Assembly (NCBI RefSeq): GCF_011397635.1
Contig: NC_064759.1
Coordinates: 12,544,428 to 12,608,427, forward strand
Length of the DNA stretch: 64,000 nucleotides
Direction: 5' to 3'
From: Epinephelus fuscoguttatus
Taxonomy: Eukaryota > Chordata > Actinopteri > Perciformes > Serranidae
Shown here: positions 1-64,000 of the stretch, piece after piece
Numbering within the stretch: the first letter of the stretch is position 1
How the letters are laid out: each line of letters begins with the position of its first letter
Made by a program: the position numbers and the translations under genes
Notes under the pieces: model-generated
Seen by the model: only the letters and a program-made list of their open reading frames with translations
The model's database searches: none
Told to the model about the DNA's origin: nothing

Positions 1-1002
1 CGGGACTCCGAGGGGTTGAGTGACAGCTCAGTTTACCTATGATCTTACGATGCTGAACTGAATCCAACGGTAACACCTTCCCTCCCTGTGTACTGGGGGT
101 ACACACTGTCACATTGTGATGAAACTTGTGATTTACACTGCTGCAAAATATTTAAAAAGTCACTTTCAGGTATATGAGAGTGAGCAGCAGTGAGCGATGG
201 TGTGTCAATGTAATTATCATGTTGCTTTGTTTAAGACTCGTGACACCAAATTGAAATCCAGACCACTCAGCAAAAGGTCCACACTAACATTACAATAGGA
301 CACTGTGTAAAATATTGAAAAATCAGCACTTTGTATTTTCCTAATGCAGAGACAATAAGCTGTAAAAGATATCAAAATTGTGTAACTCTTTGCAAATTGT
401 GTGTAGAAATAAAATGGGTATTGGAGGAAAGACCCTGACTCACAAGGAGTGGGAAAGTCATAACATCAGGAAATTGGGACAAATTGTAAAGCAGGAGAGA
501 ATAATGACACTCAGTGAAATTAAAGCTAATTTTAATCTTAATTAAGAAAGTTGTCACAGTATTTACAATTGAAATCCATATTGCAGAAATTCATCTCAAG
601 GTTCTACACTGGCCTCAGATAAAGATCAATGAAGAGAGATTGTAACAAACAGAGGCACAGTATCCAATCTTTATAGACTTATTTCACTCTGTAGTAATAC
701 AGTACGGATAAACTAAACAACAGTGTGAATGTGATCTGGGTGAACACCTGCCACTTGAACAATGGGACACTGTAATACCACATACAAACTATGACTGTCA
801 AAATATTCAGTCTTTTTGAGTTAGTTATACAGGGGTGATTTACATTATGTATGTTATGGAGGCTACAGGCACATATTGTGTGCCATTCAAATGTTGTCAG
901 TCAAATGAGACATTGACTGATGTTCTAATTAACAGTGACTGTAAAACTGGAATGTCTATGTGTAATTTATTCTGACTTAAGATAAAAAAAAAAGTTACTA
1001 GT
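1..1002. other. AT-rich intergenic DNA, nothing recognised
   Basis: No reading frame with recognisable protein similarity, no exon-like open stretch with splice sites and no repeat structure that I could identify. The sequence is AT-rich non-coding DNA. Confidence 0.5.
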
Positions 1003-1298
1003 ACTCAAAAAAATTAAGGTAACAATTTGCATGGACATTTCTGAGTAGAATGAAAATAAAAAAAATTAAGTTAGAATTACTTAAATGGAGTACTTTTTAC
1101 ACAGTTTAAATTAAGTTAGTTTAACTTAATTAAGCTTGTAGATGACAAAAAAAAATCATGTTGTTTGAACTAAAGTAATTGAGTTTGCCTAATTAGAGAT
1201 GTCTTGTGGCATTTACTGAATAGTGGCTAAGTTGTGATAACTTTTTAATAATAAAAAGATCCATGCAAATTATTACCTCAATTTTTTTAAGTTGAGCC
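1003..1298. mobile_element. AT-rich palindromic MITE-like element
   Basis: The left end (ACTCAAAAAAATTAAGGTAA, continuing to TTTGCATGG near 1033) is repeated inverted at 1259-1298 (CCATGCAAATTATTACCTCA then a T-run and AAGTTGAGC). Long terminal inverted repeats on a roughly 300-bp AT-rich body with no ORF fit a non-autonomous DNA transposon. The family is not identified. Confidence 0.5.
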
Positions 1299-1403
1299 AG
1301 CATATAATTTTTTTAGAGTGTACTTATCAAAATCCATTAGATATAAACTTATGCAGATGAAGATTTTGCACCGCACAAATATAACTCCACATAAGTTGAA
1401 TAA

Positions 1404-1494
1404 AATGGTAAATGGACCTGCATTTGTATAGTGCCTTTCTAGTCATCTGACCACTCAAAGCACTTTTTACGCTACAAGTCACATTCACCCAGAA
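1404..1494 (+). repeat. Dispersed fish repeat fragment (AAATGGTAAATGGACCTGCA type)
   Basis: The block beginning AAATGGTAAATGGACCTGCA and running through GCACTTTTTACGCTACAAGT to CACATTCACCC resembles a dispersed repeat that is very common in ray-finned fish genomes. The match is from memory; family assignment would need a repeat library. Confidence 0.5.
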
Positions 1495-1500
1495 ATAAGA

Positions 1501-1785
1501 AAATTGTGGGAAGGAGTCCAGAATATGTTACGTTCAGTGCTAAATGTGGCTGTACCACCATGCCCAGAAGTGCGTTTGTTTGGGATTAAAGTGGATGGTG
1601 TAAAATCTGGAGTAATACAAAGTCTGTTAACACTGGCATTCCTTTCTGTAAAAAGGATCATTTTGATGAACTGGAAACTAAATTGTTTTTGTTTAAATAA
1701 CTGGCTGAAGGATTTCCTAAATTTTATAATAATGGAGTGTGCAGCCTCAGCCCTACAGAGGCTTTATAGAGACCACTGACATTCA
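1501..1785 (+). pseudogene. LINE reverse-transcriptase C-terminal remnant
   Basis: A plus-strand frame of about 91 codons encodes a protein with the layout typical of the C-terminal tail of fish L1/Tx1-type LINE ORF2: a Trp near the start, a CPE-type segment, a hydrophobic stretch ending in SVKRIILMNWK, and a closing YRDH. The LLAxRLILxxWK-like block is the recognisable part. There is no upstream RT domain in frame, so this is a truncated dead copy. Recognition rests on residue pattern only. Confidence 0.4.
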
Positions 1786-2994
1786 TCAAAGAATATATAA
1801 ACAAGAGGCACATAATTTTGTTTAAGAACTGTTATAAATGCTAAAGATAAGCAGGCAGAAACCCTGAAGATGGAGTGGTGATAAAATGATCTCCAAATCA
1901 AATATATTCTTTTTAATTGATGAATTTTAGTCTGTAATCTCTGGCGAACTGTCTTTGTGTTGTGTTTTTGTACAGTATTGTGTTGTGTTGTGTGGTGCCT
2001 GTGTTAAATCTTCATAGTGTCATTAAAATACTAAAAAAAAAGGTCCACAATGTGTGTGTTTCTCCATAGCCTGTATTTAAAGCAACATAAGATAAATCAG
2101 GACATACAGTAGTTTCAGCAAACAACAGGCATTTTAACATTTTAAAGGACATTAAGACAGTTGAAAAAACAGAGGGCGACTGGATGAAAGATTAGACTTG
2201 TACATTTTTCTACAGGTCACAAGCTGAAAACACTCAAAGCACTTCGCAAATTAAAAAAATTTAAATAGGTCATTCAGTTCAAGTCAGACAAGCTGTTAAC
2301 CTCATTATGGGAAACTGCATCATGGTGCAATAACATTGCAGCCACTATAAATAATTCAAGCTGAGTGACACAGTTTTTCTGTAAAAGACAAATCACATTT
2401 TTTGATCAATTTTACACTTTTCACTCACCTCTGAATTTCAGCATTGGCAGGTAATATGCTCACTTCAGTTAGTCTTTGCCCTTATTATTACCTGGCTAAC
2501 ACAGAAGGTGGGCTTATATACAAATGTACTGTAAGATATTCCTGTCATTTTTTTACATCCATCTATATCAGTTGCACATTCAGTTGGTGTTAAGACAAAA
2601 AGGCGCAAACATTTTATGTTCATTAACACATTAAAACTAAAAATTTCAACACAGTATAATTTGTCAGCACAATCACCAGGAAACAATGCTGATGTACTTT
2701 TTTGTAAACCACAAAAACATTACATTTGCATGTTTCATATATATCATATGTTTTTAAAGTGATGTATTATGAGCTGACTGGAGGGAAGGTGGATGGCGTG
2801 TCACCTTAGTGCAACATCTGCCAAGCTGCAGACCACTGTTCAAGACCAACAGACGACAAAACCTGTTTATTGAGACATTGCTGTTCTCACCAGCTTTTAA
2901 GTCATCAGATGTTTTGTCGCTGTTTTCTCAGTGGCTCTCGAGACACGAGACAACACTGGTTTTTCTGTCGCGATAGTGCCCCCCAAACCAGGTA
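1786..2994. other. Intergenic DNA, nothing recognised
   Basis: AT-rich DNA with short homopolymers. No coding exon, RNA gene or clear repeat boundary was found. Confidence 0.4.
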
Positions 2995-3002
2995 GTTAAA
3001 GC

Positions 3003-3305
3003 CAGTGGTTCCCAACTGGTCCAGCCACAGGGTCCACATTTCTCCTTAGTCATTAGTTCAAAGTCTACACAGTTAAATACATTTAGTGTTATACTTGTGT
3101 TTGGCCATGTCGTAGAGCTAGTTTGCTGTCTCTGTCAAGTAGCTGTCTGTTAGTTTCTTACTCTGCAGCAGGACATGGCACTTCTAAATAAAAGTTCTGT
3201 GCCAGAGATTCCCTGTACTTGACACATTTGCGTGTCACTTGTGATCCATTCAGAATGGACCAATGACCCACTTTTGGACCGTGACCCATCAGTTGTGAAC
3301 CACTG
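3003..3305 (+). mobile_element. hAT-type MITE, copy 1 of 3, with 8-bp target duplication
   Basis: Terminal inverted repeats read CAGTGGTTCCCAACTGG on the left and TTGTGAACCACTG on the right. The flanks are 8-bp near-direct repeats, GTTAAAGC (2995-3002) and GTTTAAGC (3306-3313). An 8-bp duplication and CAGTGGTTCCC-type ends are hallmarks of non-autonomous hAT elements. Related copies lie at 32541-32868 (same strand) and 56280-56584 (opposite strand). There is no ORF. Confidence 0.8.
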
Positions 3306-3794
3306 GTTTAAGCCAGAACATAACTGTTTTTTAACCATAACCTTGTGGTTTTTGTGCCTAAACCTAGCCACATGTTAACACAACACATTCTCACTCTGAT
3401 CTGTCATGGACCCTCCACGTCCAGATATGATGTGCAAGATACCCTGGGTGTGTTGATTCTTGATATTCTGGGACACCATGTCAAGTTCTGCCCGATACAT
3501 GCATTGTCTTCTTTCAAAATACACTTCTGTTTTCACAGGAAATTTAACGTGTAGGCCTACATACAGTCTCTTTCAAAAATAAATGCACTACGTCAGTACA
3601 ACACCGCAAACTGACATTTTTTTCCTCCAAAAACTAAAGCAGGTGGTTAGGTTTAAGCAACAGAAGCACGTGGTCAGGTTTCGAAAGAAAGAACAGGGTT
3701 TGTCCATTCACCCTACTCAGACTTTTGCCACCTTTATTTTCGTTCTTTCCCTGCTGCATTTCCCCCTGATGCTGCCACACGCCATTAAATGGTT

Positions 3795-4090
3795 GACAGT
3801 AGCTCAGTCCATAGGAACTTGGCTTGGGAACGGGAGAGTCGTCTGTTCAAGTCCCCATCAGGACCAAATATGGAGCGTGGACTGGTGGCTGGAGAGGTGC
3901 CACTTCAACTCCTGGGCACTGCTGAGGTGACCTTGAGCAAGGCACCCAACCGCTCGGGGCGCCTGTCCATGGCAGCCCCCTCACTCTGACATCTCTCCAC
4001 TTTTTGCATGTATAGGTCCTGTTTGTGGATGCATGTGTATTTCGGACCTGTGTGTTTATGACAACGGAGTGAAAAAATTGAATTTCCCCC
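3795..4090 (+). mobile_element. tRNA-derived SINE
   Basis: The head looks like a tRNA gene: a TAGCTCAGTCC A-box-like block near 3800 and a GTTCAAGTCCCC B-box-like block near 3846 form an internal Pol III promoter. A conserved body follows (TGACCTTGAGCAAGGCACCC, then CTCGGGGCGCC) and ends in AAAAAATTGAATTTCCCC. The layout fits a fish SINE. It sits inside the foldback element. Confidence 0.75.
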
Positions 4091-4219
4091 AAATTGAATT
4101 GCCACCTATCATGTCGACGTTAAAGGATGGCTTTTTTTTGTTGGTTCCTGATGCCGCGAGTCACTGCCCAAGCACCAAATTTCGATGATTTCAAGGTGAG
4201 ACTGGGTTGGCTTTAACAA

Positions 4220-4300
4220 TTCTGCTAAATCCGTAATACTTAACTTGTGACCCATGGGCCACATCTGGCCCACGACAGGATGCCATGTGGCCCTGACCTT
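4220..4300. repeat. Dispersed repeat fragment (GTGACCCATGGGCCACA type)
   Basis: The segment TTGTGACCCATGGGCCACAT then CTGGCCCACGACAGG resembles blocks at 41420-41475 and 60040-60115. It is probably the end of one hAT-like family whose ends read TTTGACACCCCTGC elsewhere. Confidence 0.35.
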
Positions 4301-4387
4301 TTTATTATATTTAATGAAAAAAAAAAAAAACAGATTCACAATGGAATTTTTTATTGTACTTAAAATGTAAATAAGGTGCCAGAGTGC

Positions 4388-4438
<51 letters not shown>
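4388..4438 (+). repeat. (GATA)n microsatellite
   Basis: Uninterrupted GATA units, about 12 copies. Confidence 0.97.
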
Positions 4439-5379
4439 TGTTTGTTTATGAATTGCCCCTCTGGCCTCCTATAATTTTGCAGAAGTGCCCCCTGAACAAA
4501 GCATGTTGAAAAGGTGTCCTTTAACATCAGCATGATACGCTGCCAGTTGCGGTTATGGTTTAATGGCCCCCGTAGGCATCAGGGGTAAACAAGCCGGGAC
4601 AAGGACGAAAGTTAAGGCGGCGAAACTCCGACCTTCACCCAAGAGAGCGGTATTCGCATCCCATAAGATTCTAAAGCCAAACCCTGTTCCTCTTTCCTAA
4701 ACCTAACCATGTGCTTCTGTTGCCAAAACCCAACCACATGTGTTTGTTGTTCAAGGAAAATAAAGGTCAATTTGCGGTGTTGTACCAACGTTTATTTTGA
4801 AAGCGACTGTATGTAACTGTTAAATGTCCTGTTAAAATGAAAGTGTATCTTGAAAGAAGATAATGCATGAAGGAGGCAGAACTTGACATGGTGTCCCAGA
4901 ACATCAACAACCAACACACCCAGAGTACCTTGCATGTTGTATGTGGAAGAAGAAAGTCCATGACCAAATGTTGATATGTAACGAGGTCGGATTGAGAATG
5001 TGTTGCAAAAGAATGGTAGGTTTTCATTGTCCTAAAAGATAGCTCTAAATCATTCTGGTGATCTATGAACAAAAAAGTCTACATGAAAAGGCAGCGCCAC
5101 CATCAGGCTGAATCTTCCACATTCATGTACTCCAGAGGATGAACCTTTTCCAGTTTGGTCAGCCATTTCTGCAGCGCCACCTCTAGGACCTTTTTAAGCT
5201 TTATCCTCACTACCAGAGGCTTCTGAGAACAGCCACATCACTAACATGCTGTTAATTCAGTCCAACACTTTAATATTGAGGGATGTGGAATGTATCACAG
5301 CGTGCATGGGCTCATAGCAAGGCTGTAATGGGCAGAAACACTGTCCTGAGCATTAGCTGTTAAGATTTTGGCTCAAAAA

Positions 5380-5680
5380 TAAAACTCTCCTCTTAGAGCC
5401 CACTCAGTGAGCAGCAGAGTGTCGGCGGTGCTGTGAGGATGCTGAGCTCAGAGATGCTCTGATCTTCCGGCTCTCTTCTTTCTCCGTGAGCGCGCGCACG
5501 CGTGCCGGTGCAGAGATGCGCATGTGACGACAAAAGCAAACGCAGGACACCGGGTTCTCTCTCACACACACATACACAGTCTGTACCATCAAGACACAGA
5601 CAAGATCTATCTCTTAAGCGACATTTACAGGCTGGTCAGACCTGAATAAACCAGGTCTGCTCGGATTTAACAGCACGGAG
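5380..5680 (+). promoter_or_regulatory. osgin2: Probable osgin2 promoter and noncoding first exon
   Basis: This stretch is unusually CpG-rich for the window (GAGCGCGCGCACGCGTGCC near 5488) and ends in a strong donor, CAGCACGGAG followed by GTAAGTG at 5681. The first coding exon of osgin2 begins after an acceptor at 9194, so a 5' untranslated exon upstream is needed, and this is the best candidate within 4 kb. The transcription start is not resolved. The assignment is inference from CpG content, donor and position. Confidence 0.45.
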
Positions 5681-6779
5681 GTAAGTGTGTGTGTGCGCGT
5701 CTATGTGTGTGTCTGTGTGTGTGCGTGAGATGACGAGAGAGAGGTTGGCTTATTATCTCATGCAAGAGCCCGGACAGTCGGATAGGTCCTCCCACCGGTG
5801 TCTGCCTATTTATACGGTTAGAAACGCAGCCAGGGGTCGTGATAACAGGACGCGACTGGGACATAAAGACATTCATCACAGCGCGGTAAGAGATCCTGTT
5901 CTTGGCCGAGTGTTGCGGATGCCCGTGAGTGTGTGTTTGACCTAAATTATGCAATGATGGTGACATAGCCGCTTGTCGCATGTGCTCCTTGTGCCTTATT
6001 GGATGCAAGCTGCAAGGACCGCTGCTCGGAGTCAGCAGGAGTGTATGGTGGGAGGTTTGAGCCCATGAGGATGATGTGTGTGATGGTGTAACAGACTGCA
6101 TCATCCAGTAGCGTGTGCTGCAGCAAAATCCACACACACACAAGCACACATATATATCTATAGACAGTGCTGGTTCCAAGTTAACCTAATTTTGTAACTG
6201 ACCTGCAGGCTCCGTGCAAATTAGCACAAGTTGCAGAGATGCAGGCCTGTGGAAAAACGCACCTTTCAAACAGAGCCTGTACTAAGAATAAAAAAGAGCA
6301 GTCCTGATTGAGACGCATTATTTTCAAGCATGGTGCTCAAATTCACCACAAAAAGGCTTTTGTTATTCTGCTGACCACACTGGAGATTCGAAGTGTAACA
6401 TTAAGTGTCATTTGTTTCCCATGTGTAGCCCCTAATACACAGTACACTATGTTCTGGAAAAGTATGGTTCGTCCTGTCCACGCATGCTGCACAACGTGCA
6501 CATATAGGCGCATAAAAGGGCAGGAGGCCAGTACAACAAACCAAAAACTAGCAACGATAATGAAGTCTAATATCACTTGTTAGCTGTGGCTATAGGTAAA
6601 GCAGTTTGGATGATCTGCACTGTAACCGTATTTTTATTATTATTTTAAAGTGTATTTGTATTTGTTTCCATAATCTCAAAAATAAAATATAAAACTGTAT
6701 TGTGAAACAGCATGATGCAACAGCAGCACAGCACTGTCAGGTAATATTTACATCTTTCAATGGCACTTAATACAACATC

Positions 6780-7440
6780 AGTAACTACACTATGACAGCA
6801 CATACTATAACATTTTTTTAATTTTTCAAACATACTATGACTAATAAAAAGTTAGACATACTATCATATGACTTTTCTTTTTACTTTTTAAATACATGAT
6901 TTTTAAACTTTTTTAAGACACAATATTGTTTTCAATTTTTGAAGATTTACAATAATATGATTATTTTATGACTTTTTAAATAATGTTTAAATGTTTTACT
7001 ATGATATGACTAATTCTTTTTTGTTTTTAAGACTTATATAATATGTTTTTAAAACTTTTTTAAAGACAATAATATGACTTAAAAAAAGACATACTATAAT
7101 GACTTTTTTAAAACTTTTTTAAGACATTAAATAATGTGACTTTTTTTTTTTAAAAAAAAAAAATGAAGACATCCTATGATTTTTTAAAAACTTTAAGACA
7201 TACGACAATGTGACTTTGAAAAACTTTTTAAAGACATTAAATAATATGACTTTAAAAAAACCTTATTTAAAGAGATACTTTGAATGTATTTATTACATTT
7301 TCAAGACATACTATAAAATGACTTTTTAGTATGACCTTTTTTGAAAAATTTTTTAAAGACATACTTTGAAAAAAAACTTTTGACTTCTTTAAGACACATT
7401 ATACAGACATTTTTATATACTTAAAACTATAAACGTATTT
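6780..7440. repeat. Degenerate AT-rich minisatellite
   Basis: Loose tandem repetition of a 40-60 bp unit with the core TTTTTAAGACATACTATAATG followed by ACTTTTTAAA. Blocks such as GACATTAAATAATRTGACTT recur many times with variable poly-A/T spacers. It lies in the presumed first intron of osgin2. Confidence 0.7.
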
Positions 7441-8425
7441 ATTTTTTTTTACTTTGGGGTTTAAATAAATAGAAAAAATACAGTAAATGAAGCACATACA
7501 AATATACTCATTATTCACTCTTGCATATATCATCTTAAAAAAATATAAAATTGTGTTGTGAATCATGATGTAATAGCATTACAGCGTTGTTGTTGCATCA
7601 TGCAATATTTACATCTGTCAAAAGCACTTGATGCAACAACAGTTAATGATGCACACAATAATAATCCTACTCAGGCTGATAGAGATGAGATGCAGGCTCA
7701 GGGGACTAAATAACAGCCCAAACAGACATTGAATGACATACTGCTGTGTGAATAAATATTCTTGCTCCATTTGCTGATTAGGACAGATGTGGTTCAAAGC
7801 TCCCCCTCAACAAAAGTAATAAGAACTTTAAGTGTGGATCGATTTGTCTTACATACTGTTCTCATACTGTTCATTGGTGTAAAATGACATATAATCTTAA
7901 ATAAGAATAGATTTTTGCAGATTAGATCGGATCCCCTGAAATGTACTCACATCAAAGGGCTCATTCTAGTATGCACTGATTTAAAAGGTCTGGAAAGTGA
8001 AAGTTTAAGAAAAAAAAACCCTGTTACGTAAAGACTGTTTAAACACTGTGGGGGTTGTCAAATTGCCCAGTGACATGGAAATACCAGTATCAGCTTGCCA
8101 ACTGGGGGCACGACGTTCTCCAAACAGGGCAGGCAATGTGTGGAATCCCAGTGCTTTCAGTGAAAAGAGTAAACAAGCCAATGACCAAAGACAACCGGTT
8201 ACAGACACAGGTCAGACAGGGGGAGACGGGGTGGGGGGTGAAATGAGGTGGACCGTATTGGCAGCAGGGAGACATGGGAGTTTTAAGGGAAGTGAGCCAG
8301 AGTTTTGGGATGTAAGACAAAGGCGGTGTGGACAGTGTTTGGGTTTTTATGAAACTGGGGCAAGTGGGCACTGTTGGCTGTAGCTGGTGGGTGATGTTTT
8401 GGCGGGAGTGGCTGTGAATGTGTGA

Positions 8426-8461
<36 letters not shown>

Positions 8462-9193
8462 TGGGTGGCTGTGAGAGGAGGAGCTCTGTCAGCATGCCAG
8501 GTCCACATTCTCACCCTGCTGCTGTTGAAAGGGGCGGTAAAGACATAAACAGGCCCAGTGGGATTAGGGCCCACTCGGAGAAGTGATCAGGGGGGATTTG
8601 CTGCCCGGCGGGCACACAATGGCACTGTCCCGTAACACACAAACACACACTACACATGCTCAACGGCAACGTTTCACAACAGACCCAAGCCTACACAAAT
8701 CTGATTAGAACTCCCTTTTGTTTGGGAAGCGGCACCGGGGTTAACAGAGGCTAGCCTCGCCGCGGGCCATGTTTGATAGGACAGGGGGTCTGTGGACGTT
8801 GGCGGGACGGCATAGAGAAAAGCTGGGGGCTCGTTGTGTTGTGGCGGGGTGTTTCCACGTGTGTGAAGCCCCAGACAGACAGGGAGGGTTGTGGCTGTGT
8901 GTGTGGAAGCACAATAACAGGATGAATAATGTTTTTTTCCCCCGTTCAGTGTGTGTGTGTCAGCTGATGATGGAGGATAGAGACAGGATCTAAGCAAACA
9001 TGAGAGAACAACAACATTGGCAGACACAAAGACAGCAAGCCGGTTTGAACCTGTTCAAATAATCTGACCCAGAAACATGGAAGCAGTGAGGGGGGAGACA
9101 AAGCACAAACGGGCCTCTGCTTTTAGTTGAACATCGAATGGACGGCTGCAGAAATGTCTGGAACTTTCTTCACATTTCTGTCGTTCCTCCTCA
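7441..9193 (+). other. osgin2 first intron, distal part
   Basis: No coding exon was recognised. It holds a (GT)n run and GC-richer DNA at 8050-9050. It ends in the pyrimidine-rich acceptor TTTCTGTCGTTCCTCCTCAG at 9194. Confidence 0.4.
8429..8461 (+). repeat. (GT)n microsatellite
   Basis: About 16 uninterrupted GT units. Confidence 0.95.
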
Positions 9194-9220
9194 GTGCCGG
9201 CTCTGGCCCAGGCTCCAGCC

Positions 9221-12200
9221 ATGCCTCTTCTGGAAGAGACCACTCTGCGACAAGAGCACCCACCCACTGTCCCCGTGGTCATCATTGGTAAACACTTTGC
9301 TCTTAACCTCCTGACCTTTAATGATTTTATATTGGCCCTAATCCTACATTTTAACAGAGGTGTGGATTCGACTCACATGACTTGGACTCAAGTCACAAAT
9401 TCGATGACTTTAGACTCAACTTGGCAAAATAAACAAAGACTTGTAACTGAACTTGAACTTTAACACCAATGGTTCATGACTTTATTTGAACTGAGACTTT
9501 TGACCTCAAAAAAACAACTCGATACCTCCCCCAAAGCCCAAAGATTAAAAAGTATACAGGAAGTTCAAGGAGAGAACCATAAAGAACCATGAAAAAATTA
9601 TACCAATTTCGTTTGTGTACAAAAACTACACTTTGATAAATAAGAAACAAATTATAATATGCAAAACTAACAAAACAAACTTATTTCCAAACTGTAAAAA
9701 GCATTCACGATTTTGTAACTTTAATGTTATTAATCCGATGTCAAAATGCCATTACAGTTGGTGAAGAGTGCATTATGACTTGTTAAGGACTCGAAACTCA
9801 AAGTCTAAACGCGAAACCAACATCAAAGAACTTGTGAAGACGAAGGGCGACTCTTGCGTCACCTGTGTCTCAGCCAAAAAGTTGCACCTGAACACACCGC
9901 GGTGAACAATAACACAAACAATTATCAACCCATTTTGCAAAAGAGCTCAATGGCTAGTAAAACAGTCTGACCTCATCTGTTTGTCCTGATCTCATGCTCT
10001 CTTTACTTTAGCTGTCTATTTGTTTTCCTAGCGGGCCTATTGAATGTGCAGAGTCAGCCAGAAAAGGATACAAGGGCCAACTGGTGCCGGTGGTGCAGGA
10101 AACACAGCAAAATCTAAGGAAACAGCTCACCGACAGCCTGACACTGACTGACATCTGATCATTGACTTGGTGTGTCAGGGCCCTAAGACTTGGAACTTGA
10201 GCACCAGAACTGAACTTACTCATGACTCACAAAACAATGACTTGGTCCAACCTCTGCATTTTTATCTTTAAAGCAACATGTAATGCTGTGTGCTCCTTTG
10301 TGATGCTGAGCCAACTGTTTCCCAAACCTGGGTCTGTTTTTAGGCAATGGCCCATCAGGTATCTGTCTGTCCTACCTGCTGAGTGGATACAAGCCCTACC
10401 TTGATACAACAACTGTCCACCCAAACCCCATACTGTACAGGAAACTGCAGGAGACCAAGCACCTATCCATCACTGAACAGGTAGGTACACATATGAATTC
10501 CTTGCACATGTAGACACGATCACAGCTGCACATCTGTGTCATGACATGGACTGTTTTGCAGGATCTGGAATATCTGAGTGAAGGTCTCGAGGGGAGATCG
10601 AGGAACCCTGTGGCTGTGCTTTTTGACACACTTCTACACCCCAATGCTGACTTTGGCTACGAGTTCCCTCCTGTCCTTCAGTGGAGGAGGGACAAGCAGC
10701 AGCACATCCCACATCTGGTGCTCGGGAGGGCAACACCTGGAGGTGCTTGGCATGTAAGATACAAGGTTTAGTCTTCCATGTGTTTGTAATGATCCATATA
10801 TTCGCGTCAGATACCATGCAGCATGAAACGCACTGGGCAAGAGCATATTTTGACGCTCTGAGCAAGTACTGTAGTAAAAAAACCGAGAGAGTCCACACAG
10901 GGTGGGTTGGAGGATGGGTCAAACAAACTCAAGCTTTTCACCTGAGAGACCACTGTTTTTGTCCTATGTGAAACCAAAAGTCAATCCAGTCCTTTTAAAA
11001 ACAACTTAATGCACTCCTCAGTTGCTCTTTCTGAGGTTTCTCAAATTTTCTTTCCGATTAAAGGGTTTTTATTCTTTATCCACTGTGAGGGTACAAGTAC
11101 GGAGAGTATCGTATCTTGTAAAGCCCTCTGAGGCAAATTGGGATTTGTGAGGCTGGGCTATACAAATAAAACTTAACTGAATTTAAGTGCTGGTATGTAC
11201 AGAAAACTACTCCAGCTGTGCTGCATGACATTACATCACAAAACATTCTCACTCCGACCTCGTCACATACTGATGTTTGGTCATGGACTTTCCACGTCCA
11301 CATTCAACGTGCAAGGTACCCTGGGTGCATTGGTTATTGATGTTCTGGGACACCGTGTCAAGTTCTGCCTGTTACATGCATTGTCTTCTTTCAAGATACA
11401 CTTCGTTTTCACAGGAAATTTAACATGCAGTCTGACTTTTCTGTGAAAATGTAAGTTTATTTTGAAAAGACAAAATGCATTTAATGAACATACATTGATA
11501 CTCTGTCCCTGAACGTCCAAAACTGATGCTTGAGGGGTATCTAAAGAGTCATAGTTTGGCATGCAGGACCACTGATGAAGCATTGGTATTTGACAAGTTG
11601 GGATCGAGGATGTGTTGTATTGTCAGTCGTTTTGTTTTAACCGTCTCAGACGTTGCTTTTTCCTCTACGCTTCTTCTCTCCTCAGGCAATGGAAGGCTCC
11701 ATGCTGACTATTAGTCTTGGTATCTGGATGGAGCTTCCCGGTGTTAACTATAGAGACTTGACAAACGGGAAACGCAGGTACTGAGAGAGGACAACGTAAA
11801 CATCAAAGACATGGCTCAAGCCTCAGTTTAATTCTGTGCTACCTCTTTTCTCATTGTCTCTTCTCTCTCTAGGGATGTAACCAGTGACAGAGCCACCCCA
11901 GAGGAGATATCATCCTATTATCGTAACTATGTGAAGCTAAAGGGCCTCCAAAAGAATTTTGTTGACAACACCTACGTGACCTCTGTCCAGAAACTCAGCC
12001 GGGGGCACGAGGGGGAAGGTCTGGAGAATGGGCACACTGATCAAGGAGATGGAGGGGTGGTAGATGGTGGGAATGAAGGCTTTGAGGTAAATGGAGTTGA
12101 GTGTCTCAACAAGGGAGGAGGGGGGGCTCTCTGGGAGGTAAGGGGATACCAGCAGGTGCAGAACGACACTCATGTTCCCTTCTCTCTGTTTGCTGAGAAT

Positions 12201-13055
12201 GTAGTTCTGGCCACTGGTGCGTCTGATTCACCAGTTCGATTAGGCGCAGAGGGGGAGGACCTACCGTTTGTATCCCACAGCATCTCAGATTTGGGTTTGG
12301 CTGTAAGCCTGAGAAAACTGGATATGAACTCTGATCCGATTTTAATTGTAGGTGCGGGTTTAAGTGCTGCAGACGCAGTTCTGTGCGCTTGTAACAGCAA
12401 CATAAGAGTGCTTCATGTCTTTCGTAAGAGCGTAGACGACCCAGACCTCATCTTCAAACAGCTGCCCAAGACCCTGTACCCAGAGTACCACAAAGTCTAT
12501 AACATGATGTGCTCTCAGACCTACACAAACGTGGCTCCCTCCTCTGCTTCAAACAGACCCCAGGCTGTAAGCATTGCCTCTTCAGTATGTGCCAAGATGT
12601 GCCCAAAGCCCCAACTTGCCACAGGTAACATGGCTGGTAATGCCAGTGTCAGCCTGTTTCCTGACTACACCAGTTTCCCTGAACACTGCGTGGTGTCCTT
12701 CCAGTCTGACATGAAGTGTTTGCTGCAGGGGAACAACTCCCTCAAGGCATTCAAGATCTCCATGGCACTAGTGCTGATCGGGACCAACCCTAACTTGTTT
12801 TTCTTGAAGGGTCAGGGCCAGTACCTGGGTCAGGATCCGACAAAACCCATCTCTTGCACGCAGAACCCCATTGACATCCACCCCTACACTTTTGAGTGCA
12901 CCAAGGAGCCAGGTCTGTTTGCCATGGGCCCGCTAGTGGGAGACAACTTTGTTCGCTTTTTGAAGGGTGGTGCTTTAGGCATTGCCTCCTGTCTGCTGAA
13001 GAAACTCAAGAAGAAAGAGAAACTCATCAGCAATGGAGGGAACAACTTCATTTGA
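9221..13055 (+). CDS. osgin2: Oxidative stress-induced growth inhibitor 2 (OSGIN2)
   Basis: Coding exons: 9221-9287, 10344-10480, 10562-10753, 11686-11777 and 11873-13055. All junctions are GT-AG and the sum is 1671 nt, giving 556 residues. The protein is a predicted FAD/NAD-binding oxidoreductase-like member of the OSGIN family, which is linked to stress responses and growth control. It opens MPLLEETTL, as vertebrate OSGIN2 does, then has a GNGPSG dinucleotide-binding loop (residues 23-28, split by intron 1), DLEYLSEGLEGRS at the start of exon 3, the LATG flavoprotein motif (about 275-277) and a second Rossmann loop, GAGLSA (323-328). It ends with a GPLVGDNFVRFLKGGALG block. OSGIN2 rather than OSGIN1 is chosen from the N-terminus and the VKLKGLQKNF segment. 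A Gly/Asp/Glu-rich insert (about 206-248) and a Ser/Ala-rich insert before DYTSFPEH make it longer than my recollection of the human protein. An upstream GTG in the same exon is not used as a start. It converges on nbn. Confidence 0.95.
9795..10188. mobile_element. MITE in osgin2 intron (CCAACATCAAAGAA family)
   Basis: The segment contains CCAACATCAAAGAACTTGTG and CAGCCAAAAAGTTGCACCTG, closely matching the start of the element at 42523-43433. It closes with CTTGGTGTGTCAGGGCCCT, whose complement resembles that element's other terminus. The left end is eroded. Confidence 0.6.
11236..11622. mobile_element. Short foldback element in osgin2 intron
   Basis: Begins ACAAAACATTCTCACTCCGA and ends GGGATCGAGGATGTGTTGTA, an imperfect inverted terminal pair. 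The interior (GGTACCCTGGGTGCATTGGT, TCAAGTTCTGCCTGTTACAT) matches the arms of the larger foldback at 3378-5006. The length is about 390 bp and it is non-coding. Confidence 0.7.
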
Positions 13056-15954
13056 TGGATAAAAGAGCAGTACACGTTGGTCGTAGGGCACAGATTTCAA
13101 GCGCCTCTTACCAACTGATGTAAAGGGTGAAGGGGGAAACGAGTTTTAATATGTTTTAATCATTTAGGCAGTGTTTTTTCATCAAAGCTAAGGCATTTTT
13201 ACAACTTTCTGAGACCAAAAAGACAATGGATGTACACTAATTAGTTTCTAAAGAAACAAAAGACAGCTTTCAACAGTCTTGTCTGACTTCATAAGAAGTC
13301 CCCAGAAGTCCAAGCTACCATGTGCCAATGTTTTCTAGTCAATCTGTAACCTCACAACTGAATGGGACCTTATTTTCATCAGGGTTATTTATTCGTTCAC
13401 CATGTGTCTTTCAATCCATTTACTAACAACAGTTAAATGTTTGTCGTATCACACTTTAAGTCTTATTTTAGCTTTGCCTTTAGGAGAGGGGAATGCTCAA
13501 AAGTAGAGGCCACTGTGCTCATCCTCCATGCAACTTATAGCTATAATTGTGAGGACAATCTGGTATAACACAAAGTTACAATCGTCTGACCTCTAAGATA
13601 AACAACTCGGAGTGGTAAATGTTTGCAATAGTGGACACAAGATTTATCTCAAAACATGTGACACAGCAAGTTCATGGCTAAGCAATCTAAATGTTCCTGA
13701 TTATTCTGAGCCTACCGTTATTTTTAAACTTCAGAGGATTCTTTGTTTAGCTGCTATTGTAGGTAGTTGGAGCCATATACCTAAAAAACTTTAAGTCTAA
13801 TAAATCTGACCTGCTGCTTTGGTTACAGTGATACTGACAGGATTTCTATGCAAACAATTTCCCTTGCAGATCTGAATGTATTCTTGGGCACCCACTGACA
13901 ATTTTACCATTTAGATTCAAGTATCCTGGCAAAAGACACGCACTCATTAAAGGATCATTCTGGTGTTTTACATTTTTCTTCTTTTTAAAAATGTATTTCT
14001 ATACAGTACGCACATCTTCAGATGTAAACTTCAGCCAACAGTGAAAATCTTGGCAGTTTTTAACATTTGTTTAGATTTACATTTAGAGCAACGGCAAATG
14101 TAATTGCGAGATTACTAGGGGCCAGGGCACATGCCGTGTCTTTGACCACCTAGAAATGCGAGATCGAGCACTGGGTGCTACTCTTGCCAGTACTCTGTGC
14201 CAACTTTTAAGGGTGTGCAGGCAGGTTGCATCTGAAGTTTTTAAGTGACCATAACTTCAAGTGTGTATTAGGCCTAAAATGTTTTTTCATATTTATTATA
14301 GACTGATGTTAATGGCAGAAAGGGAAGATACTGGCTGTGATTGGTTGTTCCTCGTCATATGACATGCAGTGTGCATTGCTGTGTTGCAAAAGTTAAACTT
14401 TGAGTATCTCAGGCCGCAGCCATAGCACCCTGAAAAACAGGCACTTGGAAACACTCATGTGCCGTGACAGCGCTTTCGCTTTTGAGCGTGCCTTTGACGC
14501 ATCTACAGAGAAAACACTAGATCTGAGAACGCTTAATGCACATCCTAATTTTCCCCACTGATAGTGCTTGCTTTTTTTTTTTTTTTTTTTTTCAAATTTG
14601 GTTCATTTGGCAGCCAGCTTTTAATTCTGAGACATGGAAACTTCTCATCAGATGAGCCCACGCTAACGTGTGTTACCCCACAATGATGTATTTTGGCAAA
14701 ATGAAGATGGGCATGGTGTTCACTGAGAGAGTTCATTAGCGGTAAAATATAATTTCTAGAAGACAGGATAAAACAGCAGCATGGTAATTTAACTTAATAT
14801 CACCCATTACATCATGACTGGAATATTATGAAAAAGTAAAACAATTCTTTCCTTCACAATCCATTTATCTAAACACTTAAAATTTTCTTGTCATTTAAGC
14901 CAGTCAGTGCGAGCTGTCTCTAAACCATTATAGATACACATGAAGAATAGGGGCTCTCCATGACACAACAGAAAAGCACACTTGCTGAATACCCATTTTT
15001 ACAATCATACCATATAAATCATTTATTTTTATATTTTTAGCAAACCAAATCTTAGCATTCTCTTTGTATTTTTATAATTGCATTACACCGTAGTTTCAGC
15101 ATGTTGTGGCTATCCCTGTGAAAGCTAACACCTGTGCTCCATCTTAGAGCTATTTAATCTACCTACTGGGCAATATGTCAATTTCTTATTGTCTATCACT
15201 GTAGTCATAACATATGTTTATTTCAAATTTGCAAAACATGGCACACAACATTGTTTACTAACATAGGAACTGCAAACTCTAATAACTGGGCTGAGATACA
15301 CCAACTCTAGATGTGTGTATATATAAAAATCTTCTTCCATTTTTAATACAGCCTCACAGCAAACAGCCAAGTGCCAAATCAGACAGATGGTGAGCAGAGA
15401 CAGTAGCAATCTATTCTTCATTTCCACTGTATTTTTCTTCCTTTCAGTCATTTTAACACTGTCTGCAAGAGTGTGATGCTATATGCAGATTTTTTGTGTG
15501 TGTGCCGCTCACGCGCAGCTCATGGTTTGTTTATTGTGATGTGACACTTTGAACCCCCCCCCCCCCCTTCTATACAATATGGTAGTCAGAGTCAGTGTTG
15601 GGGGTAATGCATTACTAAAATAACATGTTACTGTAGTCACATTACTTTTTCCACTAACAAAGTTAGTAGTTTAACACATTACTGTATAAGTTTTGGTAAT
15701 CATATAACAGTAACTAGTGGAAATGTTGTTACTTGTGTTGAAAATTGAATTTCTGCTGAATTATTCCTTGATGCTTTTTTCACTGACTTCTGAATATTGT
15801 TTTGATATGAATATTAAATATATGCATGCAGGCATGAACCATTGCCTTGCAGCAGCTGCTGTGAGCAGAAGACAGGAAAGAGTACGTGTAAGGACTGCAG
15901 ACTGGGTGACTCAAAAGTGGAGATAACTCTTATTATTGTTTTGAATTTAGTTAA

Positions 15955-16626
15955 AGGTCCAGTGTGTAGGATTTAGGGGGATGTACTGGCGGAAATTGAA
16001 TATAAAATATTTTTCTTCGTGTATAGTCACCTGAAAATAAGAATCATGGTCCTCGTCCATGGAGATCTCCATGCTGCACTGCCATGTTTTTCTACAGTGG
16101 CCCTAAAAGGACAAATAAAACAGTTGCTCTTGATGGGCCATTCGTATTTTCTCATTGGCCTTTATAGTTGGAAGCCCCTTTGTGACAAGCAGCATCCGAA
16201 AAACACTGATTTTTTTAATGTTAAACTGTTTCGTTCAGTGTTTTTACCGGCTTAAAATCACCTGGTGCATTTGTTTTAGAGAGAAGGAGACCTCTAATTC
16301 GGCTCATGGTAAAAGCCTCCAAAATGTCTGGATCTTAAGTTATCAAAGGCAAAAGGTGAGCACAAATTAGCAGGTGCTGGTCTAGCTGCCCGTCTGCAAA
16401 GTGCCAAACACTTTTTATAACGTGAAAATGCTTTATTCCGTGTTTTATTTTCTGCTTTTAATCACCTGGTCGGTTTGTTTCAGAGGAAGAGACCTCTGCA
16501 GATGATTCAGCTCCTGGTAAAAACCTCCTGAACACTGAAGGAATTCAAACTGGGAATAGTTTCAGCTGGTTGCAATCCTCACCACTAGATTCCACTAAAC
16601 CCCCCTAAATCTTACAAAGTGGACCT
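15955..16626. mobile_element. MITE with AGGTCCAGTGTGTAGGATTT termini (TTAA class)
   Basis: The left terminus AGGTCCAGTGTGTAGGATTT pairs with the complement of the right terminus (CCCCTAAATCTTACAAAGTG then GACCT). The left flank is TTAA (15951-15954); the right flank is TCAA, a one-base decay. TTAA duplication points to a piggyBac- or Kolobok-type non-autonomous element. A shorter relative with intact TTAA flanks is at 22970-23311. Confidence 0.75.
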
Positions 16627-17240
16627 TCAAAGGATAAAAATATGACCCAGGTTGCTTCAACTCCAAGCACAATCTGTATGCTTGATGAAGCACCAACAGG
16701 TTTATTGTGTGTCCATCCATATGCTTCACATTTTAGCACAGATTCGTACGGATGTTTGAGAGCAACTCGCAAGTATTTGGTAGAAAATTTGCTTTAATCC
16801 CAAAGTAATAAGCAAAATAATCCCATTGTAATTTAGAGAACAGAATGATGTATAAGGGCCAGTCTCCTTCTTCCTTTTGGCACTCTGCTGCTCTTAAAAA
16901 AAACCTTTTGTAACTGCACAACTCATGCTGAATGCTGGCACTGGCCTTGGATATGAAGTGACAGGTGGGCATCGACTATCTGCACAGAAAGGCCTGTAAA
17001 TGTTTTGGCATGACGACTACTTATCTGAACAGTTTCAGATCTGTAAAAGTGCCTGAAGGCTCGACGGAGATCGTTAAAGAAATGGCAACTTGAATCCCTC
17101 TTGAGTTTCTCGTTCAGATAAAACCAGGGAACACATTTGGTCTTAACTTCAAAACGAAGGAAAAGCTGCTTTCAGCATGTAGAGTTTTAACGCTCTCTTG
17201 TACAATTGAAGAGTTTTTAATGTTTTGTATGCCGCATTTT

Positions 17241-17259
17241 TTTATTATTGACAAATAAA
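17241..17259. terminator. Facing poly(A) signals for osgin2 and nbn
   Basis: On the plus strand AATAAA occupies 17254-17259 (osgin2 side). On the minus strand AATAAA occupies 17246-17241 (nbn side), about 300 bases past the nbn stop. The two hexamers are separated by 7 bases, so if both are used the transcripts would overlap by a few tens of bases. Use of either site is inferred. Confidence 0.5.
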
Positions 17260-17549
17260 ACTTTGAGAAAAAATCTCTGAACATGTGACTGTTTTGTTAC
17301 ATTGTTCCCTGTCAGTGGGTTCATTAGTGACATTTATAGATAGAACAGGAAGAAAAGCAAAACAAAACATTGACAAACATTTCTGATGATATAAGCAGCT
17401 ACCACAGTTACATTTGACACACAGATATCAGGATTTATCTTTCAAATTAGTATTTCTGGAGTCCTTTTTATACAGTGTTGATGAAGTCTGACATACTTCC
17501 TGTGCCTCTGAAATGACTTCCCTCTGTAGGACGTTGAGATGAAGGCATT

Positions 17550-18856
17550 TCATCTTCTCCTGGTTAGTTTGGTGGGGTTGTACCTAAGGAAACACACACA
17601 CAGAAGAGATTTTTATCTCACAGGTCTGTCCACGTCCAGGATGGGCTTTTAACATTCCTCATGGATCATTCCTCACTGTCCTTAGAGGCATTTTGAACAA
17701 ACAATAAAATCAGCCTAAATTAAGCGCTGTAAAACGAGGACAGTGTTTGAACAGCTTAAAGCAAACAGGCTTCCTATAAACCACGTCTGGAAACTTCGTT
17801 TAGGCCTACCAAAAAAGAAAATACCGGAGTGTTTTCTTAGCAGCGGAGTCCGTTCCCCGGATACGCATGACTGACTGAGCATGACTCAGTGATCAAACAG
17901 CTCAGCCTTGACACACAAAATCAATCTCAGACTGTCTCTTTTCTGCTTAGTCAAAGAAAACACGGCAGCGCCAGCAGCAGCGCCAGCTTACATCACCTCT
18001 GTTACCTAGGCAACCACTGTGACGAAAGAATCACTAAGTTCTCATTGGTTACACTGAAGCCACAGCGGTCCCATATCCATAATTCCCAGTAAATTATATC
18101 ATGTCTGCACCAGATGATAACGACTGAGGCTGCACAGACAGAACCTTTCTGACAGAGGATTCTATCACTTTATACTAAATGAGGGACCAAGCAAGTGTAG
18201 CACAAGGGGCTGTGTACATTCAGGGGGTTTACCCAAATTTCAGTGTCCATATGGTAAGGAACACACCACTTAGTTAACAGTGGGAAGTATTGCCTCCTAT
18301 ACTTAGAGGGATGCCACTGACAAGGAGACAAGAGGGGAAACATTTATACCCGTCTGTCTAAACAATAAACACAAAAATGGGGACAAAGAAACATATAAAA
18401 CATTATACTAAAAACAAAACAAAAAAAACAACTTTATGTCACATGTTCTGGTCATGTCCTAAAGTATTTCATTTCTGGGATTTAATATTCTTTCAACAAT
18501 GTTTGGACGGCTGGTTGCCCCATCGATGTCCATAGCAGTATTTGGAGTGACTCCTCTAGATGCTAATTTAAGTAGAGCCCAAACGGACGTTGTCTCTTTC
18601 TGTTCACTTCTGACCAGAAGGCTCACCCTGTGTAAATGGACGGACTCTTCACCTCTAACATTTGGACGTTGGATTAAGGAGGTTATGTATCATTTACAAT
18701 TGGAGAAATTCCGTTGTTTTATTAAAGGATCAACTACACGCTTCTATGCCACCTGACAACAATTTTTAACTTTTGTTAACTTTTAGCTAAACATGTTATA
18801 CTCAACTACTTACATCACACAAGTTTATTAATTTGTCATCCTTTTTTAAAATAAAT

Positions 18857-18927
<71 letters not shown>

Positions 18928-21900
18928 TTAGTATTTTCCTTTTTTCCCATTTATTTATTTATTTTTTGTTCTTGTCTTTTGGATTTCCTTTCGCTGATCT
19001 GGCTTTCTTGGTTTGTTCCTGGGTTGGTGGATGGGTGGAGTTGTTTTGTTCTGTCCATGTTGGTTCTATGTTTGTGTGTTGATGCTCTGTGCACCTTGTT
19101 GAATTATAAATAAAATGTAAAAGCTTCAAAATTCTGAGGTGGTATTTGCTGACGCATTTCATGTCGTCCAACAAAAAGTGAAATTCCCTTAAGCTTGTTT
19201 TAACCACAGACCTCAGGCATCTAACCAAAAACCCATTGAAAAAACACACTGACATTGAGATGAAGGAACAGGAAGTCCAACAATGCTCACTCATTCCTTT
19301 ACAACCCTATGTATCTGGATATATTTTGGCTGTGTGAATATACCTCACTACCATCTATTGGATTTTAAGATGTATGACTTTTTTTTCGATCAGAGCTGAA
19401 TGTCTTATCTTGCAATGTTAACAAAGGTAAAAAATAATGTGTTTATCCACCCTGTGATTTGGTTTCACTCCAAATTTTAATGGCTTCTTCCTCTGCTGCC
19501 ACAACCTTCCACAGAGTTTCATGAAACAATGAGCTCAGTAGTTTTCCCAGTAATAACACACGCAATGAGCTAATAAACAATTTATATAACCTACTTTTGG
19601 AGTTACTTTTTAATTACATCCTTGCTTTAGACATTATCATTATATTGCTGCTTTTTGACTCCGGTAGGGCTGCCCCCTAATAGTCGACTGAACGTCAGTC
19701 GACCAGAAAGGTAATTAGTCAGCAAGATTTCATTGGTCGCTTAGTCGCAGGGGGGAAAAAAAGTGAAACTCTGTTAGGAGCTGCACCTTGTCAAAATATA
19801 TCAAAACCTACATGACTGGACCATGTGGGAATTTAATTTGAAAGGACAGACACAGGGAGAGACCACATTCAGCAGTCAGACAGGAGTCAGGTTATAAACC
19901 AATCACAGCTGACAGATATCTTTCCCTTATTCAGTAAATATTCAGTCTGATAAATACGGAAAAGTTGATCATATTAGTGCAGGGCTACCCAGAGCTTTAC
20001 ATCTGTCCCACTGACGATAGGCCTACACACTTATAAACAGCTCCTGGAAGAAGATTTCCAGGCAGTTAAAGACGCAGCATGTGTACGGCCCCTAATTTCC
20101 AGAGCTGGTACCTGGTGTTATTCTACAGGCTAGTTAATAATAGTCGGGCAGGAAATCCAAAGTGAGGGATCATTTTGAGAAGATGAAGGACGAACCCAAG
20201 GTGATATGTAAACTTATCTTCATTGGTCGACTCCAAACATGACGTATCATCTGAAACATGGAAGTAGCTACATGCCCATTAGCCCACAGCGTCATTAACA
20301 GGCGGCTCGCTCAGTGTGTGACGTGCACTTGTAGATAAAATATAGGCCTATATTAATGAAGGTTCATTAGTACGGTTTTGTATTTCTCTGTAATGTAGCA
20401 CAGTGTTAACAATGTTACTGATACTATTCTTTCTCACACCTTCAACTCAAACCATTGTGTTGCCCCGCCCACAATATATCATTTAATAATTACGTTAATA
20501 TCGTAAACATGCGGGCGACTAGTCGACTAATGGCCCTAAATGACGACTACTGGTCAACTAGGAAAATTCTTAGTCAGGGGCAGCCCTAGACTCTGGCTTA
20601 TTAATTGATAGCACATCATGCTTCTGCTGTGTCTGTGTTTTCTCTCTTTCCACACATATCTCAGTTTCAGATGAGGCCCAACATTTTGGACACAAGAAGA
20701 TCTCTACTGATGAGTTGGGATGACCAACACCTCGCTTATATTATATGAGTAAGTCATGCTGAGGGTTGACTTTTTTGTTCAAAACACAGATAATGAAGGA
20801 GACAGAAACTGAAGCAGCAGGACGATCTCAAATCTTTATAAATCATCAATAAATCAGTATAAAATAAAAAAGAATACGCCAGTGTTTTACCTTTAAATGT
20901 CGACCTAATGACAAAACAGAAAGTCAGCCTATATACCTACAGATGTGAGACAAATGTAGAAACCTTACACTGGTCTTTAGGAAGCTGTGAAGGACGTATA
21001 AAGGTTAGTACACATCTTATCCAGTTTCTTACCTGAAGAGGTCATCTCCAGCGCTCTCATCCCGTCTGTTCTGACGCTCCTCCTGGAACAAACATAGGCT
21101 CAAGTCATGAATGAAAGGCTCAGACAGATCACAGACAGATAAGAGACACGGAGTGACAATAATACCTCTGCTGCATCTTTCAGCCATTCATCCAGATCAG
21201 AGTTTTTGCCCCGGTTGTGAACTAGCAGATCAGACCCTCTGATGATGTGGGCTCGGCCCCCTGCACTTGACACGCAGACCTGCTACATGCACAAAAGGAC
21301 ATTTATGAGAAAGAGAATGATGAAACTTTGCTGGAATTTATTTTGTGTGCTTTGTGGAAGGGATTAAAATCGACCATCCTGTTCGTATCGCGTCATTCGT
21401 GACATTGTTCTAATAAGGGCACACACGTTTATCTCTGGAAATTAATAAAAAACTGGACACATCTCTCGCAAATTATGGACATTTTATGGAAGAGAGAATC
21501 CCTCATTAGCGTGCTTCCTGGGGAAAAGAGGTACCTTCGTCCATGTGTATTAATACTTCATAAATATCTAGACTTTTTGTTTTAAATTTCATCCACTTGA
21601 GTGCCTGAAATTGGATTTTTTTTTTTTTCACACCCAATCAAGGGATGGGTTTTTTTCTTTTAAAAATTGATAAAAATTCTAGATATCTGGAAGAAAATAT
21701 CTAGATTTCATCTGTCGGCAAGGAGCCTGTTGAGAGAATTTTTTCAACTTCAAAGGCCTTTTCACACTGAGTCTGTTTTCTGTGGATGCTTTTTTAATTT
21801 AATCAATCACCAGAAAAAAATCTTTACACACATAAACCTCGCACACTGATTCCGATGCACTTTATTGTTCTATTTGATGTGAACATTTGCAATACGTGAC

Positions 21901-24900
21901 AAAATAAAAAGACACATTTCCTCCTTTGCCTCTCTCCATTGGAGTTACGTATCTCTCTGTCACTCCCTCCCTGTCTGTCATTTGGCACCACAGCTGCATG
22001 ATGGGGCGGAGCTGTCTGTCCTCTCTGTCCTCCACAGTCTGTGTGCGGTCCACTTGTTTTGACTGTGTCCTGGTGACACTTTTTCTTCACTGATTATTTG
22101 TCTAACGTCGCTAAAGGCTCTTACGGATGCGAAATACTCAAAAAGATCGAACCTGTTCTGAAAATTTTAATGATGGACAAAAGTTTCAGACTTCAAGCAC
22201 GATTGACACAACGTGACGTCGTATTTATTTTTAGATGTGCGACAAAGTCGGACGAAAAAATAAATAAATAAATAAATAAAAAACTGACTCAGTGTGCAAA
22301 GGCCTTAAAACTGTTTTTTGGACAAATCATCTTTTTCTTGTACATGTTCTGCAGGTAAGTATAAAGGTGATTAGTATCTGTGTTCCCGTGCAGCGGTAGG
22401 TTTTACGTAGAAATATGGTCAAAAATATGGTATGGAGTTACGCTGATCTACATTTTGCCAACAAGTGCAAGTATAAATTAAAATACAGTATTATGTTCAA
22501 TGGTAGGTTGATAGATCTGTCACAACAGAAATGTGGACTCATTTTGACAAAAATAAATTACAAGTTGGGTAAATGAAATAAGATAAAATGTCTGTGGCAA
22601 TTAAGACCTTACCAATTTTAAGGTGACTTTAAAGGCTTAATATTTATAAAATTGAATTTAAGAGTTCAGGGGCCTGCAAAAAATATTCTTTTAAGTGCTG
22701 CCTCTAAATTTCAAATGAGACTCTGCTGTATATTTCTGTTGTGTAAGTTGCTTTGTACTCTGACCTTGCGGAAACATTTGAAGTTCTTTGCACAGCCGTT
22801 GCTCTGCGTCGTTTGTGGTTTGGTTTTGGGAGGTGCAGACACAGTCAGAGATCTAAACTCCACTAGCACCACCTTTTTAGGAAGGTCTTCATCAATCTTC
22901 GACTCCTACAAAACAGCACATAGATTAATGTTTTAGGATATAAAACAAATCACAACTGCAGTGAATTAAAGGTCCAGTGTGTTTCATGTAGTGGCATCCA
23001 GTGGTGAGGCTGACTGCAACCAACTGAAACTTTTCCTATGTGCCAACTATGTGGAAGAACAACAGGGGCCGACACGAAAGCGTGAATGGCCCTATCTAGA
23101 GCCTATGCTTGGTTTGTCTGTTCTGGCCTACTGTAGAACGTGGTGGCCTCCATGGAAGAGGATCCGCTCCGTATGTAGATAAAAATGGTTCATAGTAAGG
23201 TAATGAAAAACAACAATTCCTTTATTTCAGGTGAATATACAATAAAGAAAACACAGAGCATTATATTCCACCTCTGACAAAAGATGCCCTTAAATCTTAC
23301 ACACTAGACCTTTAATGCAGTTCAGACAGTGTCTTCTGACTGGTTCTCAACAGAGCTGCAACTATTAGTTGATCGACAGATAAATAATTCCCAACCAATA
23401 TGACAATCGATAAATCCTTTAAGTAATTCCTCATGTCATGTCAATGGTAGAAAATGTTCTTTTCAGCCTCTAAAATATGGAGATTTTCTACTTGTTTCCT
23501 TTTTATATCACAATAAACTGAATATCTTTGAGTTTAGTCTGACTAAACTAGTCATTTAAAGACATCATGTTGGACTTTGAGAGACTGAGGTGGACATTTT
23601 TCACCATTTTCTTACATTTAATAGACCAAACAATTAATCAGCTGGTCGAGAAAAATAATCAGCAGATTAATTACTAATGAAAACAATCATGGGGCGGCAC
23701 GGTGGTCTGATGGTTAGCACTGTTGCCTCACAGCAAGAGGGTTGCCAGTTCGATCCCGGGCGTGGGAGCCCTTCTGTGTGGAGTTTGCATGTTCTCCCCG
23801 TGTCAGCGTGGGTTCTCTCCGGGCACTCCGGCTTCCTCCCACAGTCCAAAGACATGCAGATTGGGGACTAGGTTAACTGATAACTCTAAATTGTCCGTAG
23901 GTGTGAATGTGAGCGTGTTTGTCTCTATGTGTCAACCCTGCGATAGTCTAGCAACCTGTCCAGGGTGTACCCTGCCTCTCGCCCAATGTCAGCTGGGATA
24001 GGCTCCAGGCCCCCCGCGACCCTCAAGAGGATGAAGCGGTTAGAAGATGAATAAATAAATGAATGAATGAAAACAATCATTAATTGCTTGTAGATGACAC
24101 TTCATATGAGAGATTTAAAGTTTCAAAACAGTACAATAAATACATCAGCTAGCCACTCTTACAACCACTGGATGCCAGTAAGCTTTGAAATTTGAGTTGA
24201 GACTGAGTAAACTTGAATCAAAAATGTTTTGATTGTTGGCTTGAAGCCACTGAAAATAGTTAGTATTCTGATGACTTGGATTCATCCAGTGCTGTCTGTC
24301 CCGACCTTAAGAGTAATCAAAAACCCTGATTTTGACAATAAATAAAGGCAGAAAAAGAAGTAAAATAGTTAGCTGGATATTGTAGCTTATTTAAAGTGAG
24401 GAAGAGAGAAAACTGTGACAGTAAGAGCTTTACACAGAACTTACTTGGACCTCCTGTTTGACTGTAACTGGTTTCAGAGGGGTCTTAGTCTCTTCTTTAG
24501 GCTTGGTAATATCTCCTTCAAGTAGCGCTAAATCCTGCAGAATTAAACATGTGCAGAAACAGTGAAACATGATTGAAAATATAACTGAGACTTGTAAGTT
24601 TTCTTTTCTCTTAATAATTGTAAGCACAAAAGAAGGCAGACAGTACCTCAATGAAAGACGCCTCGTCATCGTCAAAAGGCTGGAGGTTTTTACTTGTACT
24701 GGCGGATGACACTTCCTGAGGTTTGCTGAACTCCTGATTAGTTTTCCTGTGCTCTAAAGGATCAACCTGCTCTTTCTTGATGGAGACAATATGTGGTGGA
24801 GATTTTTGGTGCTTATGGGAATCTGACTCTTTTTCCAGGCCCACCTGCGACCTCTGGTTCTTTCCTGTTTCCTCTACGAGGACCCGCTGCCTCTTGCTCG

Positions 24901-27900
24901 AAGACGAAGCCTCCGCAGTATTTGAACTTTGTTTCTGTTTGGTTGTACTGTGCACTGTTAGCGGTGCTTTCTGGCCCTGATTGCCCGAGGGCTGCTCATC
25001 GCCGAAGTCCATATCCAGAGACATAATAGATTCCAGTTCATCCATGTGTATGTCTTCTTCCAACTCCTTCCTCTTTCTACTCCGTGGCTGCTCTGGGACA
25101 GCTTGGGAGACCTCTGAACGTCCTACAAAAAGATCAGCTGCTGACCCCAGTGCAGTCTGGGATGTTGTTGCAGGGGCTCTGTCTGAACGTGAGTATGTTT
25201 CTTCAGATGTTGCTGAAGAGTTTGGTGCCTGTATGCTGATGGATGATTCCAGTACAGGCCGTTTTGGCTCTGACGTGACAGCACAGAGCTCGTCCTCCAA
25301 AGGCCTGGATGACAGGATGAAACAAAGAGAGGGGTAGGAACAGACTTCAACATTAACAACAACTTACTACCAACACACAAAACAGTGATATAGTTCTTGT
25401 TTTAAACAGCAGATGTTTACCTCTTCTTATTGACTGTTTGAAAGAAGTTGGTCAGAGTTGATTGTTTCTGTGGGGAAGCTTGTGCAGAGTTTTTCTGTTT
25501 CTGAGGAGACTGCCTCTGTACGAATGTCTTCTTGCCACCATTGGTCCAGGGAGCAGATGGCTGGGACCTGATGCCACTACTGCCTGCACCTGAAACTGCA
25601 AAAACATTGACTGACTGGTCAAATTATTACAGGCCTATCATTGGTGCATTCAAGGGACAGTTCATTTATTTCTCGAGGTAGAGGATCAAATCAAATCAAA
25701 TCAAATCAAATCAAAGCAACTTTATTTGTCCCAAAGGGCAATTCAGTTTGACAGTTCACCAGGCGCTACAGATGCCACTGTCCACTATGCCTGCAGCGTG
25801 TTAGCTTAGTTTAGCATAAAGACTAGGAACAGGGGGAAATAGCTCGCCAGCACCAGCACTCCTAAGGCTCACCAATACGTATAATTTCTGCATAAATCCT
25901 CTAAAAAAATTATTCGACCTACGTTATATACTTTGAGTTGTGTACTTACGTTATCCCAAATGTTTCCAATAATGTTTAAACTCAGAGAAATCTGTAATTT
26001 TATTCAAGGTAATGGTGCATTTCATTTGGTCACCTGTTAATGTCATATCCCCTCTAGCCACCGAGCTAAAGTGTATGATGACATTATAATGTTACAAAAG
26101 CATTACTAAGAGATAGAGGCAGTGGTAGAACTGCAACACCCATGTTCTGTAAGGTAGAATTACTGTTTTTGTCAAGCGTTTTTGAAGCGAGCAGAGATGA
26201 CGGTTCAGATGGTGTCGGGAAAGTCTGTCTGACGGCAAGGTAAAGCTGTGCATATATATTTATATCGCATAGAATACACCTAAACTGACACTGATTTTTT
26301 TGGCTGGCCCTTTTTTTGGTAGCTAAAAGCTGTTATATCATTCTCTTCAAAGCCACCTGACTCCTTTGACATTTTACCTCGCAGAACACAAGAGTTGCTG
26401 GTCTACCACCACCGACATCAGCTTGTGCTTGAGTTTGCCACAAAACGTTAGCTATAGTAGCTATATGGGTGAGGGGATCTGATGGTGAAAGACTGGAAAA
26501 CCTACATACTTGCGACTATTTCATTAGAATGAAACAAACGTGAACAAACGTGACATAAATAAAACTTCACTCTACTTCAGGACATTGTCAAAGTCTGTCT
26601 TTTGATTTGATTGACAGATCCCTAGCAGCAGAAATTTCATACAGTGCATTAAGTTCTGTCTCTCAAGTTACTGCAGAACCATATTTCACATGTTCACTAT
26701 TAGTTTAACTAGGCTGCTCATTAGTACTCTTCAAACACAAATAAATCTGACAAATGGGGCCACATACATTGTAGGGATGCACCAAGCTAATAGATCAGAT
26801 CGGTTTTGACACAAATACTCTTGGTAAAGGACAGATGTGAGTGATCCATATTATACACTTTGTCCTGATCAATGCTGTTGTGTAATTTGTAACGACACAA
26901 CAGACAATTTATTTCAAATGTTCAGAACCAAATTACATAGTTGAACAACAAAGGAGAGGCTCTAGAGGCTGTGTCTGTTGTTTAAGTGACCTACTTATGT
27001 ACAATGACAATTAAGAAAAAATGTAACAGCAAAGCTCCATGTTATGATTTCACACCAACAAAGTGTATACATCTCAGACTTTAGGTATCAGAATCTGCAT
27101 CAAGCAAGAAAAAGCGGGATCAGTACATCTCTCATTCCTGCAACTACCTGTTGGTTTTGTCTCGGGGTTTTTCCACGGTGAGTCCGTGTTCTTGGTAGCG
27201 TTGAACGATGAGCTCATTGTGTCAGCCACAACGCAATGAGTTGGCACCTTCTGAGCTTCGGGTTTGGATCCACGTAGCTGACTGCCGCTCTGGTTTTGCT
27301 TCTTCTCGGGAGTCTCCCCCACCGCCACCACCCCTGTGACTTCTCTCAGCTCTTTCCTGATCAATAAAAACAATTTCACAAATCAGACAGGCGAACAGAA
27401 AAAGGACGACTCTCACACATGATTAGTGTGTGTCTGTGAGTGCTGGTACCCCTGTGATGGCTCTGTATTCGCTGCGTAAGCCGTGATGTTCTGAGATGCT
27501 GCCGGTAACACAGTCTCATTCACCGCAACGCTCTGTGACAGCGAAGCACTCGGGATTCTGGGTTTCACTTTTGGTGCTGACTCTAAAATGTAAAGAAAGA
27601 TAGAAACAAAGATGTTAAAGGGGCTCTGTGCGAAATTCAGAGTGTATGAGTTGTCTGCACACAGTTCTCAACATGGAGGTGGCTGAGCAGGTGGCTAGCA
27701 GCTAAAAGTGCTAACTCCATAAAGAGCGCTAACCAACAGCAACAGTGTTAACAGAGCTAACGACGTTAACCGTGGGGAACCAGAGGGTGGGTGCAACACT
27801 TCCGTGATGCCACCGTCCCACTATCATCGTGACCGCTGTATGAGCACAGTGCAAAGCGGCAACATTGAGCTAAGCTGTGGGATACGCGCAGCCTGACCGA

Positions 27901-29546
27901 CTTTCCACAACAGTGAAGCTCAGACTGAAACACAGAGGCGCGGTGACTGCATTTTCGGATCAGGATGCCATTACGCCACTATATCTTTACATAGCAAATA
28001 GCGGTTGGCTGCTTATTGATGCTCTGAATGTTGCATACAAAACCTGAGTATATAGTCAGTGTTTTCTTCTCTGGTCACCCACCTGAGTCTAGCGCCACAC
28101 TGGACGGATTGCAGTACTTGTCACAAGAAGCATAGATGGCAGCCAAACCGATTTCAGACTCTGTGATGACTCTGAGGCCTTTCCTGTGTCAGTGAACAAA
28201 GGACAGATGCCAGAGAGAGTTTTAAAGTCTCCACAAATTGTAACCATGACAAATAAATTGCCAAAACACACTCTGAAGTGCTTCTCCACAGAAAAATGAG
28301 AGTTTGTACAAACCTTTGAACAATGTTATTTACAGAGTTTGCCCACTCCGTGGTAGAGGAAGAAAGCAGAGTTTGGGAGCTGCCTGTCATAACATCGACC
28401 ACACAGCTCTGTGCAGACTCTAGCAGGCCCCGGGGCAGCGAGCCCTCCTGCAGCAGCTGGCTCCTGCCACCTCCAAAACCCACTGCTGCACTCAGCCGCT
28501 TCAGCTGCAAACAACATGGAAGAGCAGGAGTTACACATGATGTAGATCAGAGAGACAGACGGAGTGTCTGTGTGTCTCCATCCTACCATCCTGTGATATT
28601 TCCCCTCAGGTTAATCTGACTGAAGGCTTGAACCTTTGAGTGATGCATAAATATTTTAGCTCTTGTAAAAGCATTTGTTCCAGAGGATAATCTATAATGC
28701 TGTTGTACTCATGTACACTTACAACTTCAAGTTTGGAAATTGCAGAAACATTCACTCATAATGTGATAATATCAATTACAATTTACATTTCAGCTGGCTT
28801 CTTAAAGCAGGGATGCAAACACATTACAGCTGGCAGAGTTTGCTCTCCTGGAAGGCACAGAGTAGAAAGAAGTTTAAAAACATCTATAAGGCCAACAAGA
28901 CGGTGCAGATCAGTCTGCTGTCCCTGATGAGGACTCATAACGTGCACGTCCTCTGGTCATCTGGAGGCAGAGGTTACATTAACCAAATATTTTCCTGTCA
29001 TGAACTGAATTTTTTTAGCAGTGGTGAAAAAATCTGAAGGTCATTTCGACAGATTAGAAGACTGAGGGAAACTCGGAGTAATTCACACCCCTGCCCAGTT
29101 GGTGATGTGCGCATATTAATTGTCTAGTTTTGTCTTTGAGCTCACGTGCATGACCTCGTTGTGCAGCCGTCTCTAGCCATTGCATTTAAAAGCTACATCA
29201 CTATATACCACTGCAAAATGTCACAGCAGCAGAATGTCAGAAGTTTCTTTGCAGCATCAGTGTCTCTGTTCATCTTTTCTCTCCGTGCCCTTGCAAAATC
29301 TTTAACATTGTTCTGTAGACTAATTGTTAAAAAATGAGTATCACTGAATGAAAATTAAATGTTATCAAAAAATATCTTATTGTGCTATTCATCTTATTAT
29401 CTTGTGAAAATGAAAATAATGGGTAATGATAGATAACTGAATTTTTACAAGCCTGTCTGTCACAATGACGGACAACAAGAAAGTCGAACACAACTGCTGT
29501 CTGGAGGTTCCGATTTTCATCCATGTATGACTCATGGCTGTGGTTT

Positions 29547-29578
<32 letters not shown>

Positions 29579-30417
29579 TTTCAGCATGCATTGAGTAAAA
29601 ACAACCCAGTAAAATGCTGAATTTACTAGTCAATTAATTCATTAGTTTTGATTCATCACCGATTTCTTGATCACAGTTTAATAAAGGCAAAGATTTGTCT
29701 GCTTTCCTTCATATTTAAATGCGTACCTATTTGCTTGCTGATAACGTCATGAAAAAATATTCCAGTAAAACTTTGGACCCTGGTAAATTGTGACGGACAT
29801 AATTACTGGGGCACAGTATTTTAAACAGATAAAAGTCACATTAATTCTAAATTTCAGACCTTCATCCCTCAGGCTGTGTCTATTTACTACATTAGAGATG
29901 CTCTGATACTATTTATGCCTTCCTGATACCAATTACGATACCTGCACTTGCGTATCGGCCAGTACAGAGTAATGATCCAATAGCAGTGCATTAAAAATAG
30001 AAGCTAACAGCTGTGTACTAATAACCCTGACACTACAGCCTTGCATGCTGTACACGTTGCCTTTTTACTGGTGGGACTGTCCAGTGTTAAATACTGACGA
30101 TATTGCTGTGAGGGCTGCTGTGACGTAGAACTGATTTCTGGGAAACTATGGTTTTATCAGGGTGTGAAACTACTTTTAACTTTATTTATAAATTACATGG
30201 TATCAAATCAGGGCTTAGACTAATGTGCTCACTGACACCTGATCCAGCATTTTAGACAACATCATTGTCTTCACTGACAATCTTTCTGTATCAAACAAAT
30301 TTACAGTTAATTGGAATTACTTTCCACCACAAATTTAGATTTATTTATTTTATATTTTATTTGTCATATTTTATCCCTGTATATTTTAACTTGCATTATT
30401 TTATCTCTTAGATTCAC

Positions 30418-30448
<31 letters not shown>

Positions 30449-33400
30449 GTGATTTTCTTTTCTTTTTTTTTTTTTAGACATATTTAATCAGCATTGTTTG
30501 AGGGAACCTGAGATCCCAGATGCTCATCTCCATTGACTGCTTCTATGTAATTGTTGTGGACATGACAGTAAAGACTGATATTTTCTAGATTAATAATATA
30601 GTTTACAAAATCAAGTTCAAATCTATTGTGAAAATAATCACTAGCTGCAGCTGTTGTAAAAAAAAACACCCTCTCCATGGAGCAGTGAGTCTCCCAGAGG
30701 ATCTCCGAACTGCTGACTGCCTGGCAACTGATGTTCAGCTGATAAACATGACGCTCACAAGATCATGTGACTTCCCATCTTTTCTGAAGCTAATGACAGA
30801 AAAACAAGCCTCTAACAAGGGCTCATCTCTTTAAGTGTTTTGTTCTCCTTGACTGACTGCGGAGGATAACTACAGAGCAATTATAACTGATCACCTGAAC
30901 CCTGCTATTCTGTGACCTAGTGATCTGCACAGCATGAGACCAGTATTAGCTCATCATCGCAAAGACAGAAGTAGACGTACTTGTTTGGCACTGAGGAATA
31001 CGAAGGTCTTTCCGGTGAAAAGCTGTTTGCGAAGTGGAATCACTCCAATGTTAACATCCTCTTTACTCAGGCTGGGCTCATCGATCTCAGGGATGAAACT
31101 TAAGAGCAATGAACAACACAGTTAGTGAGATAATGTTCAGTTCAGTGTGGCCTCTGATGTTCAGGTCATCTTCAGTGTGAATGTGTAAACGTAAGGATGC
31201 ATTGTACCTCTCAGCTTTGGGAGGGGGTAATTTCTGCTGAGAGGCTTTGCTGAGCTCTGAGAAGAACTCTGGCTTCACGATGGGACGACAGCACAGCAGG
31301 GCAGAAATAGTCTAATCAGGAGAACAGGAAGCACATTAACACACGTTCAGGGGCAAACACACCACATGTATGTAACCTAATGAAGACATAAAGGTGTGTT
31401 CCTGACCTTGATGGTGACTTTAGTGGTGGGCATGACCAGGTGGGTGCAGTCCTCAGTCCAGCTGTTGACCAGCTTTCCACCCAAAGCCAACAGAGCCTGA
31501 GAGAGCGACGCCTTGCCATCATTGTCCAAACACGAGGAACACACCACTGGCTTCTGATGGTGCACGCTGAGATGAAGAAGTGACAAAGAAGGAGATTCAT
31601 GATGGAACATGACTTAATATTAACCCTTTGAAATGTGGAGCAACATATTTTTTCTTGCGCTGTTGAATTTTGAATTTGGTAAAATATGTCCCACAAATTG
31701 CAAGAAAAACAATAGACTTTGAAAATTATTAAAAAATAAACTAGTGGAAAAAACAAAAAAGCTAAAAGGTAAAAGACTGAACTGTTACCAGTGTATGAAA
31801 ATGGGTAACCAAAGAATATTCAGTACAATATGTATCAATAAATCAATATTTTTGACAACACAATTATCACATCCAGATTGATTTTAGAAAGTCTGGACAG
31901 CAAAAAAACAAACAAACAAACACATATAGTGCAATTTTTGAAAATCTATTCCAAACCTCATCTGGAGGCATCTGAAATGTGAATCCAATCAGATTTCTAC
32001 AAATGCATCTCAAGCTGCTCTGGTCGCTCAAATATGATTTCAAAGTAACATAAGGATAAAAAGATTTTAAAAAAAAAGCAAAAAAAAAAAAAAAAGAGCA
32101 GCCAGCTCACTCAGTGTAAAAGTCCATGGCACAGGCAGGCAGTCCAAAAAATGCATCCAAAGCACTCTGACTGTAGTTGTTTTTTATCTTTATGTAACTA
32201 TTTGCCCCATCCTCAAAGAGCACCTGATTTTTTACAACTAACTACATAGTGCCTTAACCCATTGTTATCAGGTGTCAAAGTGTCTTCTGTACCACTTGCA
32301 AAGCAACAATTTCGTCAAATCCAGAGTGACGGAAGTGCTGAGCAGAATCCATGCTGCTACTAGCAGAGCACCATGAGGGACAACATAGAGAACAACAGAC
32401 GGCAAAATAAATTGTCTGCAACTGTCGTGTTTGTTTGGAGGGGGTCCCTAGCATAGCTACGTAGTTACTGACACCTACGTTGTTACCAAAGCAACCCATG
32501 CAGATAAGTTGGTGATGTCTGGACCATAGACTCTATAGACCAGTGTTTTCCAACTGGTCCAGCCACTGGGTCCACATTTCTCTCTATAGTCATTCAAGGT
32601 CCTACAGTTTAATATATTCAGCGTCATACTTATGTTTGGCCATGTTGTTGAGCTAGTTTGCTGTCTCCGTTCAGTAGCTGTCAGTTATTCACTCACTCTA
32701 CAGCAGGAAATGGCACTTCAAAATAAAAGGTCTGTGTCGGAAATTCACTGCACTTCAATATAAAGTGTGTTTTTTGAAAACTTGAAGCTTTAGTAAGTCA
32801 CTTGCAGCCCATTCAGAATGGCCTTGCTTCCCACTTTCGGACCACAACCTACCAGTTTGGAACCACTGGTGCAGACTGTTTCACTGAAATTGCACTGCCT
32901 TGTTTAAGTTGGGCCAGTGGTGCTGCTCACGATTGAGTTTGGCGGGTGTATGGAGGTGACCTAAATGGCTCTAAATGACGTCACCAGTACAAGATGGCAG
33001 CGCCTGTCTCCCAGATGTTTTGGCTTCATTTTCATGTTCACCGTCTTTAGATACAATCTATGATTTGGACACACAAATCCGATCTAACCACTTGCAAACA
33101 AGAATGCAGACAGTCTGTCTTAAAGATCTGATTTGAGAACTGATCTGATTTGCCTGAACAGGGCTTCACTTATCATAGCTCTGTGAAATAAAACACATCT
33201 AATCAGGTCTTGTTCAGTTACTCACCTGAATTTGCTTTGAAAAACCCCAAATGTAACATTGTCCCCTGACCTCAGGTTCACCGATGTGTTCTCTGCCACA
33301 CGCTGGCCGTTGACAAATGAACCGTATTTGGAAGAATCCTTTAGAGTCAGAGCCTGGGAATAAAATTCATAAAAGCAACTCATGAAACTGTCAACAAGCC

Positions 33401-36400
33401 ATCTTACATCCTTCTGTTCAGTTATTTATGTCTCAATGAGAAACCTCTCCGCTCAATAAAGCCAAACATAGAAATGTATCCCTAGCAACCTTAAGTGTAG
33501 GAACAAATGTGAAGAACTTCAGCCTCATCTGACACGCTAAACAGAAATAAGACTGTTGTGAAATGTGTAATTTTGATTCCTTTGAGTATCAACAGATAGT
33601 GAATCACTTTTGGACACTTTTATGGTACAGCAGGATTGTGAACTGATGAATTAAAATGCACACAGTAAACAAAAAAAAGAAACCCCAGAGGATTCTGACA
33701 AATACTGATGAAAAGAAAAATCTATCTTAGAATAACTGTTTTTTAATATGCAGTGACAACAAGGTTAATAATCCCTATGAGACACAAGACAGAAAAAGCA
33801 GTAATATTACACATTTTCTCAAAACAACAGACACCTTCACCAATAAAAAACATGACTGGCCTCAAACTTTACTTTTGTATTTTAAGATTGGATTTGTAGT
33901 TTCATGGTTTGCAGTTGATTCGCATTGTGGTATTGCAGGGAAAATTATTAGTGAGCATTTATTTAATCATGTAATGCAAATGTACAGTAGATAATCTAAT
34001 TTTGGGGGAAAAGATCAAGAATGAAAATAAATAAATAAATAAAAACATTTTGGAGAAAAAATACTGATATGTTTCTTACATCTGAATTACTGAAATTTAA
34101 AAAAAAAAATTCTTCCAGGTCTCTCAGGAGGATCTATCACCCTGTCATTGTTGTTAAAATATCACTTCTTGCATGTGTTATTATTCAAGAAAGGCTGCAT
34201 GGTTTGAAACTAGCCTGGTAGGTAAGTGATAAAGTACTTTTAATATTTTATTTTTCATTATATGATCATTTAAGGGCAATGCTTTTTAGTGAAATGTCCT
34301 TTATGTATTATTTATTATTTTATCTATTTCTTGGACAGATTGCATTTGTTTATCATACGACAGAATACAAAGTTCTGTCTGAAATGTAATGTTATATTAC
34401 ATGTAAGAAACTATATATGTTCTTGTCAGATAAATGTTTTAACACTGTACTGTAATTTTGGACTGGGTACTTGTATGTGTATGACACAATAAAAAACATA
34501 TTTAACAAACTACTGGACATATCAAATCTCTGAGCAGCCACTTTATAAAACTGGGTGTTGCAACACCTGAAAGTGACAGCAACTTCATGTTTTGTTTCAG
34601 TTTCATTTATGATGAACTAGAGCACCACCTTCTGGGCAGAAGTGGTATCACACACACAACTTGTTTCCAATTTAAATCACATTACTCTCATCTACTTGGC
34701 ACTCTATTAGAAGATAGTGGTCAATTTAATATCCTGCAAAATGTTAACACTCATATGAGAGTATCTGCTATAGAAACTGTATATGTTTTTAATACTTACA
34801 TAAGCAAACAAATTGCAGTGTGCTTGGAATAAACTGAGCACATGGATTGACAATAGAGAAATCATTTATTTATATTGTTGGATTTTTTTGAGCAATATCT
34901 GTGGATGTTTTAATTTTGTTTTGTTTTTTCTCTCACCTGGTCAGTAGCAGTGAGGTGAGCGTGAGCCCTGCTGATGGACTGGTCATTGTGGAGGAGGATG
35001 TCACAGTTCTTGCGCCCCACCACGTACTCCTTACTGGAGAGGAGATAGTGGGTCTCACCTGACAGCAGGCAAGTTATGGATCTTAGAATATAAAAATCAC
35101 AACCAACCAACCTAACTGTGGTTTTACAAACTCATCTATTTACACAGCGAGTTGTAAAAGAATTAAGTGCGTGTGACCTTATATGAGTGCCAGTCCTCTC
35201 TCCATAAACCTGTCTCACTATGCACTAGAGCTGGCCAATATGTGGTGTCTGGCACTGTTGGTGGCAGATCCTTTAAGTTAAGTGGGTTGTGAGGCTGTGG
35301 GTAGGGATGCATGATAATGTCGGCACATCATTGGTATCGTACAACATCAGATTTAAAGTAAACTATCAAAATCAGCCAACATGCTTTTTCTTAATTTGCA
35401 CAATAAATAAATATTACATACACTGACAAGTATTGTATTTCATGTCTCCATCTGCTGGTGGGCCATCACGATAAGAGTATGCATGAATAATATGATGTGA
35501 ATTCCACTACAGAAGACACTTGATAACTAAAATTAGGTGGGGAAAAAAGTGGATATATCAATATTAGATGACAAATGAGTTGTTATATATCAGTGTATCA
35601 CATATTGGCATAACATCTAATATCATGCATCCCTAGTTGTGCGGTACCAGCACGTCCTACAGATGCTCGTTCAGATTGGGATCTGGAGAAATTGAAGATT
35701 AGGTCGAGACCTTGAGCTGAGCAGTTTTGCGGTGTGGCATGGTGCACTGTCATCAAGGAGTGCCGTTGCCATGAGGAGAGGTACTTGGTCTGCAACTGTG
35801 TTTGGGTAGATGGAGTGTATCAAATGGCATCCACACAAATCCCAATGTTTCCCATCAGGACATTGCATTGTAACCAGATAATCAGTGATGTTCACTTCAC
35901 TTGACAGTGGTTTTAATGTTTTGCCTGATTGGTGCACATCACCACATTGTGCCAACAGTGGCTTGTTGCACGACAAAGATTAATCTAGTCTGCATATCAT
36001 CTTTCAGGGAACAAGAGGCAAGATGTAAAATTCCAAGTTCAGTAGGGCTGCAACTAACTATTATTTTCAGTCAGACAAAAATACATAAAAAATACTGTAT
36101 ATACCATAAATAATGTATGTAATATTCATTCATTGTGCAAATTAAGAGAAAGCAGACTGCATTAATTTTATCAGCTAATATCTGCCGATACCGATGACGT
36201 GCTGACATTATCGTGCATCCCTACCCTCAACCTCACAACCCACAAGACTTCAAAAATCTGCCACCAACACTTTGGGGCCAGACACCACAGCACACCCCCC
36301 AAAGGCCCTGTGTCCATGGCTTGATAGAGCAGAGCCTGTTGATCAGGGGAACCTCTGGGGCTCTGGCACGTCCCACGAATGCTCGATCTGATTGGGATCT

Positions 36401-37091
36401 GGGGAATTTGGATGCCAGGTTGATTTATATAACAATACTCTTCAAGAATTGTATTTTAGAAATGGTAGAAAAGCACCAACCCAATGAGGGATTTGACGTT
36501 TTGTCTTGTCAATCATTCTCATGACAGCTGGCTTTCAATTTCCTGTTGGCATCTAAAATGTGATTTTATCATTTCATTCTAAACATACATTAAATCACTG
36601 ATTATGATATTTACAAAGATAATAAGTCCTGCACTGCATGCTTCATCTTCATCATCTCACATGTTCAAATACCTGAAATGTCATAAAAATATAGATAATA
36701 TACATATGAGAGTAGCTGACCATGTGTGTTACTGCTGGATATAAGTTTGCTCTCATCCTTGTTTTAAACAATGTCATGTTCAGGTAGATTTAAACTGCAC
36801 ATGTATGTTTGCAATACAACATTAGACAAACATCCTTAACTTGTGACGTTGACTGATATGCCCGCACTATAATTACATGACTAACCAAAAGTTAATCACT
36901 CCCACGCAGCCCAATAAACAAAATCAATGACATCTCGGTCAGTTCATTTCCTGTCTCTATCCTTAGGTGTTTAACCATACCGTTATCAAGGCGTTAACTT
37001 CAGCATGCTAACTGTGTGTTTAGCTAACGTTAAGATGTCAGCCACGACAGATAAAGTTACCTCCAGGCTCCAGGGGTGTCAGTATCCACAT
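17550..37091 (-). CDS. nbn: Nibrin (NBN), MRE11-RAD50-NBN complex subunit
   Basis: Seventeen coding exons join in frame (2559 nt, 852 residues): 37061-37091, 34937-35058, 33226-33353, 31407-31566, 31208-31311, 30981-31098, 28314-28504, 28083-28183, 27450-27582, 27148-27356, 25421-25595, 24647-25304, 24445-24534, 22765-22905, 21166-21279, 21033-21082, 17550-17583. Nibrin brings MRE11-RAD50 and ATM to DNA double-strand breaks in the nucleus. The FHA domain (about 1-105) keeps phosphopeptide-binding residues R26, S40 and H43 in [19 protein letters not shown]. Two BRCT repeats follow (about 108-320; CSSCLD and [11 protein letters not shown] in the first). The long linker has SQ sites and a PIP-box-like motif (477-484). 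Near the C-terminus are the MRE11-binding block KNFKCFRK (780-787) and the ATM-binding motif [12 protein letters not shown] (833-844). The protein ends in RRR and is about 100 residues longer than human nibrin. The last exon encodes only ten residues and lies 3.4 kb away. Confidence 0.96.
18440..18765 (+). pseudogene. 5'-truncated LINE (L1/Tx1-like) ORF2 tail
   Basis: Plus-strand frames read CHMFWSCPK, then [44 protein letters not shown] and GSTTRFYAT. This order (HMFWxC, FGVxPxxxxLxxxQ, LLARRLILxxWK, W...VMxxLxLEKIRxxxRGSxxxFxxxW) is the signature tail of fish L1-type ORF2 proteins. There is a frame shift between the first block and the rest, and no RT core upstream. It ends near an (AT)n run, in the last intron of nbn. 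Confidence 0.7.
18859..18923. repeat. (AT)n microsatellite
   Basis: About 32 uninterrupted AT units just after the LINE remnant. Confidence 0.97.
19665..20588. mobile_element. hAT-type non-autonomous element with 8-bp target duplication
   Basis: The termini are TAGGGCTGCCCCCTAATAGT and its near-complement ending AGGGGCAGCCCTA. The inner TIR continues with AGTCGACT motifs on both sides. The flanks GACTCCGG (19657-19664) and GACTCTGG (20589-20596) are an 8-bp duplication with one change. Length 924 bp, no transposase. It lies in the final nbn intron and accounts for about a quarter of it. Confidence 0.9.
22970..23311. mobile_element. MITE flanked by TTAA duplication
   Basis: AGGTCCAGTGTG on the left and CACACTAGACCT on the right are inverted, with intact TTAA at 22966-22969 and 23312-23315. 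Interior blocks (GCAACCAACTGAAAC, GCCTATGCTTGGTTTGTCTG) recur in degenerate form at 52720-52930. It lies in intron 13 of nbn. Confidence 0.85.
23345..23675. mobile_element. Relic of a GCTGCAACTATTAGTTGATC-type element
   Basis: The left edge GAGCTGCAACTATTAGTTGA and the right part (AATTAATCAGCTGGTCGAGA then AAATAATCAGCAGATTAAT) resemble the two ends of the very common fish hAT-like repeat that starts AGGGCTGCAACTAACGATTA. A trace of the same start is seen at 36040. The ends are eroded. Confidence 0.45.
23691..24065 (+). mobile_element. SINE-like retroposon (GGGCGGCACGGTGG family), copy 1
   Basis: A 375-bp element begins GGGGCGGCACGGTGGTCTGA, has A-box-like (TGGTTAGCACTG) and B-box-like (GTTCGATCCCG) blocks, a long conserved body and a tail of AATAAATAAATGAATGAATG. 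It is bracketed by a perfect 15-bp target duplication, AATGAAAACAATCAT (23676-23690 and 24066-24080). Duplication length and simple-repeat tail show LINE-mediated retroposition. A second copy is at 54007-54374. Confidence 0.85.
25684..25745 (+). repeat. (ATCAA)n-headed dispersed repeat
   Basis: About five TCAAA-type units are followed by GCAACTTTATTTGTCCCAAA then GGGCAATTCAG, a frequent fish repeat tail. Lies in nbn intron 10. Confidence 0.5.
25746..27147 (-). other. nbn intron 10, remainder
   Basis: No exon was recognised. A GTAGGGATGCACCAAGC fragment at 26773 matches the ends of the hAT-like element at 35282-35634; otherwise it is anonymous intronic DNA. Confidence 0.4.
27616..28075. repeat. 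Dispersed repeat, TTAAAGGGGCTCTGTGCG type
   Basis: Begins TTAAAGGGGCTCTGTGCGAA. Its right part (ACGCCACTATATCTTTACAT then AGCAAATAGCGGTTG and TGATGCTCTGAATG) matches a block at 53070-53140. It lies between nbn exons 8 and 9. The right boundary is approximate. Confidence 0.5.
29546..29579 (+). repeat. (CTTT)n microsatellite
   Basis: About eight CTTT units in nbn intron 6. Confidence 0.95.
29890..30480. repeat. Degenerate hAT-like fragment and T-rich runs
   Basis: The block TTAGAGATGCTCTGATACTA then TTACGATACCTGCACTTGCG and TATCGGCCAGTACAGA resembles the ends of the TAGGGATGCACCGAT-type hAT family. It is followed by anonymous DNA and two long T-runs (30419-30442, 30463-30475). Confidence 0.35.
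32541..32868 (+). mobile_element. hAT-type MITE, copy 2 of 3
   Basis: Same family as 3003-3305: it starts CAGTGTTTTCCAACTGGTCC and ends TTTGGAACCACTG. Interior blocks GGCCATGTTGTTGAGCTAGT and TTTGCTGTCTCCGT are shared. The flanking 8-mers (CTATAGAC, GTGCAGAC) agree only partly. It lies in nbn intron 3. Confidence 0.75.
34500..34570 (-). repeat. Short Tc1-like terminal fragment
   Basis: GAGCAGCCACTTTATAAAAC then TGGGTGTTGCAACACCTG resembles, in complement, the CAGGTGTACCTTATAAGTGG terminus of the Tc1 copy at 51590-52640. Confidence 0.35.
35282..35634. mobile_element. MITE with TAGGGATGCATGATAATGTC ends
   Basis: It opens TAGGGATGCATGATAATGTC and closes with the inverse ATATCATGCATCCCTA. A further inverted match (TTATCGTGCATCCCTAC) at 36210-36227 suggests a second, related copy abutting the Tc1 remnant. 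hAT-like ends, no ORF, in nbn intron 1. Confidence 0.65.
35639..35945 (-). mobile_element. Internally deleted Tc1-like transposon remnant
   Basis: GTACCAGCACGTCCTACAGA, GATTGGGATCTGGAGAAATT and GTACTTGGTCTGCAACTGTG are hallmark segments of a fish Tc1 transposase gene read in complement. The outer end CACTTGACAGTGGTTTTAAT then GTTTTGCCTGATTGGTG is its terminal repeat. Most of the transposase is missing. A second scrap (CACGAATGCTCGATCTGATT) lies at 36370-36420. Confidence 0.65.
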
Positions 37092-38000
37092 TTCACTGCC
37101 TTCTGTTGCCTGTTTATTGATTCAAACCAGCGATAAGTCACGAATCAGGCAACTTTTTAAAACTGCAGCCCATTTACAGCAACTACCATCAAGTGGACAT
37201 TTACAGCGCGCCACTGTGTGACGTCACAAGTCTGCGACACAGATGTCTTTTCAAAATAAAAGCCAAAGCCTACATCCATCAGGTGTTCGTAAATCTTTTA
37301 CAAATTATGACGGTTATATTGTACATATTGAAAGAAAGATATTGACAGCAGGCTTCGTCATGTGTCGCTAACACTCACTGGTGCTCTACAAGACGAAAAT
37401 ATAATCATTAAAAATGGCAAAAGTAGTAGAAAGTGCATTTTTTCTCCAATATGTTGTCATTTTCATATCAAAAAAACTCATTGTGGTACTGGGTAGTACT
37501 TGGATTGTAGATAAACTGGGTTTATTACTTATTTATTTAATTGGGTGGTAAATAGACTGGTTATAGTTGTATATTAGTCCTGAATATATTTGGGATTTTG
37601 TTGAAATGACATATGAGTTAAAAGAAGGGGTAGTGACCATACCTACTCTTTTTGGACACTGTTGTCTTTGTCTTGTTTGCTTTTATTTTATCTATTAATC
37701 TTTTTAATAAAGTAATTCATTCGTTTATAACAATACAACAATGAACTAAAATTCCATACATTACACAGACAAACACATCTACATGCACTCACACACTCTG
37801 CTTGCTCAAATATCAAATAGAATACCATTAGACCAAATATTTCCCCACATCATTTACAATTTCCTTTCAGGTAAGGCCTGCATTCCCTGCTTCCAGGATG
37901 TTCATGTGTGGTTCCAAGAGCTCTTCAAATAAACACAAGAAGTGTGTGCTCTAGAGAAAGGATCAGCACAAACTTCTTGTGTTTAGAAATGTACACAGTT
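37092..38000. other. nbn upstream region and intergenic DNA
   Basis: Holds the nbn promoter (see the CRE site), then AT-rich DNA with no exon. At 37924-37972 a block (TTCAAATAAACACAAGAAGT then CTCTAGAGAAAGGATCAGCA) is shared with the interior of the MITE at 41716-42520. Confidence 0.45.
37219..37226. promoter_or_regulatory. nbn: Consensus CRE/ATF site upstream of nbn
   Basis: The palindrome TGACGTCA lies about 130 bases upstream of the nbn start codon, next to a small CpG cluster (ACAGCGCGCC). This is the full CREB/ATF consensus in a promoter-proximal position. No TATA box is evident. Function is inferred. Confidence 0.5.
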
Positions 38001-38009
38001 AACATTAGT

Positions 38010-38430
38010 GTAAATTCAAAGTTAATTATAGGCCCAAAAAATTGCATTACTTTCACGGTAAAAATGTTAAAGTACAGGCCATTGTTACAGTGTAAATTCA
38101 CGGTTAATTTACAGGCCCAAATATTGCATTACTTTCACAGTAAAAATGTAAAAGTACAGGCCATTGTTGTAACGCATGAACAACTAGATGCTGTAATTCT
38201 ACAATTACATACTGTAATACCACAGGAATTCATTGGTCATTGCAGCTGTGAAGTTCCAGTACTATACAGTTATAAGTTTACAAAAAAAATACTGTAATAT
38301 CACAGCTGTGAAGTTACAATAAGTTACTGTGAAGATATTTAGCAGTAAATTACTGTGAAGCTTATTGTGAAAGTCATGCAATATTTGGCCAGTAATTTAC
38401 TGTGATTTTACGCCGAATATTTTTACAGTG
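38010..38430. repeat. Tandem 80-bp duplication inside a palindromic MITE-like repeat
   Basis: Two adjacent copies of a unit of about 80 bp (GTGTAAATTCAAAGTTAATT at 38009 and GTGTAAATTCACGGTTAATT at 38090), both ending AAAGTACAGGCCATTGTT. Further on, TTTACTGTGA and TCACAGTAA motifs run in both orientations, ending TTTTTACAGTGTAAG. It probably derives from a MITE. Confidence 0.6.
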
Positions 38431-38836
38431 TAAGTTAGTCTTTCCAGACCTATAAACTCCAAGAGCTCTTATATCCACATTCTCAGTGATGGGTGCATAC
38501 TCTTCAAACATAATAAGAAGTTTAGTCTGCTTCGATGTTTGTATGAAGTCCCCTGGGTGTATTCTTTGCACACAGAGTTTTCAGCAAAGGGGTTCTTGGC
38601 CTGAAAAATGTTGAAGATGTCTGACTCTGAGTGACATTAATTCTTCTATATGTTTGCAAATACTGATTGATCAGCCAAATATGTTTATAATAGCAAAATA
38701 TATATTCTGTTCTGGGTTGATGTGCCCTGTCTGATTGACATTACTTAACTGAAGAGCAAGCAAGTGACAGAGCAATTATGTTAAATTGGCAAATAACAAA
38801 CAACGCATTTGACAAAAAACTGAAATTGGACATACA

Positions 38837-38842
38837 TTTTTA
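38837..38842 (-). terminator. Candidate poly(A) signal of the microseminoprotein-like gene
   Basis: AATAAA on the minus strand about 285 bases past the stop. Closer hexamers exist near 39052 and 39104, so the true site is not certain. Confidence 0.35.
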
Positions 38843-39126
38843 TTTAATCTTAAAACATGAACCTGAAACAATCCAGACATTCAGACAAAGTCATCAACAA
38901 CAAACATCAATGACACAATTTCAAAATGTGAAATTATACATATAAACAGAGTTAATAGATAATTTCTATGGCAGTTATTTGCAGATTACGTTATAAAATT
39001 CAGTACAGTTTCATATGTCATACACCTTCTGATAAAACAAAACCAGCAGTCTTTATTGACTGAATCCATAATATACACCACACATCACTATAGGCCTATT
39101 GATTTATTTTTAATCAGTTGTTAAAT

Positions 39127-40249
39127 TCAAAACAGAGGATCATTGTCAGATTTCCACGGCTGGCCTGCAGCTGGTCTGAGACGGCCTCGTCCCCAGAGGC
39201 AGGGCAGTTTGTGATTGACTCTCATGACTGCGACACTCGTACAAGAGTCAGGCTTACGGATGATCTCACACCAGTCTGGATAGTCCACAGGTTTAGATCC
39301 ACTGCGGGCAAGATCAAAGCACATCAATTTCAATTCAATTCAATTTCATTTATAAAGCCCAATATCACAAATCACAATTTGCCTCACAGGGCTTTACAGC
39401 ATACAACACCCCTCTGTCCTTGGACCTTCAGAGGGAAAACTCCCCCCTAAAAAACCTTAATGGGGAAGACAGTAATGACAACAGCTACAATAACTTTAGT
39501 AATAGTATTTTGTCCTTTCAGGAGACACTGAGAACAAAAAAAAAACTTACTAGTCACAGCATCCTACTCCAAATGGCTCCATGCAGACACACTGGTAACA
39601 GTCACTGGTTATCCAGCTCTCTCCTATCCCGTACACCTGTCCCATGTGTTCACAGCTCCCTGGAAATATCAGTTATTGAGACATATGTAGAAGAAGAATA
39701 TGCAACTATACAAAATATATAATTTTACTTAAGGAGGGGTACATACCAATTAAATCATAAAAAATTGTCCTTTTTATACTGTTACATAATTACAGGCTAC
39801 ATGTTTTGATATTAATAATGCTTCAGTATTTAAATGTTGCAACAGGTTGACTACTTTATATACTGTTGGGTTGTTTATTATATAACTATGCATCATATTG
39901 CATAAACTGATCATATGTTTTGAATGGAAAAAATCTAAATTTGTAAAGTAATTGTAATTTTAACTGTCAAATAAATGTAATAGGATAAAAAAAACACAAT
40001 GATTTCCTCTGAAATATAGCGACAAAGTACAATAAGTGCCTCAGAAAAAATTATTTAGTTACTCTCTTGACATGACATATGAGTCTGTGGGATACATCAC
40101 GTCAGCACACATACATTTACAGTACATAAACATGCTGCACCTTTAGTGTTGAAGAAGCACTCGCCACTGTTATACACAGAGAAAGACGGCACACTGGCAC
40201 TGAGGAACATTAGTAGAGACAAAAGCACTCCTCCTGCTGTGTTTGCCAT
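39127..40249 (-). CDS. Beta-microseminoprotein (PSP94)-like secreted protein
   Basis: Three coding exons, 40141-40249, 39551-39659 and 39127-39301, join in frame (393 nt, 130 residues). A hydrophobic signal peptide runs from about residue 5 to about 22 (GGVLLSLLMFLSASVPSFS). The mature part has the ten-cysteine layout of the microseminoprotein family: CFF near the start, then SC, DCYQCVC, GCC, WC, SC and LPC. Conserved landmarks are ESWITSDCYQCVC (W, then CxxCxC), VGCCDYG and KPVDYPDWCEII. These are small secreted proteins; mammalian members occur in seminal plasma and other mucosal secretions and bind CRISP proteins. The C-terminal 26 residues after the last Cys (Arg/Trp/Pro-rich) extend past the usual fold. 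Symbol msmb is plausible, but fish have several paralogues, so none is assigned. Confidence 0.85.
39320..39540 (+). repeat. Dispersed fish repeat in an intron (TTTATAAAGCCCAATATCAC type)
   Basis: TCAATTCAATTCAATTTCAT, TTTATAAAGCCCAATATCAC, AATTTGCCTCACAGGGCTTT and AACTCCCCCC blocks follow in order, a very common fish interspersed repeat (LINE- or SINE-derived). It fills most of the second coding intron of the microseminoprotein-like gene. Confidence 0.6.
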
Positions 40250-40331
40250 CTCTGAAAAGAAGCAGCACAAAGGTTAAAATAAAGAAAAACATAATAACCA
40301 CATGAGAGAAATACCAGATTAGTGGTCTTAC

Positions 40332-40488
40332 CTGTTTCGGTTTCCCACTATGTGATATAAAGACCTTCCCTTTCTTCTCTTTCTCCTCCTCTTGCTTTCA
40401 TCCACCCTCTTGTTGTTTTTTGACTCCCTCTTTCGCCCTCTACTCTTGATCTGATGCTCTGCCTCCCTGTGGGCTCAGATATTTATAC
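40332..40488 (-). promoter_or_regulatory. TATA promoter and noncoding exon 1 of the microseminoprotein-like gene
   Basis: On the minus strand a TATA box, GTATAAATA (40488-40480), is followed by a purine-rich leader that ends GGAAACCGAAACAG and the donor GTAAGACC at 40331. The next acceptor (CTTCTTTTCAG, 40252-40262) leads straight to AG-ATG. The start of transcription is expected near 40455. A TATA promoter fits a tissue-restricted secreted protein. Confidence 0.65.
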
Positions 40489-40592
40489 TGAACCAGCGTG
40501 TCTTTATCTCTTCTTTCTTCGTTGCTATTTGTCCACCCACCCTTGCCCCCCCATACATTAATTACCCTCTATATCTGCGTGCACACATACAG

Positions 40593-40593
<1 letters not shown>

Positions 40594-40623
<30 letters not shown>
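40594..40623 (+). repeat. (CA)n microsatellite
   Basis: About 15 CA units upstream of the microseminoprotein-like promoter. Confidence 0.95.
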
Positions 40624-40627
<4 letters not shown>

Positions 40628-41332
40628 AGACGAGCATTATTATTACAATGTTCGTCATCCCCTCTTGTGCTGCTTCACAGAAATGGCCCGAGAGTATACA
40701 GCGTGCACTCTTTCAGATAACATTTGTCTCAGGCGGTGGCTTTTGACCCTATCAGTAGATCTCGCTGGTGACACCATCCATACGACAGCCAGCCGGTGGC
40801 CTATTGTCCTCCACGCATTGTGACCCCTTGACCCCCACACAACATCCATTCACATGTAGACGTATTTTATTGTGAATTACACTTAAACGATGCTTAAAAG
40901 CTCATTTGAAAATCACCAAGTTAGTTTTTTAAGCTTGTTTTATTGTGAAAATGTTTTGTTTCTATAGTATTATTTAATTATCGTCTTTCTCTTACAACCA
41001 ACTGATGATCAGATTCCCTGATGCGCATCAGTTGCTTAATTCAATTTCATTTGTTGTTAATGAATCATCAAGCTTATTACAGGATTCTTAATGTGGTTTT
41101 ACATGATCCACTGAACTTAATTTTCCTATTAAAAGGCTTTGGCATGGTATGTTTGTACGTCACTGTGGGTTATATTGTCAGTAGCAGGGTGAGCGGCGTG
41201 ACGTGTGAGGTCTTCTTGGTCCAACTGGAGGTTATTTTTGTGTTGGAGGATGGGTCTCAACGTCTTTGTGCTGGAAGTTGTTTGAATAAACCAACCTGAG
41301 TCCTCAGATAACGTGCTCATGTGGATATACTC

Positions 41333-41334
<2 letters not shown>

Positions 41335-41370
<36 letters not shown>
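41335..41370 (+). repeat. (CA)n microsatellite
   Basis: About 18 uninterrupted CA units. Confidence 0.95.
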
Positions 41371-41372
<2 letters not shown>

Positions 41373-41504
41373 AAAGGCACACAAACACACACGTTTTACT
41401 TCTAAGAGAAGCGGTGTTGCACATATGGCCTGTGGCCCAGAAGTGGCCTGCCAAGACTTCCAATCCGGCCCACTGCACCGTGAAAAGAAAGTATTTGTTT
41501 TAAC

Positions 41505-41643
41505 TTAAAAAAAGTTAGTGTCCAGGCCTTATATTTTTTAGCTGACTGAATTTTAGAAGTGACAAAATGAATTACCTTGACTTGTCACCTCAAATTCAGT
41601 CAGCTTGAAATTTTAAGGCAGCCTGGGCACTAACTTTTGTTTA
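41505..41643. mobile_element. Small palindromic MITE
   Basis: AAAAAGTTAGTGTCCAGGCC at the left and CCTGGGCACTAACTTTTG at the right are inverted. The centre has GCTGACTGAATTTTAGAAGT against its inverse (AAATTCAGTCAGCTTGAAAT). The whole 139 bp can fold into one hairpin. Confidence 0.65.
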
Positions 41644-41715
41644 AACAAAACAAACAATTCTTTTTACAGTGTGGATAACTTTACACATCTTACACTGATG
41701 CACTGGTGAAGGCTA

Positions 41716-42520
41716 AAGCCCAGTTCAGACCAAAGATTCGTGACGAGACGAAACTGATTTAGAATGTTGCAGAGGAAATTTGCAGAGATGTGAAAACTGA
41801 CCATCTGAGCTCGACTCAAGCCGACTGATGGTGTCATCTGCAACTCAGCTGGTCAAATCACCAGCGCCTGGTTTTCGAATGTCTCCTGTTTCAGCCACAG
41901 AATAAACCAGAAAAGCTGGGAATCAGAACAGTTCAAATAAACACAAGAAATTTGTGCTCTAGAGAAAGGATCAGCACTCAGTGAATAACCTCCTAAGCCC
42001 TATGATAAGCTATTATGGCAAGGCTTAACTATACAGACCAGTGAGCAGCAATAACTAACATGTCTTTGCGGTCATCAGGTGTGAACTTCCTTTCACCAGT
42101 GTTTCCTCTAGTTGGTCCCACGACACCTCCAGGAGGCTAGACAGTGATCTCTGGCGTCCCAGAGACTCTCTGCACCAACCCAACAACCTCCTTTACCTTA
42201 TTTACACATGGCTTTCTCAGCCCAAACAGCACTGCCACCTTCAACAAACCCAGGCTTTGTTTATGCGAGTTCCAGGTAGTGACTGTGCCAATACTACCTT
42301 TCCTAGCACATTCACCATACTCTATTTCACATGCTACATAGCATAACTCCAATATAAGCTAAAGTTAAGGGAGATAGAGAGTACAGAGAGTCGTTGCATG
42401 GAGATGATACACACCATCTCATCTAGTTACATTGGTGAGAACCAGCAGGTTTTTAGAACATTGCAGGAAGTTGCATGGTTCAACTCCTCTTGTTGCGAAT
42501 CTTTGGTCTGAACTGGGCTT
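41716..42520. mobile_element. MITE with AAGCCCAGTTCAGACCAAAG termini
   Basis: The left end AAGCCCAGTTCAGACCAAAG then ATTCG and the right end CGAATCTTTGGTCTGAACTG then GGCTT are perfect inverse copies over about 25 bp. 805 bp, no ORF. An interior 45-bp block also occurs alone at 37924-37972. It directly abuts the next element. Confidence 0.85.
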
Positions 42521-42522
42521 AA

Positions 42523-43433
42523 AGGCCCAGACACACCAAACCAACATCAAAGAATTAGTTGTGACAAAGGCAGACTGTTGAGTTGCATCACGTCACCTGT
42601 ATCTCTGCCAAAAAGTTGCATTTGAAGACACTGCGAAGATTACAGCCAACAGCCAACTAGCACATAGCGCCTGCATTAGAAGAATTAACTCTCCAGAGTT
42701 CGTCAAAATGGGAGACCAGAATTCTGACCAGATGGATTCCAGATGCGAGTCAGCCAGTTAGCACATCAACAACACAATCTGATGTTAAAAGAACAAATCA
42801 CATTTACACAGTTTCTGCTAAAGAGCTAAATGGCTGAAAAAAAGAAAATCTTACTTAATATAACAAGCTTGCCTCAATCTCACAACTTCTTTACTTGAGC
42901 CGTTTGTTTGATTTCCTCACTTCTGTATTTCTTCTCGTGCACTGAACTAAACTGCCCAGAAAAGTGATTTTATTCACCGGTGGGCTCCGCTGCCTCTGAC
43001 GCCAATTCAACATGCTGAATCGCCCAAAAAACAAGGCCAACTAGCGCCAACAGAGCAGGACACATCATGAACAGTAGGGTGACAGACCCTCGCTGACGGC
43101 CTGACATCCCAGCCAACATCTGTATGTGGGCCCCATGTGGGTAGTAAATGAGCTGAAAATGGGCCCTATATGGTATTGCCCATGAGTTCCATGATGGTCC
43201 CATACCAATTGCCCACATGGGTGGATTTACCCAGGTGGGCCCAAGACAAGTTGTCCATTTTGGGCCTGTACCTACTTGGTACCCAGGTAGCTGTAGCATA
43301 ACCCATGTGGGGCTCACTTGGGTAAACCTGTCCATGTGGGCAATTGGTTCATTTATGAACTACACAGGGTCCACATACAAATGTTGACTGGGACTGACCC
43401 AAAGTTGACCATCAGCTTGGTGTATCGGGGTCC
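42523..43433. mobile_element. MITE (GGCCCAGACACACCAAACCA ends) carrying a nested MITE
   Basis: It starts AGGCCCAGACACACCAAACC and ends with the approximate inverse AGCTTGGTGTATCGGGGTCC. The first 130 bp match the osgin2 intron element at 9795-10188 (CCAACATCAAAGAA, GCCAAAAAGTTGCA). The block 43108-43392 is a separate insertion. Confidence 0.7.
43108..43392. mobile_element. Nested MITE with CCCAGCCAACATCTGTATGT termini
   Basis: CCCAGCCAACATCTGTATGT at the left pairs with ACATACAAATGTTGACTGGG at the right. The 285-bp body is full of GTGGGC/GCCCAC motifs that can fold on themselves. It sits inside the older element 42523-43433, so it is the younger insertion. Confidence 0.8.
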
Positions 43434-43737
43434 TGAGAGGTGAAGGTTTCAAGAGCAAGTTAAACAAAATGCTGCTTCAGAGGCTTTTCCATCCTGACCA
43501 TAATACAGTTCTCATTAAAAAACTTTAAAAAAACGTACTATTGAGGTCACATTTAAACAAATTGAACATTGTGCAAAACATTGTCATGAGCAGCTTCAGA
43601 GCAAAATAATCTGTATCAGACTTCTCAAAACAAAACTGGTGGAACCCTATTGCTAGGGCACTGCTAAAACTACTGTCTGTGCAGAATGCACATGTGCTTC
43701 TTCATGCTAAAAGATAGCGATACATTTGGAGGTGTGT

Positions 43738-43830
43738 TAGGTTATTATGCAATGGTTTTACTGGTCCAGCCCACTTGAGATCAGATTGAGTTGTATGTGG
43801 CTCGTGAACTAAAATGGGTTTGACATCCCA
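43738..43830. repeat. Dispersed repeat end (GGTTTTACTGGTCCAGCCCA)
   Basis: GCAATGGTTTTACTGGTCCA then GCCCACTTGAGATCAGATTG recurs at 60939-61020. It ends near GGGTTTGACATCCC, a typical hAT-repeat terminus. Confidence 0.5.
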
Positions 43831-43833
43831 GGC

Positions 43834-46073
43834 CTCAAGGCTTATTCTAACCTTAACCTTTCTTCAGTGAACCTCTCCGCAGTGACACTAAACTAAGGAT
43901 GCAGTTTTGTTCTGAAATAAGGCAACCATCCCCAATAGGATCCACAAATTTCCAGACAAAGCTGAAATTTGAAATGTGAACAAATGCGTGACACACATGG
44001 GCTCTTACGCTCAACCCAGACGACGCCCTCTAGTGCTGCAACAAACACACTCTCCTGACTTCTCCCACCCTCTGTGCTGCTCTGATCATATTTTAAACAG
44101 ATTGCCTCAGATTACGTCTGCACACCCTGACTCGTCTATCCAGTTTTCTAACTGTTCGAAAAGTTTTGGTACAAAGAGTGGCACATCACACTTTAGCAGC
44201 CTGGTATTCACCTTACAGTGCTCTGTATATATGTCGTTTTGTGATGCCCAGCTGTTGGCTGCGGTTTTTTTACAAAGTCTGCTCCTATACAGTAACTCAT
44301 TTGATTATTATTTCTCACTTCAGTGCCGCTGATTTTCCAGCCACTGCACATTAGGATCACGCTTCCTTAGAAAATCGGAGTATTACATAATAACATGCAC
44401 TTTGAAGAATTCATTGTCTGGGAGGGAGGACGTCTCATTAGGTCCAAAAGCATGTTCCCTCGATGTAAAAGCAATTAATTAAAGTATAAAAATAGTATCT
44501 GAAGCATATAACTCTCAGTGTCTGATGCAATGGGACATGAATCAGAGATGTGGAAACAGTAATGAATCACTGCAGACGACGTCGACATGCTATTAGGCTT
44601 TATTTAAATCCAGCATACATTAAAAAAGAAACAGATGATGACAATAAAATGTCCTTAATTGTACATTCCTATGGGAAAAAAAAAGAAAAAAAATAGTGCT
44701 CCTAAGGATGGGACAGGCAATAAAAAAGCAGAGTAGTTACCAATAAGAGACTTTAGACTGCAGAGAGAACAAAACAGCTGACGTCTCTCTGCTGCTATCA
44801 GGTTTGGCTTTGTTATAATCTGATGTCACAAACCTGTGGTGCCAGTAAAAGCACCTGTTTGCTCACAGAGCAGGATGTACTTGCACACTCAGATCCCATT
44901 GAAAAAGAAAAACACAGTTGTCAGTTAAAAAGATTATTGTGTCTGTGGGTGTGTGCGTGTGTGTTTGAGCGCGAGAATGATAGAGCGTGTACACAGAGAA
45001 AGTTGGTATTCAGGGAGATTTTTGTTTACTTTTTTTATTCAGAACATAAAGAGAATTTTAATAATTACTAAATCATGTACTCTTTTTCATTCAGTTAAAA
45101 CACCACAGCATTAATAATGTAGGTTCACACTTAAAACACAGAGAACAAATGAAGAAATTTAAGTGATATTTAGCATTAGAGAATGACACACGAGCTGCCA
45201 AGTTTACCCTCCAAAACCATTTTACCTGAACGTCTCACTTCTCGAGTCTTTTGTCAGAGGTAGGGCAAGGGTCAGAAGTCAACGCCAGACTCTGTAGGAA
45301 TATGTCTGATATTTAGTTGACACGATGAAGCACAAGAACAACCGAATATCAAACATATCACACAGCTTCCAGCCAGTCAGAGCCCTGGACGACTGGAGGA
45401 GCCTGCAGATAAGAGAGACAATGACAGTGAGAATAAAAAAGGGAGTGACATGGAAAACTCTGACAACGTCACCCAGGCAGTCAGTTTGTTTCAGCCTGAA
45501 TGAAGGCCACAGACAATATAACAAGTATAATATCATGGACAAAGACCTGAAAAACCTGTCCAACACATGAGCAATATAACAGAGGGAAGGCCGTGAGGGA
45601 GGGAGTCACAAACACAGGGAATCAAGTTAGCAGTAAGGATCACCTGTTAGTGACTCTACTGGCTCCAGGACAGAGGGGGCTGATGGGAAACAGGAGACAG
45701 CAAAAGCAAGAAAAGGAGAGTAAAACCCCAACGTCACATACAAATACAAAATACTCACCAATTCCCTGTATCCATACACAGCATCCCATGTCCTGCCAGT
45801 AAAAACTCGTGGTAAAACAAATGGTTCAAGTTCCACGACTAACTGTTAAAAGTGTGTGTGAGCTATGATCTGTGTGAATAACTCCTCAGTGGGATGGCAT
45901 TTATATATACAACCCTGTGAGTTTGGGGGGGAACCAACTACACTCACTCCCTCGGTAACACACAAATACACTCCATGTAATTAGAGGTGTATTGATCAGC
46001 TGCTATGGCCCGCAGCCTTTCCTCCCCACATTAGCCTGATCAATACATGTGATGTTCATCCCACTGTGAGCTC

Positions 46074-46075
<2 letters not shown>
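43834..46075. other. Gene-poor stretch, no coding gene recognised
   Basis: Both strands were read. The minus strand has a clean TATA-like GTATATATAAATG (45897-45909) followed by possible splice signals (an acceptor ATCTGCAG near 45405 and a donor TTCAG-GTAAAA near 45224), but no frame shows a recognisable protein. A noncoding transcript is possible but unproven. Confidence 0.3.

Positions 46076-46137
<62 letters not shown>
46076..46137 (+). repeat. (CA)n microsatellite
   Basis: About 30 CA units. Confidence 0.97.
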
Positions 46138-46138
<1 letters not shown>

Positions 46139-46674
46139 ACCGCAGATGCAAAGTCAAATAACTTTCAGTTATTGCCTGTAGGGAGGACATGACGGTCACA
46201 TCACCCTCACTGGTTGTATCCTGTTACTCATGTTTCCTTTAACAATTCAAATATATCATATGGCTAATATCACAGAGACGTCCTTTATAAAGGGATGCAC
46301 ACATTCATTACATGTAGTTAGAGTGCATTTGGTTTTATAGAAATACTTTACAATAATGTTTGTTGATTTTAATAAACAAAAAAGAAAAGAAAATGGGTGT
46401 TGCGTAGCAGAGAGCAGAGTAACAAAAACATACAAATGAAATGTGAGTCTCATCCTGCGTCAGCATCTGTGATCTTAAATCTTATTTTTCTTTATTATAT
46501 CTCACCTATATCTACATGTGGGAGCTGCATGAGGCAAGTTTGGATATTCTTCCTATTGTGCAAGAATGTTTATTGGACATCTGTTCATTAAGGCAAGAAA
46601 AACAATCTGTAATTTTTGATTTTCAAAGCAGAAGACCGGTGCGGTGTCAGAATATGTTGCTTTTAGATATTGGT

Positions 46675-46860
46675 CATATGGTGGAAAGTAAATAAGTACA
46701 ATTTACTCTAATTTTTAGGTACTTGTACTTAACTTGAGTATTTCCATTTCATTCTATTTTACACACTACTTTCATCCCCACATTTTAGTTGCTCTTTTTT
46801 ACTATACTACATTTATTTGGCAGCTATATTTACTTTACAGATCATGGTTTACATACAAAT
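46675..46860 (+). repeat. Dispersed repeat, TGGTGGAAAGTAAATAAGTA type
   Basis: TGGTGGAAAGTAAATAAGTA, then AGGTACTTGTACTTAACTTG, AGTATTTCCATTTCATTCTA and ACATTTATTTGGCAGC is the left part of a frequent fish element. Its right end type (TACTTTTTCCACCACTG) occurs at 53290-53325. Confidence 0.6.
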
Positions 46861-48950
46861 GTACTGTTATAGATTACATACAGCAGTATGTCTTTACCTG
46901 AGTTAATGTAATACTGTAATTAATTATTATCTATTTATTTTTTTGCATTTTAAGAAATTAAATGACATAGTAATACTAAAGTTACAAATCATAAAAAAGA
47001 GAAAAAACAGGAAGATAAAACAACTAAAAAGGTAAAAAATAAAAATAAATCAAGATAAAATTAAATTAAATTAAATTAAATATTACCACTAAAAATAATA
47101 ATAGTCATCAAATTACATAAATAATAAATAAGTTCAAAGGATATCAATTGTTCTTTGTGCTTGTTTAGTTTTGTATGTGCCCATATTGTTTCAGTTATTT
47201 ATAATTTTATCTAAGTCTTGTTATTATTTATATTTCAGTGATCTAAAATATCTTTCATATGCACTTTTAGTTTTTGGTTTCATTTATAATAACCTTGCTG
47301 CTTACAAAGTAATGTTGACAATACTAATAAGAAGCTAATTTTCTAATACAACACTGAGAGAGGTCATTGCTGCCTAAAGAGTACTTTGACCTTTGACACC
47401 TACATGTTGCTGCTAAAACCTCTGTACTGTTGTATTTCTATGTTTTTCTGTCTTAAATTAAAGGTCTCAATATTTCTTCCACCATTTGTCTTTGGTATAA
47501 AAGTGTGTGACTTAGTGTTGTACTTGATGTTGTGTTCTGTGTGTACGCTGGTCAAAATGAAGAAATATTAATATTCAGAACTTGAGTTAACAGTGTGAGC
47601 ATCCGGGCTGTGTGAAGATAAACTTTGCAGCCAAGGTGACCTCTGGCTGTCAGGATGACCTCCAGCTGGTGATGGCATTATCACTCCATCTGTGTGTTTG
47701 GGGACTGCAACACGTGTTGACTTCACATCATCCGTCAGATATGGTGATCAGCGAACACTTTCACCTGTGGGTGAGTCTGGATTTTTGTTTTTAATCAGTA
47801 GAAAATAGGTGCAGAACAGATGGAGGTGATAAAAGTTCACGATGAAAATTGGACTTTATACTGTACACGATACAGAGACATTCAGTATTTGACTGCTATC
47901 ATCACCATCAAGTCATTTCTATATTAACAAACATCAAACGTCATCAGCGACAGACAACAGACCATTTTAACACAAAGGAACATTATATGCTTTGTTTCAA
48001 GATTAGACATTTCATGAGCAGCAGCCCTCGCTTATGACATCAGCGAGACTGGATGTCCCCCCTCTGCCGTCTCTGTGTCCTCTCCTGGTTTGAGGCTGAC
48101 CTTGTGAGCCTACTGGGGCGGAATGATAGCCCTCTGATTGCCTAATTGTGAGCCTGGGGGGAGTATTTTAATCTCCAGCAGATGGAGGGCAGTGTGAGGC
48201 AAAGTGAGAGATGACAGGGAAAGCAAAAGGATTAAAAAAGAAACTATATGTGGATTTAAAAAAAAAAATCATTTATATTCAGTCCAGTAATTCTCTTGTG
48301 AGTCTTTTTATAGTCTTTGCCACCTCCTCTAAAGTACACACAGCAAAGTAATTTACCTTTGATTCAGTCCAAACTTCAAAGTTATTGTGCCTCTCTGCTC
48401 ACACATTAAAGGTCCAAAGATCAAAATCTTTGAACAAGCCCAAGTTGAGCTGATACCATAACTCAAATATGAATCTAAATGTAAGCTGGGGTAACATGTA
48501 TGTGTATGTGGGAGTGTCTAGGTATGAATAGAAAGAATTATTAAAGCTTATTTGAAATGGATCCAAACCAAAACAGATCATGCCCTGTTTGTTTTTCTTT
48601 CATCCTTTCCTCTTGCTTTTCTTTCCCTCTTCCACTTGTCCTCCTCTTTGTTTTGAATTGTTTTTTTCAAGTTATTTCCTTTCTTCATTTTTCTTTTCTA
48701 CATTCACTGCCCCGTTATTTATCTGTGACCTTTTTTACATTTTCATTTTAATTTATTTATTTTATTTGTTTTTTATTCTTATCTTATTTATTTATTTTAT
48801 TTATCTTTTATTCTTATTTGTATTTGTTAGTATGTCAGTATTTTCTTCATGAATATGTACTTACTGGTGAATAAAGAGAAAAAAACAGGACAAGTCAAAG
48901 TAAGTTTAAGTTTTACAATATATACATAATGTTGTTGGATCCTGACCCAA
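46861..48950. other. AT-rich intergenic DNA
   Basis: No exon was recognised on either strand. It has (TTAAA)n-like and T-rich low-complexity tracts (47040-47110, 48590-48840). A moderately GC-richer patch at 48030-48200 has no ORF. Confidence 0.4.
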
Positions 48951-48954
48951 TGTA

Positions 48955-49945
48955 TATTTAGCATTGGGGATTAACTGGTTACATGTGATTAAGATACAAA
49001 ATAACTAATTGTAAAAAAATTTTTAAAATAAATTACAGTTACAAATTAAAATATTGGTGATTTCAATGAGGTGCCATCAAAATATAGACTTCTAAGTAAA
49101 AAGTTTACTTGCAGAATTTAACATTCATTCTGTTGCCTTGCATCTTTTTGCAGTGTAGTAAAACCTTCTTTTTTCTGGACATTTTTCAGCTTTATTTCCC
49201 AGTTTAAAAAAATGTTAGAAAAGTTATCAAAAAAAAAAATAAATTTAACATGTCATATTATTTTGATGAAGCAATCAAAATACAATGAAACTTCGAATAA
49301 AAGCCCAATCCCTTTTACTACCCCAGTGTGGCTACACATTTTGACAAACAAATGCCTGTCTTAATTTGAAGCCTGGTCTGGTCACCAAGCAGTTTGTTCT
49401 TTTTCATAGAAGTTCTTCGGGTGTATAAAACCAGGTTGTTGGCTACCTCAAATTTTGCGTCCATTACTCGATTACTATAATCATATTCCCTTAGTGTGTA
49501 AGGATCCTCAGATCAAAAGACTCAAAAGGGCTTTTTCATAAAAAATTAATCCAAGTTATGAGTATTGTTTTAACAGGATAAAGTGGTGTTGTGTCGGTAT
49601 GCCGGGTGCCGTAACTCACTCTATCTTCTCTGTTGAAGCTAGATCAAATGAATGATTCATAATTAATGCATTATCTAAAGCCTAATTTTTACACAAATAA
49701 TATTCATACTGGTTTTAACAAACTATTTGATTGTATTTCTCATCTTAACTGAGCAGCAGTTCTGTCTGAGAGGAATTAAAGGCCTGTCTCAAATATAGGC
49801 CTGCTGATTTCAGTGATTTAGCAAATATTAGCCCAGGCTACTAACTGAAGTTTTAGGGTAGTTACATTATTTATTACATTTGTAACAGAGTAACTAGTAA
49901 TCTGTAACCTATTACATTTCTAAATTAAACTTCACCAACATATTG
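48955..49945. mobile_element. Element with GGTTACATGTGATTAA / GTAATCTGTAACC ends
   Basis: The left edge GGGATTAACTGGTTACATGT then GATTAAG and the right edge TAACTAGTAATCTGTAACCT then ATTACATTTC are the characteristic two ends of a fish repeat family. A related short piece lies at 15590-15720. Boundaries are approximate. Confidence 0.45.
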
Positions 49946-51049
49946 CTCTGATATGAGTCTGTCTTCAGCTGATGTATCAGTCATCCAGCTGTTTGTGAGG
50001 GTGTAGCACTAACACGTCTAATTAAAACAATCCAAGCTAAGTTGAGTCATTCATCATCACGTGGCGAATCCAGGGAACATAAGGTGCTGCTACAGGCCGC
50101 AACAAGTGTCACAGACAAGAAAAGGATTCAAAATTAAAATTTGAATATTTGAATATGAAAAGGGTATTTCGCTGGATAAACACAGACTGATAACAACAGA
50201 GGATGATGTCATTACATCATTACATCACACAGGAAAATGACCACAAACACATCAGGAGAATATTGAATTTGAATGATGATAAATGAGATCATGCAGCCCC
50301 GTTGTTACCATACGGTCATGACAAATGTGTAGCCTATTTATCCAATGGTGTTATTGTTCAAATAAATCAAATGTAATTGGATTCTCACAGGAGGTGGACC
50401 AAGTTAAAGAAGTGCCTGTTTAACCACATACACACAAAAACTCATAACATTGTATCAAAAACTCCCAGAGAAAAACAATACAGTACAAATGGAATACAAA
50501 CTGCACAGCTGGAGCTTCACCAGGATAACAGAGTGAGGTTTATAGGGAGAGACAGACAAAGGCTTTGTGTTCTCTGATTGGTCAGTCCTCTGGTCTCTCT
50601 CTCTCACGCACACACTCACACACACACCCTGAGGCAGGGTCACTAAGAAAGAGAGAGGCAGACAAGGTTAACAACGATTATTCAATACATATTTGTGTGG
50701 TTTCAGTGTTGGAGGTTGAAGAGTTATCTAACAGAAGGGAAATAAAACTAAAGGCCAGAAAAGCAAAATGTGCAGCAGCCAAGACACGAACCACGTTTAA
50801 CACGGTGACGATGTCATTGCTTTCTCTCGTCCTGGTTCAGACTAATTTGCATTTTCAGGCATTTGTTATTTACATGCAGTCAAATAAGTGACACGACAAC
50901 ATAAAAACAACCTATAAAAGCAGCTGTGGAAAGTATGACAGCCTCCTTTGAGTCTCAGGACACATCTTCATAATATAAAATGATACTTAATGACACTTAA
51001 CCACACTATGATTGTGTTTAACTTTTTCTCTTTCTACCGTCTCTGTTTG

Positions 51050-51050
<1 letters not shown>
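49946..51050. other. Intergenic DNA, nothing recognised
   Basis: No coding exon or clear repeat boundary. Short frames in both directions lack similarity to anything I know. Confidence 0.4.

Positions 51051-51110
<60 letters not shown>
51051..51110 (+). repeat. (CA)n microsatellite
   Basis: 30 CA units. Confidence 0.97.
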
Positions 51111-51114
<4 letters not shown>

Positions 51115-51589
51115 GCACACATTAATCATTACCTGTGCAACCAGGATACAGGTTAGTGAGACAGCATTTCACAACCTTGCGTCTGTTATGCCCCACGCCC
51201 TGACTGTGTGTGCAGAGTGTTGAGTGCGGAGCTTTCTGACATACTGATAGTGTTAATCACCAACCCGAAGGAACAATACGAGGTGTATGTGAGGTGGTGA
51301 TGTGTACAAGTGAAAACACGCTACTTGGCAAACACGCAAGCTTTCCTGAATGATCCTTAAAAGTTCCTGTTTGGTTACATTTTTGTTTTTGCAGCAGCAG
51401 TCTAGGAACGTTCCTACTCTGTTCTCAAAAGGTTATTTTTGTGACAGCATTTTTTATTTACAAACACTACATCTGATCAGGCTAGGACAACGGATGCTAG
51501 TTTGTCTACAATACTAAGCAAGCACAAGATGAAGATTGCATAACAATTTACCACTGTGAAAATAGATAGATACATGGATAGATAGATGC

Positions 51590-52640
51590 CTTAATTCTTC
51601 ATGGCATAGACGCAACAAGGTGCTGGAAACATTCCCCAGAGATTTTGGTCCATATTGACATGATAGCATCACACAGTTGCTGCAGAGTTGTCGGCTGCAC
51701 ATCCATGATGTGAATCTCCCGTTCCACCACATCCCAAAGGTGCTCTGTTGGATTGAGATCTGGTGACTATGGAGGCCATTGAGCTTTGTGACATGGCACG
51801 TTATCCTGCTGGAAGTAGCCATCAGAAGATGGGTACACTGTGGTCATAAAGGGATGGACACGGTCAGCAACAATACTCAGGTAGGCTGTGGTGTTTAAAC
51901 CATGCTCAGTTGGTACTAAGAAAATATCCCCCACACCATTACACCACCAGCAGCAGCCTGAACTGTTGATACAAGGCAGGATGGATCCATGCTTTCATGT
52001 TTACACCAAATTCTGACCCTATCATCTGAATGTGGCAGCAGAAATCCAGACTCATCAGACCAGGCAACGTTTTTCCAATCTTCTATTGTCCAGTTTTGGT
52101 GAGCCTGAGTGAACTGTAGCCTCAGTTTCCTGTTGTTAGCTGACAGGAGTGGCACCTGGTGTGGTCTTCTGCTGCTGTAGCCCATCTGCTTCAAGGTTGG
52201 ACGAGGTGTTGTTGGTTCAGAGATGCTCTTCTACAGACCTTGGCTGTAACCAGTGGTTATTTGAGTTCCTGTTGCCTTTCTATCATCTTGAACCAGTCTG
52301 GCCATTCTCCTCTGACCTCTGGCATCAACAAGGCATTTTCACCCAGAGAACTGCCGCTCACTGGATATTGTCTCTTTATCGGACCATCCTCTGTAAACCC
52401 TAGAGATGGTTGTGTGTGAAAATCCCAGTAAATACTCAGACCAGCCCATCTGGCACCAACAACCATGACACGTTCAAAGTCACTTAAATCACCTCTCTTC
52501 CCCTTTCTGATGCTCAGTTTGAGCTTCAGCAGGTCGTCTTGACCATGTCTACATGCCTAAATGCATTAAGTTGCTGCCAAGTGATTGGCTGATTAGCTAT
52601 TATAATGATCAGTTGAACAGGTGTACCTTATAAGTGGCTG
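51590..52640 (-). pseudogene. Degenerate Tc1/mariner transposase
   Basis: Read on the minus strand, pieces of a Tc1-like transposase follow in order: an N-terminal part (LGENALLMPEVRGEW, 52257-52430), the central QMGYSSRRPHQVPLLSANNR block (52130-52194), then HQNWTIEDWKNVAWSDES with the first catalytic Asp (near 52060), STVQAAAGGVMVWGIFS (51916-51970) and a shifted C-terminal part with CDAIM- and PRRI-like remnants (51600-51780). Stops and frameshifts separate the blocks, so it is dead. The outer sequence CAGGTGTACCTTATAAGTGG (52618-52637) resembles the usual terminus of this family. Confidence 0.85.
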
Positions 52641-52719
52641 CTAGCTGTAAAAGGACAGCACTGCATTAGTTTTGATGTATGAGGGACTATTTGCCGACCC
52701 TTTCTTATAGCTTGCCTAA

Positions 52720-53325
52720 AATTCTCTTCAGCTGGTTGCAACCAACTGAAACGCCAAGCGTGTAGGAAAAGTACAGTGATCGATGCGAAAACATGAAAAC
52801 ACAAAACACAAAAGGCCATATCTAAAGCCAGTGTCTGGTTTTTCTGTTCTGGGCCACTGTAGAAACAACACGTTGGTCTCTGTGCTCCGTATACACATAT
52901 AAACAGCTCATTTTCAGGTGACAGAAACACATTTCTTGATTTCAGCACACACAAGGACTCACATGCACTAACATGCACGCACGGCCAGACCATCTATTAC
53001 AACAAACCACAGAGAAACTCGGATTACAACACACACAGACAGAGTGTGACTTCATTCTCTGCTAAGGATGCCACTACTCCAAAATCTTTATATAGCAGAT
53101 ACTTGTTTGCTGCTGTCTCATGCTCTGAATGTCATATTTAGAACCTTTAAACCATAATGCCACGAAAGGGTGGCCCTATATAATAAGTACCTTTTCTCTT
53201 ATATTGTGAATGTATTTTTCTGATAATACTTATGCACTTTTACTTATAATGGAATGTATTTTAAATTGTGATAAGCCTATTTCTACTTTAAATTGAGGAT
53301 TTTAATACTTTTTCCACCACTGCCC
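52720..53325. repeat. Mosaic of degenerate MITE fragments
   Basis: Three pieces: 52735-52930 resembles the interior of the TTAA MITE at 22970-23311 (CAACCAACTGAAAC, AAAGCCAGTGTCTGG); 53070-53140 resembles the end of 27616-28075 (ATCTTTATATAGCAGATACT); and 53160-53325 is the right end of the 46675-type repeat (TTTAATACTTTTTCCACCAC). Confidence 0.5.
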
Positions 53326-53399
53326 ACATGAATAACATAAGCTAGTTGATCATGCTTACACTGAATGGTCATCAAGGACGATTTATTTCATTAGATTTT

Positions 53400-54472
53400 T
53401 CTCAGTTAAACTCAAAGTGTGTACATTATTGACAAGTTATTGTATACAAACACCTTTTTTATTTTTATAATTTAAGTTAAACTCAAAGTGTGTACATTAT
53501 TGACAAGTTATTGTATACAAACAACACTTTTAGTTATTTATTTATTTAGGTTAAACCCAAAGTGTTTACATCATTGACAAGTTACTGTGTAAAAGCGACC
53601 CACTTTTTATTGTTTTTTTTTTTATTTAAGTTCAACTCAAAGTGTGTACATTATTGACAAGTTACTGTACACAAACAACCCACTTTATTATTTAAAAAAT
53701 ATATATTTAAAAATATATATTAATTTAATTTAAAGTGTGAACATTAGACATGTTACTGTGTACTAACAACCCACTTTTTTATTTTTATTTTTCAAAATTT
53801 AAATTAAACTCAGTGTGTGCAATATCGACAAGTTGTTGTATCCAAACAGCCAACTTTAATTTTTTTTAATTTAAGTTAAACTCAAATTATGTGCATTATT
53901 TTCAAGTTACTGTATACAAACAATCCACTTTCTTAATTTTTAAATTTAAGTTAAAGTGTGTACATTATTGACATGTTACTGTATACAAACAACCCAGTTT
54001 TTCATTCATTCATCTTCTAACCGCTTCATCCTCTTGAGGGTCGCGGGGGGGCTGGAGCCTATCCCAGCTACATCGGGCGAGAGGCAGGGTACACCCTGGA
54101 CAGGTCGCCAGACTATCGCAGGGCTGACACATAGAGACAAACAACCATTCACGCTCACATTCACACCTATGGACAATTTAGAGTTATCAATTAACCTAGT
54201 CCCCAGTCTGCATGTCTTTGGACTGTGGGAGGAAGCCGGAGTGCCCGGAGAGAACCCACGCTGACACGGGGAGAACATGCAAACTCCGCACAGAAGGGCT
54301 CCCACACCCGGGATTGAACCGGCAACCCTCTTGCTGTGAGGCGACAGTGCTAACCACCACACCACCGTGCCGCCCCAGTTTTTCATTACTTAATTTAAAT
54401 TAAACTCAAAGTGTGTACATTATTGACAAATTATTGTACACATACCCTCTTATTTTTTTATTTTAATTTTTT
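53400..54472. repeat. 75-bp satellite array interrupted by a SINE
   Basis: Nine diverged tandem units of about 70-90 bp, each with AAGTTAAACTCAAAGTGTGT, then ACATTATTGACAAGTTAC, TGTATACAAACAACCCACTT and a variable A/T spacer. Unit starts fall near 53403, 53475, 53550, 53628, 53720, 53801, 53873, 53948 and 54395. Unit 8 is split by the SINE at 54007-54374. Confidence 0.85.
54007..54374 (-). mobile_element. SINE-like retroposon (GGGCGGCACGGTGG family), copy 2
   Basis: Reversed relative to copy 1 at 23691. Read on the minus strand it starts GGCGGCACGGTGGTGTGGTG, has TGGTTAGCACTG and GGTTCAATCCCG boxes, and ends AAGCGGTTAGAAGATGAATG. A 13-bp perfect target duplication, CCAGTTTTTCATT, flanks it (53994-54006 and 54375-54387), formed from satellite sequence. 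Confidence 0.85.
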
Positions 54473-55061
54473 CAGAAAAGTAAGTTGGTTCAGAGCTTTG
54501 TATTTATTTTCTTTGTGCCATAAACAAACTGCATTATGGCAGACAAACATTCTTGCCACCGAAAAAGAAACTGAACAATGTCAACATGACGTGAAGCAGA
54601 GCAGAGCAGGCGGCAGAGGAGACGCTGGATAGCTTTAAATACATCACTTTATCACTATTTAGTCAGTGATTTCTTACATTGCCTTATAATTACAATAAAT
54701 GTCTCTTGAACCTGGCCGGCAGAAAATATTTGCATTATAACACAATCTGTTCATTACAAAAGCATGTTGCACCAACATACTCACACACACAAAAAACCCC
54801 ACAAATGCCAACATCAAAATGTAACTTCATTCTTCATTTTGTTGCATAAAAACAAATAACAGATGAAATAAACATCCCAATAAGGGAACTGAGCAGTTCT
54901 TCTTGAGGCTCCTACCTGTACAAGTACCACACGTGACATCGACCCAGTAAAGCAACGTGCTAGAATCTGGTTGCAAAATATCAAAAATGGTTTTTGTTTT
55001 GTCTTTTTTTTTTTTTTAACAGAGGAAGAGTTGTAGAGTCAAAAACACAGGTTGTAATACC

Positions 55062-57567
55062 TTATCGCTTCTTAGGAGCCTCTGCCTTTGCTTCTTCGTT
55101 TTTAGGGGCCTCTGCCTTTGCTTCTTCTTTTTTAGGGGCCTCTGCCTTTGCTTCCTCTTGTTTCGGGGCCTCTGCCTTTGCTTCTTCTTGTTTCGGGGCC
55201 TCTGCCTTTGCTTCCTCTTGTTTCGGGGCCTCTGCCTTTGCTTCTTCTTGTTTCGGGGCCTCAGCCTTTGCTTCCTCTTGTTTTGGGGCCTCTGCCTTCG
55301 CTTCTTCTTGTTTCGGGGCCTCTGCTTTAGGCTCCTCTGGTTTAGGGGCCTCTGCCTTTGGGTCCTCTTGTTTAGGGGCTTCTGCTTTAGGCTCCTCTTG
55401 TTTCGGGGCCTCTGCCTTTGGCTCCTCTTGTTTAGAGGCCTCTGCAGCTACTTCCTTGCTACACAGCTTGCTTCATGACAAAGTTCAACAATAGACAATG
55501 TGGTGAATGCATACAGTAGTTATGATTATGGATGTTTGAGTGCAGAAATTATTTTATATTTCTATGTACATATATATCTTTATAAGTATTTCCCATACCT
55601 TACTTCTTCAGGTGCTCCAGCTTTCAAGAAGCCACACACTCCACTCGGTGCTGCTAGCTGCTGTTTCAGTGTTTCCACTTCTGCTGTCCAGCCGGTCTTC
55701 TCCTTGTCATTGTCAGCTGTAGGTATTATTATATGGGAATTATAAAATTAAAGCAAGGTTAAGATCAATATTTGGTGCAATCAATATTTTTTGATTGGAA
55801 AAGAAGCAAACTTTAATACATTTGTATCAGCACAATAAAAGCAGGAAGAGCTGCCTTGTGTCTTCTCTCATTATTTTACACACTTAAACTATTGAGGATC
55901 ATAAATCGACACCTACCTTGGAGATGACTGAGATCGGCCTCGAGTGCTGCCAGCTCATCTCTGGCAGATTTCTACAACAGGAAAAACAAATGTCAGCGAC
56001 ACAAACCTGAGTTTGCTGGAGAAAATAATCTGCTCTGCACAGACTAACATCCTGCATCTATACTGCACATCTTTAGCTTTGATGCAGCCACTTCCTTGGG
56101 ACTCCCACTGTAAATATTTGAATAAGTCTGTCATGATATTTCCTGGAACTGCACACATCACAGTTTTGGCATTGTGCTACCTGGTCAAGTTTAGTGATAT
56201 ACTTCATATCTTCCTCTTATTTGGCATGATGTGCCCTAAAAGATTATTTTTCTATCACTGCACTTTGAAGCCACAAGATCAGTGGTCCAAAAGTGGGTCA
56301 TGGGCCCATTCTGAATGAACCACAAATGACCAGCAAACATGTCAAGTTAGTAAAAAAAAACGCACTTTATTTTTAAGTACAGTGAATTCCAGCACAGAGC
56401 TTTTATTTTGAAGTGCCATTTTCTGCCGCAGAGAGAGTGACTAACCGGCAGCTACTTGACAGAGACAGCAAACAACAACATGGCTAAACCCAAGTGTGAC
56501 GTTGTATGTATTAAAGTGTGGGACCTTGAACTAATGACTAAGAAGCAATCTGGACACTGTGGCTGGACCAGTGAGGAGCCACTGCACCAGATCAGCTTTG
56601 CAGAGTTGGTTTATTATGTAAAATGAATGTATTGCAAACCACAGAGCTACTTTCCCTTCCTCCAGAGCTATCATCTAGCTACTTCACCATGACAGAGAGC
56701 ATTACTTTAGACATTTTCAGGCATGTATTGCCTTTATAAGCAGTTTGGTGTTTAGAAATATGAGCAAAAATGACATACTTCAGCACAGGAGCACTTGGAG
56801 GCAGAGACAGATCATGTTTCTCACCGACTATATAGATGTTTTTTGCCAAAATAATAAAACAAAATGTTTTAAAGCGATGTCCACTCATGTATGTGGTATT
56901 ATGGCAAAATAATTGACAGTCTTGAAATAATAAAATAAAGGAAACTGGCCTGTGATCCTGTAAAGTCTAAGGCCTCCCATGTATCCAAGCAGGGACAGTG
57001 GATTATTTTACACTCCTGCCTGTAGGCCTGTTGACAGTCCCTGCTCTGATAGTGAGAAGCCTGATTATCTGGCTGGTGGTGATTTTATGCATTCATATCG
57101 GAACCAGGTGAAACAGGTTGTGTGTGTTTTTGTGCATACACTTGACGTGATGTGAGCCACCCATCCCCCTTTAATCTGTGCTGTCATTTCCCCTTTAAAA
57201 CTGGCTCTCAATCCAACATAACTTTCACATTTACTCATGCTCTCCCTGCTTGCATCTGTCAGTGTCTGCCCACCTGATCACCCGTGCAGACGTCCACGTC
57301 GCCCTTCGCCTTGTCTGCTCGGGTCTGGAGCTTGATCACTTCCTCCGCCAGCGCCTTCTCCTCACTCCGTGTCTTCTCCAGAAGGTTCTGCTGCTGCGCC
57401 TTCTCGCCCTCGTACTCCTGCAGCACATCATAGGTCACCCGCAGCTTGATATCCTGAAACCTTTTCCGTCTGTCCTCTTTGTCCTGCTCCTTTTGCCGTA
57501 ATTTCATGACCCCCATCAGAGCCACAGACGTCATGATCACCACAGGTAGCACCAGCTGCACCTTCAT
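55062..57567 (-). CDS. Membrane-anchored coiled-coil protein with decapeptide-repeat tail
   Basis: Exons 57274-57567, 55917-55971, 55599-55716 and 55062-55458 join in frame (864 nt, 287 residues). Residues 4-21 are a hydrophobic signal-anchor (VQLVLPVVIMTSVALMGV), followed at once by a Lys/Arg/Glu-rich segment predicted to form a long coiled coil (about 25-150). A cysteine in VDVCTGD and the block GVCGFLKAGAPE are visible. The tail (about 160-284) is 12 units of the type AEAPKQEEAK ending in KKR. I expect a single-pass protein with a disordered, strongly charged tail. The family is not named here; it is a paralogue of the gene starting at 61289. Exon 3/4 junction: AAG-GTATGG with TAG-CAAGGAAG is chosen because it makes exon 3 118 bp, as in the paralogue; the acceptor has a weak pyrimidine tract. 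Confidence 0.8.
55081..55440 (-). repeat. Coding minisatellite, 12 x 30 bp
   Basis: Twelve 30-bp units in perfect register with no indels. The six central units (55141-55320) alternate CTTCCTCTTG and CTTCTTCTTG variants, making three 60-bp dimers, so recent growth was by dimer. The protein-N-terminal four units read EEPK or EDPK; the remaining eight read EEAK. Confidence 0.97.
56280..56584 (-). mobile_element. hAT-type MITE, copy 3 of 3 (inverted)
   Basis: CAGTGGTCCAAAAGTGGGTC at the left and CCAGTGAGGAGCCACTG at the right, with the interior AACAACATGGCTAAACCCAA matching the complement of the other two copies. Flanking 8-mers CACAAGAT (56272-56279) and CACCAGAT (56585-56592) differ at one base. 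It lies in the first intron of the coiled-coil gene. Confidence 0.8.
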
Positions 57568-58008
57568 GCTTTAACCCGGAGCGGAGAGCCTTCTTTGCGC
57601 GCGGTGTACGTCCTTAGTGATGGAGGTGTGGGGCGAGTGCTCTGCCTGAACACAAGGTTGCTTTTACTGTCGCCCTGGTTACAAGTCTTTACGGATCACG
57701 AAATAAAAACCAATCAACCTAAAGGGCTGGCTCACCTGTGCTGTGACCGGGCATTCATTAATGTGCGTCGGATCTGAGCTGCGCAGCATTCCCCCAGAGT
57801 GTCATCACAAACACGCCCTCTTCCTGTATGGTAGCCTATCTGACAGGTAGGCCCTGCTCTCACCTGTACTGTCCTGCGCACCTTGATCTGACTTCATTAC
57901 ACCATTAACAAGTCCAATGTGGCTGCAGATAAGCTGTGTGTCTGTTGACAGAGAGGACAAACTGGAGCTGAAAGGAAATGCATTTACCCAGTGTAATCAC
58001 TTATTTTA
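57568..58008. promoter_or_regulatory. Upstream region of the minus-strand coiled-coil gene
   Basis: The roughly 40 bases before the ATG are GC-rich (GGAGCGGAGAGCC, then TTTGCGCGCGGTG), suggesting a CpG-type promoter. No TATA box is evident close by. Beyond 57800 no feature was recognised. Confidence 0.35.
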
Positions 58009-58890
58009 ACACTGAATACAACTCCATATAACTTCAATGTATTTACTCTGACTCATAAGGATGTGTTGTTAAATATAAAGCAATCTGATATTGATATTTA
58101 ACTTTATTGGCAGACAGTTTGGAGGAGGTATTCAGATTTTCTTTTTAAGTAAAAGAAGCTGTAGCCTGACCATGGATGAATTACTGAATGGGCCCAAAGA
58201 TTCAGGGGGCCTTCACCTGCAAATTGTCACTTAAATTAACACATACCAACCAGGAAGAGATTCAAAATGACCACAGAGATACAAATAGACTGCAAAGAGA
58301 CACAAAATAACTTCAAAGAAGTGAAAATGACTACAAAGAGACACAAAATTACTATACAGCAACACAAAGCAACCAAAAAGACATGCTGAAATTTGAACAC
58401 TGAATACAACATTATATAACGCCACTATATTTACTCTGACTCATACAAGGATATGTGGTTGAATATAAAGCAGTCTGATATTAATGTTTAACTTCACTGG
58501 CAGACAGTAAAAGTTTTACAGTAAAAGTAGCACGGTCTAATCATGGAAAGATTACTGAATGGGCCAACTGGACACAAGTCCAAGGCCAAAAGTTTCAGGG
58601 GCCTCCCTCACCCTGAGCCCGCAAAATGTCACTCAAATTATCATGTGTCAACTAGCAAGACTTGACGTGACGGCAAAGAGACACAAAAAGTCAACAAAGA
58701 GATGCAAAGAGACATAAAATAACCACAAGAGAGCAAAAAAAACAAAACAAAAAAAGACACAAAATCAGCTCAAAGAGACTCATAATGACTACAAAGAACA
58801 CAAAACAAACACAAGAAGACACAAAATGGCCACAAACAGACAAACAACAACAACAACAACAACCAAAGCGGCAAAACCACTACAAAGTCT
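58009..58890. repeat. Composite repeat, two head-plus-array units
   Basis: Two tandem units of about 387 bp start at 58009 and 58396 (AACACTGAATACAACTCCAT and AACACTGAATACAACATTAT). Each has ACTCTGACTCATA, GATATT(G/A)AT and GATTACTGAATGGGCC-type blocks, then a run of short CACAAAATGAC/CACAAAGAGA motifs. The second array extends to about 58880 and ends in an AACAAC run. Confidence 0.8.
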
Positions 58891-59149
58891 AAAACTCAAC
58901 ATGTAAATTAAGCTGTCAAATAAATGAAGTAGAGTAACAAGAGAGGCAGCAGAAAATTAACATATGGAAGTGGGGGTTTGGGGTCCTTTTTTGGGCATCA
59001 AACATTTGATGTCCTGCATTTTGATGAATGTCTCTGCATTGGTTTGTGGTGTAAATGTCTTTATGGTCCTGAAAATAGAAGTCTTCTGCTACTTTCATGC
59101 TTTTATTGGGGGTAGTGGCAAGTTCCAGGGCTGAAAACCGAGAACAACT

Positions 59150-59440
59150 TGGAGGTGCCAAAAACTACAGTTCCCCAAATGGGCACTTGAGGCCGACCCC
59201 CAACTTTACAGCTGAAATAAACATGTTTACATCCCGGCATGAAAAACAGTTTTGGTCTCTATAGCTAACTTCAACATTCATGACAACTGTGTGGGGACGA
59301 ATTTTGATATAACTCACATATTTGCATTTGATCAGGCCTTGAGTTTACCTGCCTGCGTGGCAGATCCACCCTTCACTCCTCCACAGCTCCACCCTCTTAT
59401 CCAAACTTGGTTACTACTGGCTCCAAAAAACTAAGATGGG
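59150..59440. repeat. Dispersed repeat (CAGTTCCCCAAATGGGCACT type)
   Basis: AACTACAGTTCCCCAAATGG then GCACTTGAGGC, followed by ACATGTTTACATCCCGGCAT and CTACTGGCTCCAAAA, looks like a fish interspersed repeat. No inverted ends were resolved. Confidence 0.4.
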
Positions 59441-60034
59441 TACTTGAAGTTCACAAACCAATGGATGATGCCACTGTGGCTACATCCATTATTTTATATG
59501 GTCTATGAGGAGGACATGTACCCTGCATCCCCCCAACATCTACGCATATGTAGATAAAATATAAGTATCTCCATGTTGAAGTTAATTGTAAATTTCCATC
59601 ACAGTTTAGAGAAACAGTAACAGGTCAGAAATGATAACACATAAAAGAGCACATAAAATAGTTTAAGCCTTTTTATGTCATTCAAGAACAAAGATTTTAA
59701 GTTTGAGTTTAAGTGTCTTGTTTGTGTTGTTTTAAGTCATCCCCTGCATTACAATCTGATGTTTTGTCTGTGCCTCAGCAGCAGGTTTCCACCCATATTG
59801 TTTTACGATAGAAGTCTGATACAGACTCTTTTGTACTGAAGCTGCTGTTCGACAATATTTTGCACAATGTTCAGTATCTTAAAATACGACCATAGAAATT
59901 GCTTAATGTTATTTCAGGGAGTTGTTTTCTGGTCAGAGTGGAAAAGCGTCTAAGGCAGTATTTTACATGCTCACTGTTTAAATTGCTCCTGAAACCTCTC
60001 AGTCTTCACATGTGCATCATAATTAGGTGTGCAA

Positions 60035-60115
60035 AGTCATCCAGAGGGCTGGGTTGGACCCCTTGGTGGGCCGGTCCTGGCCCCATGGGCTATATGTTTG
60101 ACACCCCTGCTCTAG
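60035..60115. repeat. Dispersed repeat end (GGGTTGGACCCCTTGGTGGG)
   Basis: GGGTTGGACCCCTTGGTGGG then CCGGTCCTGGCC and TTTGACACCCCTGC matches a widespread hAT-like fish repeat terminus. Confidence 0.55.
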
Positions 60116-60169
60116 AGTATCTTAACCTGCTATCTCAATAGCTTCCACTTTAGTGGATTTAGTGGAAGG

Positions 60170-60725
60170 TACAGAATGACTACACAGTGGCACAAAGTGA
60201 TGAAAAAATCCACAAAATTACCTTAAAGAGACTTAAAATGCCCTAAAAGACACACAAACTGACCTCAAAGTAATGCAAACTATTACAAAATGACACAAAA
60301 CAACCACAAGGAGACACAAAATGACTATAAAAAGACACAAAACAACCACGAGGAGACACAAAAATGACACAAACCAACCATAAGGAGACACAAGGAGACA
60401 CAAAATGACTTCAAAAAGACAAAAAAAAAACAACCATAAGTAGACACAAAACAACCACGAGGAGACACAAAATGACACAAACCAACCATGAAGGGACACA
60501 AAAAGACACAAAGCAACCACGAGGAGACACAAAATGACACAAAACAACCATGAGGAGACATAAAATAACACAAAGCAACCACAAGGAGACACAAAATGAC
60601 TACAAAGTGACCAAAAGAGACACCAAATTACCTCAAGGGACTTAAAATTACCTCAGAGACACAAAATGAAGTCAAAGAGATGCAAAAACACAAAACAACC
60701 ACAAGGAGACACAAAATGACCTCAG
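60170..60725. repeat. Degenerate minisatellite, CACAAAATGAC motif
   Basis: Short imperfect units (GAGACACAAAATGACTACAA, AACAACCACAAGGAGACACA) repeated for about 550 bp. Same motif as at 58255-58880 and 62525-64000. It makes long open frames on the minus strand (Cys/Val/Leu/Trp-rich) that are by-products of the repeat. Confidence 0.85.
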
Positions 60726-60938
60726 CTCCAGATTGTAATGCAGGGGATGAGTTACCTGCTTCCCCATTAGCTTCCACTTCAGTCACATGTAATGAAAGTT
60801 GAGTAGTAGACTGACTCAATGTGGAAGAACAAAGACACAGTGTTGAATTTGCGCATGAGTTTTCTTACTTCTTTGTTTGTTAAATGGATGAACGTTTTCA
60901 GAATGAAAGAAACATTTGAAGGGGTTGATATTTATAGG

Positions 60939-61020
60939 TTATTATGCAGTGGTTTTACTGGTCCAGCCCAGTTGAGATCAAATTGGGTTGTATAATGTGT
61001 GGCCCCTGAACAACAGAGTT
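60939..61020. repeat. Dispersed repeat end, second copy
   Basis: GCAGTGGTTTTACTGGTCCA then GCCCAGTTGAGATCAAATTG matches 43738-43830. Confidence 0.5.
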
Positions 61021-61288
61021 TGTTGATCATGATGCAAATCCATCCAAGCTGCTTTTTTCTGTGTGCAAGCGCGTGCCTACCAGTGAGGAGGGCGAAAGTC
61101 ACACGAGGAAATAGGTGGATTGTCACGCCCAGCCCGCTGAGCAGGTAGAGCAGGTTACACGTACAGTAAACACGGTCACACTGCGGGACGGTGCCGGAGG
61201 AGTCGACGCGTGCACGGCTGGAGACGTACCTGGAATGAGCAATAAGTGACCCTCATTGATCCAGACTTTATTTATACTCTCTGCCAGG

Positions 61289-62363
61289 ATGAAGCTCGCG
61301 GTGGCGCTGACCGGCCTGAGCGTGATCGTAATGGTTGTAATGATTTTCCAAACCGTAACTCAGGAGCTGAATCTGCGCACACTGAAATCCCGCATGTTGG
61401 CGAACTCGGCGGAGGTGAAGAGGAGAGAGGACTCCATCGTGGACATGAAGAAGAAAATCCAGGAGATGAAGACGACGCTGGTGACTGTCAACACCAACAT
61501 AGACGAGCTGAAGAAGAAGAAGGCGGACAGTGAGAAGTCAGCGCAGGAGTTAGACACAAATCTGCAGACCTGTCACAAGGAGAAGGTGAGGGACACACAC
61601 ATTTAACACACAACAGGTACTGTTTAATATGTATACAGTCATAACACTACTGACAGGTAAGTATCACTCCTCAGGAAGCACATGATATCTTATATTGACT
61701 CAGTTTTCTACATCCAAATATTTGTTTTATGATTTTATTGAAGCTTCTTTTTGACTGCATTAATCCACCATGATAACTGCTGACAGATATTTACACCTGT
61801 GCCCTTATTAGGAAGATGCAGAGACTAAGAAGACAGAAAAGGTAGAGGCCATGGCTAAACTCAAAGGTAAGGCTTTTTATGTCGCGTGCTTTGGGCTGAT
61901 AGGTAAAACACCACATTTGCAACCCCAAACTGACCCAGATAAGAGTTGTGACAGACCACAATGCCTTAATCAGGTTTCTGTTGGCCTTTTAAAAGACAGA
62001 GGATGGATTGGAGCGGCTGAGATCTGTCAGTCTGTCATCGTCTGTTCAAACTCTGCCTATTAGAAACCAGCGGAACAAGATGTGACAGCACTAGACAACG
62101 TGGCTTCAGGCACAGTGTCCCTTGGTTTCATTTGCCGATCTGAGCTCAGCAAAAGTAGCAGCTCCCGTTCCATTTATTGTGTGTGTGGTAAATATGGAAA
62201 TTCACAACATGCGTTCCTCTGTGTTATACTCTGTCGTTTCTACAGCTGATCACGAGGAGGCCAAAAAGAAGGCCGAGGTGGACATTCAGAACTTGAAACA
62301 ACAGATTTTGGATAGAGACAAAGCTATTTGTGCCTTTGCAGACACAACCAAGGAGGAAGCAAG
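61289..62363 (+). CDS. Membrane-anchored coiled-coil protein, paralogue (3' end outside window)
   Basis: Exons 61289-61585, 61812-61866 and 62246-62363 (297, 55 and 118 bp) keep one frame, giving 156 complete codons plus two bases of the next; the last exon must lie beyond 64000. An N-terminal signal-anchor (residues 3-20, [18 protein letters not shown]) is followed by a Lys/Glu-rich coiled coil (about 25-150) with heptad-like spacing ([19 protein letters not shown]). Cysteines sit in LQTCHKEK and KAICAFADT, at positions comparable to those of the minus-strand copy. Exon lengths and phases equal those of 55062-57567, the basis for calling them paralogues although the proteins have diverged strongly. 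The start is the first ATG after a TTTATTTATAC block; an upstream in-frame non-ATG start is not supported. The function is not known to me. Confidence 0.75.
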
Positions 62364-62419
62364 GTAAGATCTTCAGAATAAGAGTGTGTGTGGTCAGATA
62401 GAGCAGTCCACAACATCAG

Positions 62420-64000
62420 AGAGGATTACTGAACGGGCTTACTGTGTACAGGCCCAGGGGCCCAAAGAGTCAGGAGTCCCCCTGGCCTTCACGTGCAAAT
62501 TGTCAATCAAATAAACACATACAGACCAGGAAGAGATTCAAAACGACCACAAAGAGACACAAATAGACCACAAACAGATACAAAGGAACTTCAAAAAACA
62601 GAAAACAAAAACAGCAAAAACAACCAGAAAGAGACACAAGACAGGAAAAAAAAGGAAATAAAACAGCCACAAGGAAACACGAAATGACTACAAAGCAATA
62701 CAAAATGACCTGAAAGAGACACAAGATTACGAGACGAGACTTAAATTTTTCCTCAGACACACAAAATGACCACAAAGAGACACAAACTGACGTCAAAGAG
62801 ATGTAAACAACTACAAAAAGATACAAAGCAACAACAAAGAGAAAGAAAATGACTATAAACCAACACAAAGCAACCAAAAGATACACAAACTGACCACAGA
62901 GAGACACGAACTGACCTCAAAGACAGAGACGCAAACAACTATAAAAAGACACAAAACAACCACAGGGAGACACAAAATGTCCACAAAGAGGCACAAACCT
63001 ACCTCAGAGATGCAAACTACTACAAAAAGGCTCAAAACAATCACAAAGAGACACAAAATAACTACAAAAACAGGAAAACAACCAGAAAGGGGGATAAAAC
63101 AACCACAAAGCTACACAAAATGACCTCAGAGGTAAAAATGTCTACAAAGAGACACAAAACAAACACAAGGAGACACAAAATGACCTACAAAGCAACACAA
63201 GGGTACCAAAAAAGACACACAATTACCTTAAAGAGACTTAAAATGTCCTCAAGACACACAAAATGACTGCAAAGAGACACAAAATGACCCCACAAAGAAG
63301 CAAAAGAACAACCACAAGGAGACACAAAATGACTACACAGTGACACAAAGTGACCAAAAAAGAGACACAACGAGGCAAAAACGACTATAAAGAGACACAA
63401 AACAACCACCAGGATGATCACAAAGCGACCAGTATGACACAAAATTGCCTTGAAGAGAATTAACATTTCCTCTAAAAGACAGAAACTGACCTCAGAGAGA
63501 CACAAACTGAGCTCAAAGACACACAAACTGACCTTAAAGAGACACAAACAGGCAGAAATGACCACATAGAGTCACAAAACAAGGAGACACAAGGAGATAC
63601 AAATTTACCATAAAAGACACAAAATTACCTTAAAGAGACTTAAAATTTCCTGAGACACACAAATTACCTCAGAGAGACACTAAAAGACGCAAAACAACCA
63701 CGAAGAGACACAAAATAACTACAAAAACAGAAACAGGAAAAACACCAGCACAGAAACACAGAACAACCACGAGGAGACACAAAATGACATCAAAGAGACA
63801 CAAACTGACCTTAAAGAGGTAAAAATGACTACAAAATGACTACAAAAAGACACAAAACAACCACGAGGAGACACAAAATGACATCAGAGAGACACAAACT
63901 GACCTTAAAGAGGTAAAAACGACTACAAAACAACTACAAAAAGACACAAAACAACCACGAAGAGACACAAAAGAACTACAAAAACAGGAAAAACAACTGG
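62420..64000. repeat. Composite repeat, third head and long CACAAAATGAC array
   Basis: A head (GAGGATTACTGAACGGGCTT, then CAGGCCCAGGGGCCCAAAGA and CTTCACGTGCAAATTGTCAA) matches the heads at 58170-58250 and 58550-58650. From about 62525 an array of CACAAAATGACCACAAAGAG-type units runs to the end of the window, nearly 1.5 kb. It sits in the third intron of the plus-strand coiled-coil gene. Confidence 0.85.

Follow-up and report, generated by a model that had tools for sequence, protein, structure and literature searches.

The closest described systems are tetherin (BST2), TMCC(aT) (CCDC194) and PLVAP, structurally similar neighbours for which an excerpt of PMC10617486 suggests a common ancestor. 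According to the same excerpt, tetherin is located beside PLVAP, TMCC(aT) takes its name from adjoining tetherin, and tetherin, whose orthologues have low primary sequence homology, is a well-known case of fast sequence loss; the conserved asparagine motifs of tetherin are described in an excerpt of a second source (PMC9599465). Short membrane-anchored coiled-coil proteins can shed recognisable sequence fast, which makes it difficult to follow their origins and kinships.

The locus examined here lies in a stretch of 64,000 nucleotides from Epinephelus fuscoguttatus (hereafter the window) and consists of two divergent, head-to-head genes of four exons each, with start codons 3,722 bp apart (57567 on the minus strand and 61289 on the plus strand). 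The sequence-only reading had described this layout, with starts 3.7 kb apart, and had assigned to both genes inner exons of the same lengths (55 and 118 bp) and phases; a check of exons, splice sites and reading frames bore out the layout, and the inner exons indeed agree, with GT-AG splice sites (Table 1). The introns of both genes are in phases 0, 1 and 2. A fourth exon of the plus gene, for which the same reading had pointed beyond position 64000, was found past the end of the window and is homologous to exon 4 of the minus gene, the KLC motif being common to both. In the minus gene, exon 3 has an alternative, nearer donor (113 bp), and other in-frame options make the choice of the junction between exons 3 and 4 uncertain; the acceptor of exon 4 was modelled as given because it is homologous to that of the plus gene (EEV-S-KLC versus EEA-R-KLC).

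Table 1. Exons of the two genes and the tandem array (window numbering; splice junctions marked by a slash).
Feature	Strand	Coordinates	Length	Phase	Content
Plus gene, exon 1	+	61289..61585	297 bp (99 codons)		MK, hydrophobic helix (residues ~3-21), charged coil
Plus gene, exon 2	+	61812..61866	55 bp	0 to 1	Acceptor ATTAG, donor AAG/GTAAGG
Plus gene, exon 3	+	62246..62363	118 bp	1 to 2	LKQQ and second Cys
Plus gene, exon 4	+	64689-64722 (past window end)	34 bp with stop		Terminal RKLCGIAEAPQ
Minus gene, exon 1	-	57274..57567	294 bp (98 codons)		MK, hydrophobic helix (residues ~3-21), charged coil
Minus gene, exon 2	-	55917..55971	55 bp	0 to 1	Acceptor TTGTAG, donor AAG/GTAGGT
Minus gene, exon 3	-	55599..55716	118 bp	1 to 2	LKQQ and second Cys
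Minus gene, exon 4	-	55062..55470	409 bp with stop		KLC motif with third Cys, 12 decapeptides, stop
30-bp tandem array	-	55072..55445	12.5 copies, 89 % matches (TRF, period 30)		Encodes KQEE(A/P)KAEAP-like repeats

The pair is on C8 of its own genome and sits in the nbn region, where the part of the window at 33-54 kb separates nibrin from it. No third copy was detected, at E up to 1, in the 10 kb upstream and the 46 kb downstream of the window. The intergenic sequence (58000-60900) has a G+C content of 0.38 and is made up in part of short tandem repeats. With these properties, the 3.7 kb gap is unlike a single compact bidirectional promoter, and the arrangement therefore does not imply co-regulation.

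Judging from gene structure and from the alignment shuffles, the two genes are old inverted tandem paralogues, which agrees with the paralogy first proposed for them. As had also been noticed, there is little sequence identity between the two: residues agree in 30 of the 160 columns aligned across exons 1-3, and nucleotides in the inner exons at 25 of 55 and 51 of 118 positions. Exon 1 is too diverged for a secure alignment, MAFFT does not superpose the two hydrophobic helices, and TBLASTN with exon 3 of the plus gene reached its counterpart in the minus gene only at E 0.49. The resemblance nevertheless exceeds chance. A global alignment scored 68, which none of 3000 full shuffles attained; 16 of 3000 did so when shuffling was confined to the TM and coil segments, and 105 of 3000 when residue class was kept by position. 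Alignment of the C-terminal half scored 65, whereas shuffles averaged 6.3 (SD 8.9); that score occurred in 0 of 10,000 full shuffles and in 11 of 10,000 with class kept. Both the plus protein (167 aa) and the minus protein (291 aa) contain exactly three cysteines, at positions 95/146/160 and 94/144/159, respectively, the first of which is in each gene the fifth-last codon of exon 1 ahead of the phase-0 donor (CAG/GTGGGC in the minus gene); three randomly placed cysteines fell within two residues of the plus positions in only 36 of 200,000 draws. Intron positions and cysteines keep visible a kinship that is weakly shown by sequence alone. A single four-exon ancestor would have been duplicated as an inverted tandem long ago.

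The minus protein ends in a tail of 12 in-frame decapeptide units of 30 bp, encoded in exon 4, so the claim of a decapeptide-repeat tail on one of the genes stands. Over all pairs of units together, 164 codon differences are synonymous and 73 are not; the proportion of synonymous differences (164 of 237, 69 %) compares with the 20 % expected from random single-base changes within the units, and fits a translated tail. The 30-bp unit was probably expanded beside an ancestral short AEAP-like C-terminus, kept by the plus copy, and the resulting tail may be a long, disordered, charged extension at the far end of a rod-shaped protein.

Both proteins begin with MK, followed by a hydrophobic helix and a charged coil. 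In the minus protein, Kyte-Doolittle hydropathy over 19 residues peaks at residue 3 (2.19), and AlphaFold2, using a single sequence, modelled exon 1 of the plus gene as one helix spanning residues 2-98, with a mean pLDDT of 95. In the best register, 54 % and 67 % of the heptad a/d positions of the two coils are hydrophobic, against 34 % overall; when the coils were shuffled, 180 of 10,000 versions equalled this pattern for the minus protein and 0 of 10,000 for the plus protein. The heptad pattern and the predicted helix support the N-terminal hydrophobic segment and coiled coil of the initial reading. A hydrophobic C-terminus is absent from both proteins (the top 19-residue hydropathy past residue 40 is 0.65 in the minus protein and 0.17 in the plus protein), as are N-glycosylation sequons (NXS/T).

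We give roughly even chances to a reading in which these old inverted tandem duplicates encode membrane-anchored proteins that form disulphide-linked, parallel coiled-coil dimers. Each protein would comprise a two-residue N-terminus, one hydrophobic helix acting as a membrane anchor and a charged coiled coil about 130 residues long, with its three cysteines within or just past the coil. The coil would pair in parallel with a second chain, of its own kind or of its partner's, and the cysteines would lock the dimer, which would serve as a membrane-borne rod or spacer. Pairing with the partner would give the heterodimer that the initial reading had put forward alongside a lineage-specific system. 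An alternative places the coil in the cytosol. Kinectin and p180 are internal-membrane proteins with a cytosolic coil that act in the manner of a scaffold or tether, and p180 carries a decapeptide array. It is possible, if rather unlikely, that the hydrophobic segment of the pair is likewise a reverse signal anchor on an internal membrane, which would suit the two-residue N-terminus, the lack of sequons in both proteins and the charged decapeptide tail, reminiscent of the p180 array. Positive residues behind the helix point the same way, most strongly in the minus protein, where this flank is more positive than the N-terminus (net +4 over 15 residues); because a positive flank stays cytosolic under the positive-inside rule, the minus protein leans to a cytosolic coil. 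In the plus protein, however, the two flanks are equally positive and the charge difference across the helix is zero. Disulphides are not expected in a cytosolic coil, whereas three cysteines conserved amid near-total change suggest disulphides and, with them, an oxidising compartment. Since the hydrophobic stretch begins at residue 3, it also resembles a signal peptide, whose cleavage would make both products secreted coiled-coil proteins; this is improbable, given the considerable length of the stretch (about 19 residues) and since inspection by eye found no clear small-residue cleavage motif behind it.

A Pfam scan assigned the minus protein to 0 families at E up to 10, and for the plus protein (exons 1-3) it gave at least 25 weak matches; the 25 listed, the best of these being to a plant filament-like coiled-coil family (E 0.0022), were all below their cut-offs and were rejected as composition. 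Matches in PDB were weak (best E 0.89 for the minus protein and 0.075 for the plus protein), and a search of its own genome with the plus protein retrieved itself alone at E up to 0.001. Viral contigs, searched with exon 1 of each gene, and prokaryote genome contigs, searched with exon 1 of the plus gene, yielded no relative, an outcome to be expected of a fish gene. BLASTP of the pair against approximate sequences of human BST2, PLVAP and CALB1 gave only low scores (best E 0.051), and TBLASTN with these three sequences found nothing, at E up to 1, in 120 kb of the locus (10 kb upstream, the window and 46 kb downstream). No description of this gene pair came up in searches of open-licence PMC papers, and the two are for now uncharacterised genes. 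Following their orthologues through fish would be a test of how proteins of this kind originate, come to pair and acquire tails.

The pair could also have arisen by translocation of one branch of the cluster that holds tetherin, TMCC(aT) and PLVAP, encoding a cell-surface rod of, for example, a diaphragm-like or virus-tethering type. The broad architecture favours this idea, because PLVAP also begins with one membrane helix, behind which lies a coiled coil with cysteines, as does the structural similarity among these neighbours (PMC10617486, excerpt); with tetherin orthologues so low in homology, a missing sequence match is not decisive. The PV-1 profile (PF06637), as a control, finds two PLVAP-like genes over the cut-off in the same genome, on C15 and C10; the coil of the C15 gene also ends in LKQ...C, ahead of an exon with a repetitive, low-complexity tail. 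Against it, PV-1 did not match the minus protein at E up to 10 and is absent among the 25 matches listed for plus exons 1-3. Both PLVAP-like genes have tens of residues ahead of the membrane helix, rather than two, and a longer coil, which in the C15 gene includes one exon of about 700 bp and bears sequons (translation read by eye), unlike the pair. In the C10 gene, each of the last three acceptors that were read coincides with a codon boundary, versus 0/1/2 in the pair, and the 55/118 exon pair was not seen in the PLVAP-like genes, whose models are partial and made by eye.

Tetherin, like the pair, is a short, membrane-anchored coiled coil bearing cysteines, and the three conserved between the paralogues are candidates for the dimer-linking role of the coil cysteines in tetherin. 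The pair nevertheless lacks the C-terminal hydrophobic GPI signal, the sequon and the cytoplasmic tail and, unlike tetherin, is not beside PLVAP (C8 versus C15 and C10). The BST2 profile (PF16716) does not appear in the Pfam results, which for the plus protein comprise the 25 families listed. In the 1 kb ahead of each start codon there is no exact copy of the ISRE (GAAANNGAAA), which also speaks against this origin, as weak evidence since transcription starts are not fixed; one GAS-like candidate, TTCNNNGAA, which may be a chance occurrence, lies 745 bp upstream of the minus start, at 58312.

A scan for ORFs in which a charged coil comes after a hydrophobic helix was applied to 220 kb, namely 120 kb of the locus itself, 40 kb per PLVAP-like gene and 20 kb at a weak match on C17. 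It returned five rows, of which two were the genes studied here, one was exon 1 of a PLVAP-like gene and the remaining two look like chance, and no tetherin or TMCC(aT) adjoining the PLVAP-like genes, weak evidence because the scan missed exon 1 of the C10 gene. TMCC(aT), described in the excerpt of PMC10617486 as a membrane helix plus coiled coil with no GPI anchor, is likened to the pair by description only; the architecture of the pair fits it and the location, on C8 with the PLVAP-like genes on C15 and C10, does not. Taken together, we consider an origin of the pair from this cluster improbable, and even less likely that it is a fourth, unrecognised branch of the same type, relocated in fish to the nbn region, divided between two divergent partners and forming a disulphide-linked heterodimer of one long-tailed and one tail-less chain. 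The pair resembles PLVAP, tetherin and TMCC(aT)/CCDC194, but membership in them is not supported; as membrane-anchored, disulphide-linked dimers, its products would work like PLVAP or TMCC(aT), as membrane-anchored coiled-coil rods, by analogy rather than by family.

The minus-strand and plus-strand genes of the divergent pair (minus and plus genes) each have four coding exons, separated by phase 0, 1 and 2 introns; their inner exons are equal in length (55 and 118 bp) and in phase, as the sequence-only reading had seen in the DNA. Judging by its genes, the window (C8:12544428-12608427) most probably comes from a bony fish. Exon 4 of the plus gene, which that reading had expected past position 64000, was indeed found there, and the deduced products have 291 (minus) and 167 (plus) residues. 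In the minus gene, exon 3 could be joined to exon 4 in more than one way, with a nearer donor (113 bp) and alternative acceptors; we adopted EEV-S-KLCSKEV because the plus gene has EEA-R-KLCGIAEAPQ at the same place, and the gene model is provisional there. Additional non-coding exons may lie upstream of the coding exons of the pair.

Features in and around the pair (window numbering)
Feature	Position	Strand	Basis or remark
OSGIN-like exon, upstream	11832-13052	+	name by eye
Recurring ORF fragment	23711-23998	+	
Nibrin (NBN)-like exons, upstream	about 24.6-31.8 kb	-	BRCT matches and by eye
Tc1/Tc3-like transposase fragment	51919-52230	-	HTH_Tnp_Tc3_2, E 1.7e-08
Recurring ORF fragment	54009-54389	-	
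Minus gene, coding exon 4	55470-55062	-	409 bp, read from DNA
30-bp tandem array	55072-55445	-	12.5 copies; TRF, 89% matches
Minus gene, coding exon 3	55716-55599	-	118 bp, read from DNA
Minus gene, coding exon 2	55971-55917	-	55 bp, read from DNA
Minus gene, coding exon 1	57567-57274	-	294 bp, read from DNA
Degenerate arrays, several separate	58255-60628		intergenic space
Plus gene, coding exon 1	61289-61585	+	297 bp, read from DNA
Plus gene, coding exon 2	61812-61866	+	55 bp, read from DNA
Plus gene, coding exon 3	62246-62363	+	118 bp, read from DNA
Degenerate array	62523-64000		plus-gene intron 3; similar sequence on to about 64450
Plus gene, coding exon 4	64689-64722	+	34 bp; starts 689 bases past window end
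Recurring ORF fragment	about 94532-94909		past window
Nuclear receptor, downstream	about 101.4-104.6 kb		zf-C4, E 7.3e-17; ROR by eye

The two proteins show low identity over exons 1-3, with 30 identical positions in 160 alignment columns; exon 1 has diverged too far for secure alignment, MAFFT misplacing the hydrophobic helices, and a TBLASTN search with plus exon 3 retrieved minus exon 3 at no better than E 0.49. Nevertheless, the alignment score of the two proteins with repeats left out (68) was reached by none of 3000 free shuffles, by 16 of 3000 confined to TM and coil segments and by 105 of 3000 with residue class kept in place. For the C-terminal half the score was 65 (shuffle mean 6.3); among 10,000 shuffles of each kind, no free one and 11 of those preserving residue class did as well. 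Both proteins contain exactly three cysteines (minus 94/144/159, plus 95/146/160), a match within two residues that occurred in 36 of 200,000 random placements, and in each gene the codon for the first cysteine is the fifth from the end of exon 1. From these scores, the cysteine positions and the equal exon lengths and phases, we therefore take the genes to share a common origin, which agrees with the paralogy proposed earlier despite little identity; they are real, ancient paralogues, uncharacterised rather than strange. No further copies of either gene appeared at E up to 1 in the 10 kb upstream and 46 kb downstream of the window, and the plus protein (exons 1-3), searched genome-wide (1.05 Gb, 26 contigs) at E up to 0.001, matched nothing but exons 1 and 3 of its own gene.

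Both proteins begin with MK and a hydrophobic stretch, with the 19-residue hydropathy maximum at residue 3 (minus 2.19, plus 2.43) and no second such stretch, the maximum past residue 40 being 0.65 (minus) and 0.17 (plus). In the best heptad register, hydrophobic residues fill 54% (minus) and 67% (plus) of a/d positions in the coil versus 34% overall, figures inflated by taking the best of seven registers (shuffles average 44%); they were equalled by 180 (minus) and 0 (plus) of 10,000 shuffles. AlphaFold2 without alignment predicts plus exon 1 as one helix (residues 2-98, mean pLDDT 95). The hydrophobic segment and coiled coil described earlier are thus supported. The largest uncertainty concerns orientation: the minus protein's charges and the absence of N-glycosylation sequons from both proteins speak for a cytosolic coil, the conserved cysteines for a luminal or outer one. 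With a charge difference across the helix, towards the coil side, of +2 (minus) and 0 (plus), either orientation may hold.

The decapeptide-repeat tail is confirmed for the minus protein, where the 30-bp array reads in frame as 12 units, the early ones KQEEPKAEAP-like and the later ones KQEEAKAEAP-like; the DNA sequence is the same in units 7 and 9. Summed over all unit pairs, which are not independent, there are 164 synonymous and 73 non-synonymous codon differences (69% synonymous, versus 20% expected from random single-base changes in the units). The AEAPQ end of the plus protein may represent a starting state for tail growth.

The space between the start codons has a G+C of 0.38 (58000-60900) and several short tandem repeats. 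Degenerate arrays with GACACAAAATGACCACAAA-like units of about 10-31 bp occur both there and in plus-gene intron 3, and the three recurring ORF fragments are probably a dispersed mobile element. Among the neighbours, the OSGIN-like exon matched the Pfam pyridine-nucleotide oxidoreductase at E 4.2e-07 (29.9 bits, cut-off 30). One nibrin-like piece has a BRCT match over the cut-off and one a second nibrin BRCT under it (E 0.0038); the long piece of 250 residues, assigned by eye, matched no Pfam family. According to PMC11074466, ripk2 adjoins osgin2 in tetrapods and lies elsewhere in fish.

With its membrane helix and the coiled coil with cysteines behind it, the pair recalls PLVAP, tetherin and TMCC(aT)/CCDC194, which PMC10617486 describes as structurally similar neighbouring genes, suggesting a common ancestor (for tetherin, see also PMC9599465). 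The PV-1 profile picked out two PLVAP-like genes above the cut-off in the genome, one on C15 and one on C10, whereas in the Pfam scan it did not match the minus protein and was not among the matches listed for the plus protein. The pair lies on another chromosome (C8), differs from both PLVAP-like genes in exon structure (read in part, by eye), and has no C-terminal GPI signal, sequons or cytoplasmic tail; we therefore do not file it with these proteins. The terminal exon of the C15 gene (L014, C15:27498881-27499768, minus strand) is a long Ser/Gly-rich repeat tail of SSSSSGSTYNKPSTGAG-like units, and its product is another membrane coiled-coil protein ending in a repeat tail. As for the pair, its chains would most likely form a parallel homo- or heteromeric dimer, anchored by the N-terminal helix and stabilised by putative disulphides, which would act as a rod or spacer on a membrane, the minus chain bearing a charged, presumably disordered tail. 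In such working, the pair would resemble PLVAP, tetherin and TMCC(aT) at most in outline.
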